Source: Gemmatimonas phototrophica (lineage in GTDB: Bacteria; Gemmatimonadota; Gemmatimonadetes; Gemmatimonadales; Gemmatimonadaceae). Taken from it: DNA of 64,000 nucleotides. The notes below the pieces were generated by a model, which did not search any database, had not been told where the DNA came from, and saw only the letters and a list, made by a program, of their open reading frames with translations. The stretch is from positions 2,852,001 to 2,916,000 of the forward strand of contig NZ_CP011454.1 of NCBI RefSeq assembly GCF_000695095.2, read 5' to 3'. This document shows, piece after piece, positions 1 to 64,000 of this stretch. Positions within the stretch are counted from its first letter, which is position 1. Each line of letters opens with the position of its first letter. Both the position numbers and the translations under genes were made by a program.

Positions 1-225
1 CTCGGTCGAGTAGACCGGTATTCGCTGGAGTTCGTAACAGCGCCAGTTGAGGCCGCAAAGCCGGATCTTTCGCAAGCTCCAGTTACCATGGAGGCAGCCT
101 CAAAAGAATCTGGTCAGTTGGACATCGTCGGACACCACGCCATTGTGCAGAGCCAGCGATATGCCTTTTGGACCACGGTTGGCGTGTGGCTCTTGGTAGC
201 GTTCAGTCTTTTTCGGACGTGTTAG
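1..225 (+). CDS. C-terminal part of an unidentified protein with a C-terminal membrane anchor (partial)
   Basis: Frame 1 is open from the first base to a TAG at 223-225, so this is the end of a gene that starts outside the window; at least 74 residues are visible. The last ~22 residues (YAFWTTVGVWLLVAFSLF) form one hydrophobic segment followed by RTC, which looks like a tail anchor or final transmembrane helix; the part before it is polar. The next gene starts 8 bp after the stop, so the two are probably co-transcribed. Codon use is less GC-biased than in the core genes further right. I do not recognise the family. Confidence 0.6.
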   Translation, partial: LGRVDRYSLEFVTAPVEAAKPDLSQAPVTMEAASKESGQLDIVGHHAIVQSQRYAFWTTVGVWLLVAFSLFRTC

Positions 226-233
226 GCTCTGAG

Positions 234-758
234 ATGACCATTAAAATTCCCGCACCCTTTAGCTCTTTCGTCTCCGAATGGGAATATGAGCAGGAGCCGT
301 CCCACCCCATTTACGCTACACTCGGAATAGTCGTATTTGAGTATGGACAGCTCGACCTGACGATTAGCCAAGTGCTCATGAGGCTGATGGATCAGGAAAA
401 CGACACAGGGGAAACAGTAGTTTCGGCACTTAGCTTTGATAAGAAGATCGAGCTGATCCATGCTCTTGCGAAGCTACCCCAAGAGCAAGAACCCACATTC
501 AAAGCACTTTTGGGGTACGCTACATTCTGCAACACAAGACGGAACACTTTCCTCCATTCCAGTTATCACAAGCGGAAAGAATCTGAAGGATTTGTTCGCA
601 GAAAGGTGTCAGCAAGAAGAAAGCTCAAGAGGGATATCGAGTTGGTTGATAGCGCAGAATTGCGACGGTATGCTGCGTTCATGTATGAAACGTCCGCCGC
701 TCTACAACAGATGTTTTATCTTGATGTCGTAGAAGTAGAGGATGAGATGGGAAAGTAG
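234..758 (+). CDS. HEPN-like all-helical hypothetical protein
   Basis: A 174-residue protein. I chose the ATG at 234 because it follows the upstream stop by 8 bp; a longer reading from 168 would overlap that gene by 58 bp. The sequence is mostly amphipathic helix. It contains RRNTFLH near residue 105, which fits the R-N-x3-H pattern of HEPN domains, many of which are RNases in toxin-antitoxin and phage-defence systems. The pattern of an early helix with an acidic residue (VFEYGQLDL), a middle LSFDKKIELI stretch and then the RN..LH motif is usual for small HEPN-like proteins. RNase activity is inference. AT-rich codon use and the nearby tRNA fragment suggest horizontal acquisition. Confidence 0.6.
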   Translation: MTIKIPAPFSSFVSEWEYEQEPSHPIYATLGIVVFEYGQLDLTISQVLMRLMDQENDTGETVVSALSFDKKIELIHALAKLPQEQEPTFKALLGYATFCNTRRNTFLHSSYHKRKESEGFVRRKVSARRKLKRDIELVDSAELRRYAAFMYETSAALQQMFYLDVVEVEDEMGK

Positions 759-1194
759 AAGCTCGACTCAAAGTCAGCTTAGCCCATGATCAGAACACCT
801 GATGACTGACTATCGCTTCACAATGAGCAACCAAGGCCCCGTGGAGACGAGTTAGTGAAATGACCCATTAACAGACTTCATCCCCATAGGATTATTTGGG
901 TGCCGCCACCTGAAGGTGATTTTCGCCATTTCACGGAAATACGTTGTTTTCAGTTACGTGAAACATCCAAACGCTTCTTTGAATCAAGCGCGGTTTTACC
1001 GAGACAATTCGCAATTGTTCTCTCTGGCTTGGCTAGCGACCCATCGGTAACGCCGGAAGTTGGTCGGATTCAGGCTGCCGAGGAAGTTTCTGGCATGTCG
1101 TCGAAACGGTCGTACTCCAAAGGCATTTCCCTGCCTCCAGAGCCCGCTCAGTGCCTCTAGGGCTCTCTCGCCAATATCGCTAGGTCTTGCTGAA
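759..1194. other. Gene-poor, AT-richer stretch at the edge of a probable integrated element
   Basis: No convincing gene here. The open frames lack ribosome binding sites and any recognisable protein pattern. A 7-bp inverted repeat (TTTCACG at 929-935, CGTGAAA at 957-963) is the only structure noticed; it could be a recombinase arm site or chance. Base composition shifts towards the GC-rich host pattern after about 1100. Confidence 0.4.
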
Positions 1195-1249
1195 TCAGCC
1201 TTAGGAGCTGGCGGGGCAACCCATCCCGGTTCGAGTCCGGGCGTTCGCA
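1195..1249 (+). tRNA. 3' fragment of tRNA-Leu(UAG), probable attachment (att) site remnant
   Basis: The anticodon arm is intact: stem TCAGC 1195-1199, loop CTTAGGA 1200-1206 with anticodon TAG at 1202-1204, and pairing stem GCTGG 1207-1211 with one T-G pair. A class II variable arm follows (GGG-GCAA-CCC within 1213-1222). The T arm is perfect: CCCGG 1225-1229, loop TTCGAGT, CCGGG 1237-1241. The acceptor 3' strand is CGTTCGC 1242-1248 with discriminator A1249 and no encoded CCA. The expected 5' half (GCGAACG acceptor strand and D arm) is absent upstream, so the gene is cut at the anticodon stem. Tyrosine-recombinase elements often leave this kind of displaced tRNA 3' end at the far end of the insertion. 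Confidence 0.75.
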
Positions 1250-1360
1250 TGGTCGGGAATGCTGTATCGCAGGTAATGCATGGACCACACCCAGTGCTCG
1301 CCCCGACGCGCGGCGCAGCGCACATTTGGAGGGAACGTATTCGTCCCCTCCCCCGCCCCG

Positions 1361-4300
1361 ATGATCCGTCCTCTCTGCTTCCTGGTGGTCCTCGCGGCCA
1401 CCACGCCCACGCTCCTGGCGCAGAACGCGCAGCCCGCGGCGCCGTCCACCGATAGCATCTTCAAGCCACTCAAGTGGCGCTCCATCGGCCCATTCCGTGG
1501 CGGTCGCTCAAATACCTCCACAGGCGTCGTCAGTAACCCGCGCACCTATTACATGGGAACAACGGGTGGCGGCGTCTGGAAGACCGACAACATGGGGATC
1601 AGCTGGCGGAACATTTCTGACGGCTTCTTCACGACCGGTACCATCGGGGCCATTGCGGTGGCCCAGAGCGACCCGAATGTGGTGTATGTCGGCACGGGTG
1701 AACACGCCATTCGCGGCGTGATGAGTCACTCGGGTGACGGCGTCTATCGCTCCACCGATGCCGGCAAGACGTGGAAGAAGATTGGTCTCACGGACACGCG
1801 ACACATCTCGCGCATTGTGGTGCACCCCAACAATCCCGACGTGGTCTTCGTGGCCGCGCAGGGGACGCTCTACGGGCCGTCCGCTGAACGCGGCATCTTC
1901 AAGTCCACCGACGGCGGGGTGACCTGGAAAAAGGTGCTGTTCGTTGACCAGCGCACGGGCGCCGCCGAACTGTCCATGGATGCGACCAACCCGCGCATTA
2001 TGTACGCGGCCATGTGGGAGCACGGACGGCTCCCCTGGCAGGTCATCAGTGGGGGCCCCGGGAGTGGACTCTACAAGTCCACTGATGCCGGCGAGACCTG
2101 GGTGAAAATGAGCGACGGACTCCCGGACAAGATGGGAAAAATGGCCATCGCGGTCAACCCGTCCAACCCGGAAAAGGTCTACGCCCTCATCGAAAGCGAA
2201 TCAGAGGGGAATGACCGTGGCCTGTATGTCTCCAACAATGCCGGCAAGAGCTGGAGCAAGGTGAGCAGCGAGCCACAGCTGGTCCAACGTGCGTGGTACT
2301 ACATCGAGCTCTTTGTGGACCCGAAGAACGAGAACCGGATCTACGTGCTCAGTGCTCCCGCGCTGCGTTCGGACGATGGAGGCAAGACGTGGAGCGAGCT
2401 CTCCGGCGTACACGGCGATTATCACGACATGTGGATCAACCCCACTGCGCCTGACAACTTCATCATCTCCGATGATGGTGGCGCGGTCATCACCTTCGAC
2501 GGCGGCAAGAGCTTCAGTTCGCAGACCGGGCAACCCACGGGACAGTTCTACCGCATCAGCGTGGACAACCAGTTCCCGTATCGTATCTACGCCGGGCAGC
2601 AGGACAATTCGTCTGTGGCAATCGCCAGTCGTGAGCTGGCCAGTGGCGGAATCACTACCGACAGTTGGCGGCCTTCGGCCGGTGGTGAGAGTGCGTTCCT
2701 CGCCTTTGATCCCACCAACCCCCGCTATGTCCTGGGCGGCAGCTATCAGGGCACCATCGAAGTGTTGGATACACGGGCATCAGCTTCAACCAAAATCATG
2801 GCGGCCCCCATCCAGTACCTCGGTCGCGATGCGAAGGACATGAAGTACCGATACAACTGGAACGCCCCGATCATCTGGAGCAAACACGAACCGAACGTCT
2901 ACTATCACGGCGCTCAGCTGCTCCTGAAAACGTCCGACCTCGGACAGTCCTGGGAAGCCGTCTCGCCCGACCTGACGCGCAATGAAAAGGAGAAGCAGGG
3001 CAAGCCCGGTGTGCCGTACACCAACGAAGCGGTCGGTGCCGAGAACTACGGGACCCTGGCCTACATCACCGAGTCGCCACACGAGCGCGGCGTGATCTGG
3101 ACGGGGAGTGATGACGGTCTCGTGCATCTCACGCGCGACGGCGGCAAGACCTGGAAGAACGTCACCCCCAAGGGGCTCGCCGAGTGTCTCATCAACACCA
3201 TTGAGGTGTCGCCGTTCAACAAGGGCACGGCGTACATCGCGACCACGCGATACAAGTTCAACGATCACGCCCCCGGACTCTACAAAACGACGGACTACGG
3301 AGCCACGTGGACGAAGATCGACCGCGGCATTCCTGCCGGCGCCTTTACGCGGGTGGTACGCGAAGATGAAGGGCGACGCGACCTGCTGTTTGCCGGTACG
3401 GAACTGGGGCTCTACGTCTCGTGGAATGGTGGCCTGGACTGGGCGCCCTTCCAGCTCAACCTCCCCGTCACGCCCATCACCGATCTCAAGGTGCATCAGG
3501 GCAATCTGATCGCGGCCACTTCGGGGCGTGCCTTCTGGATCCTCGACGATCTCGCCGTGCTACGCCAGTACAAGAAGGAGGCGACGGCGCTGCACGCGTA
3601 TCAGCCGGCGCCCGCCTATCTGGTGAACGGTGGGAGCGCCTTGAATTCGTCGGACGCGGACGTCACCGGCACCGACACGTTCACCGGTGTGAACCCCGCC
3701 AATGGTGTGGTCTTCTACTATCAGCTGCCCGAGATCAAGAAATCCGATGTGGTGACCCTCGACATCGCCGACGCTTCGGGTCGCCTCATTCGTTCCTTCA
3801 GCTCGGTGAAGGACACGACCTTCACCAAGTGGGACGGCGGGCCGCCGGGAGAGCCTACGTTGTCCACCACAACGGGTCTCAATCGATTCGTGTGGGACAT
3901 GCGGAACGCGACCATGCCGGGCGTGCCAGGGGTGTACATCGAAGCGAGCTACCGAGGGCACAAAGTGCTGCCGGGGCGATACCGTCTGACGCTGAAGTTG
4001 GGTGATCGCACGGTAACCGCCGAGGCCGAAGTGCGCGACAATCCGTTGCACACCACCGATGCCGCGACCCTCGCCGAGTACGACGCCTTCATGACGCGGG
4101 TGGAAGGCGAAGTATCGCGCATGCATGGCGCGGTCAACGAACTGCATGAAGCGCAGGAGCAGCTGTCGGCAATTGTGGCCGGGCTCCCGGCTGGCGCGCA
4201 ATACGACGAGGTCCGTCGTGATGGCGCGACGCTGCTGGAGAAGCTCAAAGCGTGGGATAGCGACATGGTGTCGCGAAAGTCTCGCGCCTACGACGACGTG

Positions 4301-4543
4301 GAGAACTTCGCGCAGAAGTTCTCGGCGAACTGGCTGTTCATGGTGAACGCCACAGAGAGCGACCTCCCGCGGGTGAACAAGCCGTCGCGGGAACGGCTGA
4401 CCGAACTGGAACCGGAGTGGGCGCAGCTCAGGGCGCGCGCGGACACCCTGCTGAACCAGGATATTCAGGCACTCAACCGCAAGCTGTTCGATCGTGGGAT
4501 TGGCGCCATCCGAAAGCGGAAGGCCAGCGGCCCGATTGGCTGA
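1361..4543 (+). CDS. Secreted BNR/Asp-box (sortilin VPS10-like) repeat protein
   Basis: A 1060-residue protein. The ATG at 1361 begins a clear signal peptide ([18 protein letters not shown], cleavage about residue 22); the longer frame from 1280 is not needed. At least nine Asp-box motifs of the S-x-D-x-G-x-x-W type recur, for example STDAGKTW near residue 130, STDGGVTW ~180, STDAGETW ~239, SDDGGKTW ~337, TRDGGKTW ~591 and TTDYGATW ~643. These are the turns of tandem beta-propellers. The last ~200 residues are helical. Such proteins are abundant in Gemmatimonadota and Acidobacteriota and are often annotated as glycosyl hydrolase BNR or VPS10-domain proteins, but the substrate is unknown and I see no catalytic signature. 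It probably acts in the periplasm or outside the cell, and it is the first core gene right of the tRNA fragment. Confidence 0.85.
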
Positions 4544-4559
4544 CCGTGTCAGGACGCCC

Positions 4560-4766
4560 ATGAATTCCGGCTACGCCCGCACCCTCGTGGACTATCACGA
4601 CTGGGCGCGTGACCGCATGCTCGAGGCGGTTCTCGCGCTCGGTGACGATGAGGATAACTGCGCCTTGGGGAGTTCATTTCCGTCGGTGCGCGACACCTTG
4701 CGGCACACGTTCGGAGCTGAGGTGGTGTGGCTCTGCCGTTGGCAGGGAGAGTCGCTCACTTGGTGA
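4560..4766 (+). pseudogene. Truncated DinB/YfiT-family protein (N-terminal fragment)
   Basis: A 68-residue reading frame from the ATG at 4560. It matches the start of DinB-family four-helix metalloproteins: an initial LVDYHDWARDRML helix, then SVRDTLRHTFGAEVVWLCRW with the first conserved metal-ligand histidine. Family members are about 150-175 residues, so this stops after roughly the second helix, and the later histidines are missing. The stop TGA (4764-4766) overlaps the GTG start of the next gene, so the truncation is not a simple late frameshift: the rest of the gene has been replaced by the downstream gene. Probably non-functional, although a short translated peptide coupled to the next gene cannot be excluded. 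Confidence 0.65.
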
Positions 4767-6352
4767 ACCACGCCTCCATACCACGCCTCGCCGCTTCCCT
4801 GTTGGTTATGGCTGCCGCCATCGCGTCGACGTCTGTCCCGCTGGCCGCACAGTCATTCGACGTGGTGCTCAAGGGCGGAACGATCATTGATGGCACCGGT
4901 GCGCCGGCGCAGCGGTTGGATGTGGCCCTTCAGAACGGGCGCATCGTAGCGGTGGCGCCCAGCATCAGGTCGACGGGTGTACCAGTGGTCGATGCCACCG
5001 GACTGGTGGTCGCGCCGGGGTTCATTGACCCCCACGCCCACATCAGTACCATCGCGCAGCAGCCGGACGCGGAGAACTTTCTGCGTCAGGGGATCACGAC
5101 CATTTTCAATTCGCTGCACAGCCTCGACCAGCCATACCCGTTGGGGGCCTTTCTCGATACGCTGCGTGTGGCCCCCAACACCATGTGGACCGCGGGGCAC
5201 ACCTGGGCTCGCAAGCGCGTCATGGGCACGCAGAACCGCGCGGCAACAGCAGCGGAGCTCGACAGCATGCGGGGGCTCGTAGCGCGCGCTATGGATGACG
5301 GGGCGTTCGGCCTGGGGACCGGGCTGGAGTACATCCCGGCCATCTATGCGCCCCCCGAGGAGATTGTGGCGCTGGCGCAGACTGCTCGGCGGCGTGGGTC
5401 GCTCTACGTGACGCACCTGCGCGACGAAGGGGCGGCCCTTGAGTATGCACTGGCCGAGGCCATGGATGTTGGCCGGCGCAGCGGGCAGCCGGTGCATGTG
5501 AGTCATCTCAAAAGCACCGGCAAGGCCAACTGGGGAAAGAGTACGGCGGTACTCGCCGGCTTTGATACCCTTAACGCGCGCGGGATGCGCGTCTCCTTTG
5601 ACGTGTATCCGTACGCGGCTTACAGCACGTATTCCGATGTGCTGTTCCCCGGCTGGGTGCTCGCTGACAATCAGGACTCGGTCACCGCTCGGCTGGGCAA
5701 CCCACGGTTGATGGAGCGCATCCGCCGGGAGATGCGCTCCATTTTTGAGGCCCAGACCGGTGGCACGGCGGCGAGTGTTCGTTTTCGGACGTTGCCGTCC
5801 GCGCCGCAGTTTGTGGGAAAGACGCTGGCTGACTACCTGGCGGCCAAGGGTTTGCCGTTATCTCTCGACGCCGCAATAGATGCCCTGATTGCCATGCAGC
5901 GTGCGGGCGGGTTTACCGCCACGGTGGAGGCGATGAGTGAACAGGACATCGAGGCCTTTTTGCGTCACGACGTGGCCATGGTCTCTACCGATGGCGATCT
6001 GGTCACGCCGGGCAAGGGATTTCCGCACCCCCGCAGCTATGGGGCGTTTCCCCGGGTCCTTGCGCACTACGTTGGTCAGCGTCGCCTCATGCCCCTCGAG
6101 GCCGCCATTGCCAAAATGACCTCGGTGCCGGCCCGCACGCTCGGCCTGACCGATCGCGGTGTCATTCGACCAGGGGCGATCGCAGACCTGGTGCTGTTCA
6201 CCCCCGCCACCTTTGCGGACAAAGCCACGTTTACCGATCCGCATCACTATGCGGAGGGAGTGGTTCATCTGTTCATCAACGGACAGGCCGTGATACGCGA
6301 CGGGCAACTCACGGGAGCGCGCCCGGGGCGCCCCATACGACGGGCGCCCTGA
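4763..6352 (+). CDS. Secreted N-acyl-D-amino-acid deacylase (D-aminoacylase-like amidohydrolase)
   Basis: A 529-residue metal-dependent amidohydrolase predicted to release D-amino acids from N-acyl-D-amino acids or D-peptides in the periplasm. I chose the GTG at 4763, which overlaps the previous stop as GTGA: it is preceded by GGGAGAG and opens a signal peptide (about 27 residues ending PLAAQS). Visible motifs are PGFIDPHAH (metal-binding HxH, ~residues 86-92), HLRDEG (~218), HVSHLKS (~245), DVYPY (~284), and STDGDLV (~407), which carries the catalytic-site aspartate. The small beta-sandwich domain is split between both ends (VVLKGGTIIDGTG at the start, a GAIADLVLF stretch near the end). Family assignment is firm, exact substrate is not. 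Confidence 0.85.
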   Translation: MNHASIPRLAASLLVMAAAIASTSVPLAAQSFDVVLKGGTIIDGTGAPAQRLDVALQNGRIVAVAPSIRSTGVPVVDATGLVVAPGFIDPHAHISTIAQQPDAENFLRQGITTIFNSLHSLDQPYPLGAFLDTLRVAPNTMWTAGHTWARKRVMGTQNRAATAAELDSMRGLVARAMDDGAFGLGTGLEYIPAIYAPPEEIVALAQTARRRGSLYVTHLRDEGAALEYALAEAMDVGRRSGQPVHVSHLKSTGKANWGKSTAVLAGFDTLNARGMRVSFDVYPYAAYSTYSDVLFPGWVLADNQDSVTARLGNPRLMERIRREMRSIFEAQTGGTAASVRFRTLPSAPQFVGKTLADYLAAKGLPLSLDAAIDALIAMQRAGGFTATVEAMSEQDIEAFLRHDVAMVSTDGDLVTPGKGFPHPRSYGAFPRVLAHYVGQRRLMPLEAAIAKMTSVPARTLGLTDRGVIRPGAIADLVLFTPATFADKATFTDPHHYAEGVVHLFINGQAVIRDGQLTGARPGRPIRRAP

Positions 6353-6409
6353 GCCGACCAGCCGATGTTGTGCGCGACAGCACACCGTCGGCCGCTCGGC
6401 AGCTTCTCG

Positions 6410-9400
6410 TCACGGCATGGGAGAGAGCAGCAGATTGGTCATTCGCCCGCCAGGCCCGATGCTGACGTTCACCTGTACCGAGCCCGTGGTGTAGCGCGCC
6501 CGATACACGAACGTACGATCGTCTCCCTCCTGCCCGGTCGCCAACAGCTCCAGCGCCTGCAGCGCCCCCATGGGCTCCAGAAGGCGTGCGTAGACCGTCC
6601 GCATGCGCGGCACCAGTGTGGTGCGCACGAACTCAAAATCTCCGAGCTCCAGTGCGCCACGGGCGATTTTGGCCAGCACCGTGGTGAGATACGCCGTCAC
6701 ATTCGGCGAGGCATCGGGCAGCGGCACCGTTGGCAGCGGCGCCTTGATCAGGGAAGAATCCACCGCACCAGCCAAACGTGCGGTAATGACCGGCGGGAGG
6801 TTGGTGTTGGAGTTCGTAAGCACAACGATGGCCACATCGCTTCCTTCGTAGCGGGACAATTGCGTGCGGAATCCCTGCCACGACCCCCCGTGCTGCAACA
6901 CACGCTGTCCGTTGAGCGATTCCACGAACCAGCCAAAACCGTACCCCTGGCGGTTCCCGCTGGTGAGGCGGACCGGCGAGAGCATCTGCTCCCAACTGGC
7001 GGCGGAGAGCACGCGATGGTTGCGTACCACGGCGTTCCAGGCGATGAGGTCGCGCAAGCTTATGAGCAGTGAACCATCAGCCGTGGTGTTCAACGACGGG
7101 GAAATCCATTCCTGATGGGCGAAGCTTCCGTTGACCACGCGGTATCCCGAGGCGCGATGCGCCACGATTTCCGCTTCCGTGTTGATGCGCACCGAAGACA
7201 TACCTGCCGGGTCAAAGATGCGCGTACGCAGGAATTCCCAGTAGGGACGCCCGGTGACGGTGCTCATGACAATACCCAGCAGCACGTAGCCGGTGTTGGA
7301 GTAGTTCCACCGGCTGCCCGGGGGAAACTCCGGCGTCAGTGCAAAGGCCATGCTGGCCAGCTGCGCTTCAGTGACATCGCGCCGGTAGTCGAGTGACTCG
7401 CTGGTGTAATCCGGAATGCCGCCGGTATGCGACAGGAGATGCCGGATTTTTATGCCCTGCCACGAGGCGGGCGCGGCAGGCAGATATGTTCGCACCGATG
7501 AGTCGAGCGCCACGCGCCCGTCCTCTACCAGCGCCATGATCCCCGCCGCTGTGAACATCTTGCCTAGCGACCCGGAGAGAAACATCGTTTCACTCGTCAC
7601 AGGCTTCTGCTGCTCGATGTTGGCGAGACCATACCCCTTGGCCATCAGTACGCGGTCACCGCGCACGATGGCGACCGCCATCCCCGGGATGCGCTGACGC
7701 TCCGTCTCCTCCCGCGCGATGGCGTCAATGGCCGCTTCGTTGAACGTCGCACCGCCGGCGGTGGGGACATCGGCGTGCCACCACGGTGTGGGCAACGGGG
7801 TCTTGACCGGAGCCACCTGATCGAGGGATTCCGCGTCGTAGAGCACGCCGCCTTTCATCACCGAGCGTACCGACACCGAATTGCGAATGTCGGCCAATGG
7901 ATCACGATCAAGAACCACGAGGTCCGCAAGCTTGCCCACCTCGAGACTCCCAATGTCCGCATCAAGCCCAATGGCCTTCGCGCTGTTGAGCGTGGCCACG
8001 CGCAGCACCTCGTGGGGGGTCATCCCGCCCTGCGCCAACAGTCGCATTTCCCAGTGGACCTGAAGCCCCTGCATTTCTCCGTGGCCCCCAAGTGCCACTT
8101 GCCCGCCCGCCTTGAGAATGGCGGTCGCACCGGCCGACGTTTCCCGGTCGTTGTAGTCTTCGCTGGCAAAGGCCAGCATGCGGGTGGCCGTGCGCTGATA
8201 CAACTCACTGCGCGGAAAGAAGCGCGCGAGCCGCGGTTCGTCGAAGGGCCGTTCCTGTGCCAGCAGGCGATAGATGGGGAGCGCGGCCCCAAACGACACG
8301 ATGAGCGTGGGCGTGTAGTGCATGCCGCTCCGAGCAATCAGCTGCACCACATCGTCATGCAACGGCGCGTTGGGGAACGCATGCTCATTCCCGAAGAAGC
8401 CATCGAGCGCGTGCGTAAGATCCATTTTGGTGTCGGCCCCGCCCTCGGTGGTCGGCAGTAGCCCCAGCTCCCGACTGGCCTGCACCACCCACTGTCGCTG
8501 CTGCCGGTTGCCCACCATGTAGCTCTTGATCAGGTGGGTGCCGTACTCATCCCGGTAGCGCTTCAAGGTGAGCCGTACGTCATCGAGCGAACGGAAGTCC
8601 GTCTCGGCAAAGACGCCGGGCCCCGTTGAAAAAACTCGCGGACTGGCCAGCCCCTGCGCCTCAATGAGATCGGCATAGGCAAAAATGTCGGCGCTCGTTT
8701 GCGGATCACGCACTGTGGTCACGCCATAGGCCAGATTGGCGTACATCGACGGCGCCTCCGGCTCCAGCAGTTCGCGCCGGTACTGCCAATGGGCGTGAAT
8801 ATCCACAATGCCAGGCATGATGGTCTTGCCACTCACATCGTAGATGCGCGCGGCGGCCGGTATGGCGACCTGTCCACGCGCGCCAATTGCCGCGATACGA
8901 CTGTTGATCACCACGAGATCCGCGTTCGGCAGAATCTCATCCCCCTTCATGGTGATAACGCGTGCTCCCCGCAAAACCGTGGTGCCCCGCACGGTACGGC
9001 GAGGCACTGACACATGCAACGACCGCGAGGTGGCAGCGGTGGTGGCTCGTACATTTCGCTGGTGCAGCGTGGCACCGGTTACCCACGCCACGGTATTCCC
9101 CTGTCCGCTCCACGCCACCGCCGTTGCCGTTGGCCCCGATTCATCGCGCGCCGACGCGATGTTGATGACCACGGCCTCGGCACTGCTCCGTGGCGGAAGC
9201 GGTGCAGACCAGACTCGGTCACCCGCGAGGAACGCGACCGACTGTCCATCGGGGCTGATTCGCATATCGGCGAGCAATGGCGACCCGGCGGGCCCGGCGA
9301 GTCCACCCACGCGCGCGTGCGCCTGCCTGTCCTTTCCACCTGTCGTATACGACACCAGACCGGCGGGACCACTGAACCAGAGGCGGGACGTATCAGAGGA

Positions 9401-10873
9401 GAAATGCGGGTGACGCATGCCCGCAGCGCGCATGATGGGCTGCGCCGCGCCGCCATTGGCACTCACACGCATGACCATGGCGTCTGTAGGTACCGGCAGT
9501 GGCTGTACCCGTGCCGTACTGAGCGGCGCCCGCAACGCATACAGCGCGCTCCCGTCCGGGCTCCAGACGGGGTCAATCCAATACGCGCTGTCGGTGGTCA
9601 GGCGCATCGGGGCACCTCCGCGTACGCGTACCTTGTACAGCGCTCCGCCAGCTGGCCCCCACGTTACATACGCCAGCCATTGCCCATCGGGGGACCACGC
9701 GGGCATGAACGCTCGTGATGGCCCCGTGGGCAGCGCACGCGGTGCCGCAGTACCCGTCGGAGCGACATACAGCGTGCCGAACATTGAATACGCCACCTGA
9801 CCATTTGCAGCGATGGCAGGCTGTTGGGCAAAACGCCCACGTACCGAGTCTTCAGATATGCGCCGCGTTGCGCGCAGCGTTTCGGGCAACTCGGCCCGCA
9901 CCGCTGCCCGAAACGACACAAGACGGTCGGCGCCCGTGGCCACATCAAGGCGATGAATGTGCCCACCGAAGGCCATTACCACGGCGCTGTCGTCAGGAGT
10001 AAACGCGTACCCCGGCATGACGTCGCGAGAGGCGCGCGACTCCAGTTCATTCCGGTCCAGTGGCCACACCAGCCAACGTTCCGTCTCGGCCGCAAGGTCG
10101 CGCAGGCGCAAACCGGTTTTGCCGCGACTTTGTGCCGCATACGCGAGCCACCGCCCATTGTGCGACAGCACCGGTGACATGGCCGTGGGCTCCTGCAGCA
10201 CCAGTGGTTCATCAATGCCACTGGCCAGATCACGCCGCATGATCGTGCTGGACGCGCCGAGCCGACTGCCGTACGGGCGCGGCGTGACGGCGGTGTAGTA
10301 GAGGAACCGCCCGTCGCGGGACGCATGGGCCGCATAGGGGCCGGGGCCAGGCGACGACACGAGCGGCGCTGGTGGGCCATTGGCGTTCGCAATGACCTTG
10401 GCCCCACCACCGGTTTCGAGATCATAGCGCCACACATCGGCCGATCTTCCCTCGAGCACCGTGACAAAGATCGAACGCCCATCCGCACTCCAGGCTGGAG
10501 ACAGCATCAACGCGCGCGGCACCGAACTGACGGCGCGGGCCCCTGACCCATCGGCCGAGGCAACCCACACGTTGTCACTGCCCGAGGCATCGCTGATGAA
10601 CGCCAGCAGTCGTCCATCGGGGGAGAAGCGTGGCTGGGATTGAAAGGCACTGCCCGAAAGGATGGCGCGAGCCTCACCTCCAGCCATGGGGAGCGCATAG
10701 AGATCTCCGAGCAATTCGAAGACCAGCTGACGACCATCAGGCGCCACATCAAGCGACATCCAAGTGCCTTCGGTCGTGGTGAAGGCAACGGTACGCTGCG
10801 CCTGCAATGGCACGGCCATCAGGGTCATGGCCATCAGGGCGACGAGACGAGCGATCATTCCGAGCGCACGCAT
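6410..10873 (-). CDS. Giant secreted fusion: TolB-like propeller + amidohydrolase + class C beta-lactamase-like domain
   Basis: A 1487-residue protein starting at ATG 10873, which overlaps the upstream stop (TGATG) and begins a signal peptide (MIARLVALMAMTLMAVPLQAQ). Residues ~30-620 form a WD40/PD40 propeller with repeats such as SPDGRLLAFIS and SPDGQWLAYV. Residues ~630-1060 are an amidohydrolase with a metal-binding HxH (VDIHAHW, ~689-691) and GKLADLVVLDRDPL near its end. Residues ~1100-1400 are a serine beta-lactamase/DD-peptidase-like domain with the catalytic SxxK as SLGK (~1100), YSN (~1189) and HGG (~1328). Propeller-amidohydrolase proteins and stand-alone esterase/lactamase proteins are each common; all three on one chain is less usual. 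A role in extracellular peptide or ester breakdown is likely but unproven, and beta-lactam resistance is not implied. Confidence 0.85.
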   Translation of the reverse strand: MRALGMIARLVALMAMTLMAVPLQAQRTVAFTTTEGTWMSLDVAPDGRQLVFELLGDLYALPMAGGEARAILSGSAFQSQPRFSPDGRLLAFISDASGSDNVWVASADGSGARAVSSVPRALMLSPAWSADGRSIFVTVLEGRSADVWRYDLETGGGAKVIANANGPPAPLVSSPGPGPYAAHASRDGRFLYYTAVTPRPYGSRLGASSTIMRRDLASGIDEPLVLQEPTAMSPVLSHNGRWLAYAAQSRGKTGLRLRDLAAETERWLVWPLDRNELESRASRDVMPGYAFTPDDSAVVMAFGGHIHRLDVATGADRLVSFRAAVRAELPETLRATRRISEDSVRGRFAQQPAIAANGQVAYSMFGTLYVAPTGTAAPRALPTGPSRAFMPAWSPDGQWLAYVTWGPAGGALYKVRVRGGAPMRLTTDSAYWIDPVWSPDGSALYALRAPLSTARVQPLPVPTDAMVMRVSANGGAAQPIMRAAGMRHPHFSSDTSRLWFSGPAGLVSYTTGGKDRQAHARVGGLAGPAGSPLLADMRISPDGQSVAFLAGDRVWSAPLPPRSSAEAVVINIASARDESGPTATAVAWSGQGNTVAWVTGATLHQRNVRATTAATSRSLHVSVPRRTVRGTTVLRGARVITMKGDEILPNADLVVINSRIAAIGARGQVAIPAAARIYDVSGKTIMPGIVDIHAHWQYRRELLEPEAPSMYANLAYGVTTVRDPQTSADIFAYADLIEAQGLASPRVFSTGPGVFAETDFRSLDDVRLTLKRYRDEYGTHLIKSYMVGNRQQRQWVVQASRELGLLPTTEGGADTKMDLTHALDGFFGNEHAFPNAPLHDDVVQLIARSGMHYTPTLIVSFGAALPIYRLLAQERPFDEPRLARFFPRSELYQRTATRMLAFASEDYNDRETSAGATAILKAGGQVALGGHGEMQGLQVHWEMRLLAQGGMTPHEVLRVATLNSAKAIGLDADIGSLEVGKLADLVVLDRDPLADIRNSVSVRSVMKGGVLYDAESLDQVAPVKTPLPTPWWHADVPTAGGATFNEAAIDAIAREETERQRIPGMAVAIVRGDRVLMAKGYGLANIEQQKPVTSETMFLSGSLGKMFTAAGIMALVEDGRVALDSSVRTYLPAAPASWQGIKIRHLLSHTGGIPDYTSESLDYRRDVTEAQLASMAFALTPEFPPGSRWNYSNTGYVLLGIVMSTVTGRPYWEFLRTRIFDPAGMSSVRINTEAEIVAHRASGYRVVNGSFAHQEWISPSLNTTADGSLLISLRDLIAWNAVVRNHRVLSAASWEQMLSPVRLTSGNRQGYGFGWFVESLNGQRVLQHGGSWQGFRTQLSRYEGSDVAIVVLTNSNTNLPPVITARLAGAVDSSLIKAPLPTVPLPDASPNVTAYLTTVLAKIARGALELGDFEFVRTTLVPRMRTVYARLLEPMGALQALELLATGQEGDDRTFVYRARYTTGSVQVNVSIGPGGRMTNLLLSPMP

Positions 10874-12021
10874 CAGCGGGACATCTCCCGGCCGGCAAAT
10901 CGATCCAAGCGGAACAGGCCGATATCGTGCGGCGTATGATGGTGCGCAATCAGATCCGCACAAATTTCACCGACGACAGAGCAGAACTTGAACCCATGCC
11001 CCGAACAGGGCGAAACGAGCAGGATGTGCGGCTCCCCCGGCGCCCGGTCAATGATGAAGTGTTCGTCGGGCGTATTGGTGAACAGGCACGTCGTACTGCG
11101 GCGCATCGCTCCGTTGGCGTCCGGGAAGTACCGTGCGACCGCTCGGCGCAGCGTGACTTCATCGGCTGACGTGACATCACGCGCCATCGTATCGGGGTGC
11201 ACCCGTTCGGCATGGTGGTGATAGCAGCCGATCTTGAAACCGGGCACGTCATACTCGGGGAACCCGTAATAGCGTCCTTCCTCGGCATCGAGCACAAACA
11301 CCGGAAAGCGGTCTGGGGCAAAGTGTGCGGGCTGCGCGATGTCGAACCATCCCAGAACCTGACGTTCGGGGGAGAGTACCGGGGCAAGCACGGGCGCGAG
11401 GTCGGCCATCCATGGACCAGCAGAAAGAATGAGTTGGCCGGCGCTGTACCGCCCTTGGTCTGTATGCACCGTGACGCCGGTGCTGTCGGTCTCGATGGCG
11501 AGCACCTTCTCCTGATAGCGAATGGTGGCACCCGCCTCGACCGCTCGCGCGGTATGCGCAGCAATGCATCGCTCGGGCGTGAGAAAACCCGCGTCGGGCT
11601 GGTAGACCGCAAGGGTATTCTCTGCCGGCACCCACCCTGGAAACCGTGCGGCAAGGGCGCGCGCATCAAGCAGCTCGTGAGGGAGCTCATGTTCCCGGCA
11701 GCTTCGGAGCGAGCCCTCAAACACCTCACTGCCAGCCCAACCAACGTCGAGCCCGCCCGTCACATGCAACAGCGGCTCACCGAGCCCCTGCTGAAGATCG
11801 CGCCACAGAGCAAATGCCCGACGTAACAAGGGCACGTACGACGGGTGTTCGAAATAGGCCAGACGGATGATGCGGGTGAGTCCATGGGAAGAGCCCCAGG
11901 TATGACCGGGCTCGAACTGCTCCAGTACCAGCACCCGGAGTCCACGTGCAGACAGATGATAAGCGGCGGCGCTCCCCATCCCTCCTGCGCCGACGATGAT
12001 CACATCAAGGGGGCCGGACAT
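10873..12021 (-). CDS. solA: FAD-dependent oxidase of the monomeric sarcosine oxidase / N-methyltryptophan oxidase family
   Basis: 382 residues, the usual length for this family, which oxidises N-methyl amino acids such as sarcosine to the amino acid, formaldehyde and H2O2. The FAD dinucleotide site GAGGMGSAAAYHL is at residues ~11-23, followed by EQFEPGHTWGSSHG, a family signature. TTCLFTNTPDEHF near residue 310 carries the cysteine that binds FAD covalently in characterised members, and SGHGFKF (~340) is the conserved flavin-contact loop. It is first in a two-gene minus-strand unit with the amidohydrolase fusion (TGATG overlap), so its substrate may come from peptide breakdown. Exact substrate unknown; the gene symbol is tentative. 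Confidence 0.85.
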   Translation of the reverse strand: MSGPLDVIIVGAGGMGSAAAYHLSARGLRVLVLEQFEPGHTWGSSHGLTRIIRLAYFEHPSYVPLLRRAFALWRDLQQGLGEPLLHVTGGLDVGWAGSEVFEGSLRSCREHELPHELLDARALAARFPGWVPAENTLAVYQPDAGFLTPERCIAAHTARAVEAGATIRYQEKVLAIETDSTGVTVHTDQGRYSAGQLILSAGPWMADLAPVLAPVLSPERQVLGWFDIAQPAHFAPDRFPVFVLDAEEGRYYGFPEYDVPGFKIGCYHHHAERVHPDTMARDVTSADEVTLRRAVARYFPDANGAMRRSTTCLFTNTPDEHFIIDRAPGEPHILLVSPCSGHGFKFCSVVGEICADLIAHHHTPHDIGLFRLDRFAGREMSR

Positions 12022-12275
12022 CAGCGGGACACTCGCGACCGAAAGGTGACCGGACGGCTCAGGGAGCTCTGGGAATTCCAGCGCACTGGCCCTCGGAACT
12101 GCCCTAGGATACCGCCCGGCATCGTCCTTGGCAGCGTCGGGCTGGACCTTCGGGGCTGGATTCCGCGCCCAACTCCAAAAAAACTGCGAGATACGGGCAT
12201 TCCCTTCTTGCCCTTGGGCGGTCCCGAATACAACCTAGCGATTGCCAGCAAATCCCTCCCCAGGAGCACCGCATC

Positions 12276-14072
12276 ATGGCAGCGACCAACGTCTCCGACC
12301 CGCAATACTACCACCGGGTCGTGGATTGCCAGTGGGCATGTCCGGCCCATACCAACGTCCCCGGGTACATCCGCCTGATCGCCCAGGGCAAGTACACCGA
12401 GAGCTACCTTCTCAATCGCGAGTCCAACGTCTTCCCGGGGATCCTGGGACGCGTCTGCGACCGCCCGTGTGAGCCGGCCTGCCGCCGTGGCCGCGTGGAG
12501 GAGAAGCCTGTCGCCATCTGCCGCCTCAAGCGCGTGGCGGCCGACCACCGCGACGACATTACGGCGTTGCTCCCCAAGGCGCCGGAGACCAAGAACGGCA
12601 AGCGGGTGGCCCTCATCGGTGCCGGTCCGGCCTCGCTGACGGTCGCCAATGACCTGCTGCTCGCCGGCTACGACGTCACCATCATCGAAAAAAACGCACA
12701 GCCCGGTGGGTTGATGCGCATCAACATTCCGTCGTTCCGCCTCCCGGCGCAGGTCCTCGATGAGGAATGCGCGTATGTGATCGACCTCGGCGCCAACATG
12801 CAGTATGGCACCCAGGTGACGTCGCTCAAGGGACTGCTGGACGAGGGATACGACGCGGTCTTCGTGGGGACCGGCGCTCCCAAGGGCAAAGAGCTCGACA
12901 TTCCCGGTCGCTGGGATGCCCCGGAACAGGTCTTCATCGGCATCGACTTCCTCGCCAATGTGCACTTCAAGCACATCGAGAAGATGGAGCCGCGCGTCAT
13001 CATCATTGGCGTGGGCAACACCGCCATGGACTGCTGTCGGACCTCCAAGCGACTGGGCGCCACTGACGTCAAGGTGATTGCCCGCCGCGGACGCAAATTC
13101 TTCAAGGCGTCGCCATGGGAACTGGAAGACGCCGAAGAAGAGCAGGTCGAGATCATTGAGAACCACGCGCCGAAGCGCATGGTGGTGGAAAACGGCAAGC
13201 TGGTCGGCATGGAGTTTGAGGTCCTGCAGTGGACCGAAGACGCCAACGGCAAGCAGTCCAGCACGGTGCTGAGCACCGTCATCATTCCCTGCGATCAGGT
13301 CATTCTCGCCATCGGGCAGGACAACGCCTTTGAGTACATCGAGCGTGACATTGGTGTGGAGTTCGATAAGAAGGGCATGCCGGTCGTGGACAAGACCACG
13401 CATCAGAGCACGCATCCCAAGGTCTTTTTTGGGGGTGATGCGGCGTGGGGCCCGGAGAACATCATCTGGGCGGTCGCACATGGCCACGCCGCTGCCATTT
13501 CCATCGACCTCGCCTGCCAGCAGCGCGATGTGGTGACCGACCGTCCGCCCCAGGGCATGACGCTGGTCAGCGCCAAGATGGGGATGCACTCGTGGGCGTA
13601 CGACAACGATTACGAGAGCGCCAAACGCGCCAAGATGCAGCATGAAGAGCTCACCAAGCGCTTCAAGGATCTTGATACCGAAGTGGAGCTGGGGTTCACG
13701 GCAGAACAGGTAGCCACCGAAGTGGGGCGTTGTCTCAACTGCGACATCCAGACGCACTTCACCGCATCAAGCTGCATCGAGTGTGATGCCTGCGTGGATA
13801 TCTGCCCCACCAACTGCCTCACGATTACCACGAACGGCACGCCCATCGACGAACTGCGCACACGCCTGTCCGCGCCGGCGCTGAATCTGTCGCAGGACAT
13901 CTATGTGTCGGACGCGCTGCCGCAGACCAAGCGCATCATGGTGAAAGACGAAGACGTCTGCCTGCATTGTGGCCTCTGTGCCGAACGCTGCCCCACCGCG
14001 GCGTGGGACATGCGCCTCTTTGACCTCAAGAAGCCAATGGCGGGCATGCTCGCCGGGGTGGCCAGCATATGA
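12276..14072 (+). CDS. GltD-like FAD/NAD(P) oxidoreductase with C-terminal ferredoxin domain
   Basis: 598 residues. The start ATG at 12276 follows AGGAG at 12262. The N-terminal ~100 residues hold the cysteine-rich Fe-S region typical of glutamate synthase small subunits (CQWACPAHTNVPGY, CDRPCEPACRRG). An FAD site follows (ALIGAGPASL, ~residue 113), then an NAD(P)-binding fold (IIIGVGNTAMDCC, ~245). The C-terminal ~110 residues contain two [4Fe-4S] motifs (CIECDACVDICP and CLHCGLCAERCP). With the ATGA overlap to korA, the best inference is an electron-transfer partner of the ferredoxin-linked 2-oxoacid oxidoreductase, moving electrons between NAD(P)H and ferredoxin. No glutamate synthase large subunit is nearby. 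The 254-bp gap upstream must hold the operon promoter; I could not identify it. Confidence 0.8.
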   Translation: MAATNVSDPQYYHRVVDCQWACPAHTNVPGYIRLIAQGKYTESYLLNRESNVFPGILGRVCDRPCEPACRRGRVEEKPVAICRLKRVAADHRDDITALLPKAPETKNGKRVALIGAGPASLTVANDLLLAGYDVTIIEKNAQPGGLMRINIPSFRLPAQVLDEECAYVIDLGANMQYGTQVTSLKGLLDEGYDAVFVGTGAPKGKELDIPGRWDAPEQVFIGIDFLANVHFKHIEKMEPRVIIIGVGNTAMDCCRTSKRLGATDVKVIARRGRKFFKASPWELEDAEEEQVEIIENHAPKRMVVENGKLVGMEFEVLQWTEDANGKQSSTVLSTVIIPCDQVILAIGQDNAFEYIERDIGVEFDKKGMPVVDKTTHQSTHPKVFFGGDAAWGPENIIWAVAHGHAAAISIDLACQQRDVVTDRPPQGMTLVSAKMGMHSWAYDNDYESAKRAKMQHEELTKRFKDLDTEVELGFTAEQVATEVGRCLNCDIQTHFTASSCIECDACVDICPTNCLTITTNGTPIDELRTRLSAPALNLSQDIYVSDALPQTKRIMVKDEDVCLHCGLCAERCPTAAWDMRLFDLKKPMAGMLAGVASI

Positions 14073-15877
14073 GCAGCATCAACGATTTTTCCTTCAAGAT
14101 CGGCACCGTAAACGGCACTGGCTCGGCCAGTGCCAACGGATTACTCATGCAGGCCATTTTCCGCATGGGCATTCCTGTCACGGGCAAGAATATCTTCCCG
14201 TCCAACATTCAGGGACTGCCCACGTGGTACGAGATCCGCGTCAGCAAGGATGGCTACACCGCCCGTCCGAGCGAAGTGGACCTGGTCGTGGCGCTCAATC
14301 CGGCGACCTACGCCAAGGATGTGGCCACGGTACGTCCCGGCGGTTTTCTGGTGTACGACTCCTCGTGGCCGCTTGAGCCCGACCTCGTGCGCGAAGGCAT
14401 CACCATCCTTGGCATCCCGTTTGGCCGGTTGTGTGTTGAGAACTTTCAGGGCGACCGCGATCGCACGCTCCTGCGGAACATCGTGTATGCCGGAGCGCTC
14501 GCCGCACTGCTCAGCATCGACATGGAAGTCGTTGGCGCCATGCTCGCCGAGAAGTATGGCAAGAAGCCCAAGCTGCTCGATTCGAACCACAAGGCCATCA
14601 AGCTCGGATACGACTACGCCAAGGCCAACTTTGCCTGCCCCCTGCCCTTCCATCTCGAGAAGATGGATGCCACCGGTGACTCCATCCTGATTGACGGCAA
14701 TACGGCGTGTGCGTTGGGCGCGGTGTATGCTGGGGCCACGGTTGGCGCGTGGTATCCCATTACCCCTGCGACAGCGCTCATGGAGCAGTTCAAGGCGTTC
14801 TGCGAGCGGTATCGCATCGACAAGGAAACGGGCGAGCACAACTACGCCATTCTGCAGGCCGAAGACGAGCTGGCCGCGGCCGGTATCGTCATCGGCGCTG
14901 GCTGGGCGGGGGCACGGTCGTTCACCAACACCTCAGGCCCCGGCATCTCGCTCATGCAGGAGTTCATCGGGCTGGCGTATTACACCGACATCCCGGCGGT
15001 CTTCTTCGATGTGCAGCGCTGCGGACCGGCCACCGGTATGCCAACCCGTACCCAGCAGGCCGACCTCATGTCGTTGGCGTATGCGTCGCACGGAGACACC
15101 AAGCATATCGTGCTCTTTCCGGCCAATCCCGGCGAAGCCTTCGAGATGGCCGTGCAGTCGTTCGACCTGGCCGAGCGCTTTCAGACGCCGGTCTTCGTGG
15201 CAACCGATCTCGATATCGGCATGAATGACTGGATGGTGAAGCGCTTCAGCTGGGACGACAGCTACCGTCCTGACCGCGGCAAGGTGCTCGATGCGGCGGC
15301 GCTCGAAAAGATCCAGAAATTCTCGCGGTATCTGGATGTGGATGGCGACGGTATTGCCGCGCGTACGCTCCCGGGCGTCGGCGGCAAAGGCGCGTACTTC
15401 GTGCGTGGCTCCGGCCACGACAAGCATGCCGCCTACACCGAAGATTCCGACGCGTATCAGGAACTGGTGGATCGCCTGAAGCGGAAATTCGAACATGCCG
15501 CAACGGCCGTTCCTGCGCCGGTCTTCACGCGGCAGGCGGGCGCAGACATCGGGCTGGTGACCATTGGCGGCTGCGATGCGGCCGTCCGCGAGGCCGCCGA
15601 TCTGCTGCGGGCCAAGGGCATCGTGGTCGACATCATGCGCGTCCGCGGTTTCCCTTTCGGCGCCGACGTCAAAGCGTTCTTTGATCAGCATGACACGAAC
15701 TTCGTGATCGAGCAGAACCGGGATGCACAACTTCGTGCCTTGCTGGCCATTGAACTGGGGATCCCGCGCGACGCCATGGTCGCCATCCTCGATTACGCCG
15801 GCATGCCACTCACGGCCAAAGTGGTCGTAGACGCGGTATCCGCACATGTCACCCGCCACGCTCAGGTATCCGCATGA
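14069..15877 (+). CDS. korA: 2-oxoacid:ferredoxin oxidoreductase, fused gamma-alpha subunit (KorA-type)
   Basis: 602 residues, the length of the fused gamma+alpha subunit. The gamma domain (residues ~1-190) begins with GTVNGTGSASANGLLMQA; the alpha domain (~210-600) has the pyrimidine-binding YPITPAT, then SGPGISLMQEFIGLAYY and GPATGMPTRTQQADL, all standard for 2-oxoglutarate or general 2-oxoacid ferredoxin oxidoreductases. With KorB it oxidatively decarboxylates a 2-oxoacid with CoA to acyl-CoA, CO2 and reduced ferredoxin, or the reverse. ATGA overlaps link it to the genes on both sides. 2-Oxoglutarate as substrate is the most likely choice by family, but the sequence alone does not prove it. 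Confidence 0.88.
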   Translation: MSSINDFSFKIGTVNGTGSASANGLLMQAIFRMGIPVTGKNIFPSNIQGLPTWYEIRVSKDGYTARPSEVDLVVALNPATYAKDVATVRPGGFLVYDSSWPLEPDLVREGITILGIPFGRLCVENFQGDRDRTLLRNIVYAGALAALLSIDMEVVGAMLAEKYGKKPKLLDSNHKAIKLGYDYAKANFACPLPFHLEKMDATGDSILIDGNTACALGAVYAGATVGAWYPITPATALMEQFKAFCERYRIDKETGEHNYAILQAEDELAAAGIVIGAGWAGARSFTNTSGPGISLMQEFIGLAYYTDIPAVFFDVQRCGPATGMPTRTQQADLMSLAYASHGDTKHIVLFPANPGEAFEMAVQSFDLAERFQTPVFVATDLDIGMNDWMVKRFSWDDSYRPDRGKVLDAAALEKIQKFSRYLDVDGDGIAARTLPGVGGKGAYFVRGSGHDKHAAYTEDSDAYQELVDRLKRKFEHAATAVPAPVFTRQAGADIGLVTIGGCDAAVREAADLLRAKGIVVDIMRVRGFPFGADVKAFFDQHDTNFVIEQNRDAQLRALLAIELGIPRDAMVAILDYAGMPLTAKVVVDAVSAHVTRHAQVSA

Positions 15878-16929
15878 CCTCCATTGCCAAACCGCCCGTC
15901 CGGCATCCGAGCTCACGCACCAACGGGCTTGGGCTCACCATTCGTGACTATGAAGGCGCGATGTCCACGCTCTGTGCCGGGTGTGGCCATGACTCGGTGA
16001 CGGCCGCCATCGTGCAGGCCGGGTGGGAGCTCGACCTCGAGCCGCACCGCGTGGGGAAAATGAGCGGCATTGGCTGCTCGTCGAAGACCACTGCGTATTT
16101 CATGAAGCAGTCGCACGGTTTCAACTCCGTGCACGGCCGTATGCCGTCGGTCACGTCAGGAGCCGCCGCCGCCAATCGGGCGCTCACCTACATTGGTGTG
16201 TCGGGAGACGGAGACTCGCTCTCCATCGGGTTGGGACAGCTCTCCCACGCCATCCGGCGCAACGTGAATATGCTGTACATGCTGGAGAACAACGGCGTCT
16301 ACGGACTGACCAAGGGACAGTTCTCGGCGTCGGCCGATATCGGGTCGATGTCCAAGAAGGGCGAAGCCAACGAGCAGTCCCCCATTGATCCGGTGCTGCT
16401 GGCGCTGACGCTGGGCGCCACCTTTGTCGCCCGGTCATTCTCGGGCGACAAGAAACAGCTGGTGCCGATCATCAAGGCCGGCCTGTCACACAAGGGTTTT
16501 GCCATCATCGATGTCATTTCCCCCTGCGTGAGCTTCAACGACCACGAAGGCTCCACCAAGAGCTATGCGTTCACGCGCGAGCACGAAGTGGAAGCGGTTC
16601 ATGCCGACTTCGTACCGCTACAGCGCGAAATCACGGTGGCCGAGACCGACGAGGAGGTCCGCACGGTGGTCATGCATGATGGTGCGTCGGTCCGGTTGCG
16701 GGCAACCGCCGGCGACTACGATCCAACGAACCGGGAATCGGCATACTCGCATGTGCGGGCCTGCCAGGCTCGTGGTGAAATTGCCACCGGATTGCTGTTC
16801 GTCGACGAAAACGGCAAGGAGATGCACGACTATCTCCGCACGCCGGCCAGCCCGCTGGTGGATGTGCCGTACGAAAAGCTGTGCCCCGGATCGTCGGCGC
16901 TCGACAAACTCATGGAGCGCTTCCGGTAG
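15874..16929 (+). CDS. korB: 2-oxoacid:ferredoxin oxidoreductase, beta subunit (KorB-type)
   Basis: 351 residues; binds thiamine diphosphate and the proximal Fe-S cluster for the korA partner. Motifs: CAGCGHDSV at ~residue 32, SGIGCSSKT (~66), and the ThDP-binding GDGDSLSIG (~110) followed by NNGVYGLTKGQ (~138), the KorB version of the thiamine fold. The cluster cysteines are visible at the start (LCAGCGH), in GIGCSS and in ISPCVSFND (~212). It overlaps korA as ATGA. The next gene starts 33 bp on, so the formate dehydrogenase genes are probably in the same transcript. Confidence 0.88.
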   Translation: MTSIAKPPVRHPSSRTNGLGLTIRDYEGAMSTLCAGCGHDSVTAAIVQAGWELDLEPHRVGKMSGIGCSSKTTAYFMKQSHGFNSVHGRMPSVTSGAAAANRALTYIGVSGDGDSLSIGLGQLSHAIRRNVNMLYMLENNGVYGLTKGQFSASADIGSMSKKGEANEQSPIDPVLLALTLGATFVARSFSGDKKQLVPIIKAGLSHKGFAIIDVISPCVSFNDHEGSTKSYAFTREHEVEAVHADFVPLQREITVAETDEEVRTVVMHDGASVRLRATAGDYDPTNRESAYSHVRACQARGEIATGLLFVDENGKEMHDYLRTPASPLVDVPYEKLCPGSSALDKLMERFR

Positions 16930-16962
16930 TACGACGCGCAACCGGCCCCGCCCGGAGAACGC

Positions 16963-17460
16963 ATGTCCCGTAGTCCAGCGGAACCCGCCGAGCAGGAGCT
17001 TGAGGCTCTCAAGGCCCTGCTCGCGGGCACGCCAACCGACGCCGAGCATCTGCTTCCCCTGTTGCAGCAGGTGCAGGCGCGGTTCGGATTCGTTTCCCAA
17101 CCGGCCATTCGGCTCATCGCGCACGCATTCAATCTCTCGCGTGCCGAGGTGTATGGCGTGGTCACATTCTACCACGACCTGCGGGAGGAACCCGTCGGGG
17201 ATGTGGTGGTCCAGATATGCATGGCGGAAGCGTGTCAGGCGGTCGGATGCCGACAGCTCGCGGCCCATGCCACCAGCGCGTTGGGGGTGAGCATGGGACA
17301 ATCCACCCCCGACGGGCGCGTACATCTCGAAGCGGCGTATTGCTTCGGCAACTGTGCGCTCGGTCCGTCGGTGCGCATTGGGGATGACATTCATGGCCGC
17401 GTGTCTCCCCCCCGTTTCGATGCCCTGCTCCGAGCGGCACGCCAGGAACGGACACTGTGA
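16963..17460 (+). CDS. fdsG: NAD-dependent formate dehydrogenase gamma subunit (NuoE-like)
   Basis: 165 residues, NuoE/HoxE family thioredoxin-like [2Fe-2S] subunit. The cluster ligands appear as CMAEACQAVG (~residues 86-91) and CFGNCALGP (~128-132), the C-x4-C ... C-x3-C pattern. The N-terminal helical part (LLPLLQQVQARFGFVSQPAI) matches the family. It heads a block in the order fdsG-fdsB-fdsA-fdhD-fdsD, the same order as the soluble molybdenum formate dehydrogenase of Cupriavidus and Rhodobacter, which separates it from the nuoE of complex I elsewhere in this window. It passes electrons within the complex from formate to NAD+. Confidence 0.87.
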   Translation: MSRSPAEPAEQELEALKALLAGTPTDAEHLLPLLQQVQARFGFVSQPAIRLIAHAFNLSRAEVYGVVTFYHDLREEPVGDVVVQICMAEACQAVGCRQLAAHATSALGVSMGQSTPDGRVHLEAAYCFGNCALGPSVRIGDDIHGRVSPPRFDALLRAARQERTL

Positions 17461-19025
17461 ACGCGCCCACAAGGATCTTCGTCCCGGGCGACACCAGTGC
17501 CTGCTCCGTTCGTGCCAATGAAGTGGCCTCGGCAATCGCGGCCCACTGCGCACTCCAGGATATCCCCGTCACCGTAGTACGAACCGGCTCACGGGGCGCC
17601 GCATGGCTGGAGCCCCTCATTGAAGTCGATGCACCGAATGGGCGATATGGCTTTGCCAATGTGCAGCCGGAGGATATTCCCGGTCTCTTCGCCGGCGGGG
17701 TACCCTCGCCAGATCATGAGCGGTGCATTGGCATCGTGGCGGATCATCCCTGGTTTGCGCAGCAGCACCGGCTCACGTTCCGCCGCGCGGGGATCATCGA
17801 TCCACTCTCGCTCTCCGACTACCGCGCGCTTGGTGGGCTGGTGGGCCTTACCCGCGCGCTGTCCTTGAGCCGAGAGCTCATCGTGCACGATGTCACCAGC
17901 TCTGGCTTGCGTGGCCGAGGCGGAGCGGCATTTCCCGCTGGCATCAAATGGAATACCGTGCGGCAGGCTCCGGGCGCCACCAAGTACGTAGTCTGCAACG
18001 CCGACGAAGGCGACTCCGGTACTTTTGCGGATCGACTGCTCATTGAGTCCGATCCCTTTCAACTCATTGAAGGGATGATCATTGCCGGGCTCGCGGTAGG
18101 GGCCAGCCGTGGGATTGTCTATCTCCGCTCGGAGTACCCGCTGGCTATTCGCACGTTCGAACGTGCGCTGGACGTGGCGTACGAGGCGGGACTGCTGGGG
18201 CCCTCCGTACTGGACAGTGCGCATCATTTCGACATCGCGCTGCGTACCGGTGCCGGTGCGTACATCTGCGGAGAGGAAACGGCGCTCCTGGAAAGTCTGG
18301 AGGGGAAGCGGGGAGTGGTTCGGGCCAAGCCGCCCCTCCCTGCCCTGTCCGGACTCTTTGGCTGTCCCACCGTCATCAACAACGTGCTCACCCTGGCGGC
18401 GGTCAGCGATGTAGTGGCCATGACCGGACGCGAGTATGCGGCGCTCGGCCACGGGCGCTCCACAGGCACCATGCCGTTTCAACTTGGCGGCAACGTTGCC
18501 CGTGGTGGACTGGTGGAATTCCCCTTTGGGGTGTCGCTTCGCACCCTCCTCGACGATGTGGGCGGCGGGACCCTGAGCGGCCGCCCCATGCACGCCGTAC
18601 AGGTGGGCGGACCGCTCGGTGCGTATCTCCCGCGCACGCAATGGGACACGCCCCTCACCTATGAGCACCTCGCCGAACTCGGCGCCATGCTCGGTCACGG
18701 GGGGATCGTCGTCTTCGATGACACTGTCGATATGGCTGAACAGGCGCAGTTCGCCATGGAGTTTTGTGCACACGAGTCCTGCGGCAAATGCACGCCGTGT
18801 CGTATTGGATCGACCCGCGGGGTGGAGGTCATTACACGGCTTCGACGCGGGGAATCGCCACGAGCGCAGTGGGAGTTGCTGGAGGAACTCTGTGAAACCA
18901 TGGAGCTGGGGTCACTCTGTGCCATGGGGGGACTGACACCGATGCCGGTACGCAGTGTGATGAAGCACTTCCCGTCCGCATTGCTCTCCTCGCCATCACG
19001 CACGTCTACCGGGGCTGAAGGATGA
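17457..19025 (+). CDS. fdsB: NAD-dependent formate dehydrogenase beta subunit (NuoF-like, FMN/NAD site)
   Basis: 522 residues starting at a GTG that overlaps fdsG (GTGA). The first ~110 residues are a thioredoxin-like extension typical of FdsB and absent from the NuoF of complex I. The NADH/FMN fold follows, with GLRGRGGAAFPAG (~residue 150), NADEGDSGTF (~181) and GAGAYICGEETALL (~265). A [4Fe-4S] site ESCGKCTPCRIG is at ~440. It is the site where NAD+ is reduced. The gene overlaps fdsA as ATGA, so subunit translation is coupled. Confidence 0.88.
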   Translation: MNAPTRIFVPGDTSACSVRANEVASAIAAHCALQDIPVTVVRTGSRGAAWLEPLIEVDAPNGRYGFANVQPEDIPGLFAGGVPSPDHERCIGIVADHPWFAQQHRLTFRRAGIIDPLSLSDYRALGGLVGLTRALSLSRELIVHDVTSSGLRGRGGAAFPAGIKWNTVRQAPGATKYVVCNADEGDSGTFADRLLIESDPFQLIEGMIIAGLAVGASRGIVYLRSEYPLAIRTFERALDVAYEAGLLGPSVLDSAHHFDIALRTGAGAYICGEETALLESLEGKRGVVRAKPPLPALSGLFGCPTVINNVLTLAAVSDVVAMTGREYAALGHGRSTGTMPFQLGGNVARGGLVEFPFGVSLRTLLDDVGGGTLSGRPMHAVQVGGPLGAYLPRTQWDTPLTYEHLAELGAMLGHGGIVVFDDTVDMAEQAQFAMEFCAHESCGKCTPCRIGSTRGVEVITRLRRGESPRAQWELLEELCETMELGSLCAMGGLTPMPVRSVMKHFPSALLSSPSRTSTGAEG

Positions 19026-21775
19026 TCGACCGACCAGCAGACCGTCATGCGCCAGATGCCAGTCTGGTGCACCTGACTATCGACGGAATCGAGGTGGCTG
19101 TCGCACCGGGCACGTCAGTCATGCAGGCGGCCCGAACCGTCGGTGTGAAGATCGCCACGCTCTGTGCCACCGATTCGCTCAAAGCCTTTGGCTCCTGTCG
19201 CTTGTGCGTGGTGGATATTGCCGGTCGCCGAGGCCTTCCGGCCTCGTGTACGACACCGGTGGAACCTGGGATGACGGTGCGCACCCAGACCCCGCAGGTG
19301 GCGCGGGTGCGGCGCAATGTCATGGAGCTCTACATCTCCGACCATCCCCTCGACTGCCTCACCTGCGCGGCAAATGGCGACTGCGAGTTGCAGGATATGG
19401 CCGGCGCCGTCGGACTGCGGGAAGTGCGATACGGCTACGACGGCAGCAATCATCTCACGGCCAGCAAAGACGAGAGCAACCCGTATTTCACCTTCGATCC
19501 GGCCAAGTGCATTGTCTGCTCGCGCTGTGTTCGTGCCTGCGACGAAATTCAGGGGACTTTCGCGCTGAGCATCACCGACCGGGGCTTTGCGTCGAAGGTC
19601 AGTGCCGGCATGGACGAAGGCTTTCTGGCGTCGGAATGCGTGTCCTGCGGCGCCTGCGTGCAGGCCTGTCCCACGGCAACCCTCATTGAAAAAACGGTCA
19701 TCGATGCGGGCCAGCCAGATCGCACGGTGCAAACGACTTGTGCCTATTGCGGCGTGGGCTGTTCGTTTGAGGCGCAGCTGAAGGGCAATGACGTGGTGCG
19801 CATGGTGCCGGACAGCACCGGCGGAGCCAACGAGGGGCACTCGTGCGTGAAAGGGCGCTTTGCCTGGGGGTATGCAACGCATAGCGACCGTGTGCTCTCA
19901 CCCATGATTCGCGAGCACATTTCCGATGCGTGGCGGGAAGTGAGCTGGGATGAAGCCATTGAGTTCGCCGCCAGTCGGTTCAGCTCCATCCAGCGCCGAC
20001 ATGGCCGGGACGCCATTGGGGGTGTTTCATCGTCGCGATGCACGAACGAAGAAGTGTATGTGGTGCAGAAGATGATCCGCGCGGCGTTTCAGAACAACAA
20101 CATCGATACCTGTGCCCGCGTCTGTCATTCCCCAACGGGGTATGGTCTCAAGCAAACCTTTGGCACGGCCGCTGGCACTCAGGACTTCAAGTCGGTTGAA
20201 CACGCCGACGTCATCATGGTCATCGGTGCCAATCCCACCGATGCGCATCCCGTCTTTGGTGCCCGCATGAAGCGACGCCTCCGGCAGGGGGCGAAACTCA
20301 TCGTGCTTGATCCCCGGCGTATCGACCTGGTCCGATCGCCGCATGTGTCGGCCGCATATCACCTGCAGCTTCGTCCCGGCACGAACGTGGCAGTCATCAA
20401 TGCGCTGGCGCATGTCATCGTGACCGAGCAGCTGGTGAACGAGGCCTTCGTGAGTGATCGCTGCGATGCGCGCTCCTTTGCCCAGTGGAAGGCATTCATT
20501 GCGGAACCGGCACAGTCACCGGAAGCCACCGAGGTCTTTACCGGTGTCCCCGCGCAGCAGGTCCGCGACGCAGCGCGGCTGTATGCAACCGGTGGAAACG
20601 CCGCCATCTACTATGGCCTTGGCGTTACCGAGCACAGTCAGGGGAGCACGATGGTGCTGGGTATTGCCAATCTCGCCATGGTGGCCGGTCAGATTGGTCG
20701 GGAAGGCACTGGGGTGAATCCACTGCGCGGACAGAACAACGTGCAGGGATCCTGCGACATGGGCTCGTTCCCGCACGAGTTGCCTGGATACCGGCACATT
20801 TCCGACGACACCACCCGCGCACAGTTCGAACAGGCCTGGAATGTGCCCCTGGACCCGGAACCGGGGATGCGAATCCCCAACATGCTGGCCTCGGCCATTA
20901 CCGGACAGTTTCGTGGCATGTTCATTCAAGGGGAGGATCTCGCGCAGTCCGATCCCAACACCCTCCATGTCACCGCTGCGTTGAGCGCCATGGAATGTGT
21001 CGTGGTGCAGGACCTCTTTCTGAATGAGACCGCCAAGTATGCCCACATCTTTCTTCCGGGCACGGCCTTTCTTGAGAAGGATGGGACCTTCACTAACGCC
21101 GAACGTCGCATCAATCGGGTTCGCCCGGCCATGCCTCCACGTACCGGATTACCAGAGTGGGAAGCGGTCTGTCGACTGGCCACTGCCATGGGCTACCCCA
21201 TGCACTATTCCAGTGCGTCACAGATCATGGACGAGATCGCGTCGCTCACGCCGACATTCGCCGGCGTCTCGTTCGAGCATCTGGATCGTGTGGGAAGTGT
21301 CCAGTGGCCCTGCACCGAGCAACGTCCTGCGGGAACGCGCATCATGCACGAGCAGGAGTTTGTCCGCGGTCGCGGGCGGTTTCTCATTACCCAGTATGTC
21401 CCCACCGACGAGCGTTCGACGCGAAAGTTTCCGCTCTTGCTGACCACCGGACGCATTCTGTCTCAGTACAACGTCGGTACGGAAACGCGTCGCACCGCCA
21501 ATACGGTGTGGCATCCGGAGGATGTTCTGGAGATTCACGCGCATGATGCCGAGGTCCGCGGGATTGCCGATGGTGACGTGGTCCTGCTCTCCAGCCGAAA
21601 GGGGACCATCACGTTGCACGCGCATGTCAGCGACAAGCTTCCCGAAGGCGTGGTATACACCACCTTTCATCATCCGGAAGCGGCGGCAAACGTGGTAACT
21701 ACCGAATATTCCGATTGGGCAACCAATTGCCCGGAGTACAAAGTCACGGCTGTCGAGGTCCGCCCCTTTGACTGA
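19022..21775 (+). CDS. fdsA: NAD-dependent formate dehydrogenase catalytic alpha subunit
   Basis: 917 residues; oxidises formate to CO2 at a bis-MGD molybdenum (or tungsten) site. Domains in order: N-terminal [2Fe-2S] (CATDSLKAFGSCRLC, ~residues 46-60), a NuoG-type His/Cys cluster (HPLDCLTCAANGDC), two [4Fe-4S] (CIVCSRCVRACDE; CVSCGACVQACP), then the molybdopterin domain starting CAYCGVGC (~240). The catalytic position is a cysteine (Cys ~368 in CARVCHSP) rather than selenocysteine. A C-terminal MoCo-binding domain ends near SDWATNCPEYK. Length matches soluble FdsA. The following fdhD and the nearby mobA supply cofactor sulfuration and guanylylation. Confidence 0.9.
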   Translation: MIDRPADRHAPDASLVHLTIDGIEVAVAPGTSVMQAARTVGVKIATLCATDSLKAFGSCRLCVVDIAGRRGLPASCTTPVEPGMTVRTQTPQVARVRRNVMELYISDHPLDCLTCAANGDCELQDMAGAVGLREVRYGYDGSNHLTASKDESNPYFTFDPAKCIVCSRCVRACDEIQGTFALSITDRGFASKVSAGMDEGFLASECVSCGACVQACPTATLIEKTVIDAGQPDRTVQTTCAYCGVGCSFEAQLKGNDVVRMVPDSTGGANEGHSCVKGRFAWGYATHSDRVLSPMIREHISDAWREVSWDEAIEFAASRFSSIQRRHGRDAIGGVSSSRCTNEEVYVVQKMIRAAFQNNNIDTCARVCHSPTGYGLKQTFGTAAGTQDFKSVEHADVIMVIGANPTDAHPVFGARMKRRLRQGAKLIVLDPRRIDLVRSPHVSAAYHLQLRPGTNVAVINALAHVIVTEQLVNEAFVSDRCDARSFAQWKAFIAEPAQSPEATEVFTGVPAQQVRDAARLYATGGNAAIYYGLGVTEHSQGSTMVLGIANLAMVAGQIGREGTGVNPLRGQNNVQGSCDMGSFPHELPGYRHISDDTTRAQFEQAWNVPLDPEPGMRIPNMLASAITGQFRGMFIQGEDLAQSDPNTLHVTAALSAMECVVVQDLFLNETAKYAHIFLPGTAFLEKDGTFTNAERRINRVRPAMPPRTGLPEWEAVCRLATAMGYPMHYSSASQIMDEIASLTPTFAGVSFEHLDRVGSVQWPCTEQRPAGTRIMHEQEFVRGRGRFLITQYVPTDERSTRKFPLLLTTGRILSQYNVGTETRRTANTVWHPEDVLEIHAHDAEVRGIADGDVVLLSSRKGTITLHAHVSDKLPEGVVYTTFHHPEAAANVVTTEYSDWATNCPEYKVTAVEVRPFD

Positions 21776-22616
21776 GGCTTTGCGGTCGGAGGAGCGGGGG
21801 GCAGTCGTGGTCCCCATTCAGGCGGCGTCACCGGATGGGCGGGTGAATGGTGACCACTGGAACGTGGCAGTGGAAGTACCGGTGCAAATCAGCATCAACA
21901 ACGCACCGTTTACCGTGTTGCTGGCGTCCCCCATCCAGCTCGAGGATCTGGCCCGGGGTGTGCTCCTCACGGAACAGATCATCGACGATGCCGACTGCAT
22001 CACATCGGTGGACGTCTCCGGGTTCCTGCAGGAGTACACGGTGAACGTCTCGGTACCGCAGGAGGCCATACGCCCCGAGCGAGTGGGTGCCCGTTCCATG
22101 CTTGGCAACAGTGGCTGCGGCCTGTGTGGCCTGGAAACGTTGGCGCAGTTGCAGCACAGACACGCCAGTGGTGACCGCACCTGCGTACCGGTTACGGATG
22201 AGGCAATCCGTGCTGCCATGATTGCGCTGTCGTCCAATCAGCCGCTCAACGCCGTCACGCATTCCGTTCACGCCGCCGCGTGGTGCCACCGTGATGGTAC
22301 CGTACATGTGGTTCGCGAGGATGTTGGACGGCACAACGCATTGGACAAGATCATCGGGGCGTTGGCCGCGGAAGATATGTTGCGCGAACCGGGCTTCCTG
22401 GTACTCACCAGTCGTTGCAGCTATGAACTGGTATACAAGGCGATGACCGCGAATACCCAGCTGCTGGCGACGATAGGAGCGCCCACCTCCATGGCGCTGC
22501 AGTGGGCCGATACGCTGAACCTCCCGCTGGCGGCATTATGGCCACAGCGCAATGCGCCTCCGGCGGTGGTCCGCTTCCCCTCCTCCACTTCAACTTCCAC
22601 CGACCATGCAGGGTGA
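21768..22616 (+). CDS. fdhD: Formate dehydrogenase accessory sulfurtransferase FdhD
   Basis: About 282 residues. Transfers sulfur from a desulfurase to the molybdenum cofactor of formate dehydrogenase. The CxxC motif is in GNSGCGLCGLETL (~residues 112-124), and THSVHAAAW and VREDVGRHNALDK (~183) are family signatures. The start is uncertain: the TTG at 21768 overlaps fdsA by 8 bp, but an internal GTG at 21807 is also possible. It corresponds to fdsC in fds operons. Confidence 0.88.
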   Translation: MTEALRSEERGAVVVPIQAASPDGRVNGDHWNVAVEVPVQISINNAPFTVLLASPIQLEDLARGVLLTEQIIDDADCITSVDVSGFLQEYTVNVSVPQEAIRPERVGARSMLGNSGCGLCGLETLAQLQHRHASGDRTCVPVTDEAIRAAMIALSSNQPLNAVTHSVHAAAWCHRDGTVHVVREDVGRHNALDKIIGALAAEDMLREPGFLVLTSRCSYELVYKAMTANTQLLATIGAPTSMALQWADTLNLPLAALWPQRNAPPAVVRFPSSTSTSTDHAG

Positions 22617-22836
22617 TGACCTTGTTCGGATGGCCAACCAGATCGCCGTCTTTTTCTCGGTGTACCCGGAGGCTGACGCGATTGAAGGGGTGCACGAACA
22701 TCTGGTGAAGTTCTGGCCACCCGCCATGCGCAAGGATTTGCTGGTCGTGGCGGGCGGGCTCATGCCAACCGAAGTCCCGCTGCATCCGCTCGTGCTCAAG
22801 GCGGCGGAACTCCTGCGGCCGGTCGGACACGACTGA
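22606..22836 (+). CDS. fdsD: Formate dehydrogenase delta subunit
   Basis: 76 residues from ATG 22606, overlapping fdhD by 11 bp. The sequence VRMANQIAVFF...EGVHEHLVKFWPPAMRKDL is the FdsD pattern: a short helical protein that closes fds operons and is thought to help assemble or stabilise the complex. A longer frame from 22552 only adds shadow of fdhD. Confidence 0.85.
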   Translation: MQGDDLVRMANQIAVFFSVYPEADAIEGVHEHLVKFWPPAMRKDLLVVAGGLMPTEVPLHPLVLKAAELLRPVGHD

Positions 22837-22845
22837 CATGCCGTC

Positions 22846-23454
22846 ATGATTCTCCCCCACGACATCACGGCGCTCATCCTGTGCGGCGGGGAGGCGCGAC
22901 GGCTGGGTGGCGTGCAGAAGGCCTTACTGGATCTGCATGGTCAACCACTGGTGTCCTGGCTGCTGGTCGCATTGGCCAGCCATGTTGGGGGCATAGTCAT
23001 CAGTGCGAATGACGATCTGCAGCACTACGCGGCCCTCGGCTATCCGGTCGTGACTGATGTACGTCCCGGACTCGGCCCACTCGGTGGCCTTCAGTCGGCG
23101 TTGACGCAGGTATCAACGCCGTGGGTGTTTGTCTGTCCCGGGGACATGCCCTACATGGACGGCCGAGTTCTTGATCGCCTGCGTGAACAGGTAGGGACTT
23201 CAGGAGCGGCGTATCCGTTTGACGGAAGCCGGGAACAGTATTTGTGTGCGCTGGTCAGAGCCGACGGTCTTGAAAAACTCACGGACTACTTGGCCACTGG
23301 CCGGCGCTCCGCCTACGGATTTCTTGAAGCGATTGGCGCCGTACAAGTGAACATGCCGGAGCTGCGCGAGTGTTTCGTCAACGTCAACGACCCGGAAACA
23401 CTCGACAGCTTGCGACTCGGCAAGAAACCAACAGTCACCGGGACAACGGCATGA
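22846..23454 (+). CDS. mobA: Molybdenum cofactor guanylyltransferase
   Basis: 202 residues. Adds GMP to molybdopterin to make the MGD cofactor needed by FdsA. The nucleotide-binding start LILCGGEARRLGGVQKALL matches the LxGGxxxRxGxxK consensus (~residues 10-25), and CPGDMPYMD (~100) is the metal-binding aspartate loop. It lies 9 bp after fdsD and ends the plus-strand operon; the next gene is convergent, and no clear terminator hairpin is visible in the 75-bp gap. Confidence 0.88.
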   Translation: MILPHDITALILCGGEARRLGGVQKALLDLHGQPLVSWLLVALASHVGGIVISANDDLQHYAALGYPVVTDVRPGLGPLGGLQSALTQVSTPWVFVCPGDMPYMDGRVLDRLREQVGTSGAAYPFDGSREQYLCALVRADGLEKLTDYLATGRRSAYGFLEAIGAVQVNMPELRECFVNVNDPETLDSLRLGKKPTVTGTTA

Positions 23455-23529
23455 CCCGAAGCATGGCAACCGCATGACAAAGGCGGCTGGTCCATGCACG
23501 TTCGATGCGCCTGGAGATCTCCCCCAAGG

Positions 23530-25170
23530 TCAGTTCAGAAACGACGGATACACCGGCTCGTACATCGCCGCGGCCACGGCATCGTCCATGCTCTCTGGCT
23601 TGGGCGCCCTCGCCAGTCCGCGATTGTAGGCAATCCACGCGACTTCCGTGGCAATTGCCCGCGAGACGTCGCGAATACGGGACAGGCTTGGAAAAATGCG
23701 CCCCATGGCGAGGTCATCTTCGGTGACCATATTGGCCAACGTGCGCGCCGCGGCCGCAAACATCTCATCCGTCACGCGGGATGCGTCGGCCACGATGACA
23801 CCGAGGCCAACCCCAGGGAAGATGTAGGCATTGTTTCCCTGCCCCGGCACGTGCGTGCGCCCCTTGTGAGTGACCGGGGCAAAGGGACTGCCACTGGCAA
23901 AGATGGCCCGGCCGTCGGTGCTCGCGTAGGCCTCGCGGGCCGTACACTCCGCCTTGGACGTGGGGTTGGACAGCGCCATGACAATCGGGCGGGCATTGTG
24001 ACGCGCCATTGCGGCCAGCACCGGCGCCGTGAACGTCCCTGGTGTGCCCGATACCCCGATAATGGCGTGTGGCTTGAGTGATTCCACCGCCTCCAGCAAC
24101 GTGGCCATCGGGGGGTGATCGTGCGCATACGGCTGCTTGTGCGACGCCAGGTCGGTCCGGGATTTGACCACCAACCCCTTGGAATCCACAAACCAGCAGC
24201 GGGCCCGGGCTTCCTCAAGCGGCACGCCTTCTTCCACCATCGCGGATACCACGAGATCGCCAATGCCGATCCCGGCTTCACCGGCGCCAAGAAACAACAG
24301 GCGCATATCCTTGAATGCCGTACCGGAGATACGCGCGGCCGAGTACAAGCCAGCCAGCGTTACCGAGGCAGTGCCTTGAATATCGTCGTTGAAGGTACAG
24401 ATGCGATCTCGCCACTTCTCGAGCAGCGTGAAGGCATTGTGGTTCCCGAAGTCTTCGAATTGCAGGCAAACCTGCGGGAAGCGTTCCTGGAGGGCCTCCA
24501 CGAACTCATCGAGCAGCGCGTCGTATGCGGGCCCACGGAGCCGCGGCTGACGCAGCCCCATGTACGACGAACTCTCGCGCAACTGCGTATTGTCCGTGCC
24601 CACATCAATGGTGATAGGCAGACACTGCCGTGGGTCAACGCCGGCACATGCGGTATACAGGGTGAGCTTCCCGATGGGAATGCCCATGCCATTGGCACCG
24701 AGATCGCCAAGCCCGAGAATCCGTTCACCATCCGTGACCACGATCATGCGGACATCGTTGTGCGGCCAGTTGGCCAATACGTCACGCACGCGTCCGGCAT
24801 CGTCCGCCGTGACGAACAGCCCGCGGCTGCGGCGGAATATCCGCCCGAACTCCTGGCACGCCTGCCCAACCGTGGGCGTGTAGAGAATGGGCATCATCTC
24901 CTCGAGATGATCCATGACCAGACGATAGAACAACGTCACGTTCCGGTCGTGCAGTCCCACCAGATACGAGTACTGATCGAGCGGCGTCGGACGCGAACGC
25001 ACGCCCGGCAGAATGCGCTCCAGCTGCTCGTCCTGCGTCATCACCCGCGGTGGCAGCAAGCCACGCAGCCCCAGTGCCGTTCGTTCGGCCTCGGTAAAGG
25101 CAGTGCCTTTGTTGAGTTCGGGATCGTTGAGCAGCGCAGCGCCGCGCTTGGTGAGCGGAGGAACAGTCAC
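23530..25170 (-). CDS. maeA: NAD-dependent malic enzyme (oxaloacetate-decarboxylating)
   Basis: 546 residues, the long malic-enzyme form. Converts malate to pyruvate + CO2 with reduction of NAD+. Motifs: YTPTVGQACQEFG (~residue 95), VVTDGERILGLGDLG (~145), metal-binding FEDFGNHNA (~235) and FNDDIQGTASV (~259), then the dinucleotide fold FLGAGEAGIGIGDL (~291), and VMALSNPTSKAECT (~400). It starts 66 bp after nuoN in the same direction, so it may be read from the nuo operon. It would then be co-expressed with the enzyme that oxidises its NADH. Confidence 0.9.
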   Translation of the reverse strand: MTVPPLTKRGAALLNDPELNKGTAFTEAERTALGLRGLLPPRVMTQDEQLERILPGVRSRPTPLDQYSYLVGLHDRNVTLFYRLVMDHLEEMMPILYTPTVGQACQEFGRIFRRSRGLFVTADDAGRVRDVLANWPHNDVRMIVVTDGERILGLGDLGANGMGIPIGKLTLYTACAGVDPRQCLPITIDVGTDNTQLRESSSYMGLRQPRLRGPAYDALLDEFVEALQERFPQVCLQFEDFGNHNAFTLLEKWRDRICTFNDDIQGTASVTLAGLYSAARISGTAFKDMRLLFLGAGEAGIGIGDLVVSAMVEEGVPLEEARARCWFVDSKGLVVKSRTDLASHKQPYAHDHPPMATLLEAVESLKPHAIIGVSGTPGTFTAPVLAAMARHNARPIVMALSNPTSKAECTAREAYASTDGRAIFASGSPFAPVTHKGRTHVPGQGNNAYIFPGVGLGVIVADASRVTDEMFAAAARTLANMVTEDDLAMGRIFPSLSRIRDVSRAIATEVAWIAYNRGLARAPKPESMDDAVAAAMYEPVYPSFLN

Positions 25171-25236
25171 GGGATGCCCCGGGGACAGTGAAAGAAGGGT
25201 GGCCGCATTCGCTCCGCCGCGAGGCGGAGAGAGCGG

Positions 25237-26637
25237 TCAGATACGAGCCAGCACCCAGCCGGGCGCGATCGTCAGGACGGCGGTGGCCAGAAGGCATATC
25301 ACACCGCCAACGCGGGCCAAGGCCATGCCGGGCGAGGTGTGTGCCGTGACCGTGCTGTTGTTCATGAACATCCGCTGTACCACGCGGAGATAGAAGTAGA
25401 GCCCCAGGAAGCTGCCCACGAGACCCAACACGGCATACGTGTTGTAACCAGCCGCCATGACGTTCCGGAAGATCAGGAACTTGGCGGTGAAACCAGGGAA
25501 TGGAGGCAATCCGGCGAGCGACAACATCGCAATCGCGATCAGCGATGCCGCAAACGGATCCCGATGGAAGAGCCCATCCAACGTCTCCATCCGATCACGA
25601 ACCGCATCATCGGGGTGCGCCGGCAGGGCCGCAAACGCCAACAGGTTCGCGGCGGAATACACTACGAGGTAGAACGTGACCGCCTCCAGACGTCCATCGG
25701 CATTGCCCAGGAACGCATAGAACAGATAGCCAGCATGGGCGATGGAGGAGTATGCGATCATGCGACGCAGGCTGCCCTGTCGGATGGCCGCGATATTGCC
25801 CCACACGATGGAGACCAGTGGCAGCACGGCCAGCAGCTCCACCAGAGGCCCACTCACCGTAACCCCTGAGAACAGGCGGACGGCCACCATGAGAGCCGCC
25901 GCCTTGGACAAGGTGGCCATGTAAGCCGTGACGGGAACGCTGGCCCCTTCGTACGTGTCGGGGGCCCACGCATGAAACGGGACAACGGCCGCCTTGAGGA
26001 ACAGTGCCAGCAGGACGAGCACGACTGCGGTGCGCGACAGGAGATCGGATGCCGCGAGTGCCTGGGCAAACGCCTCGATGCCCATGGAGCCCGTGGTGCC
26101 ATAGATCAACGAGAGGCCCATCAGGAACGTGGCCGAAGCGGCGCCGCTCAACACCAGGTACTTGAGCGCCGACTCCGCCGCCTGTGGCCGCCGGAAGGCC
26201 AGCACAATGAGCGCATACACCGGAATGGACATCATCTCCAACCCGAGGAACAGCACCAGCGCGCTATCGGCCGACGGCAGCAAACTCATGCCGTACAGCG
26301 ATGACACAAGCAGCAGTGGGAACTCGATCTCCCCGCGCTCCGCCGTACTGAAGTCGGTTCGAGACATCAACAACACGGGCAACGCCAGCGCAATGAGTGC
26401 GCCCTTGGTGATCAGAATGCCTGGGGAGACGGAAAACTGTCCCGGGAACGGTTGTGCCGTGAACCCCGTGCCAGCCAACCAGAAGGCGGCGACGGCCGAG
26501 GCCCCCACCGATAGCAGCGCAATCGGGAGCGCGAGTCCACGGGCCCCTGAGATCAGGGTCACGATGAGCAGCAGAACCATCCCCCCGAGCAGCAGATGCT
26601 CGGGCAGCATGGCGAGAAGCGCCTCACTACCGGGCAT
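25237..26637 (-). CDS. nuoN: NADH-quinone oxidoreductase subunit N
   Basis: 466 residues of almost continuous membrane helices (about 14), an antiporter-like proton-pumping subunit of complex I. ALYAL-type NuoN features include LLVSSLYGMSLL (~100), FLGLEMMSIPVYAL (~130), FLKAAVVPFHAWAPDTYEGA (~215), and MIAYSSIAHAGYL (~287). The start overlaps nuoM by 11 bp. It is the last nuo gene of the minus-strand operon. Confidence 0.9.
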   Translation of the reverse strand: MPGSEALLAMLPEHLLLGGMVLLLIVTLISGARGLALPIALLSVGASAVAAFWLAGTGFTAQPFPGQFSVSPGILITKGALIALALPVLLMSRTDFSTAERGEIEFPLLLVSSLYGMSLLPSADSALVLFLGLEMMSIPVYALIVLAFRRPQAAESALKYLVLSGAASATFLMGLSLIYGTTGSMGIEAFAQALAASDLLSRTAVVLVLLALFLKAAVVPFHAWAPDTYEGASVPVTAYMATLSKAAALMVAVRLFSGVTVSGPLVELLAVLPLVSIVWGNIAAIRQGSLRRMIAYSSIAHAGYLFYAFLGNADGRLEAVTFYLVVYSAANLLAFAALPAHPDDAVRDRMETLDGLFHRDPFAASLIAIAMLSLAGLPPFPGFTAKFLIFRNVMAAGYNTYAVLGLVGSFLGLYFYLRVVQRMFMNNSTVTAHTSPGMALARVGGVICLLATAVLTIAPGWVLARI

Positions 26638-28162
26638 TGGCAGGAATGCGGGAGGTGGAAACGAGCTGCTGGTACGTCTTGGCGGCCAGCTCGGTCTTGC
26701 GAAGCGCGCTATCGGGGAACAACCCGAGCGCGAAGATGGACACCGTGAGAATTGCCAACACCGACTTTTCCCGCGCAGAAAGATCCATCAACGGCTGATG
26801 CGGCGCCTTCGCCGGGCCGAAGAGGAACGTGAGCGCGAAGCGCAGCATGTAGAGCGCGCCAAGGACCACACCCGTCACCGCCGTGATCGACAGGATGAGC
26901 GGGAGGTTGTTGCCATCGAGATGCTGCGGCCACGCGGCGGTAAACGCCCCCAGGAGCACCAGGAATTCACCGGTGAAACCGCTCGTGGTCGGCAACCCTA
27001 CCGACGCCAGCGTGAAGATCACGAAGAACACGCCATAGACCGGAATCTGTCGCGCCAGTCCACCATAGGCTGACAGCTCACGAGTATGACAGCGCTCGTA
27101 CACCATGCCCACCAGCAGAAACAAGCCGGCCGCCACCAGTCCGTGGCTGACCATCTGCACGATCGCGCCTTGAATGCCCGCGAGGTCGAGGCTGAGCAGC
27201 CCCAGCATCACGTAGCCCAGATGGCTGATGGAGGAATAGGCGATGATCTTTTTGATATCCTGCTGCACCAGCGCCAGACAGGCGCCGTACACAATGCTCA
27301 CCACGGCCAGCGTCATGAGCACCGGTGTGAATGCCTGCGTGGCATCCGGAAACAGCGGGAAGCCCAGCTTCATGAAACCGTAGGTACCCATCTTGAGCAG
27401 CACGCCTGCCAGGATCACGGATCCGGGTGTCGGCGCTTCCACGTGGGCATCCGGCAGCCAGGTGTGCAGTGGAACGACCGGCACCTTGATGGCAAACGAC
27501 AGCGCGAACGCCGCCAGCAAGGTGGTCTGGACGTTCAACGGCAACTCTGCGCGCATGAGGTCACTGAAGGCAAAGCTCACCACGCCGCCCGATTGCTGCA
27601 GGGCCCACACCAGGTAAATGAGCGCCGCCAGCATGAGGATGCTGCCGAACGCCGTATACAGCACGAACTTCACCGTGGCATAGCTGCGTCGCGCCCCGCC
27701 CCATATTCCGATGATGAGGAACATGGGAATGAGCATCGCTTCCCAGAACACGTAGAACAGGAAGAGATCCTGTGCCACAAACGCGCCCATCATGGCAAAC
27801 TGCAGCAACAGGACGTTCACATGGAAGAACGTGATGTCCTTCTCAATGGAAGTCCACGCGCCCAGCACCACCAGGGGCCCGAGAAAGGCCGTCAGCAACA
27901 CCAGCAGGATGTTCACGCCATCAAGTCCAATGGCGTAGGAGACCCCCCAGTCGGCAATCCATGGCACGGATGTGGCAAACTGCAGCCCCGCCACGCCACC
28001 ATCGAAGTGGGCATAGAGAAGGGCCGCCATCACAAACTGCACGGCCATCACAACCGCCGTCGTGATGCGCACCGCAACCGCATTGGCGCGCACCAGCGCC
28101 AGCAACGCCACGCCCGCCAACGGCAGGAACAGCACGAGATTCAACAGGAGCGCATCAGACAT
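26627..28162 (-). CDS. nuoM: NADH-quinone oxidoreductase subunit M
   Basis: 511 residues, about 14 transmembrane helices, antiporter-like proton pump of complex I. I chose the ATG at 28162 (MSDALLLNL), 8 bp inside the end of nuoL; the open frame continues upstream but only as nuoL shadow. Conserved stretches are FYVFWEAMLIPMFLIIG (~125), KVPVVPLHTWLPDAHVEAP (~225), VLLKMGTYGFMK and IIAYSSISHLGYVMLG (~300), including the glutamate of FWEAML and lysines of the pumping channel. Confidence 0.9.
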   Translation of the reverse strand: MSDALLLNLVLFLPLAGVALLALVRANAVAVRITTAVVMAVQFVMAALLYAHFDGGVAGLQFATSVPWIADWGVSYAIGLDGVNILLVLLTAFLGPLVVLGAWTSIEKDITFFHVNVLLLQFAMMGAFVAQDLFLFYVFWEAMLIPMFLIIGIWGGARRSYATVKFVLYTAFGSILMLAALIYLVWALQQSGGVVSFAFSDLMRAELPLNVQTTLLAAFALSFAIKVPVVPLHTWLPDAHVEAPTPGSVILAGVLLKMGTYGFMKLGFPLFPDATQAFTPVLMTLAVVSIVYGACLALVQQDIKKIIAYSSISHLGYVMLGLLSLDLAGIQGAIVQMVSHGLVAAGLFLLVGMVYERCHTRELSAYGGLARQIPVYGVFFVIFTLASVGLPTTSGFTGEFLVLLGAFTAAWPQHLDGNNLPLILSITAVTGVVLGALYMLRFALTFLFGPAKAPHQPLMDLSAREKSVLAILTVSIFALGLFPDSALRKTELAAKTYQQLVSTSRIPANAR

Positions 28163-30050
28163 GACGCCAGCTCCAAAGCAAAGCGCCGACGATCCCCACC
28201 ATGACCAGCAGAGCGTAGAGCTGGAGGCTGCCCGTCTGCATCCGGCCCAACAGGCCGGCCGTGCGCTGAGCCAAGCCGGCCAGACGGTTGAGGGAGCCGT
28301 CAATCACCAGACGGTCAGCGCCCTGGAAAAGTACGGTGTCAGAGAACCACGCCAGCGGCCGCACGATCACAGCCGCATAGAGTTCATCTACAAAGTACTT
28401 GCCCTGGAGCAGCCCGTAGATCGGACCGGCCGCGCGGGCCAGTCCTTCTGGACGCGACGCGGGACCACGATAGAGCATCACGGCGAGCCCCACACCGGCA
28501 AAGGCAATCGCCACCGAGGCATACAGCAGGGGGTGCTCATAGTGCTCAAGCGACTCCACCACGTTGGGCAATGGAATCATGGGCTCGAGAAAATGCGGTA
28601 TGCCGATATACCCACCAACCGCTGACAGCACCGCCAACACGCCCAGCACAGCGGTCATCGACAGTGGCGATTCATGCACATGGTGCTCCACCTCGTGGCT
28701 CATGCGCGACGCACCAAAGAAGGTGAGCCACAGCAGCCGGGTCATGTAAAACGCCGTCATGAATGCCGTCAGGGCACCAACCGCCCACAGCCAGGGTGCG
28801 CCCCCACGTTCACTGGCAAAGGCGTACCACAGGATCTCGTCTTTCGAAAAGAACCCGGCCAGCCCGGGGATACCGGCAATGGCCGCCGTCGCCACCGCAA
28901 ACGTCCAGAAGGTGATCGGGATGCGGGTGCGCAGCCCCCCCATCTTGCGGATATCCTGCTCACCGCCGAGCGCATGAATCACGCTCCCGGCCCCAAGGAA
29001 CAGGCACGCCTTGAAGAACGCGTGTGTCACCACGTGAAAGATGGCGACGCCGTACGCGCCAACACCGAGCGCCACGAACATGAACCCCAGCTGGGACACG
29101 GTGGAATAGGCCAGCACTTTCTTGATGTCGTGCTGGACCAGCGCAATCGTGGCCGCCACAAACGCGGTCAGCACGCCGATCACGGCCATCACCTGTGAGG
29201 CCTCCGGGGCCTGCAGATACAACCCGGACATGCGCGCCACGAGATACACACCGGCCGTGACCATGGTGGCAGCGTGAATCAGCGCCGAGACCGGCGTGGG
29301 GCCGGCCATGGCATCAGGGAGCCAGACGTAGAGCGGGATCTGAGCCGACTTGCCGGTGGCGCCAACAAAGAGGAACATCCCCACCAGACTGGCCGACACC
29401 ATGGTGGCGGTGCCGGTGGTGAAGGCCGAATTGATGACGTCCATATCCAGCGTGCCAAAGGCGCGGTAGAGCAGGAACATTCCCAGAAGAAATCCGGCAT
29501 CACCAATGCGATTGGTGATGAACGCCTTGCGCCCGGCCACGGCATTGGCGAGGTCGTCAAACCAGAAGCCAATCAGCAGATACGACGCCAGTCCCACCCC
29601 TTCCCAGCCGACAAACAGGACCAGCATGGAGCGGCCGAGGACGAGCAGCAGCATGAAGAACAGAAACAGATTCAGGTACGCAAAGAAGCGCCCGAAGCTC
29701 TTGTCGTCATGCATGTACCCGGTGGAATAGATGTGGATGACCGATCCCACCCCGGTGACAATGAGCGTCATGACCGCCGAGAGGCGATCGAAATAGAACG
29801 TGATGTCGAACGTCCGGTCGCCAATGGCGGCCCAGCGGTACAACGGCTCGACAATGGGGGTATACCCATTGCCCTGCAGCGTGAAGAACGCCTGCACGGT
29901 GAGCCCGAAGGCCAGCAGCGGCGCCAGACACCCCACCAACGCCGCCGTCCGGTGACTGAAGCGATGACCGCCCAGTGCCGTGGCAAACGTGCCGTTGATG
30001 AGAAACCCGATCAGGGGGAGCAGCGCGATGAGCGCCAACATATGCGGCAT
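28155..30050 (-). CDS. nuoL: NADH-quinone oxidoreductase subunit L
   Basis: 631 residues, the largest membrane arm subunit, with the long C-terminal lateral helix region. Signatures are VGWEGVGLASYLLIGFWF (~140), RIGDAGFLLG (~175), IPLYVWLPDAMAGPTPVSA (~236), and VLAYSTVSQLGFMFVALG (~310). It distally pumps protons. The sequence lies 6 bp after nuoK and overlaps nuoM, consistent with one transcript. Confidence 0.91.
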   Translation of the reverse strand: MPHMLALIALLPLIGFLINGTFATALGGHRFSHRTAALVGCLAPLLAFGLTVQAFFTLQGNGYTPIVEPLYRWAAIGDRTFDITFYFDRLSAVMTLIVTGVGSVIHIYSTGYMHDDKSFGRFFAYLNLFLFFMLLLVLGRSMLVLFVGWEGVGLASYLLIGFWFDDLANAVAGRKAFITNRIGDAGFLLGMFLLYRAFGTLDMDVINSAFTTGTATMVSASLVGMFLFVGATGKSAQIPLYVWLPDAMAGPTPVSALIHAATMVTAGVYLVARMSGLYLQAPEASQVMAVIGVLTAFVAATIALVQHDIKKVLAYSTVSQLGFMFVALGVGAYGVAIFHVVTHAFFKACLFLGAGSVIHALGGEQDIRKMGGLRTRIPITFWTFAVATAAIAGIPGLAGFFSKDEILWYAFASERGGAPWLWAVGALTAFMTAFYMTRLLWLTFFGASRMSHEVEHHVHESPLSMTAVLGVLAVLSAVGGYIGIPHFLEPMIPLPNVVESLEHYEHPLLYASVAIAFAGVGLAVMLYRGPASRPEGLARAAGPIYGLLQGKYFVDELYAAVIVRPLAWFSDTVLFQGADRLVIDGSLNRLAGLAQRTAGLLGRMQTGSLQLYALLVMVGIVGALLWSWRHV

Positions 30051-30056
30051 GCGCGT

Positions 30057-30359
30057 CTAACCCTTGAGCTCAGAGTAGCGGTCCACATCCAGCGACCGCG
30101 CGTGCTTGACCAGCAGCAGCACAATGGGAATGGCCAAGGCCACTTCGGCCGTCGCCACCACGAACGTCAGGAAGACCATCACCACACCGGCCGCATCGCC
30201 ACGCTGCTGCGAAAAGGTCACCAGGCTCAGATTGACCCCGTTGAGCATGAGTTCCATGCACATGAGCATCACGAGAGCGTTGCGACGGATCACCACGCCC
30301 AGCAGACCGACACTGAACAGCGCTCCAGCCAGCCAGAGCATCGCTTGATATTGATCCAT
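30057..30359 (-). CDS. nuoK: NADH-quinone oxidoreductase subunit K
   Basis: 100 residues from ATG 30359 (MDQYQAMLW), three transmembrane helices, typical length. The conserved glutamates of the E-channel appear in LMCMELMLNGVNL (~residue 32) and VATAEVALAIPIVLL (~68). The upstream in-frame extension to 30392 overlaps nuoJ and is not supported. Confidence 0.9.
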   Translation of the reverse strand: MDQYQAMLWLAGALFSVGLLGVVIRRNALVMLMCMELMLNGVNLSLVTFSQQRGDAAGVVMVFLTFVVATAEVALAIPIVLLLVKHARSLDVDRYSELKG

Positions 30360-30363
30360 ACCG

Positions 30364-30867
30364 TTATCCCTGTCGCCGACGGCTGACACCAACCACTGCC
30401 AACGCCGCCACGATGGCGCCCACCAGAAACACGGTGGTCAGCTCAAACTCGAGCCAATACTGGGTGAGAAAGGCCGAGGAGAACGGCACCAGTCCAAACA
30501 CATCGCCGGTGGCCACCGGGACGGTGCTTCCGGTGCCGCGCAGTACCGCCACGCCCAGCACACCGGTCAGCAGCACGCCGCCAAGCACCCCTGGCACGAC
30601 GAACCGCGAAAAGCGTTTGCTCCCCGGGGCTTCCTTCACCTCGAGCAGCATGATGACATAGACCATGAAGACCATCACGGCGCCCACGTAAATGAGCACC
30701 TGAAACGCGGCGATGAAGTGCACCCCCATCAGTCCGTACACCGCGCCCAGCGACGTCATCGAGGTGATGAGCGCCAGCGCCACCCGCATGGGCTCTCGCA
30801 GGACCAGCATCGACACCGCGCTGATGAGCGCCAGGGCGCCGAAGACGGCCAGAATTAGTGCGTTGAT
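30364..30867 (-). CDS. nuoJ: NADH-quinone oxidoreductase subunit J (unusual start codon)
   Basis: Membrane subunit of complex I with five helices; YVGAVMVFMVYVIMLLEV (~residues 60-77) is the NuoJ signature with the pi-bulge helix. The first ATG/GTG start (GTG at 30816) would remove most of the first membrane helix. The frame continues upstream as INALILAVFGALALISAV, exactly a NuoJ first helix, back to an ATC codon at 30865-30867, with an in-frame TGA at 30871-30873. No ATG, GTG or TTG is available there. A start at ATC (or the nearby ATT or CTG) gives about 167 residues, the family length, and overlaps nuoI by 13 bp. A sequencing error at the start codon is the alternative. Function is firm; the start is inference. 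Confidence 0.82.
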   Translation of the reverse strand: MNALILAVFGALALISAVSMLVLREPMRVALALITSMTSLGAVYGLMGVHFIAAFQVLIYVGAVMVFMVYVIMLLEVKEAPGSKRFSRFVVPGVLGGVLLTGVLGVAVLRGTGSTVPVATGDVFGLVPFSSAFLTQYWLEFELTTVFLVGAIVAALAVVGVSRRRQG

Positions 30868-31571
30868 GACTCACGCCCCCGCTTCACGCTGTCCCCGAGC
30901 TGCAATGGCACCGGTTTCGGCGGATAGGGTTTGGCCACGTCCTTCTCCGGACGCCAGGTCAGCATTTCGTCCATCGTGATCCACATGTTGTAGCGGTCGT
31001 CGGAGACCAGGTTCGGAACGTCTTCCTGCATCCGGATCGCGTCTTCCGGGCACGCTTCCACGCACATACCGCAGAACACGCAGCGCGAGTAGTCAATCTC
31101 GAAGCGTACCGGAAACTTGGGGTGGGCCGGATCGTCGGGATCGAATCCGGACTCGATCTCGATGACTTTGGCGGGGCACACCGTCGCGCACATGTTGCAC
31201 GCAATGCATTGCGGCGATCCATCGGGCCGCTGCGTCAGGATGTGCTTCCCGCGGTTGCGAGGCGCGAAATCTCCGCGCTTCTCCTCGGGATAGTACGTGG
31301 TCACCGCCCCTCGCCGACCGGTGATCCATTTGAACATGTTCCGGAGGAAGATCCCGCTGGTAATGGCGAGCCCCTTCAGAATCTCCGGCAGATACGCGCG
31401 CTCCCACAATGTCATGGTGGGTTCGTTCCAGTACTGCTTCCGCTCGTAGCGAACCACCTTGCGCGGCGCACTCCCCGCGCCGGCTGGCGGCACCGCACCA
31501 GGCTGATTGCCGAACGCTGGCCCGGTCACACCCGCCGTTGGCGTTGGGGGATTCTTGATGCCGCGGATCAT
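30855..31571 (-). CDS. nuoI: NADH-quinone oxidoreductase subunit I (2x[4Fe-4S])
   Basis: 238 residues from ATG 31571, which overlaps the nuoH stop as ATGA; the longer frame upstream is nuoH shadow. Two ferredoxin motifs, CIACNMCATVCPAKVIEI (~residues 120-137) and CVFCGMCVEACPEDAI (~163-178), carry clusters N6a and N6b. The N-terminal ~40 residues are a proline/glycine-rich extension (NPPTPTAGVTGPAF) before the family core begins around YLPEILKGLAITSG. It connects the peripheral arm to the quinone site. Confidence 0.9.
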   Translation of the reverse strand: MIRGIKNPPTPTAGVTGPAFGNQPGAVPPAGAGSAPRKVVRYERKQYWNEPTMTLWERAYLPEILKGLAITSGIFLRNMFKWITGRRGAVTTYYPEEKRGDFAPRNRGKHILTQRPDGSPQCIACNMCATVCPAKVIEIESGFDPDDPAHPKFPVRFEIDYSRCVFCGMCVEACPEDAIRMQEDVPNLVSDDRYNMWITMDEMLTWRPEKDVAKPYPPKPVPLQLGDSVKRGRESSTH

Positions 31572-32728
31572 TGCCCACCTCCTACCAGCCACATCCAGAG
31601 TACCGTCACCACGAGATTCGCCAGCGACAAGGGGAGCAACATCTTCCAGGAAAGGCCCAGCATCTGGTCGTAGCGAAAGCGCGGCAGCGTCCAGCGAATC
31701 TGGATCTGGATGACGCACAGGAGCGCCACCTTGCCAAGGAACGTGACCAGCTGCAACGGCACCCGCACCGCCTGACTGAGCGCGATCTCGGTCCCTCCCG
31801 GCAGGGTGAACCCGGCGTCGGTCATGTACGGCAGGTTGTAGCCGCCGAGGAACAGAGTGGCGAACAGCGCGCCCACGACCGCGATCTGAATGAACTCCGA
31901 GAACATGAACAGCCCCAGCTTCATCGCGCTGTACTCCGTGAAATACCCGGCGATCAGCTCCGACTCCGCTTCCGGCAAGTCAAACGGGATGCGCTTGTTC
32001 TCGGCGATGGCCGCCGTGAGAAACAGAAAGGCGGCGAACGGCTGGTAGAAGATGCCCCACGCGGGCAGGACCCCGCCGATCGTGCCGGACTGCTGGCGCA
32101 CAATCTCGCCCAGATTCACACTGCCGTATACGAGAATGAGGCCAAGCACCGTCAGCCCCATGACCAGCTCATAGCTGATCATCTGCGAGCCGGCACGCAA
32201 TCCGCCCAGCAACGAAAACTTGTTGTCCGACGCCCACCCGGCGAGCATGGCCCCAATGATCCCCAGGCTGCTGAACGCAAAGACCACCAGCAACCCGGCA
32301 TCAAGATTGGCGATCTGCATGGGATAGGCACGATCGCCAAACCATTGCGACAAGGCCGGAATGAGCTGACCGGGAATGACCGTACCACCAAACGGTACCA
32401 CCGCGAACACCAGCAGGACTGGTGTGAACACGATGAACGGCGCCAGGAAATAGCCGACCTTGTCGTGCGTGTTCGGCTTGAAGTTCTCCTTGAGGAGCAT
32501 CTTCAATCCATCAGCCATCCCGTGAAACAACCCGAGCCATACCAGCTTGATATTGGTGAACGGCAGACGGATGTAGGCCCGATTGGCGCCAACACGATCC
32601 GCCATGATGGCCGACTGCTTGCGCTCCACCCAGGTCAGCAGCCCGCCAAAGCTCAACAGCATGACGATGGCGTACACGATGAATACCAGCGCCACCGCCA
32701 GATCGGGGAGAATGCTTGGCCCGTTCAT
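31568..32728 (-). CDS. nuoH: NADH-quinone oxidoreductase subunit H
   Basis: 386 residues, about 8-9 membrane helices, forms part of the quinone chamber. Signatures are TWVERKQSAIMADRVGANRA (~residues 32-51), GWASDNKFSLLGGLRAGSQMISYE (split across ~165-190) and IPFDLPEAESELIAGYFTEY (~248-267). ATGA/GTGA-type overlaps join it to nuoG and nuoI. Confidence 0.91.
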   Translation of the reverse strand: MNGPSILPDLAVALVFIVYAIVMLLSFGGLLTWVERKQSAIMADRVGANRAYIRLPFTNIKLVWLGLFHGMADGLKMLLKENFKPNTHDKVGYFLAPFIVFTPVLLVFAVVPFGGTVIPGQLIPALSQWFGDRAYPMQIANLDAGLLVVFAFSSLGIIGAMLAGWASDNKFSLLGGLRAGSQMISYELVMGLTVLGLILVYGSVNLGEIVRQQSGTIGGVLPAWGIFYQPFAAFLFLTAAIAENKRIPFDLPEAESELIAGYFTEYSAMKLGLFMFSEFIQIAVVGALFATLFLGGYNLPYMTDAGFTLPGGTEIALSQAVRVPLQLVTFLGKVALLCVIQIQIRWTLPRFRYDQMLGLSWKMLLPLSLANLVVTVLWMWLVGGGQ

Positions 32729-34233
32729 GCTGGCACTCCGGCCAGCGGCCCAAACAGCTCGGCCGCGTGCGCCACCGGCGCCTTAGGCGCAAAGCAGGCG
32801 GAGAACGGCGTGACCGTGCCCTCACAGTTGGTGTAGTGGCCACTTCGTTCCGTCTGGATACTGATCGGCAGAAAGACGTCGGCCGTGCTGTGCGACGGGT
32901 GCGCATACGATTCAAGGCGAATGACCTTGGCGCCTGCGGGCAGCTGCTCGGACGCAACGCCCTCGCCCCACACCAGCACGACATCCGCCCCGGCCAGAGC
33001 GGAGGCGACATCGTTGGGCAATAAGGGGAAATGCGATACGGCGGCCGTGAGATTCGGATTCTTGTCGGCCTTGATGAGCAGCTGGTCTTCCAATACCTCG
33101 CCGACCTGCGGTGCGTGATCGGCTTTGCTATACGCCGTGAGCGTCTTGCCCAACCGGGAGGCGAACGCGGAGGCAAAGGCCGACAACTCTTCGTTGGACC
33201 CCCAGCTGGAAACCAGCGCGACCGCGCGGCGCGCGGAGGCCAGCAATGCGGCGGCATTGGCCGTGGCCGTAGCTACCTCCACTCCCTGCCCTCGCATCAT
33301 GGCCTGCGTGGCTCGGGGCCGCTCGAACAGCTTGGCCAGGTCCCGCCCCTTGTTGCAGATCCACGGCCCGTTCACCGCACTGTTCTCCAGCGGCGTGACC
33401 CGTTCGATGCGCACATTGAGCTGCGGATCCAGCGCCTTGAGCGCCCACTCAGGCTTGCGGTGCCAGATGTTCACGCTGCACCCGCGCGAGCATCCCGGGC
33501 ACACACTCGGCGTCGCCTTGGTGTACCACACGCGGGCGTGATCAAGATTCTCCCGCGAGAGCAACGCCCCCACCGGACAGATGTCGATCACATTGTCCGA
33601 ATAGGCATCCTCATTGAAGTTGGCGTCTTCGGCCGGACGAATGAGGGCATGGTCGCCACGATAGACGGCAGCCAGCGCATGGGACTCCGAGACCTCGTGC
33701 GTAAAGCGCACGCAGCGGGTGCACATGATGCACCGCTCGTTGTCCAGCATGATCCGATCGGACAGCGGATAGAACTTGGTCGCATGGTTCTTCCGATCGC
33801 TGGAGAGCGAGGCCTGCCCGTTATGCTCGTAGTGATAGTCCTGCAGGATGCATTCACCGGCTTTGTTGCAGATGCCGCAATCGACCGGATGATTGAGCGT
33901 GATGAACTGCATCGTGTCGCGACGCAGATTCTTCACCGTATCCGTTTCCGTCAGCACCCGCATGCCGGCGGTTACGGGCATGTTGCACCCGATATCAAAC
34001 CACGGATCGCCAGCATCCTGCTCCACTTCCACCATGCAGATACGGCAATTGCCGGGAACGGAGAGTTCCGGGTGCCAGCAGAAGTGCGGAATGCTTACGC
34101 CAGCCCGTTGAGCCGCCTGAATGACGGACTCCCCCTGATACGCCGTACACGGCTCCCCGTTGATGAAGAACTCCAGGGTCTTGGCCGTGTTCACGGGTTC
34201 GTTATTCCCCCGCCGCCGCAGTGCGTCGCTCAT
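32725..34233 (-). CDS. nuoG: NADH-quinone oxidoreductase subunit G (short form)
   Basis: 502 residues, starting at ATG 34233 with an ATGA overlap to nuoF (a GTG at 34194 is an alternative). The N-terminal Fe-S region is complete: [2Fe-2S] HFCWHPELSVPGNCRICMVE, the HxxCxxCxxxxxC cluster in HPVDCGICNKAGEC, [4Fe-4S] CIMCTRCVRF...CPVGAL, and a further cysteine cluster CPGCSRGCSVN. The molybdopterin-oxidoreductase-like part is much shorter than in ~700-900-residue NuoG proteins and reads as a degraded relic (LVSSWGSNEELSAF...ADVVLVWGEGV). Short NuoG forms occur in several phyla, so this is probably functional rather than broken. Confidence 0.88.
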   Translation of the reverse strand: MSDALRRRGNNEPVNTAKTLEFFINGEPCTAYQGESVIQAAQRAGVSIPHFCWHPELSVPGNCRICMVEVEQDAGDPWFDIGCNMPVTAGMRVLTETDTVKNLRRDTMQFITLNHPVDCGICNKAGECILQDYHYEHNGQASLSSDRKNHATKFYPLSDRIMLDNERCIMCTRCVRFTHEVSESHALAAVYRGDHALIRPAEDANFNEDAYSDNVIDICPVGALLSRENLDHARVWYTKATPSVCPGCSRGCSVNIWHRKPEWALKALDPQLNVRIERVTPLENSAVNGPWICNKGRDLAKLFERPRATQAMMRGQGVEVATATANAAALLASARRAVALVSSWGSNEELSAFASAFASRLGKTLTAYSKADHAPQVGEVLEDQLLIKADKNPNLTAAVSHFPLLPNDVASALAGADVVLVWGEGVASEQLPAGAKVIRLESYAHPSHSTADVFLPISIQTERSGHYTNCEGTVTPFSACFAPKAPVAHAAELFGPLAGVPA

Positions 34234-35603
34234 ACGGCAACCCCATGGTACAAGGGCGCGGGCACCGCGCCGTCGAACGGATCGTCCACGGCGAGTCGGC
34301 CATCAAACATGGAGCGACCGTTCAGGATGTAGTACTCGAATTCTTCGCGATAATGATCGAGAATGGCCGTGCAGGCATATCCCGCCGAGTCGCCAAGACT
34401 GCAGATGGTGGTGCCGTCGTTGGCGTTCGAGATGCGATACAGCCGATCGATGTCTTCCGGCCGCCCTTCCCCGCGCACGATGCGATCGAGAATGCGTTCC
34501 ATCCACCCCATGCCTTCCCGGCATGGCGTGCACTGTCCGCAGGACTCATGGTGATAAAACCGCTGGATGACGCGGGCGAGGCGTACCATGCAGGTGCCCT
34601 CGGCTACGGCGATCATGCCACCGGACCCCAATTGCGATCCCGCGGCCACGGCACTGTTGTGGTCGAGCGTGACGCCCTTGATCTCCTGGGCGTTGAGAAT
34701 CTTGGTGGAGACGCCCCCCGGAATGATGCACTTGAGCGCTTTACCACCTTGCATGCCTCCGCAGTCCTCGTAGAGGAACTTCTCCCACGAGTAGCCATAC
34801 TCCACTTCATAGACTCCCGGCCGCGCGATGTGTCCGGAAATGGAGATCATTTGCGTGCCGGGGCTCTTGGGAGTGCCGGTCTTCTTGAACTCCACCGCGC
34901 CCAGATTCAGGATGACCGGCACGTTGGCCAGCGTTTCCACGTTGTTCACGACGGTGGGCTTCTGGTAGAGCCCTTTCACCGTGAGCCGAGGCGGGCGGTT
35001 ACGCGGCCAGCCCTTGCGCCCTTCCAGCGACGCCAGCATCGCGGAGGCCTCGCCGCACACATACGACCCGGCGCCGCGGTAAACCACGACATCGAGGGAA
35101 TACGCGGTCCCCAGAATGTTCTTGCCAAGAAGCCCGGCCTCGTACGCTTCGTCCACCGCGGCCTGAATGCGACGGAACGGCAGATCAAACTCGCCGCGAA
35201 TGTAGATGAACGCGTGGCGGCCACCAATCGCATACGATGCCAGGATCAGCCCTTCCAGACACAGGTGCGGCGTGTATTCAAGGATCCAGCGATCCTTGAA
35301 CGTCCCGGGCTCTCCTTCATCGGCGTTCATGCAGACAAAGTGATCTTCGCCATCGTTGGGCTTGATGACGCCCCACTTGCGTCCGGCGGGGAACGCAGCC
35401 CCACCGTGTCCGAGCAATCCCGCGGCCAGCACTTCCTTGGTCACATCGGCTGGCTGCAGCTCTTTCAGTGCCTTTTCAAGCGCCTGATATCCCCCACGCG
35501 CACGGTAGTCGTGGAGCGAATGCGATTGCTCCGTGGGTGGGAAGTTCATGAAGAACTTTCGCCCCGACAACTCCGGCATGGGATAGGTGGCGGGTGACGT
35601 CAC
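34230..35603 (-). CDS. nuoF: NADH-quinone oxidoreductase subunit F (FMN, NADH site)
   Basis: 457 residues. Binds NADH and FMN and passes electrons to cluster N3. Motifs are LLGHGGAAFPAGRKW (~residue 63), MNADEGEPGTFKDR (~91), GAGSYVCGEASAML (~175) and the [4Fe-4S] site ESCGQCTPCREG (~355). The first GLRGRGG of most NuoF is LLGHGG here, a mild variation. ATGA overlaps link it to nuoE and nuoG. Confidence 0.91.
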   Translation of the reverse strand: MTSPATYPMPELSGRKFFMNFPPTEQSHSLHDYRARGGYQALEKALKELQPADVTKEVLAAGLLGHGGAAFPAGRKWGVIKPNDGEDHFVCMNADEGEPGTFKDRWILEYTPHLCLEGLILASYAIGGRHAFIYIRGEFDLPFRRIQAAVDEAYEAGLLGKNILGTAYSLDVVVYRGAGSYVCGEASAMLASLEGRKGWPRNRPPRLTVKGLYQKPTVVNNVETLANVPVILNLGAVEFKKTGTPKSPGTQMISISGHIARPGVYEVEYGYSWEKFLYEDCGGMQGGKALKCIIPGGVSTKILNAQEIKGVTLDHNSAVAAGSQLGSGGMIAVAEGTCMVRLARVIQRFYHHESCGQCTPCREGMGWMERILDRIVRGEGRPEDIDRLYRISNANDGTTICSLGDSAGYACTAILDHYREEFEYYILNGRSMFDGRLAVDDPFDGAVPAPLYHGVAV

Positions 35604-36088
35604 TTGGTCAGTTCCTCGAGCAAGGCGTCCACGGCAGCCGGCGTGAGATTCTCATGGTACGCCTCGTTCACCATCATCATGGGAGCGGTGCCGCAGGAGG
35701 CGAGGCACTCGGCGGTACTCACGGTGAACTTGCCGTCGGGCGTGGTTTCGCCGGGCTGAATGCCGAGCCGACCGCACAAATATTTGAGCAGTCCGTCGGC
35801 CCCCCGCAGCGAGCACGACACGTTGTGGCAGACCTGCAGATGGTGGTGCCCCAGAGGCGTACGCGTGAACATGGTGTAGAAGCCGAGGACTTCGTCCACC
35901 TGCGTTCGGGGCACGCCCAGGTAGGCCACCAGTTCATCGATATCGCTGTCGGCGATGTACCCGCGCTCTTCCTGGATACGGCGCAAACAGGGAATGGTCA
36001 GGGATCCCTCGAAGCCGGCGGGGTAACGTTCCTTCCACCGCTCGAATTCGGGAATGAGATGCTGAATGTTGTTCATCGGACCCGTCAT
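35600..36088 (-). CDS. nuoE: NADH-quinone oxidoreductase subunit E
   Basis: 162 residues from ATG 36088, overlapping the nuoD stop as ATGA; a further ATG at 36097 would lie inside nuoD. Thioredoxin-like [2Fe-2S] subunit with CHNVSCSL (~residues 86-91) and CLASCGTAP (~127-131), the C-x4-C ... C-x3-C cluster N1a pattern. It docks on NuoF. Confidence 0.9.
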   Translation of the reverse strand: MTGPMNNIQHLIPEFERWKERYPAGFEGSLTIPCLRRIQEERGYIADSDIDELVAYLGVPRTQVDEVLGFYTMFTRTPLGHHHLQVCHNVSCSLRGADGLLKYLCGRLGIQPGETTPDGKFTVSTAECLASCGTAPMMMVNEAYHENLTPAAVDALLEELTK

Positions 36089-37323
36089 CGATCGCACTCG
36101 CCGCCAATCATGTTCACCGACCCGAACGTGGTGACGATATCGGCAAGTTGATAGCCGTTGAGCATGGTGTGCACGCCACCCATGTGCACAAAGCTGGGAG
36201 AGCGGACGTGCACTTTGTGCGGCTGGCCGTCACCAGTGCTCACGATATAAAACCCGAGTTCTCCATTGGCGCCTTCGTGCGCCAGATAGATATCACCGGC
36301 CGGTACCACCGGGCCTTCCATCACCAGCTTGAAGTGATTGATGAGCGATTCGATTTCGGTGTACACGAGGGCCTTGTCGGGAAACACACACCGACGGTCA
36401 TCCACCATGATGGGGCCCTCGGGAATCATCTCGAGCAGTTGACGCACCATGTACACCGACTCGTCCATCTCGCGCATCCGGACATAGTAGCGATCGTAGT
36501 TGTCGCCATTGATGCCAACCGGCACGTCAAAATCGAGTTCGCCGTACGCGAGATAGGGCGTGTCCTTGCGCAGATCGCGAGGCACCCCCGTAGAGCGCAG
36601 AATAGGCCCGGTGAAGCCCCAGTGCAGGGCGTCCTTCGTGCTGATCACGCCCACGTTCCGCATGCGGTCAATGAAGATGCGGTTGCGGTCTACCAGGCCA
36701 TGCACGCGTTCGATGTACTGCTCGTATTCGCCCAGAATCTCTTCGAGACGTTTGAACCAGCCAGCCGGCACATCAAACGCCAGTCCGCCAATGCGTCCAT
36801 AGGAGTAGGTCACTCGCGCGCCCGTCAGGGCGGCGAGATGCTCGTACATCGAGTCACGCACCGTGACGAGATACAGGAACGCCGTGAGCGCGCCCAGTTC
36901 CATGAGCTGCGCCGCCACACAGGTGAGGTGGTCGGCCACCCGATTGTATTCGGCGAGCAGCGTGCGCAGATACTTGGTACGCGGCGTGATCTCGATGCCC
37001 ATGAGCTGCTCCACCGCATCGCAATAGGCGAAGTTGTTGATCAGCGCAGAGCAGTAGTTCAGGCGGTCAACGTACGGGATGAGGTTGTGCCAGGTGTGAT
37101 CCTCGCACTCCTTTTCGAATCCACGATGCAGATAGCCGCAGTGCACGTCAGTGCGCACGACTTTCTCGGCGTCCAGCTCGGCGATGATCTGCACGGTGCC
37201 GTGCGTCGCCGGATGGGAGGGGCCGATGTTGACCACGGTGGTGTCATCACGGGAAGCCGTGAAGACAGCCTGCACCGGATTCGCGATCGGCGGCTGGAGG
37301 ATGGGCTCAGCGGACAAGGGCAC
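36085..37323 (-). CDS. nuoD: NADH-quinone oxidoreductase subunit D
   Basis: About 412 residues, 49-kDa subunit forming the quinone-reduction site. IGPSHPATHGTVQ (~residues 33-45) contains the conserved histidines near the quinone headgroup, and VDRLNYCSALINNFAY (~85) and the closing ADIVTTFGSVNMIGGECDR are family signatures. No ATG lies before the conserved region: GTG at 37323 or TTG at 37317 is the start, overlapping nuoC by 17 or 11 bp. The open frame continues to 37497 only as nuoC shadow. Confidence 0.89.
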   Translation of the reverse strand: MPLSAEPILQPPIANPVQAVFTASRDDTTVVNIGPSHPATHGTVQIIAELDAEKVVRTDVHCGYLHRGFEKECEDHTWHNLIPYVDRLNYCSALINNFAYCDAVEQLMGIEITPRTKYLRTLLAEYNRVADHLTCVAAQLMELGALTAFLYLVTVRDSMYEHLAALTGARVTYSYGRIGGLAFDVPAGWFKRLEEILGEYEQYIERVHGLVDRNRIFIDRMRNVGVISTKDALHWGFTGPILRSTGVPRDLRKDTPYLAYGELDFDVPVGINGDNYDRYYVRMREMDESVYMVRQLLEMIPEGPIMVDDRRCVFPDKALVYTEIESLINHFKLVMEGPVVPAGDIYLAHEGANGELGFYIVSTGDGQPHKVHVRSPSFVHMGGVHTMLNGYQLADIVTTFGSVNMIGGECDR

Positions 37324-37852
37324 TCTGTGGCGGACGGTACGGCACGAGCGGCTGCTCCTTCTGCTTCGGATAGTCCTTGCGCAGGGGGTGGCCCACGAAT
37401 CCTTCGTACAGGAGAATGGGACGGAGATCGGGATTGCCCCGGAACACGATGCCATACATGTCATGGCACTCGCGCTCCATATAGCCCGCCGATCCATAAA
37501 GCGACGTCAGGGACTCCACCGTGGGGTCGCTCTCCGGCACGCGGATCTTGAGTCGGACCCGTGCCTTGTGCGTGGTGGAATAGAAGTGATGCACGACCTC
37601 AAAGCGGAGTGCCTCACCCGGCCAGTCCACGGCCGTCACGTCGAGAAACAGATCAAACGTGAACTCGTCGCGGAGACGCTGCGCCAAAGGCAGCAGCGCC
37701 GCCGGCGTGATGGCCAGCACCAGCACGCCATGCTGCACCCCCAGTGAGCGCACCGGCGGTGTCGTTGCGTCTGCTGCCGCCGTGGTGGACGCCGCGTCGG
37801 CATCCGCCGGGACCAGCTGCTGTTGCAGCAGTTCAAAGATCGGGGCGGTCAC
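37307..37852 (-). CDS. nuoC: NADH-quinone oxidoreductase subunit C
   Basis: 181 residues from GTG 37852, two bases after the nuoB stop. The family signature ERECHDMYGIVFRGNPDLRP is at ~residues 135-154, followed by FVGHPLRKDYP. The N-terminal ~50 residues contain an Ala/Thr-rich low-complexity stretch (DADAASTTAAADATT), probably a linker. The longer reading to 38059 is nuoB shadow. Confidence 0.89.
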   Translation of the reverse strand: MTAPIFELLQQQLVPADADAASTTAAADATTPPVRSLGVQHGVLVLAITPAALLPLAQRLRDEFTFDLFLDVTAVDWPGEALRFEVVHHFYSTTHKARVRLKIRVPESDPTVESLTSLYGSAGYMERECHDMYGIVFRGNPDLRPILLYEGFVGHPLRKDYPKQKEQPLVPYRPPQSALVR

Positions 37853-37854
37853 GA

Positions 37855-38409
37855 TCAGAATTGTTCGTTGATGATAGGATGTCGCCCGTTGGCGATCTTC
37901 TCCTGCAACCGCATGATGCCATCGATGACCATCTCGGGCCGAGGCGGACAACCCGGGACGTAGATGTCCACGGGAATGATGCGATCGATCCCCGGCAGCG
38001 AGGCATAGTTCTGGTAGAAGCCGCCCGTACTGGCACAGACCCCGAATGCCATGACCCATTTGGGTTCACACATCTGCTCGTACACCTTGAGCAGAATGGG
38101 CGCCTGCTTCTGCGTCACGGTCCCGACCACCATCAGCAAGTCGGCCTGTCTGGGTGAGAAGCGCGGGAGCGCGGCACCGAAGCGATCGGTGTCGTAGTTG
38201 GACGAGCTGACGGCCATGAATTCCATGGCGCAGCAGGCTGTTACGAATGGATAGGGAAAGAGCGAGAACTTGCGGGCCCAGCCAACCAGTTCGTCTTTCC
38301 GGGTGGTCAGGTACTCGAACGTGGCCGCCTTGGCCTGAGGCTCAACGGCGGGACCGGTCGAGACAGCCCGTCCGGCCGCATCGACAATGGGGAGGCGCTT
38401 CCCGTACAT
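37855..38409 (-). CDS. nuoB: NADH-quinone oxidoreductase subunit B (cluster N2)
   Basis: 184 residues. Carries the terminal [4Fe-4S] cluster N2: the adjacent cysteine pair in VTACCAMEFM (~residues 58-59), then CEPKWVMAFGVCASTGG (~113-124) and VPGCPPRPE (~151). It starts 3 bp after nuoA. Confidence 0.91.
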   Translation of the reverse strand: MYGKRLPIVDAAGRAVSTGPAVEPQAKAATFEYLTTRKDELVGWARKFSLFPYPFVTACCAMEFMAVSSSNYDTDRFGAALPRFSPRQADLLMVVGTVTQKQAPILLKVYEQMCEPKWVMAFGVCASTGGFYQNYASLPGIDRIIPVDIYVPGCPPRPEMVIDGIMRLQEKIANGRHPIINEQF

Positions 38410-38412
38410 CGA

Positions 38413-38778
38413 CTACTCCGTCACCGCTTCGAGGATGCGCGCCTTGTAGACGTAGAGCAGGCACAGCACCAGCAAAGCCGTAAACAAGAAGAACGTGAAC
38501 ACCATGAACCCTGAGAGCGGCCGTGCGCCCAGGGTCCAGATGAACAGAAACATCGTTTCGAGATCGAACAGCAGAAACGCGATCGCCACCGCGTAATACT
38601 TGATGGGGACCGCTTTGACGTTGAGGATATCCACGGGCGTCGCGCCACACTCGAAGGGTTCGAGCTTGGTGGACGTCGCGGCGGGCTTGGGGCCCAACAA
38701 CGCGTTCAGGGTCAGCGCCAGGCCGACAAAGCCGACGATGGCGGAGAGATACAGCAGAAACGTGATATACGGCGTCAT
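38413..38778 (-). CDS. nuoA: NADH-quinone oxidoreductase subunit A
   Basis: 121 residues from ATG 38778, three membrane helices. KLEPFECGATPVD (~residues 38-50) and FLLFDLETMFLFIW (~67) are NuoA signatures, with the quinone-site loop cysteine in FECG. First gene of the nuo operon; the 535-bp region upstream is shared with the divergent crtB operon. Confidence 0.9.
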   Translation of the reverse strand: MTPYITFLLYLSAIVGFVGLALTLNALLGPKPAATSTKLEPFECGATPVDILNVKAVPIKYYAVAIAFLLFDLETMFLFIWTLGARPLSGFMVFTFFLFTALLVLCLLYVYKARILEAVTE

Positions 38779-39070
38779 CGAGCAGGCACTGGGGAGTCGG
38801 GCCTGGTACTTGGCGGGAATGACAAAGGGCTGCGCCCGGGATCCCGAATGGTAATGGGGTGTACCGGTCGGCAAGCTGATCTGCCAGATCCGCCAACGTG
38901 AACCCGGGGACAGCCTCCGTCAAGCGGCATCGCTCGGCGGCCACTGCCCGCGGGAAGCAGAACAGAGGCGGGTGGACCGAATTGAGGGCATCGGGGAATG
39001 CCCGACCTCGAGGTCGTACCTGCCTAACGGCTCCCCGTCGCCCGACGCTGAGCCCTGACTGCCACACTAT

Positions 39071-39088
39071 TGTCACAAAAAGTTGACA
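39071..39088. promoter_or_regulatory. PpsR/CrtJ-like operator, site 1 (TGT-N12-ACA)
   Basis: An exact palindrome TGTCA-N8-TGACA, which satisfies the PpsR/CrtJ consensus TGT-N12-ACA with two further symmetric bases per arm. Its right arm overlaps a TTGACA hexamer, as PpsR sites do in repressed photosynthesis and carotenoid promoters. It stands 7 bp before an identical-format second site. Assignment rests on the consensus and the carotenoid gene downstream; no regulator gene lies in the window. Confidence 0.6.
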
Positions 39089-39095
39089 GACAAGG

Positions 39096-39113
39096 TGTCA
39101 GCCTATGTTGACA
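39096..39113. promoter_or_regulatory. PpsR/CrtJ-like operator, site 2 (TGT-N12-ACA)
   Basis: Second exact TGTCA-N8-TGACA palindrome, 25 bp centre to centre from site 1, so about on the same DNA face within 2.4 turns. Tandem sites separated by ~7-8 bp are the arrangement used by CrtJ/PpsR for cooperative binding. Its right arm overlaps the second TTGACA. A binding site of another dimeric regulator with the same half-site is possible. Confidence 0.6.
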
Positions 39114-39313
39114 GTTGGACCAAGCGGTCGCAGGTTCATTATTATGCCCTGTGTCCTACCGCGACCCTGCCATAATCCGCAGGAACCCGAGGCGGCGTCC
39201 GGCGTTAAGCTCGTGCCGGACGGCTCATCCGATTCCGCGTCCATGTGTGTGCCATCCTCATCCCTGCCTCACATCGCTTCGATGAAATCTCGGCGTCTCC
39301 CGAGTTCGGTGGC

Positions 39314-40297
39314 ATGATCGCACCCGCTTCGCTCAACGATGCGGCGGAGTGCGCCCGTATCACCATGGCTCATGCCCGCACCTTTTCGCTGGCCAGCAAG
39401 CTGCTGCCCCCAGAGAAGCGTCGTGCGGCTTATGCCCTGTACGCATTCTGCCGCGTCGCTGACGACTTGGTCGATCAGGCGGATCACGACAATCTCGGCG
39501 CGTTACGGATCGAGCTCGACGGCTACCGTGATCAGTTGCAGGCGGCCCTTGATGGGCGCCCGGCTGGCCCGATTTTTCGTGAAATGGCGTGGGTCACCCG
39601 GGCCTACGATGTGGCGCCGGATCCCCTGTTCGAATTGCTGGATGGGGTGGGGCGCGACCTCGAAGCGCACACCTACGCCACGTGGCCTGAGCTTGAGCAG
39701 TACTGCGAAGGGGTGGCCAGTTCGGTGGGTGAGATGTGCACCTACGTCTTTGGCGTACCGGCCGGGCCCGCCATGCGTACCAAGGCAATCCAGTATGCGC
39801 GTACCCTTGGCACCGCCATGCAACTCACCAATATCCTGCGGGATGTGGGTGAAGATGCCCACCGCGGGCGCTGCTACCTGCCGGCCGAGGACATGGCCCG
39901 CTTCGGACTGACCGCCCAGGACGTGCTGTCCCGCGACCCGTCGCTGGCGCGGAATCCGTCGTGGGCCAAGCTCATGGCCTTCGAGGTGAGCCGCGCCCGC
40001 GCGCTGTATGCAGCGGCCATGCCGGGCATTGCCCTGTTGGAAGCGGATGCCCAGCGGTGTGCGGCGGCCTGCGCCAACGGCTATGCCGGTATTCTGTCCG
40101 CGATCGAGGCACAGGGCTACGACACCATTTCGTCGCGGGCGCGAATCGGCCGCCTGGCGCGCGTGGGCATCCTGTGGAATGCGTGGCGCTATCGTGCGCC
40201 CACGCCCGACCTGTCGGCGCTGGGCCACGGCCCGCGCATCGTGTGGGAACCCAACACCGCGTCGTCCAACGCCGACGCGCTCGTCCGTCTCGCCTGA
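39314..40297 (+). CDS. crtB: Phytoene synthase
   Basis: 328 residues from ATG 39314. Condenses two geranylgeranyl diphosphates to phytoene, the first committed carotenoid step. The family N-terminus ARTFSLASKLLPPEKRRAAY begins at ~residue 22, with the first Asp-rich motif in ADDLVD (~49-54) and the second in NILRDVGEDAHRGRCYLP (~173-190). A start at 39245 would add 23 unconserved residues. First gene of the carotenoid block, 12 bp before cruF. Confidence 0.9.
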   Translation: MIAPASLNDAAECARITMAHARTFSLASKLLPPEKRRAAYALYAFCRVADDLVDQADHDNLGALRIELDGYRDQLQAALDGRPAGPIFREMAWVTRAYDVAPDPLFELLDGVGRDLEAHTYATWPELEQYCEGVASSVGEMCTYVFGVPAGPAMRTKAIQYARTLGTAMQLTNILRDVGEDAHRGRCYLPAEDMARFGLTAQDVLSRDPSLARNPSWAKLMAFEVSRARALYAAAMPGIALLEADAQRCAAACANGYAGILSAIEAQGYDTISSRARIGRLARVGILWNAWRYRAPTPDLSALGHGPRIVWEPNTASSNADALVRLA

Positions 40298-40309
40298 GGT
40301 GCAGTAGGT

Positions 40310-41272
40310 ATGACCCCTTATACGGATCTGCAGGACACCTCGAAGTCGACGCTGTTCAAGATCGCCTCGATCACGCTGCTGGGCCATCTGTTCTTCAGCG
40401 CGTTTTCGGCGTTCGCCTTCGCGACCTTTCTCCTCCCGCCCTATCCGGACTGGCTCCAGGAACCCCAGAACCAGAAGGTGATGGCCATGGGGTACGCGTA
40501 CGGGGGCGCCACGACGGTGACGCTGGGCGCCATCTCCGGCCTCGCGTTTCTGGCGTACGCCGTGGGCATGCGGAAGGCATTGATTACCTTCGGCATCTCT
40601 TTTGTGCTGGCCTTTACGTCGGAGTACGCAGGCACGGTCACCGACTATCCGTTCGGCGCGTACGAGTACACCAGTCAGCTTGGCTACAAGTTGTTTGAAC
40701 GCGTGCCGTTCAACATCCCGACGTCGTGGTTCTACATGCTGGTCGCCTCGCTGGCCATTTGCGGGCGCTTCCTGCCGGCCAAGGATGACAACACGTCGAA
40801 GTGGTGGTGGGCCTTCGTCGGCGGCGTAGTGCTCACGCTGTGGGATGTGTCGATGGACCCGGCGATGGTGAAGACCAATCACTGGTTTTGGCAGATCGGC
40901 GATCTCTCCAACCGGAGCGCCTTCGAGCAGGCGATCGGCAACCCGATCTTCTTCGGCATGCCAATCACCAACTGGCTGGGGTGGCTCCTCACCGGAATCA
41001 TCGTAGCCCGCGTAATGCTCATGGTCATCCCGCCGTCGGAATGGGTGGCCAAGGTGTCCCCGCACCGCCTCCCGATTGCGCTGTACGCCATCAACGGCCT
41101 GCTGCCGCTGGCGATCTGCTTCCGCTGGGACATGGTCCCGGCCGGCGTGCTCGGAACCATTGCCATGGTGGTGCCGCTCTGGGCGGCGCTTCGCAACGAC
41201 CCCGCGCCGCTGACCAGCCTTGGCACCGCTCCGTTGAGCCGGGTTGGCGACGGCGCGCTCAGTTCCCGATAA
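40310..41272 (+). CDS. cruF: Carotenoid biosynthesis membrane protein, CruF-type (carotenoid 1',2'-hydratase)
   Basis: 320 residues with about 8 membrane helices. The family (DUF422/CruF) adds water at the C-1',2' end of acyclic or monocyclic carotenoids. Recognisable stretches are SEYAGTVTDYPFGAYEYT (~residues 105-122), VPFNIPTSWFYM (~130), LWDVSMDPAMV (~180) and FGMPITNWLGW (~218), rich in conserved Asp/Glu/His. Tight linkage to crtB and crtI supports the role. No lycopene cyclase is in the window, consistent with acyclic hydroxylated end products such as oscillol-type carotenoids known from Gemmatimonas. Confidence 0.82.
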   Translation: MTPYTDLQDTSKSTLFKIASITLLGHLFFSAFSAFAFATFLLPPYPDWLQEPQNQKVMAMGYAYGGATTVTLGAISGLAFLAYAVGMRKALITFGISFVLAFTSEYAGTVTDYPFGAYEYTSQLGYKLFERVPFNIPTSWFYMLVASLAICGRFLPAKDDNTSKWWWAFVGGVVLTLWDVSMDPAMVKTNHWFWQIGDLSNRSAFEQAIGNPIFFGMPITNWLGWLLTGIIVARVMLMVIPPSEWVAKVSPHRLPIALYAINGLLPLAICFRWDMVPAGVLGTIAMVVPLWAALRNDPAPLTSLGTAPLSRVGDGALSSR

Positions 41273-41297
41273 CCATAGACTGGGCAGTCTGTACCAG

Positions 41298-41323
41298 AAC
41301 GGCCGGGCCCCAGCCCGGCCGTT
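41298..41323 (+). terminator. Hairpin after cruF, probable terminator
   Basis: An 11-bp perfect GC-rich stem (41298-41308 with 41313-41323) around a CCCA loop, 25 bp after the cruF stop. Only three T residues follow, so it may be a partial or Rho-assisted terminator. It suggests crtB-cruF is separable from the downstream small membrane protein and crtI. Confidence 0.55.
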
Positions 41324-41401
41324 TGCAATTCGTCCACGACCCCATAGGGGTTTTCCGGGCACACAGCACGATTGGTGTGCGTTAGCCTTTACGACTGCGG
41401 T

Positions 41402-41692
41402 ATGGATCGCCTCGTTCCCATCTTCGATTCCGATGCACTGCCCATCGGCATTCTCGTCCTCATTGCGGTAGAGGCGCTGGTGCTGGTGATCTGGCAGCGG
41501 CGCAACCCCGACTCGGTGCTGGGGCGGCCCAACATCGCCCGCATTGTTTCGTTTCTTGGCGCCGGCGGTTCGCTCGTGGCGGCCATGATCTTTCATCGTC
41601 GTCCCGATCCGTCACCCGAGGGGTTTGCCGTTGCGATGTTGTGCGCAATGGTCATTCACCTCTGGCACATTGCCGTCCTGCTGAAGCGTTAA
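41402..41692 (+). CDS. Small three-helix membrane protein inside the carotenoid cluster
   Basis: 96 residues from ATG 41402 with three predicted membrane segments: PIGILVLIAVEALVLVIW (~14-31), a middle one around FLGAGGSLVAAMIF (~49-62) and AVAMLCAMVIHLWHIAVLL (~75-93). Histidines occur at the membrane edges (FHRRP, IHLWHIAVL). I do not recognise the family. Its position between cruF and crtI, all co-oriented, suggests a carotenoid-related or membrane-organisation role, but this is only context. It starts 44 bp before crtI after its own stop. Confidence 0.65.
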   Translation: MDRLVPIFDSDALPIGILVLIAVEALVLVIWQRRNPDSVLGRPNIARIVSFLGAGGSLVAAMIFHRRPDPSPEGFAVAMLCAMVIHLWHIAVLLKR

Positions 41693-41736
41693 GCACGCAT
41701 CCCGCAGGCGTCACGATCCCTCAGAGCACTTCGGTT

Positions 41737-43251
41737 ATGCGCATTGTTGTCATCGGTAGCGGATTTGGCGGCCTCGCCGCCGCCATTCGCCTGCAGGCCC
41801 AGGGGCACCAGGTCACGATTGTCGAGAAGCTCGACAAGGCGGGCGGCCGTGCCTACGTCTTCGAACAGGACGGTTTCAGCTTCGACGCCGGTCCCACCAT
41901 CATCACGGCGCCGTGGGTGCTGGACGAACTGTTCGCACTGACCGGGAAGAAAACCGAGGACTACATCAAGCTGGTGCTGCTGAATCCGTTTTACAACATC
42001 CGGTTCGAAGACGGGTCGGTGTTCCACTACAACGGTGACAAGGAAGACCTCGTTCGTCAGGTGGGCGAATTCTCGCCGCGTGACGTGCAGGGCTACCAGC
42101 GGTTCCGTGAAAAAGCGTGGGACATTTTCAACACCGGCATGTCGCTCATCGACAAGCCGTTCCTGACGATGGGTTCGATGTTGCGCGTCGTGCCCGATCT
42201 CATTCGCATGCGCGCCGATGTCTCCGTGGCGGGGCTGGCCGGGAAATACATCAAGGACGAGCGCCTGCGGCAGGTCTTCTCCTTCCACCCACTCCTGGTG
42301 GGCGGCAATCCGTTTCGTTCGTCCAGCGTGTACGCACTCATCCACAAGCTGGAACAGCAGTGGGGCGTGATGTTTGCCATGGGAGGCACGGGTGCACTCG
42401 TGCGCGCCCTGGTGCAGGCCTTCGAAGATCTTGGCGGCGAGATTCGCTACGAAAGCGAAGTGCAGGAAATCCTGGTGGACGAGAAGCGTCGGGCCAGTGG
42501 CGTGAAGCTCAAGAATGGGCAGCAACTCAAGTCTGATGCGGTGGTGTGCAACGGAGATCTCGCACAGGCGTACCGCACGTTGCTGCCACCAGCCGTGCGT
42601 CCCAGCATGCCCAACCGGAAGGTGGAGAACCTGCGCCACAGCATGTCGCTGTTCGTCATCTACTTCGGCACCAACCGCAAGTATGACAACATCGCGCACC
42701 ATGAGATCATCATGGGCCCGCGCTACAAGCATCTGCTCGAAGACATCTTCGAAAAGAAGATTCTGTCCGACGATTTCTCGTTGTACCTGCACCGCCCGAC
42801 TGCCACCGACCCGTCGCTGGCGCCGCCGGGGCACGATTGCTGGTACGTGCTCTCCCCCGTGCCGCATCTGGGGAGCAATACCGACTGGGAAGCGGTGAGC
42901 CAGCGTTACCGCGATCGCATCATGCAGTACCTCGAAGATCGCTACGTGCCCGACCTGCAGAAGCACATCGTGACCGAACGCCGCATCGACCCGCGCTATT
43001 TCGAATCCACGCTCAACAGCTACATGGGCAGCGCCTTCGGTCCCGAGCCAGTGCTCACGCAGTCGGCCTACATGCGCCCGCACAACCAGAGCAAGGACAT
43101 CCCGAACCTGTATTTCTGTGGCGCCGGCACCCACCCGGGAGCTGGCCTCCCCGGCGTGATTTCCTCGGGCAAGATCGTGGCCGAGCTGATTGGGGGGGTC
43201 CCCGCCAAACGGGCGGCGCCCTCCCCTGCCCCCACCCTGCAGCCGGTGTAA
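41737..43251 (+). CDS. crtI: Phytoene desaturase (CrtI-type)
   Basis: 504 residues from ATG 41737. FAD-dependent desaturation of phytoene to lycopene or neurosporene. The dinucleotide site IGSGFGGLAAAIRLQAQGH is at ~residues 6-24, then GGRAYVFEQDGFSFDAGPT (~37-55), and the C-terminal family signature YFCGAGTHPGAGLPGVISSG (~460-479). The last ~20 residues are a proline/alanine-rich tail. The upstream open frame from 41641 has no start support. Confidence 0.9.
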   Translation: MRIVVIGSGFGGLAAAIRLQAQGHQVTIVEKLDKAGGRAYVFEQDGFSFDAGPTIITAPWVLDELFALTGKKTEDYIKLVLLNPFYNIRFEDGSVFHYNGDKEDLVRQVGEFSPRDVQGYQRFREKAWDIFNTGMSLIDKPFLTMGSMLRVVPDLIRMRADVSVAGLAGKYIKDERLRQVFSFHPLLVGGNPFRSSSVYALIHKLEQQWGVMFAMGGTGALVRALVQAFEDLGGEIRYESEVQEILVDEKRRASGVKLKNGQQLKSDAVVCNGDLAQAYRTLLPPAVRPSMPNRKVENLRHSMSLFVIYFGTNRKYDNIAHHEIIMGPRYKHLLEDIFEKKILSDDFSLYLHRPTATDPSLAPPGHDCWYVLSPVPHLGSNTDWEAVSQRYRDRIMQYLEDRYVPDLQKHIVTERRIDPRYFESTLNSYMGSAFGPEPVLTQSAYMRPHNQSKDIPNLYFCGAGTHPGAGLPGVISSGKIVAELIGGVPAKRAAPSPAPTLQPV

Positions 43252-43305
43252 TCGCTGCCCGGTGGGGGTCTACTTCCGCTCCCTTCCCCCACTAGATTGT
43301 TCGGG

Positions 43306-44550
43306 ATGAACATCACAATCACTCCGACCGAGACCGCTGGTGTCTCGCGGCGCCTGCAGATCACGGTGCCGGCCGACACCGTGGCATCCTACGAAGACCA
43401 GGCGGCGCGCAAGTACGCGACGCAGGTCCGCCTGCCGGGCTTCCGTCCCGGCAAGGCCCCGCCATCCATGGTGCGCAAGAAGTTTCCCGAGGCCGTGCGC
43501 CAGGAAGCCATTGAGCTCGTGATCAACGAGGCCTTCCGCGAAGCGATCGAACGCGAAGGGCTCAAGCTCGCCGCGCAGCCGCATGTGCACGACGTCAAGG
43601 CCGAGCCCGGCCAGGCGCTCGAGTTCGAACTGCACTGCGAAGTGCGTCCGGAACTGGCCCTCGACAAGCTCGACGGTTTTGCCGTGACGCGCACCGAAAC
43701 GGCCGTCACCGACGAGCTGATCGAAGAGCAAATCGAACGCCTGCGCGAACAGAAGGCGGAGTGGACGCCGGTGGAAGACAAGGCCGCGGAAGGTGACATG
43801 GTCACCGTGCTGCTTTCCACCGCCGAAGCAGACGGTTCGCTTCCCGAGGGCAAGGAATACCGCCTCGTGCTCGGCGGCGGTCAGGCCATTGCCGGGATCG
43901 AAGAGCTGGTCATGGAAACGGCCCCTGGCGCCACCAACGAGAAGTCGGTGCGCTGGCCCGATGATTTCCCCGACGAGACGCAGCGCGGCGTGTCCAAGCT
44001 GGTGCGGGTCGTTGTCAAGGACGTCAAGCGCAAGGCGCTGCCGGCGCTCGACGACGCCTTCGCTCGCGAAATCGGCGACTTCGACACCATCGACGCCCTG
44101 CGCGCCGCCGTGCGTGTGGACATGGGTGAGCACAGCAAGCGCGAGTCGGATGCCGACGTGCGCGGCCAGCTCATCAAGCAGATCGTCGAGGCCAACCCGT
44201 TTGACGTGCCCAAGGCGTGGGTCATGCAACTGGTGGACGGGTACATGCAGATGTACGGCGTGCCCGACGCCCAGAAGCAGACGTTTGCCAAGGAATTCAT
44301 GCCGATGGCCGAGAATCAGGTGCGTCGTGACCTGATCATCGACACCATTGCTGAACGTGAGTCTCTCGCCGCCAGCGCGGCCGAAGTGGACGCACGCGTG
44401 GAAGATCTGGCCAAGGCCCGGAACGCCGATCCCGGTCAGGTGTACGCGCAGCTCCAGAAGCAGGGAAAGCTCCAGGAAATTGAACGCGAAGTGACCGAAG
44501 AGCGCGTGTTCGCCTGGTTGCTCGAGAAGAATCCCGTGACGGCGGCGTAA
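43306..44550 (+). CDS. tig: Trigger factor, ribosome-associated chaperone and prolyl isomerase
   Basis: 414 residues from ATG 43306. The N-terminal ribosome-binding domain carries GFRPGKAPPSMV (~residues 46-57), the trigger-factor signature. A short FKBP-type isomerase domain (~150-240) begins with EGDMVTVLL, and a helical C-terminal chaperone domain follows. It is at the head of a tig-clpP-...-clpX-lon quality-control series, as in many bacteria. Confidence 0.9.
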   Translation: MNITITPTETAGVSRRLQITVPADTVASYEDQAARKYATQVRLPGFRPGKAPPSMVRKKFPEAVRQEAIELVINEAFREAIEREGLKLAAQPHVHDVKAEPGQALEFELHCEVRPELALDKLDGFAVTRTETAVTDELIEEQIERLREQKAEWTPVEDKAAEGDMVTVLLSTAEADGSLPEGKEYRLVLGGGQAIAGIEELVMETAPGATNEKSVRWPDDFPDETQRGVSKLVRVVVKDVKRKALPALDDAFAREIGDFDTIDALRAAVRVDMGEHSKRESDADVRGQLIKQIVEANPFDVPKAWVMQLVDGYMQMYGVPDAQKQTFAKEFMPMAENQVRRDLIIDTIAERESLAASAAEVDARVEDLAKARNADPGQVYAQLQKQGKLQEIEREVTEERVFAWLLEKNPVTAA

Positions 44551-44588
44551 GCCTCCGTCTCCGCAGTTACCCGTAAGGAGAACGAAGC

Positions 44589-45203
44589 ATGGCATCGATC
44601 TACATGCCGTACATCATCGAGCGCTCGAGCCGTGGCGAGCGCACGTATGACATCTTCTCGCGCCTGTTGATGGATCGCATCGTGTTCCTCGGCTCGCCGA
44701 TCAACGACGACGTCGCGAACATCATCATTGCGCAGATGCTCTTCCTCGAGGCGGACAACCCCGAGAAGCCCATTCACCTGTACATCAACTCCCCGGGTGG
44801 CTCGGTCTCGGCCGGCCTCGCGATGTACGACACGATGCAGTTCATCAAGGCCCCCGTGCACACCACGTGCATGGGTATGGCGGCTTCCATGGGCGCGTTC
44901 CTGCTCTGCGCCGGCGCCGCCGGTCACCGCAGCGCGCTTCCGCACAGCCGCATCATGATTCACCAGCCGTCGCAGAACGGTGGCGGTGGCTCGGCGTCGG
45001 ACATTGAGATTCAGGCCAAGGAAATCCTGTATCTCCGTTCGAAGATGAACGAACTCATGGCCAAGCACACCAACCGTCCGGTGGAGCAGATTGAGCGCGA
45101 CACGGATCGTGACCGCTTCATGAGCGCCGAAGATGCCAAGGTGTACGGTCTGGTGGACAACGTCATTCAGCATCAGGCGGAACTGGTTCCGGCCACCAAG
45201 TAA
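44589..45203 (+). CDS. clpP: ATP-dependent Clp protease proteolytic subunit
   Basis: 204 residues preceded by AAGGAG. The catalytic serine lies in [11 protein letters not shown] (~residue 99) and the histidine in [10 protein letters not shown] (~124); the aspartate is in the [11 protein letters not shown] region (~171). [11 protein letters not shown] (~66) is the oxyanion loop. It works with ClpX, whose gene here is separated from clpP by two reverse-strand genes. Confidence 0.93.
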
Positions 45204-45233
45204 CACCGTACGACCTCGCGACAACGAGGCAAA

Positions 45234-45270
45234 CACAACGGCCCCGCACTGTTCGTGCGGGGCCGTTGTG
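45234..45270. terminator. Strong hairpin between convergent clpP and P450 genes
   Basis: A 16-bp perfect stem (45234-45249 with 45255-45270) around a 5-base loop, very GC-rich in the middle and flanked by A-rich and T-containing ends, so it can work on both strands. It ends 4 bp before the P450 stop on the opposite strand and lies 30 bp past the clpP stop. Confidence 0.75.
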
Positions 45271-45273
45271 TCG

Positions 45274-46665
45274 TTAGCGGGCGGTCACCCGCATCTGGAT
45301 TTCCGTTGCCGGCCTGGTGGTGAGGCGGGCGTACGGCCGCACCGTCTCCGGATGCAGTGTGGTGAAGTCAAACCGGCGCACCAGCCGGGCGATGATCAGC
45401 GCCGTTTCAATGGTGGCGAACGCGGCCCCTACACAAATGCGCGGCCCGGCGCCGAACGGCAGGTACGAACCTGGCACCTGCTTCGATTCCCGCTCCGGAA
45501 GAAACCGGTCGGGATCAAAACGGTCCGGCATATCCCACAGCTTTTCGTGTCGATGCATGCTCCACGGCGCAATCATGAGCATGGTTCCGCGCTTGACCTT
45601 GCGGCCGTCGATCTCCGTGTCCTTGCCGGCCACACGCGGCAGAAACGTAATGGGCGGGTAGAGGCGCAGCACTTCGCGGAAGAAATTGCGAACAAATGGC
45701 AGACGCTTCGTGTGCTCAAGCAGCACGGGACCGTCACCCACAACCTCCGCTACCTCGGCGCGAATGCGGGCGGCGAGATCGGGACGTTGCGACAGAATGA
45801 AAAACGCCCAGGTCAAGGAACTCGCCGTGGTCTCGTGCCCAGCCAGGAAGAACACCCCCAGCTGGTCGATCAGCCCTTCCCGATCGAAGGGCTCACCCGT
45901 TTCGGCGTCGCGCGCCTCGAGAATGGCCCCGGCGATATCGTCGAACTCCGGGTGCTTGAGGCGTTCATCGAGCATGGTACCCAGATGCATGCGAATGCGG
46001 GCGCAGGCCTTCCGCACAGGCTCCGGCTGCTGGTGCGGCGACCAGGGCCTGTCCCACAGCATGCGCTTGATATCGATGCTCCCCACCTGCCGTTCGAAGC
46101 GCATGAAGTCATCAAAGACCTCCTGCGACGCTTCGCCTCCCAGCGGCACCGAGAAGATCGTGCGCGTAATGACATCGGCCGTGAGGTGGCTCATGGCGGC
46201 ATCAAGTGAAAACGGCTGCGCACCGGCGGCCTGCTCTTCCAACCGATGCTCGTAGTCGTCTACCGCAGCCGCCATGAAGTCGAAGGCGCGATTGATGCGC
46301 ATATGCGAGAACGCGGGGTCCACCATCTTCCGCTGCCGCCGCCAGGTATCGCCACTGGTGACGAACATGGAGTTCCCCACGAGATCTTCCAACGCCTCCA
46401 CGAACAGGTCGTTCTTGGGGAAGGTGTCGTGGTCGGTGAGAATGCGGTTCACCCAGACCGGATCGTTGACGAGCAGGATCCCCCGCCGGGTGTAGCCAAG
46501 AGGGGTGATCATCTCGCGATAGGCGAGATCCGGCAAAAGGCTGAGCAGGTCCTTTTCCCGGCGCCACATGAGGCGCAACAGTGAAGGAACCGGTGGGCGC
46601 GGCGTAGGCGCCGGCGGGCGCCAGAGAGGCCCCGGAGCCGTTGAATCCGGTTGGGGAGGGGTCAC
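45274..46665 (-). CDS. Cytochrome P450
   Basis: 463 residues, no membrane anchor. The oxygen-binding I-helix motif is AGHETTASS (~residues 275-283), the K-helix ExxR is in REVLRLYPP (~330), and the heme loop PFGAGPRICVG (~402-412) gives the cysteine ligand. The long form, with FLPER before the heme loop, resembles self-standing CYP110/CYP175-like enzymes that oxidise fatty acids, terpenes or carotenoids. No dedicated redox partner is adjacent. The carotenoid genes 2 kb away make carotenoid hydroxylation an attractive but untested idea. Confidence 0.88.
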   Translation of the reverse strand: MTPPQPDSTAPGPLWRPPAPTPRPPVPSLLRLMWRREKDLLSLLPDLAYREMITPLGYTRRGILLVNDPVWVNRILTDHDTFPKNDLFVEALEDLVGNSMFVTSGDTWRRQRKMVDPAFSHMRINRAFDFMAAAVDDYEHRLEEQAAGAQPFSLDAAMSHLTADVITRTIFSVPLGGEASQEVFDDFMRFERQVGSIDIKRMLWDRPWSPHQQPEPVRKACARIRMHLGTMLDERLKHPEFDDIAGAILEARDAETGEPFDREGLIDQLGVFFLAGHETTASSLTWAFFILSQRPDLAARIRAEVAEVVGDGPVLLEHTKRLPFVRNFFREVLRLYPPITFLPRVAGKDTEIDGRKVKRGTMLMIAPWSMHRHEKLWDMPDRFDPDRFLPERESKQVPGSYLPFGAGPRICVGAAFATIETALIIARLVRRFDFTTLHPETVRPYARLTTRPATEIQMRVTAR

Positions 46666-46672
46666 GGGTGTC

Positions 46673-47422
46673 TCAGGCCTTGCTGGTCGCGCCAGCCGGT
46701 GCAGAGCGCGGCCGGCGGAAGGCCAGGCGCAGACGTGTCTGCTGGTAGATGATGATCACCAATCCCACACCGAGTGGGATGGCCCACATTTTGGGATTGA
46801 GCGCGTTGCCGGGGTTGAGCCGCACAAAACCGAACGCCATGAATGCGGTATACACGGAGATACCGGACCCCACGATGCTCTTGATGTGCTCCAGCTGGTA
46901 CGCAATGCGACTGGGCTCAGGGGTATAGATGAACCACAGATTGGTCAGCCCCGACGCAATGCCCACCAGCGAGAAGCCCATCATGAGCGTCTCATTGATG
47001 AGCCACCCCCGATAGGCGCACACGAGGGCGGCAAAGATCGTGAACACGTTCAGGGACACATTGGCCCAGTGCCGGTTGGCCGGGTGGTTCTTCTTGTTCC
47101 GGATGGTGGCGATCCCATGCCAGACCAGATGGATGGTCATGATGGCGAGGTACAGCATCATCCAACCAAAAATCCCCTCAATCCGCGACTGGGGCCAATT
47201 GAGCGCCACCTGTTTGGGGTGGGTGACGATGGGGGACAGCAGGGTGGTACTTGCCATGCCAATGGCCATGCTGGCGGTCACCAACATGAGCCGGGCATAC
47301 CATTCCCCGAACTTCCGGTGGGTCGGGCTCCCCTTTTTCCCAAGCACGGGGATCCAAAAGAGGAGCAACCCCACCGCGCCGGTGGTGACATGGACGAACA
47401 AGAAGCCTTCAAAGGGCCACAT
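46673..47422 (-). CDS. Multi-pass membrane protein, DUF2306-like
   Basis: 249 residues, about seven membrane helices. The start FLFVHVTTGAVGLLLFWIP, then KGSPTHRKFGEWYARLM, and an internal HLVWHGIATIRN show conserved histidines at membrane edges, like DUF2306/cytochrome-b561-like uncharacterised proteins; the family call is tentative. It is transcribed with the P450 gene (7-bp gap), so it could be a heme or electron-transfer partner. Both genes interrupt the usual clpP-clpX order. Confidence 0.6.
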   Translation of the reverse strand: MWPFEGFLFVHVTTGAVGLLLFWIPVLGKKGSPTHRKFGEWYARLMLVTASMAIGMASTTLLSPIVTHPKQVALNWPQSRIEGIFGWMMLYLAIMTIHLVWHGIATIRNKKNHPANRHWANVSLNVFTIFAALVCAYRGWLINETLMMGFSLVGIASGLTNLWFIYTPEPSRIAYQLEHIKSIVGSGISVYTAFMAFGFVRLNPGNALNPKMWAIPLGVGLVIIIYQQTRLRLAFRRPRSAPAGATSKA

Positions 47423-47584
47423 ACGGAACCTTTGGTACCCTGTGACGGGGTGCGGGGTAAAACGGGGGAGGGGACAAAGTGGGGCGGCCCGGTCGGTAAC
47501 GCCATCGTGAAGCCCCTGACACCAACTTGACCCGGCTCGTGTTTTTCCGGGAGGGTGCCGACACTCTCAAGGAAGCCGTTTCGC

Positions 47585-47613
47585 TTGACCCTGCGTAGCC
47601 TGCGGGGTTAACT
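47585..47613 (+). promoter_or_regulatory. Sigma-70-like promoter for clpX
   Basis: TTGACC at 47585-47590 and TTAACT at 47608-47613 are separated by exactly 17 bp, a good housekeeping promoter layout, about 90 bp upstream of the clpX ATG. It lies in the 280-bp divergent gap left by the reversed gene pair. Its presence would let clpX-lon be transcribed without clpP. Confidence 0.45.
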
Positions 47614-47702
47614 CTACCATCCGTGCAGCCGTGTCGCGCTGCATGTCCCAATGCTGTGCGGGGCCTGCCTGAGACCCCGTCCGCTCACCGTACCGGATCG
47701 CC

Positions 47703-48965
47703 ATGTCCCACGACAAGCATCTGCGCTGCTCTTTTTGCGGAAAGTCCAAGGACGCCGTCCGGAAGTTCATTTCGGGGCCCTCGGTCTATATCTGCAACGA
47801 GTGCATTGCCCTCTGCAACGAAATTCTCGCCGAGGACGAAGAACGCGAGGTCGCGGAATCGATCACGCAGGTTCCTACCCCGCGTGAGATCAAGAACATC
47901 CTCGATTCGTACGTCATCGGACAGGATCAGGCCAAGAAGGCGTTGTCGGTGGCGGTATACAACCACTACAAGCGCATCAACGCCGCCGGCACGGCCCGCG
48001 AAGACGATGTGGAGCTGGACAAGTCCAACATCTTGCTCATCGGGCCCACCGGCACCGGCAAGACGCTGTTGGCACAGACCCTGGCCCGTATCCTCGACGT
48101 GCCGTTTACCATTGCCGATGCGACCACGCTGACCGAAGCGGGGTACGTGGGCGAGGACGTGGAGAACATTCTGGTGCGGCTGCTGCAGGCGGGCGACTTC
48201 AATGTCGCCGAATGCGAGCGCGGCATCGTCTACATCGACGAAATCGACAAAATCGCGCGGAAGTCGGAGAACCCGAGCATTACGCGCGACGTGTCGGGTG
48301 AAGGGGTGCAGCAGGCGCTGCTCAAGATTCTTGAGGGCACCGTCGCCAGCGTCCCGCCGCAGGGCGGCCGCAAGCACCCGCAGCAGGAATACATCCAGAT
48401 CAACACCAAGGACATCCTGTTCATCTGCGGTGGCGCCTTCGATGGGCTCGAAAAGATCATCGAAGCCCGCACGGGCAAGCGTCAGCTCGGCTTTGATGCC
48501 AAGAAGGGCGACAGCAAGGTGGTCTCGATCAAGCAGACCACTCCCAAGACGCCGTTTGCCGAAGTGGAGCCGGACGACCTGCTCCGGTTTGGGATCATCC
48601 CCGAGTTGGTGGGCCGCCTGCCGGTGTGCGTGCCGCTCGAGGCGCTCGACGAGGATACGCTCGTGAGCATTCTCAAGGAACCGAAGAACGCGTTGACCAA
48701 GCAGTATCAGCGCCTCTTCGACCTCGAGGAAGTGAAGATCACGTTTGAGGAATCGGCGCTGCGCGCGGTGGCCGCCAAGGCTCTCAAGCGCGGTACCGGG
48801 GCGCGCGGCCTGCGCGCCATTCTTGAGGAAACACTCCTCGACACCATGTTTGAACTGCCGACCCGCGACGACGTCGTGGAGGTCCGGGTGACGGAAGCGT
48901 CGGTACAGCACGGCGGTCCCCCGCTCCTCGAAATCGCGCCCAAGCGGCAGAAGAAGGAAGCCTGA
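47703..48965 (+). CDS. clpX: ATP-dependent Clp protease ATP-binding subunit ClpX
   Basis: 420 residues. N-terminal zinc-binding domain with CSFCGKS and CNECIALC (~residues 9-36). AAA+ module with Walker A GPTGTGKT (~114), Walker [10 protein letters not shown] (~178), the pore loop GYVGEDVE (~144), and arginine finger in ELVGRLPV (~300). Unfolds substrates for ClpP. The stop overlaps the probable CTG start of lon. Confidence 0.93.
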
Positions 48966-51397
48966 GTACGCAACGCACTTCGAGGACCGGCAGCGTAAAG
49001 CTGCCGGTCCTTCCGCTTCGCGACGTGGTGTTGTTCCCCCACGTTGCCATGCCGCTCCTGATCGGGCGCGACGCATCGTTGGCGGCCGTCACGGCTGCCC
49101 TTGATGGCAATCGGGAAATTCTGCTGGTCACGCAGCGCAATGCCGACGTGAACGTTCCGACCGGCACCGACCTGTACCGCATTGGCGTACGCGCCCGCGT
49201 GCAGCAGGCCTCGCGCGTCTCCAACGGGACCACGAAAATCCTGGTGGACGGGCTGGAGCGGGTGAAGGTGACCCGATTCACCTCGGCCAACGCGCTCGCG
49301 CGCACGAAGGGCGCCAAGGCGGGCACGCTGCTGGAGGCGCGCGTGGAGTCGCTCCCCTTCAAGCGGGGACGGGGTGGATCCGGTCCGCAGGGCAGTGAAA
49401 CCACGCACGCCCGCATTCGCCATGCGCTCTCGCTCTTCGAGGAATACACCGGCATGCAGCGCCGGCTTCCTCCCGAAGTCGTGGGGCTGCTGCAAGGGCT
49501 CGATGACGAAGAACGCATTGCCTTCGGCATTGCGGCCCATCTGCAAATCCCCATCGAGCAGCGACAGGCGCTGTTGGGGGCCACCTCGTTGTCCGAACTC
49601 TCCGGACAGCTGGTGAATATCCTGGGCGCCGAGCTTGACCTGCTCAAGCTGGAGCGCAAGATCGACGAACAGGTGCGCGGTTCGCTCTTTCAGAACCAGC
49701 GCGAGTTCTTCCTGCAGGAACAGTTGCGGGCCATTCACCGCGAGCTGGGCCAGGAAGAAGGTGATGAGTTTGAGGACATGGCGCGGCAGATTGCTGAAAA
49801 GCAGCTCCCGGAAGCCGTGGCCGTGCGTGCGCATCGTGAGCTGCGTCGGCTCAAGCGCAGCTCCCCCACCAGCCCTGATGCCGCGGTCTCGCGCGGTTGG
49901 CTGGACTGGGTGCTGGCACTGCCGTGGGGCACGCGCACCACGGACACCACGGACATCGAGGCAGCGCGCGCCGCACTCGAGGGCGATCACTTCGGTCTCG
50001 TCGATGTGAAGGAGCGCATTCTCGACCACATTGCGGTCTTGTCGCGCGTAGGCAAGCTGCCCGGCCCCATTCTCTGCCTGGTGGGACCGCCAGGGGTGGG
50101 CAAGACGTCCCTTGGGCGCTCCATTGCCCACGCGCTCAATCGCCAGTTTGTCCGCATGGCGCTGGGCGGCGTGCGTGACGAAGCGGAGATTCGTGGTCAC
50201 CGTCGTACGTATATTGGCGCGATGCCTGGGCGTATTCTGCAAGCCATGCGCCGTGCGGAGAGTGTCAATCCGGTCATCCTGCTCGACGAGATCGACAAGC
50301 TGGGTGCCGACTTTCGCGGGGACCCGGCGGCGGCACTGCTCGAAGTGCTCGACCCGGAACAGAACAACGCTTTCAACGATCACTACCTCGAGGTGGATTA
50401 CGATCTCTCGCAGGTGCTGTTCGTGACCACGGCCAACTCGCTGGGGAGCATTCCGGAGGCGTTGCGTGACCGCATGGAGATCATCCGGTTACCGGGGTAT
50501 CTCGACCAGGAGAAGCTGGCCATTGCCCGTCGCTTTCTGGTGCCCAAGCAGCTGGTGGCCAATGGCGTGCCGGCCGACCGGGTAACGATTGCCGACGATG
50601 TGCTGCCGGCGATCATTCGCAACTATTCCCGTGAAGCTGGTGTGCGCGATCTGGAGCGGCGGATTGCCCGCCTGGCGCGCAAACTGGCCCGCCGAGCCTG
50701 GACGGACGGCAACACGCATACGGTAACCACCGACGACCTGCAGGGGATGCTGGGCACCGCACCGTTCAGTGAAGACGATCTCAGCCTGCAGGATCAGGTG
50801 GGGGTCGCCAACGGGCTGGCCTACACCAGCATCGGTGGCGAGTTGCTCGAAATCGAAGTGAGTGTGTTGCCGGGCCGTGGGCGGTTGCAACTCACGGGTA
50901 CGTTGGGCGATGTCATCAAGGAATCGGCGGCGGCAGCACTGAGCTTTGTGCGCGCCCGTGCGTCGGCGTTTGGCTTGTCGCCCGACTTTCACCGCACCCG
51001 TGATATTCACGTGCACCTGCCGGCGGGCGCCACGCCCAAGGATGGCCCCTCAGCCGGCATTGCGCTGGCCACGGCGCTCATCAGTGCCCTCACCGGCATT
51101 CCGGTGCGTGGGGATGTCGCCATGACCGGAGAAGTCACCCTGCGCGGGCGGGTGCTGCCCATTGGGGGACTGCGCGAGAAGGGGGTCGCTGCCCACCGGC
51201 ACCACATTGCGCATGTGATTGTCCCCGCCGGCAACATGAAGGATCTCACCGAGCTCCCCGATGACGTGCGCGCCGGCGTCACGTGGCATACGGTGAAGTC
51301 GATGGACGAGGTACTCACGCTGGCATTACGTGGAGCGCTGCCGACGCTCAGCGAAGCGCCTGTCGTCATGTCGACCACCTCAGAGTATCTGTCGTGA
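48962..51397 (+). CDS. lon: ATP-dependent protease Lon (apparent CTG start)
   Basis: About 811 residues. The family N-terminus [14 protein letters not shown] is encoded upstream of the first GTG (49025), so a start there would cut the conserved motif. Reading back, no ATG, GTG or TTG occurs before the frame enters clpX; a CTG at 48962 overlaps the clpX stop as CTGA and has GGAAG just upstream. AAA+ Walker A GPPGVGKT is at ~375 and the protease serine in PKDGPSAG at ~696, with the catalytic lysine in [10 protein letters not shown] (~740). Degrades damaged and regulatory proteins. Function is certain; the start codon is inferred. Confidence 0.9.
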
Positions 51398-52077
51398 GTG
51401 ACGCGGCAGAAGGCGTGCGGCCCGAGGACGCGAAGGAACCGGCGAAAGATCCGCTGGTCATTCGCCACCTCGAGTATCTGGGCCCCATGTCCACGCGTGG
51501 TGGCTGGCGTCCGGATCCGTCGTACCCGGAGATTGCCTTCGTCGGGCGCTCCAACGTGGGCAAGTCATCGTTGCTCAACAAGCTCATGAAGCGCAAAGCC
51601 TTTGCGCGCGTGAGCAACACGCCGGGCCGAACGCGCGAGATTCACTTCTTTGATGTGAACAAGCAGTTCGTACTCGCCGACCTGCCGGGCTACGGGTACG
51701 CGCGCATCAGCAAGGAACGCAAGGCCGAGTGGCGTCCGCTCATTGAGGGGTTCCTCACCGATAGCCCCCGGTTGTGGGGCGTCGTGCAGTTGCTGGACGT
51801 GCGGCACGACCCGTCGCCCGACGACATGGTCATGCTCGACTTTCTGGCGCAGCTGGGAGTGCCCACCATCTTTGCGGTCACCAAAGTGGACAAGTTGCGC
51901 AAGGCAGAGGTGGCGCCGCGCATTCAGGCGTTGGCCGCGCAGTTACGCCTCGATCCGGATCAGATTGTGCCGTTCAGTGCGACCACCGGCGCGGGCCGCG
52001 ATGAGTTGGCGGCAGCGCTGATGGAGCTGTTGGCGATGCCCGACTGGAGAACTCCTGCCGAAGAAGGTGCCCTGTGA
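51394..52077 (+). CDS. engB: Ribosome biogenesis GTPase YsxC/EngB
   Basis: 227 residues from GTG 51394, overlapping the lon stop as GTGA. GTPase motifs: G1 GRSNVGKSS (~50), G2 region NTPGRTREI (~76), G3 DLPGYGYA (~97), G4 TKVDKL (~170), G5 SATTGAG (~199). It has a ~25-residue acidic N-terminal extension. Essential in many bacteria for large-subunit assembly. Confidence 0.9.
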
Positions 52078-52748
52078 ACCGATATGCCGGTCTGCGCCCG
52101 CTTTTTGTGCTGGCAGCTTTCGTGGGTCTCGCGGCCTGTGCCACGGCCACGCCCATACCGGCACAGGTGCCACCGCCGGCCGGTCAGGCTGGCGTGAGCG
52201 GTGATACGCTCGATCCCAACTGGATTCCGGCGGGATTTGGGACCCTGCGGCAGGATGATATTGCCCTCAAGACGTCGCCGGCCAACGGGCTGCAAGTGCG
52301 CGCCATTCCGCTCGACGAGCGTATCATCCGGCTGCTGTCACCAGACTCTTACCGCGCCCTGCGCGACCTGCTGGCAAGCAAGGAACAACAGCTGCTTGGG
52401 GTGAAGGAGCGCAACCGTCTCCCCGCGTACTCCATCTGGTACGTGAGCTTCTTCGCCATTGAACAGGGCGAAACGCGCTTCTCTCCGCAGGAATTCATCA
52501 TCAGCAACACCGGGCGCGATTTCCGTCCCTTGGACATGGTGCCCCTCACGCCGGGCTTTGGCGAGTATCGCCTCAAGCAGCGCGAGGTGCAGTCGGCGCT
52601 CCTCGTGTTTGATGGCCAGATCGATCTCAATCAGCCGGTCACGGCACAGTTGGAGAGTACGGTGAGCGTGACCGACTGGAACAGCGTGCTGCAGCGTATT
52701 GAGCGTGAACGGGCCCTGGTGCGCTCACGAGCGGCCGGCAAGCGCTGA
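52074..52748 (+). CDS. Predicted lipoprotein, function unknown
   Basis: 224 residues from a GTG that overlaps engB (GTGA). The signal peptide ends in a lipobox (VGLAAC, Cys ~22), so the mature protein is probably lipid-anchored. After a proline-rich linker comes one globular domain with alternating polar/hydrophobic strands (YSIWYVSFFAIEQGETRFSP, LLVFDGQIDLNQPV). No family recognised. Coupled translation with engB suggests envelope housekeeping only by context. Confidence 0.75.
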   Translation: MNRYAGLRPLFVLAAFVGLAACATATPIPAQVPPPAGQAGVSGDTLDPNWIPAGFGTLRQDDIALKTSPANGLQVRAIPLDERIIRLLSPDSYRALRDLLASKEQQLLGVKERNRLPAYSIWYVSFFAIEQGETRFSPQEFIISNTGRDFRPLDMVPLTPGFGEYRLKQREVQSALLVFDGQIDLNQPVTAQLESTVSVTDWNSVLQRIERERALVRSRAAGKR

Positions 52749-52749
52749 C

Positions 52750-53253
52750 TCACGGCACCAGCAACACATCCTCCACCGGCCCGGCGTCGCCGTGACGCAG
52801 CAGGTGCAAAGTGTACTGCAGCGCCTGATGTTCACGCGGCCAGGCTAATCGGTCCATCGCCTCAGCCGGTGTGAGCCACTCCCACGCATCGTGCTCCACG
52901 CCGGTGAGAATGGGCACGCCTCCGTCCACAATGGCGGCAAACACCACGGCCAGCTGTACACTGTCGAACCGGTGCAGGTAGAACGGGTTCACGGTAATGC
53001 TGTACAGCCGTTCCGGCGTCAGACCGGTTTCCTCCTGCACCTCCCGCCGCGCCGCCTGACTGGGCCCTTCGTCGGGCTCAATACGGCCGTGCACAATCTC
53101 CCAGGCACCGGTACAGCGCGTCCCAGCGGCCCGGCGCATGGCCAGCACCCGCCAACAGTCCGGACTCCCTTCCGGCGCCCGTGACAACACCACCACGTCC
53201 ACCACCCGCACATCCACCCGAGTGCCGGTTGGCACGATATCGTCGAGACTCAT
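52750..53253 (-). CDS. Nudix hydrolase
   Basis: 167 residues. The Nudix box GxxxxxExxxxxxxREUxEExGU is present at GRIEPDEGPSQAARREVQEE (~residues 56-75), with the metal-binding glutamates. The N-terminal strand VDVVVLSR and the late WEWLTPAEAM are usual for house-cleaning or dihydroneopterin/NTP pyrophosphatases; substrate unknown. It is convergent with the lipoprotein gene (1-bp gap) and divergent from trpE. Confidence 0.85.
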   Translation of the reverse strand: MSLDDIVPTGTRVDVRVVDVVVLSRAPEGSPDCWRVLAMRRAAGTRCTGAWEIVHGRIEPDEGPSQAARREVQEETGLTPERLYSITVNPFYLHRFDSVQLAVVFAAIVDGGVPILTGVEHDAWEWLTPAEAMDRLAWPREHQALQYTLHLLRHGDAGPVEDVLLVP

Positions 53254-53311
53254 GACCGAATGCTAGAGTGTCGCTTGCCCCGGGGCGAGCGGGGCGGCGA
53301 ACTTTCACGCG

Positions 53312-54823
53312 ATGACCACCTTCGCCGATTTCCACGCGCGCGCTGAGCTCTGTCGCGCGACCGGTGGCCTCGTGCCTGTCTGGCGCGATTGCCTGCTCGA
53401 TTTGTGCACCCCCGTTGCCGCCTTTGCCAAATTGCGGCGCGGGCCGTTTGCGTTCCTGCTGGAATCAGCAGTCACGCGGGGCGAGGCATGGTCGCGGTAC
53501 ACCTATATGGGCACAGAGCCCCGCGGGGCATGGCGCCTGAAAGACGGGCTGGTGGAAGACTGGACGCCAAGCGCGGGCTGGCATGCCGGCCGGTCGCCGG
53601 CCGATCCCATTGGCGATCTGCGTGACCTGGTGCGTGCCATGAACCCGGTGGACGCCCCCGAGCTTGGCACGTTGTGGAGCGGGGCCTTTGGCTTCTTTTC
53701 GTACGACACGGTACGGCACATCGAGCACCTGCCCAACCCGCCGCGCCGCGCCCTCAACTATCCCGATGCCTGCTTTGTCTTCACCGACGCGCTGGTGGTG
53801 ATCGACAACTGGCGCGGACAGGCCCGCGTGATCGTGTCGGTGGTGGTGCCCCCCAACGCCGACAGGGCCACACTTGAGGCGCTGCACGCGCGCGCCACCG
53901 ACACGCTCAACGAAACCATTGGTCGGCTGCAGAGCCCCGACGTGTTGCCCCCATTGTCGATGCACGAAGACGCTCGGCCGGCGGTCGCACGCTCTCTGTA
54001 CGACCGCGAAGATTTCCTGCGCGATGTGCAGCGGATCAAGGAGTACATCCTGTCGGGGGACGTTTTTCAGGCGCTGTTGGCACGGCGTATGGAGACGCCC
54101 CTCGATTTTGACAGCACCACGCTTTACCGCATGCTGCGCGCGCTCAATCCGAGCCCGTACATGTTCCATCTGCAGCTCGATGGACTGGAGCTGGTGGGCA
54201 GCTCACCCGAAATGATGCTGCGCGTGGCCGATGGGAAAGTCACGGTACGCCCCATTGCCGGCACGCGCCCACGCGGCAAGACGGCCGCCGAAGACGAGGC
54301 GTTGGCCACCGAGTTGATCAACGACGAGAAGGAGCGTGCCGAGCACGTGATGCTGGTGGATCTCGGGCGCAACGATGTCGGCCGGCTGGCCGCGTTTGGC
54401 ACTGTGCAGGTCACCGATCTGATGGTCGTCGAGAAGTACTCGCACGTGTTTCACATTGTGAGTCAGGTGGAGGGACAGCTGCCCCCCGATGCCAGTGCGC
54501 TCGACGCGTTCAAGGCCGTCTTCCCGGCCGGCACCATGACGGGTGCGCCCAAGGTGCGGGCCATGGAGATCATTGACGAACTGGAACCTGAGCGCCGCGG
54601 TGCCTATGCCGGCGCACTTGGCGTGATCGGGGCCGGTGACCGGCGCATGGACCTGGCCATCACCATCCGCACCTGTGTCATTGCCGATGGCGTGGCCTCG
54701 GTACAAGCCGGGGCCGGCATTGTGCACGACTCCGTTCCTGAAAAGGAATGGGAAGAGACGGACAACAAGGCCCGCGCGATGCTCACCGCCATCGGCCGCG
54801 CCCGCGCGGCTGCGCAGGGCTAA
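53312..54823 (+). CDS. trpE: Anthranilate synthase component I
   Basis: 503 residues. Makes anthranilate from chorismate with glutamine-derived ammonia. Conserved stretches include GAFGFFSYDTVRHIEHLP (~128), the chorismate-binding PIAGTRPRGKTAAED (~314), VDLGRNDVGR (~348), and FPAGTMTGAPKVRAMEIID (~407). The tryptophan-binding element near the start reads LLESAV, the usual LLES feedback site, so regulation by tryptophan is likely. No trpG or other trp gene is adjacent. Confidence 0.9.
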   Translation: MTTFADFHARAELCRATGGLVPVWRDCLLDLCTPVAAFAKLRRGPFAFLLESAVTRGEAWSRYTYMGTEPRGAWRLKDGLVEDWTPSAGWHAGRSPADPIGDLRDLVRAMNPVDAPELGTLWSGAFGFFSYDTVRHIEHLPNPPRRALNYPDACFVFTDALVVIDNWRGQARVIVSVVVPPNADRATLEALHARATDTLNETIGRLQSPDVLPPLSMHEDARPAVARSLYDREDFLRDVQRIKEYILSGDVFQALLARRMETPLDFDSTTLYRMLRALNPSPYMFHLQLDGLELVGSSPEMMLRVADGKVTVRPIAGTRPRGKTAAEDEALATELINDEKERAEHVMLVDLGRNDVGRLAAFGTVQVTDLMVVEKYSHVFHIVSQVEGQLPPDASALDAFKAVFPAGTMTGAPKVRAMEIIDELEPERRGAYAGALGVIGAGDRRMDLAITIRTCVIADGVASVQAGAGIVHDSVPEKEWEETDNKARAMLTAIGRARAAAQG

Positions 54824-54826
54824 CGG

Positions 54827-56410
54827 TTGCCGTTCGTACTCGAATCAGCCAAAGGCGATCGTCGCTTCTCGCTCGCCGGGCGTGAGTCGCTGGTCGTGGG
54901 GCGCGATCCGATGAGTGATCTACCGGTGCTCGACCCCGCCGTCTCCCGTCGCCACGCGGAGCTGCGGGTCGATGAGCGTGAGCCGATCGTGCATGTCACG
55001 GACTTCGGCTCGCGAAACGGGACGTGGATCAACAACACGCGGGTTACCCGTGGGGTACTGCACGCCGGCGATTCCATTGCCTTTGGCACCGTGGCATTCA
55101 CCCTGCGCGTAGCCCCTGCCACGCCCCTGCGGCCGACGCCGTCGGCCTCCTCCAGCGATCCGGCCTCCACGTTGTTGCGCGAGCGGGTAGTTCCCTCGCG
55201 CGATCAGGCGCTGGCTGACGTGGCCAATGCCTCGGCCAGCAACGAGCGCACGACCCAACGACTCACGCAGCTGGTACGCATTGCGCAACGGCTTGGTTCG
55301 TTTGGTGATCTGGATGGCCTGCTCGACGCGATCACCGCGGAGTTGTTTGACACGTTCGACGCCGACCGGGTGGCCATTCTGCTCGCATCAGGCGATGGCG
55401 CGCTCGACACCCGTGTTTCGCGCGATCGACGGGGCAACATTCCCCGGCCGGTACCGCGAGCCATTGCGAACGGTGTGGCTGAGCGGCAGGTGGCGCTGTT
55501 GACCAACGACGCCGGCAGCGACGAACGCACCGCCGGCGAGTCAGTGCTCAAGCAGGCGGTCAAGTCGGCCATTGCGGCCCCCTTGCTCGGCGAACAGCGC
55601 ACCACGATTGGCGTGGTGTATGTGGACCATCTGCGCGAGGCCTCGATCTTCGACGACGATGATCTGGCCCTCCTGGTGGCCTTTGCGGGAATCGCCGCCG
55701 CTGCCGTTGAACGCGAGACGGCCGCCGCCCAATTGCTGCAAGCCGCCCGCGTCCGTGAAAACTTCGAACGCTACTTCACGCCACAGTTGGCCGAGCGCAT
55801 TGCCGCCACCACGTCCCGCGTGGAGCCGGGGGGGACACGTCAGCCGGTAGTGGTCCTGTTCAGTGATATCCGTGGCTTTACCGCCATTGCCGAATCGCTG
55901 CCTGCCATGCAGATGGCCAACCAGCTGAATGAATATTTTTCAGCCATGGTGGAGTGTGTGTTTCGCCACGGCGGCGCATTGGACAAGTTCATTGGGGATG
56001 CCATCATGGCGTACTGGGGTGCCCCTGAATCGCGTGATGACGATGTGGATTGCGCCGTCGCCGCCGCCTTCGATATGCAGGTGGCACTGGCCGAGCTGAA
56101 TGCCCGATGGCGCCGCGAGGACCGCCCACAACTGCACGTGGGCATCGGCATTCATCGGGGGGATGCCTTTGTCGGCAATATCGGCTCGCCACGTCGCCTC
56201 GAGTTTACGCTCATTGGCGATACCGTGAATGTGGCCAGCCGGCTGTGTAGTCTTGCGCAAGCCGACGAGATCCTGGTGAGTGAGGCGATCGTGGAAACGG
56301 TCACCGCGTCACGCGCCATGCCGGTCCACTGTCGTTCGCGCGAGGAGTTGCGGGTGGTGCGCCGGAACAGTGAAGACAGCCCGGTCTGGCAAGTGGAGCG
56401 GGCATTGTGA
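54827..56410 (+). CDS. FHA-GAF-class III adenylate cyclase
   Basis: 527 residues from TTG 54827, 3 bp after trpE. An FHA phosphothreonine-binding domain (~residues 5-95: VVGRDPMSD, SRRHAEL, GSRNGTW) is followed by a GAF sensor domain (~150-290) and a class III cyclase domain (~340-520). The metal-binding aspartates are in FSDIRGF (~346) and IGDAIMAY (~390). Lys in DKFIGD and Thr in EFTLIGDTVN fit an adenylate cyclase of the class IIIb type; GTP specificity is less likely. It probably reads a phosphoprotein signal and makes cAMP. No membrane segment, so cytosolic. Confidence 0.85.
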   Translation: MPFVLESAKGDRRFSLAGRESLVVGRDPMSDLPVLDPAVSRRHAELRVDEREPIVHVTDFGSRNGTWINNTRVTRGVLHAGDSIAFGTVAFTLRVAPATPLRPTPSASSSDPASTLLRERVVPSRDQALADVANASASNERTTQRLTQLVRIAQRLGSFGDLDGLLDAITAELFDTFDADRVAILLASGDGALDTRVSRDRRGNIPRPVPRAIANGVAERQVALLTNDAGSDERTAGESVLKQAVKSAIAAPLLGEQRTTIGVVYVDHLREASIFDDDDLALLVAFAGIAAAAVERETAAAQLLQAARVRENFERYFTPQLAERIAATTSRVEPGGTRQPVVVLFSDIRGFTAIAESLPAMQMANQLNEYFSAMVECVFRHGGALDKFIGDAIMAYWGAPESRDDDVDCAVAAAFDMQVALAELNARWRREDRPQLHVGIGIHRGDAFVGNIGSPRRLEFTLIGDTVNVASRLCSLAQADEILVSEAIVETVTASRAMPVHCRSREELRVVRRNSEDSPVWQVERAL

Positions 56411-57222
56411 CGTCACCCGCGCACTTCCCCTCGTCCATCGCCCCGGCGCAGCTGTCGGTCCCGGCGGCCAGTGTGCACGGGAGCCCTGATGTCGTGCAGG
56501 AGCTGGCAGCGCTCGTGCGTGAACATGGTTCCCTGTACGACTGGGCGGCCTCGCAGCCGCAACCGCGCGCCCTGCGCGGCCGTGCCCCTGTCTATGTGGC
56601 CACGCTGCCGCAATCAGGGATATCGGTGGTGATTCGCCATGCCTGGCACGGTGGGCTGCTGGCCCCGTTCACCCGCGATCTGTTTCGTCGCCCCACCCGT
56701 GCCCCGCTTGAATACGCGCGCTCACGGGAGTTACGACAACTGGGTATTCCCACCACGGATGTGCTGGGGTTTGCGCTGTACGACGCTCCGTTCGGCCTGG
56801 CCCGAGTGGATGTCGCGACCCGGTATGTAGACCACACCGCCGATCTCGGCATGATCCTCGCCGGCCTGGCCCCGTCCATTGAGTGTGATGCCGCACTTGA
56901 GGCGACGTTGGCGCTTCTGGAGGCGCTGGCGATGCACGGTGTGGTGCATCCCGATCTCAACGTCAAGAACGTCATGCTGCATACGCCACCGGATTCGCCG
57001 GTGCGCGCCATGATGATTGATGTGGATGTCGTGATGACGGGCTCGATATCACCGCAGCGCACGATGGAACGCAACGTGGCCCGGTTGGTCCGTTCGCTGC
57101 ACAAGTGGAATAGACACTTCGGCTGTGACATGGCCGATGCGCGCATCGAGGCGTTTGCTTCCGCTGCACGGGCGCGCACCCCACGCTCCGCGCTTGTTGC
57201 TGCGGACGCCACTCGCGTATGA
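56407..57222 (+). CDS. Kdo/LPS kinase-like protein (WaaP/InaA family)
   Basis: 271 residues, GTG start overlapping the cyclase gene. The fold is that of 3-deoxy-D-manno-octulosonic acid kinases: VVIRHAWHGGLLAPF (~75) corresponds to the glycine-rich RHYRRGG-type loop, HPDLNVKNVML (~181) is the catalytic loop, and MMIDVDVV (~200) is the DFG-like metal site. It is coupled by an ATGA overlap to a family 9 glycosyltransferase, which fits phosphorylation of the LPS inner core. Confidence 0.78.
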   Translation: MTSPAHFPSSIAPAQLSVPAASVHGSPDVVQELAALVREHGSLYDWAASQPQPRALRGRAPVYVATLPQSGISVVIRHAWHGGLLAPFTRDLFRRPTRAPLEYARSRELRQLGIPTTDVLGFALYDAPFGLARVDVATRYVDHTADLGMILAGLAPSIECDAALEATLALLEALAMHGVVHPDLNVKNVMLHTPPDSPVRAMMIDVDVVMTGSISPQRTMERNVARLVRSLHKWNRHFGCDMADARIEAFASAARARTPRSALVAADATRV

Positions 57223-58304
57223 AAACGCCGACCACCCCGGCCCTGCCTCCGCTGGCATTGAAGCGCGTTGGTATCGTCATGATGAGTGCTGTTGGCGATG
57301 CGGTGCATGTCATGCCGGTCATTCACGCCCTGAAGAAACACGCTCCCGACTGTCGCGTCACCTGGGTGCTCCAACCCGGGCCGGCAACGCTGGTTCGCGG
57401 CCATCCGCTGGTTGATGACATCGTGCTCTTTGATCGGTCCAAGGGATGGCGCGGTTTTCTGGAGACCCGGGCACAGCTGGCGACGCGGGAGTTCGATGTG
57501 GTCCTGGGATTGCAGGTGTATTTCAAGGCCGGGCTGATCACGGGGTTTACCCGATCACCGGTGAAGCTGGGCTTTGACAGGGCCCGCGCCCGCGACGCGA
57601 ACTGGCTGTTCACCACGCACCGCATCGCGCCACATGTGGGGCAGCATGTGCAGGATCAGTATTTCGAATTTCTCGATGCGCTTGGCGTTCCGCATGGCGC
57701 GCCGCAGTGGGCGTTGGGGCCGTGGAACGAGGAGGAGCGGTCGTGGCAGCGCACGTTCCTGGCGCAGTTCGACCGACCGATTGCGCCAATCGTGGTGGCC
57801 ACCAGCAAAGCCGCCAAGGACTGGATGCCCGAGCGGTGGGCCCAGGTGTGCCACCTGTTGTGGAACGACTATGGCCTCCAGCCGGTGCTGGTGGGGGGAC
57901 GCTCCGAGCGGGAACTGGCGGCCGAAGCCATCATTTTGCGCGACGCGCCCATGGCGCACTCCGCGCTGGGCAGCGGGCTGCGCAAACTGGCCGCGATTCT
58001 TGATGGAGCCGCGGTGGCATTGTCGCCGGACACGGGTCCGTTGCATCTCGCCATTGCGCTGCGCACGCCGGTCATTTCCCTGCTGGGCTATACCAATCCG
58101 AAGCGCGTGGGCCCGTACGATTTTGCGCACGACCTCATGATCGATGCGTATGGCGATCCCGGCGAGGAGTACCCCCTCGACATGGTGTACCGGGAGGGGC
58201 GACTGCCCCGCATTACCGTGGAGGACGTCGCCGCAAAACTTTCGCAGTGGCGCACCGACTATCGTGACGCGCGTCTGCGCGAGTTGGCGTCGCGCCTCGG
58301 TTAG
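57219..58304 (+). CDS. Glycosyltransferase family 9 (heptosyltransferase-like)
   Basis: 361 residues. Start VGIVMMSAVGDAVHVMPVIHALKK (in two parts, ~11-34) is the ADP-heptose transferase signature, and LSPDTGPLHLAIALRTPVI (~268-286) is the donor-site region. It probably adds a heptose or similar sugar to the LPS core. The gene ends in a 4-bp convergent overlap with maf. Confidence 0.85.
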   Translation: MKTPTTPALPPLALKRVGIVMMSAVGDAVHVMPVIHALKKHAPDCRVTWVLQPGPATLVRGHPLVDDIVLFDRSKGWRGFLETRAQLATREFDVVLGLQVYFKAGLITGFTRSPVKLGFDRARARDANWLFTTHRIAPHVGQHVQDQYFEFLDALGVPHGAPQWALGPWNEEERSWQRTFLAQFDRPIAPIVVATSKAAKDWMPERWAQVCHLLWNDYGLQPVLVGGRSERELAAEAIILRDAPMAHSALGSGLRKLAAILDGAAVALSPDTGPLHLAIALRTPVISLLGYTNPKRVGPYDFAHDLMIDAYGDPGEEYPLDMVYREGRLPRITVEDVAAKLSQWRTDYRDARLRELASRLG

Positions 58305-58909
58305 CTGGCCAGCGGCGCAAAACGGTAGACAAAGCCAAGCGCTTGCAGGAGCTCCACGAGACGGCCAAGGGGAAGACCCATGACCGCGTAGTAGTCGCCC
58401 GTGATGGCCTCGACCATGGTGGCCCCATAGCCCTGGATGCCATAGGCGCCGGCCTTGTCCATGGGCTCACCGGTCCGCACATAGGCCTCAATCTGGGGGC
58501 GCGACAGGACGCGAAATCGCACCGTCACCGCCTCCACGCCGGAGAGGGTCTGTCCACCATGCGCGACCGCGACGGCGGTATACACGGTGTGCTCACGACC
58601 GGATAATTGTTCGAGCATGTTCACGGCGTCGGCGGCAGTGGAGGGTTTGCCAAGAATGGCCCCATCCACCACCACGATGGTATCCGACCCCACGACCACC
58701 GCGTCGGGGAACTGCACCGCCAAGGTGTGCGCCTTCTCCCGCGCGAGCCGTTCGCAATGCGGCACGGGGGCCTCATCCGGCCACACCGTTTCGTCAATGT
58801 CGGCCGGGCATACTTCGTGCTCGAGTCCGATCTGATTGAGCAGTTCCCGACGGCGCGGGGACTGCGAGGCGAGAATGAGCCGGACTGGTGAGCTGGCGGG
58901 CGTGTGCAT
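58301..58909 (-). CDS. maf: Maf-type nucleotide pyrophosphatase
   Basis: 202 residues from ATG 58909. Hydrolyses dTTP/UTP or modified nucleotides. Start LILASQSPRRRELL (~residues 11-24) is the substrate-binding SxSPRR motif, with ADIDE (~37), VVGSDTIVVVDG (~73) and DKAGAYGIQG (~152) all present. The longer reading to 59017 runs into the divergent metZ leader and is not supported. Confidence 0.9.
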   Translation of the reverse strand: MHTPASSPVRLILASQSPRRRELLNQIGLEHEVCPADIDETVWPDEAPVPHCERLAREKAHTLAVQFPDAVVVGSDTIVVVDGAILGKPSTAADAVNMLEQLSGREHTVYTAVAVAHGGQTLSGVEAVTVRFRVLSRPQIEAYVRTGEPMDKAGAYGIQGYGATMVEAITGDYYAVMGLPLGRLVELLQALGFVYRFAPLAS

Positions 58910-58928
58910 GCGGGTAAGTTTATCGGAC

Positions 58929-58970
58929 GTCCCGCCCCGACGGCAGCACCGTTGCGCTCCCCGGCGGGAC
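58929..58970 (+). other. Inverted repeat in the metZ leader
   Basis: GTCCCGCC (58929-58936) pairs with GGCGGGAC (58963-58970), and inside it ACGG/CCGT form a smaller stem (58940-58943 with 58949-58952). The structure ends 22 bp before the metZ ATG in an 83-bp divergent gap shared with maf. It could be a leader RNA structure controlling metZ or an operator; it does not match a SAM riboswitch I recognise. Confidence 0.35.
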
Positions 58971-58992
58971 CTCTGCCTCTGCCTTTCTTGCC

Positions 58993-60174
58993 ATGTCGAA
59001 CGCACCGCACGATCCACACTTCGAGACGCTCGCCATCCGGACCCAGACGCCGCTGTCTGCGGAACGCGAACACTCGGTTCCGTTGTATCTCACGTCCAGC
59101 TTCCAGTTCGACGACGCGGAGCATGCACGGGCGCTGTTTGCCGAGGAAATGCCGGGGAACATCTACAGCCGGTACGCCAATCCGAACACCGATGAACTGG
59201 TCCGCAAGCTCTGTCTGCTCGAAGGGGGCGACGATGGCATCGCCACGGCATCCGGGATGTCGGCCGTATTCACGGCGATTGCGGCCCGTGTCTCCAGCGG
59301 TGATCACGTATTGGCCTCGCGGGCGCTGTTTGGCAGTACCCATCAGCTCTTTACTCGCATTCTGCCCAAATGGGGGGTAGCGAGCGACTACGCCGACGTC
59401 AGCGACCCCTCGAGCTGGGAACGCCTGCTCAGGCCCAACACGAAGCTGATTTTCATTGAGACGCCGTCGAACCCGGGGCTCGAACTGATCGACCTCGAGT
59501 GGTTGGGTGCTCTCGCGCAATCACGCGGTATTCCTCTGGTGGTCGACAACTGTTTTGCCACGCCCTACCTGCAGCGGCCGCTCGCGCTGGGGGCCTCGGT
59601 GGTCATTCATTCCGCCACGAAGTACATGGACGGTCAGGGACGCGCACTGGGGGGCGCGATCATCGGCACGAAGGAGTACCTCGCCGACTGTCGCTTCTTT
59701 GCGCGGCACACCGGTCCGGCCATGAGTGCCTTCAATGCCTGGTTGCTCTCGAAGTCGCTGGAAACGCTGGCCGTGCGTATGGACCGGCATTGCAGCAACG
59801 CGATGACACTGGCGCAGCACTTCGAAGGCCATCCGATGCTGGAGGCGGTGCGCTACCCGTTTTTGCCGTCGCACCCGCAGTACGCGCTGGCGCAGCGCCA
59901 GATGTCCCAGGGTGGCGGCATTGTCGTGCTGGTGCTCAAGGGAGGGCTGGAGGCCGGGCGCCGTTTTCTCGACCGGGTCCGGATGGTCTCCCACTCGGCG
60001 AACCTTGGCGATACCCGGACCATTGTCACCCACCCGGCCAGCACGACGCACAGCAAGCTCACGCCGGCCGAACGGGAGGCTGTGGCGATTTCCGACGGCC
60101 TGATCCGGGTGAGCGTGGGGCTGGAGCATGTCACCGACATTATTGCCGACCTGGAACAGGCGCTGGGGAGCTAA
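58993..60174 (+). CDS. metZ: O-succinylhomoserine sulfhydrylase (PLP enzyme)
   Basis: 393 residues of the Cys/Met metabolism PLP family. VPLYLTSSFQFDDAEHA (~29-45), YSRYANPN (~58), ATASGMSAVF (~85) and the PLP lysine in SATKYMDGQGR (~208) are typical of MetZ, which uses sulfide to make homocysteine. The family also includes cystathionine gamma-synthase and O-acetylhomoserine sulfhydrylase; ALGGAIIG and the overall length favour MetZ. Confidence 0.82.
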   Translation: MSNAPHDPHFETLAIRTQTPLSAEREHSVPLYLTSSFQFDDAEHARALFAEEMPGNIYSRYANPNTDELVRKLCLLEGGDDGIATASGMSAVFTAIAARVSSGDHVLASRALFGSTHQLFTRILPKWGVASDYADVSDPSSWERLLRPNTKLIFIETPSNPGLELIDLEWLGALAQSRGIPLVVDNCFATPYLQRPLALGASVVIHSATKYMDGQGRALGGAIIGTKEYLADCRFFARHTGPAMSAFNAWLLSKSLETLAVRMDRHCSNAMTLAQHFEGHPMLEAVRYPFLPSHPQYALAQRQMSQGGGIVVLVLKGGLEAGRRFLDRVRMVSHSANLGDTRTIVTHPASTTHSKLTPAEREAVAISDGLIRVSVGLEHVTDIIADLEQALGS

Positions 60175-60302
60175 GCGCCGGGGAACCGGCCGAGCCGGGC
60201 ATTAAGAATTGGTTGAATGGGTGCCCGGGGAATTGCTTCAACGCCGGTCCCGACCGTACCGTATAGTCGAGGCCGCTCAAACCGTGGGTTTATAGATGGG
60301 TC

Positions 60303-60782
60303 CTACGGTGCGGTGTCGGCGTCTCGCTCCAGCCAAATCGTGACCGGGCCTTCATTCACGAGTTCGACGTCCATGTTGGCACCGAATTCGCCTGTTTCAA
60401 CCTGTAGGCCCCGCCGTTTCAAGCACATCACGAATTGGTTATATAGTGGGATGGCGATCTCAGGTTTGGCGGCGTCGATGAAACTCGGTCGGCGACCCTT
60501 CCTGGAGTCGGCGTAGAGTGTGAACTGTGACACGACCAACACGGCTCCGCCCTGTTCGACGATGTCCAGGTTAAGTTTCTGATCTGCATCTGGAAACAGT
60601 CGTAGCCCGATAATCTTGTCGGCCATCCATTCGAGCTCGCGTTGCGTGTCCGAATGGGTGAAGCCCACAAGCAGCAGGTATCCGCCATGGATTCGCCCGG
60701 AGATCCGATCAATCGGTCCTTCGTCCGATTCCTCTCGAATGCGGACTTCAGCACGTTTCACGCGTTGGAGTAGTATTCGCAT
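60303..60782 (-). CDS. dtd: D-aminoacyl-tRNA deacylase
   Basis: 159 residues from ATG 60782. Removes D-amino acids mischarged on tRNA. The active-site motifs SQFTLYADSRKGRRPSF (~82-98) and NEGPVTIWLE (~143-152) are complete. The second strand region (REESDEGPIDRISGRI) is a few residues longer than in typical Dtd. The gene looks less GC-rich than its neighbours, which may indicate different ancestry. It is convergent with metZ. Confidence 0.9.
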   Translation of the reverse strand: MRILLQRVKRAEVRIREESDEGPIDRISGRIHGGYLLLVGFTHSDTQRELEWMADKIIGLRLFPDADQKLNLDIVEQGGAVLVVSQFTLYADSRKGRRPSFIDAAKPEIAIPLYNQFVMCLKRRGLQVETGEFGANMDVELVNEGPVTIWLERDADTAP

Positions 60783-60856
60783 AGCAACAAAGATTGGCTC
60801 TGTTGTCGCGGGAAGTAAGCGCACAGTCGCGCTTGCGTCCGGGATCGGTGGGGCTA

Positions 60857-62425
60857 ATGCAAATCACTAGAACCGTGCAACCTCGTCTTGCGCTTCATTT
60901 CGACCTGACGCCGCGTACCGCGGCGACGGATGCTGACTCAGCTTTCCTCGCCGCCTGCGTGGCGTGGCTTGGGTTGGACCAGGGCCAGCAACTCAGCTGG
61001 GACTCCCCTTCGAACCATACGCTTGACGGTGGACGCATTCTCCGTTGGGCGCCCTTCCGGCACGAGGGTTCAGCGCTGGCCGACATCGTCGTGCATGCGC
61101 CAGACCCGCTCGACCGCTCACTGCAATGGTCCACCAACGTTACGTATGTCGTAACGACGAGTGCCAACGGCAGCCAGCATCGCCAGGTGAACATCCGGGT
61201 GGGTACCGAGGGTGGTGCCCCGAACGGCGCCCCGCCCCCAGTGCGGCCTCCCCGTTTGCTCTCCGAACTGGACGCGGCGTTCACGCTCGTGTCCAACGAC
61301 GGACCGCTGCAGCGGACCCCGACCCAGCTCGAAGCCGGCACCCTCGACGCCTTTGTGCGTTTTGTGCTTTGTGATCCGGCCCGTACCATGCCGGTGCTGC
61401 TGCTTACGGAATTGCCCGATGGTGGCTTCGTCATGCCCCCCGAGCAGTTCGCCGCGGAAATGTTCGGCCTCGGGCTCTGTTTCCAGCTACGCCACTCCGA
61501 CACGTTTGCGCTGTCTGATGCCGTGGGTGGCCATGCGCGCTCCGTCTTCCTCGGATCCGCGCGCGCCTACCTCCCCGGGTTCTCGCTCGAATCGGATCCG
61601 TTCCAGCATCCGCTCGTTCTGGCGCGTGCGCTGGCGCTCCCCGGGGAACGTCGCCGCCTCGTACAGCGGCTGGCCGAAGTATCCGTCGCGCGGCCGTTCT
61701 CCGATCCCGCCATTTGCGACACGTTGCGTGATCTCCGCTCCGCCGCGTACAGCATGCGCCCGGATGCGTCAGAAGCGCTCGCGGCCGCAGAGTCGGGCGT
61801 GGAAATGGACAAGGGGCAGATGATTGCTCTGGTACGGCAGCTCGAAGAGGCCGTGCGGGCAGCAGAGGGCGAACTCTCCCGCACCCGCGAGCGCTTGGTA
61901 GAGTCGCGTCAGCATCTCGAAGCCGAGAAGGCGTCGGCCCGTGCCCTGCGCACCACGCTGGCGGCCCACAAGGAGCGTCAGCCCATCGCCAAGCCGGCCA
62001 GCGATGCCCCGCAGTCTGTGCTTGAGGCCGTGGAGCGCGCGCAGGCACTGTACAGCGACGCGTTGCGCATTCTGCCGTCGGCGTACGCGTCGTCCAAGGA
62101 ATCGGAGTTCCCCGATCCCGATACGGCGTGGTCGTATCTCAAGGCCCTCGGCGAAGTGGGTCGGCGGCGTCAGGATCGTGCCCTGGGACGTCCGCTCGGT
62201 GAAGTGTTCGCGGATCTCGGCGTAGACTACTCGCCGGGCCCCAGCGACCCGACGCGCAAGACGCCGTACCTCTTCCGGGAAGGGGACCGCGAGGTGGAGT
62301 GCGCCGATCAGCTGCGGAAGGGGAGCAACCCCGTGACGTGCCTGCGCATCTACTTCGCCAGCACGGAAGACGGTGGATTCGTCATCGGACACGTGGGCCG
62401 TCAGATCGACGTACTCGGGAAGTAA
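60857..62425 (+). CDS. Unidentified protein with a central coiled coil and a conserved-looking C-terminal domain
   Basis: 522 residues from ATG 60857 (a frame to 60794 adds unsupported sequence). Residues ~1-130 look like a beta-rich domain (LDGGRILRWAPFRHEG, VTYVVTTSANG). A Pro/Gly-rich linker follows (~135-150), then a mixed domain to ~310, a charged coiled coil at ~325-385 (IALVRQLEEAVRAAEGEL), and a C-terminal domain with FREGDREVECADQL and TCLRIYFASTEDGG...GHVGRQID. That last pattern resembles C-terminal domains of uncharacterised proteins that end in a YIGKHL-type motif; this is a recollection of pattern, not a match I could test. No signal peptide or membrane helix, so cytosolic. Function unknown. 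Confidence 0.7.
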   Translation: MQITRTVQPRLALHFDLTPRTAATDADSAFLAACVAWLGLDQGQQLSWDSPSNHTLDGGRILRWAPFRHEGSALADIVVHAPDPLDRSLQWSTNVTYVVTTSANGSQHRQVNIRVGTEGGAPNGAPPPVRPPRLLSELDAAFTLVSNDGPLQRTPTQLEAGTLDAFVRFVLCDPARTMPVLLLTELPDGGFVMPPEQFAAEMFGLGLCFQLRHSDTFALSDAVGGHARSVFLGSARAYLPGFSLESDPFQHPLVLARALALPGERRRLVQRLAEVSVARPFSDPAICDTLRDLRSAAYSMRPDASEALAAAESGVEMDKGQMIALVRQLEEAVRAAEGELSRTRERLVESRQHLEAEKASARALRTTLAAHKERQPIAKPASDAPQSVLEAVERAQALYSDALRILPSAYASSKESEFPDPDTAWSYLKALGEVGRRRQDRALGRPLGEVFADLGVDYSPGPSDPTRKTPYLFREGDREVECADQLRKGSNPVTCLRIYFASTEDGGFVIGHVGRQIDVLGK

Positions 62426-62463
62426 TGTCGGTGTAGCATCGAAACACCCACGACCCAAAACCC

Positions 62464-62505
62464 AAACCCACGACTCAGAACTGATCAGTTCTGGGTCGTG
62501 GGTTT
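62464..62505. repeat. 42-bp REP-like palindrome, probable bidirectional terminator
   Basis: A near-perfect palindrome centred between 62484 and 62485 with a GATC core and one T/G pair (62475 with 62494). In RNA it would make a 19-bp stem with a tetraloop. The octamer CCCACGAC is in its left arm (62467-62474) and once more at 62447-62454. It sits between two convergent genes; a T-run follows at 62523-62527. The perfection and symmetric core suggest a dispersed repeat family used as a terminator. Confidence 0.7.
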
Positions 62506-62531
62506 AGGTTTACGGTGTTGAGTTTTTGCTG

Positions 62532-64000
<1,469 letters not shown>

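Follow-up and report, generated by a model that had tools for sequence, protein, structure and literature searches.

The targets of CrtJ carry two linked TGT-N12-ACA sites, usually 8 bp apart (PMC9144470), and the HTH cysteine of this regulator, Cys420, responds to oxygen (PMC9144470, PMC5362033). Its replacement by alanine lowered affinity about 60-fold (PMC9144470). In Rubrivivax gelatinosus, the spacing of PpsR sites governs redox-dependent binding, which is seen at 9 bp and not at 8 bp, and a mutant of the Rubrivivax PpsR carrying Cys436Ala retained repression (PMC4452267). For the photosynthesis cluster of Gemmatimonas phototrophica, a 2024 study described one PpsR site, at bchID-puhE, without mentioning crtB, and reported no effect of oxygen and weak, transient effects of light (PMC11406998).

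We analysed a stretch of 64,000 nt of the G. phototrophica genome (the window). Two palindromes, both on the forward strand, lie between the divergent genes nuoA and crtB, about 200 bp 5' of the latter: a distal one, O1, at 39071..39088 (TGTCACAAAAAGTTGACA) and a proximal one, O2, at 39096..39113 (TGTCAGCCTATGTTGACA). They are separated by a spacer of 7 bp (39089-39095), and TTGACA forms the 3' end of each. This tandem of exact TGTCA-N8-TGACA palindromes is precisely as the first-pass annotation had described it. Both conform to the TGT-N12-ACA consensus of PpsR/CrtJ operators, in the stricter TGTCA-N8-TGACA form. Such operators come in two copies, either closely linked, typically by 8 bp, or distant; O1 and O2 share the close linkage of the CrtJ targets, whereas their spacer is 7 bp instead of 8 bp. 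A carotenoid gene with paired sites upstream is also known from the crtI and pucB promoters of Rubrivivax gelatinosus (PMC4452267), which, however, is a purple bacterium that keeps Cys436, whereas G. phototrophica combines the 7-bp spacing with a phenylalanine at that position.

The number of exact TGTCA-N8-TGACA palindromes in the window was two, compared to 0.07 expected from shuffles. The same two were the only ones in the entire genome (4,716,552 bp, a single contig), in which the reversed-pattern control yielded none. Given its base composition alone, the genome should contain about 1.6 single exact palindromes, so that finding one is unremarkable, whereas the expectation for exact pairs at a fixed spacing is about 6e-7. 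The tandem TGT-N12-ACA-N7-TGT-N12-ACA was detected once, at O1/O2 (control, zero). The genome-wide scan that had been proposed as a check therefore placed the tandem at this spacing uniquely at crtB, and it also recovered a ppsR gene.

The ppsR gene is full length and located on the minus strand (G000:C1:1560629-1561954; TIGR02040, 471.9 bits with a cut-off of 275.4). Its product contains the PAS domains and the Fis-type HTH of the family, matches the PpsR structures 4HH2 and 4HH3 in phmmer searches, and has a recognition helix (SRQSLYVKLRR) that resembles those of proteobacterial PpsRs in an alignment. The gene is flanked by bchG and a B12-binding gene of the ppaA/AerR type, and hem genes adjoin ppsR/ppaA in the cluster; the same order around ppsR is annotated on Novosphingobium and Roseobacter plasmids. 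The redox-active HTH cysteine (Cys420 in CrtJ) is replaced by phenylalanine in all 15 Gemmatimonadota PpsRs examined (G. phototrophica, 13 others and G110; L014:584-2059), and is present in the five proteobacterial PpsRs that were aligned, with equivalence to Cys420 set by HTH position and R. capsulatus CrtJ left out of the alignment. The family assignment by sequence stands.

This Cys-to-Phe change in Gemmatimonadota PpsR is a new observation and bears on the signal sensed by the protein. It agrees with the reported lack of control by oxygen and would argue against repression in oxygen. The first-pass annotation had attributed such repression to the two operators; the reading as PpsR sites holds up, whereas oxygen as the signal is doubtful given the phenylalanine in the HTH and the finding that oxygen did not affect the cluster in G. 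phototrophica (PMC11406998). As the Rubrivivax Cys436Ala mutant still represses, DNA binding by PpsR without the cysteine is plausible, even though the alanine mutant of CrtJ Cys420 had a much reduced affinity. Because of the cysteine replacement, the signal is more likely to be light or cobalamin, perceived via the adjacent PpaA/AerR-type B12 protein, or the level of PpsR itself, than oxygen.

We next consider the photosynthesis cluster. A symmetric matrix of 22 positions was derived from sites upstream of crtB in other genomes (21 sites, none from G. phototrophica) and was used to scan the window and the region at 1.50–1.60 Mb. In the window, O2 scored highest (25.7 bits), followed by O1 (21.5 bits). 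Within the cluster, matches were located on the bchG side (1560477, 22.2 bits) and at bchI (1595286, 21.3 bits), bchC (1593844, 20.5 bits), bchO/puf (1587711 and 1587737, 15.6 and 13.8 bits) and bchF (1563065 and 1563049, 15.4 and 13.0 bits), so the motif found at crtB is shared by bch/puf promoters. Nine matches of at least 12 bits were observed, a count reached by the permuted matrix in 1.3% of 300 trials. The bchI match is probably the PpsR site reported previously; the predicted PpsR sites at further cluster promoters and the predicted pair at crtB are new with respect to that study (PMC11406998). A scan of 14 further phototroph genomes, with a matrix that included O1 and O2 of G. phototrophica, gave matches close to the ppsR ends in every one: 12 had them towards bchG as well as towards bchF, whereas G138, where the contig stops, and G052 had them on a single side.

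Genome-wide totals of the motif were no higher in genomes with ppsR than in those without, and hence only the placement of the motif was taken as evidence. Exact sites elsewhere (G142 C27, G138 C149, G088 C105 and C164, G024 C5, G071 C25, and G052 C57 and C135) were flanked by frames in which no common theme was apparent by eye. A PpsR-like palindrome, TGTAAAGAATGCTTGACA, was also seen at L175 (G069:C30:23942-23959), in a genome without ppsR.

The presence of the crtB-upstream site was compared with phototrophy across relatives. In the genus Gemmatimonas, crtB was detected in 28 of 30 genomes and ppsR in 23 of 30. The crtB-bearing phototrophs comprise 22 genomes with ppsR and G157, in which bchN is present and ppsR was not found, and all 23 possess the site. 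Relatives without ppsR had been expected to lack the palindromes. This was the case upstream of crtB in G022 and G069, both well assembled, and not in G156, a draft genome with neither ppsR nor bchN detected, which has one degenerate site with no partner. The difference between 23 of 23 phototrophs and one of three observable non-phototrophs was significant when kinship is ignored (Fisher's exact test, p = 0.009); G109 was left out since its contig ends 128 bp upstream of crtB. The pair is also present in G150, a genome in which ppsR was not found but which, at 57% complete, was not counted as a non-phototroph.

Among the genomes examined, phototrophic Gemmatimonas have a counterpart of O2, as do five genomes of genus g24, and most Gemmatimonas phototrophs also have a counterpart of O1, 25–26 bp upstream of that of O2. 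The resulting spacing is 7–8 bp in most relatives. In genus g24, the O1 counterpart is absent and a single exact site precedes crtB in five of five phototrophs. One site, without the conserved spacer, was identified in G052 (g25), and none within 520 bp upstream of crtB in the ppsR-bearing genomes of g16, g19, g23 and g27. The absence of sites from these four genera indicates that the wiring is lineage-specific.

Taken together, O1 and O2 are, with good confidence, best explained as the operators of a PpsR/CrtJ-family regulator whose gene lies in the acquired photosynthesis cluster. This agrees with the annotation of the two palindromes as PpsR/CrtJ-type operators, which gains support, at the level of sequence, from the full-length PpsR, the motif at cluster promoters and the co-occurrence with phototrophy. 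Binding of PpsR to O1 and O2 appears very probable, and control of crtB by PpsR is likely.

The promoter predicted for crtB suggests how such control might operate. Its −35 hexamer, TTGACA (39108..39113, forward strand), is the right half of O2 and is conserved in 30 of 31 crtB-upstream sites; its −10 hexamer, CAGGTT (39131..39136, forward strand), corresponds to CANNNT across relatives and was placed by the conserved 17-bp spacer. A proximal site ending in TTGACA, followed after exactly 17 bp by CANNNT, is found in 29 of 31 crtB-upstream sequences, so that the operator overlaps the predicted promoter core. In G048, an extra base within the proximal palindrome breaks the match, whereas the promoter is kept, as judged by eye. 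Transcription is predicted to start near 39143, relative to which O2 would extend from about −47 to −30 and O1 from about −72 to −55. In the bchC promoter of R. capsulatus, the upper palindrome spans the −35 element at about the same −47 to −30 predicted for O2, whereas the second palindrome covers the −10 element (PMC5362033), unlike O1, which is located upstream of O2. Since the TTGACA of O2 is the conserved −35 element, bound PpsR should cover the crtB promoter. A PpsR tetramer would bind O1 and O2 cooperatively, cover the −35 hexamer and limit transcription of crtB, and probably of cruF-crtI too. The resident carotenoid pathway would thereby be tied to the synthesis of bacteriochlorophyll and the reaction centre.

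The net effect on crtB is somewhat more likely to be repression, with activation from −38 and −63 being possible. PpsR acting mainly as an activator is the strongest competing explanation, and one to which we assign a modest probability: O1 and O2, centred at about −63 and −38, could assist RNA polymerase together with a LAerR-like partner. CrtJ of R. capsulatus with LAerR has been modelled as an activator (PMC9144470, PMC5362033), a B12 protein gene adjoins ppsR, and the second palindrome lies upstream and not over the −10 element. However, O2 overlaps the whole of the predicted −35 hexamer, which favours occlusion.

Quite unlikely is that the sites were inherited and are now idle, the motif persisting merely because TTGACA serves as the −35 element. 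Minimal regulation of the cluster has been reported (PMC11406998), the right half of O2 coincides with the −35 hexamer, and PpsR has lost its redox cysteine, all of which are in keeping with idle sites. On the other hand, neither TGT(C/A)A, the left half, nor O1 has an obvious role in the promoter. Both are nevertheless conserved although the spacers have diverged, and G022 and G069, which are non-phototrophs, lack them.

Carotenoid promoters are often under the control of CarH-type repressors that overlap the −35 element. Binding of O1/O2 by a different carotenoid regulator, such as the B12-dependent MerR-type photoreceptor CarH/LitR, with the link to phototrophy arising by chance, has a similarly small probability. 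Only two B12-binding_2 domains were returned by the search of the genome: a 1289-residue frame (the size of MetH) contains one, and ppaA, beside ppsR, the other; accordingly, no CarH was seen, and no MerR-B12 regulator was recognized by this search. Furthermore, the motif is also found at bch promoters and is missing from the two non-phototrophs.

The operon downstream of O1/O2 is located outside the photosynthesis cluster. It begins with crtB, of the phytoene synthase type (39314..40297), which was assigned from NCBIfam HpnD/CrtB-type matches below equivalog cut-offs and from the family-wide order of the locus. This gene is followed by a cruF-like carotenoid hydratase gene (40310..41272; PF04240, 1.7e-41; NF045693 CruF, 1.6e-37, below cut-off) and a phytoene desaturase gene of the crtI type (41728..43251; TIGR02734 crtI_fam, 618.8 bits with a cut-off of 238.1), all on the forward strand. 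The divergent neighbour is nuoA of complex I (38413..38778, minus strand, ATG at 38778; NF005922 and related models, below cut-off). The possibility that the palindromes serve the nuoA operon is very remote and was rejected on synteny, although in the window nuoA starts on the opposite strand at a distance of about 290 bp; an effect on this operon had also been allowed for by the first-pass annotation. Of the genomes compared, only two have nuoA directly beside crtB. In G098, G142, G121 and G022, susD intervenes and the distance to nuoA is about 5 kb, and the sites of those genomes that have them stay with crtB; nuoA thus looks like an incidental neighbour.

The order crtB-cruF-crtI-tig-clpP-clpX is kept in the non-phototrophs G022, G069 and G109, and susD, with nuo genes farther out, is found upstream of crtB in several genomes with and without ppsR. 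Trees of crtB-cruF-crtI and tig-clpP-clpX agree in their main groupings, with several nodes weakly supported: G069 groups with G121 in both (support 99 and 87), g24 falls outside the genus, and genomes without ppsR are interspersed among those with it. This shared gene order in non-phototrophs and the broad agreement with the housekeeping tree identify the operon as resident. They also fit vertical inheritance of the carotenoid operon, with ppsR lost several times or, as a less simple alternative, gained several times. Arrival of the crt operon together with the photosynthesis cluster was rejected, as gene order and trees, several nodes of which have low support, point to vertical inheritance. 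The suggestion that a host operon was wired to an acquired regulator thus gains credence from a crt locus that appears resident and lies outside the cluster. In this respect, and in a regulator without the HTH cysteine, the system differs from that of CrtJ.

Several further features of the locus vary among relatives. Two genes, one for a cytochrome P450 and the other unassigned, are located between clpP and clpX (45274-47422); they are present in ppsR-bearing Gemmatimonas in which this stretch is visible and absent from the three genomes without ppsR that were compared. The gap between cruF and crtI (41273-41727 here) measures approximately 370–490 bp in g24 and in Gemmatimonas with ppsR, and <70 bp in Gemmatimonas without it. 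The crt genes of G069 and G022, both non-phototrophs (L095 and L094, crtB locus), sit on longer branches than their counterparts in phototrophic relatives, which suggests that selection on them has relaxed or changed.

G. phototrophica is a leading natural experiment on how transferred clusters get wired into a new host. An account on which we are evenly divided is that the acquired PpsR lost its oxygen cysteine, kept its DNA specificity and its multi-promoter cluster regulon, and captured the resident carotenoid operon, and may now, blind to oxygen, coordinate pigment genes of foreign and host origin, probably in response to light or cobalamin. The Cys-to-Phe change is a direct candidate reason for the missing oxygen response. 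The published picture is one of minimal regulation with one PpsR site; it would change if the regulon is conserved and extends to a resident operon. As the presence or absence of the operators tracks phototrophy among close relatives, it is possible in this group to trace how regulatory wiring was gained or lost.
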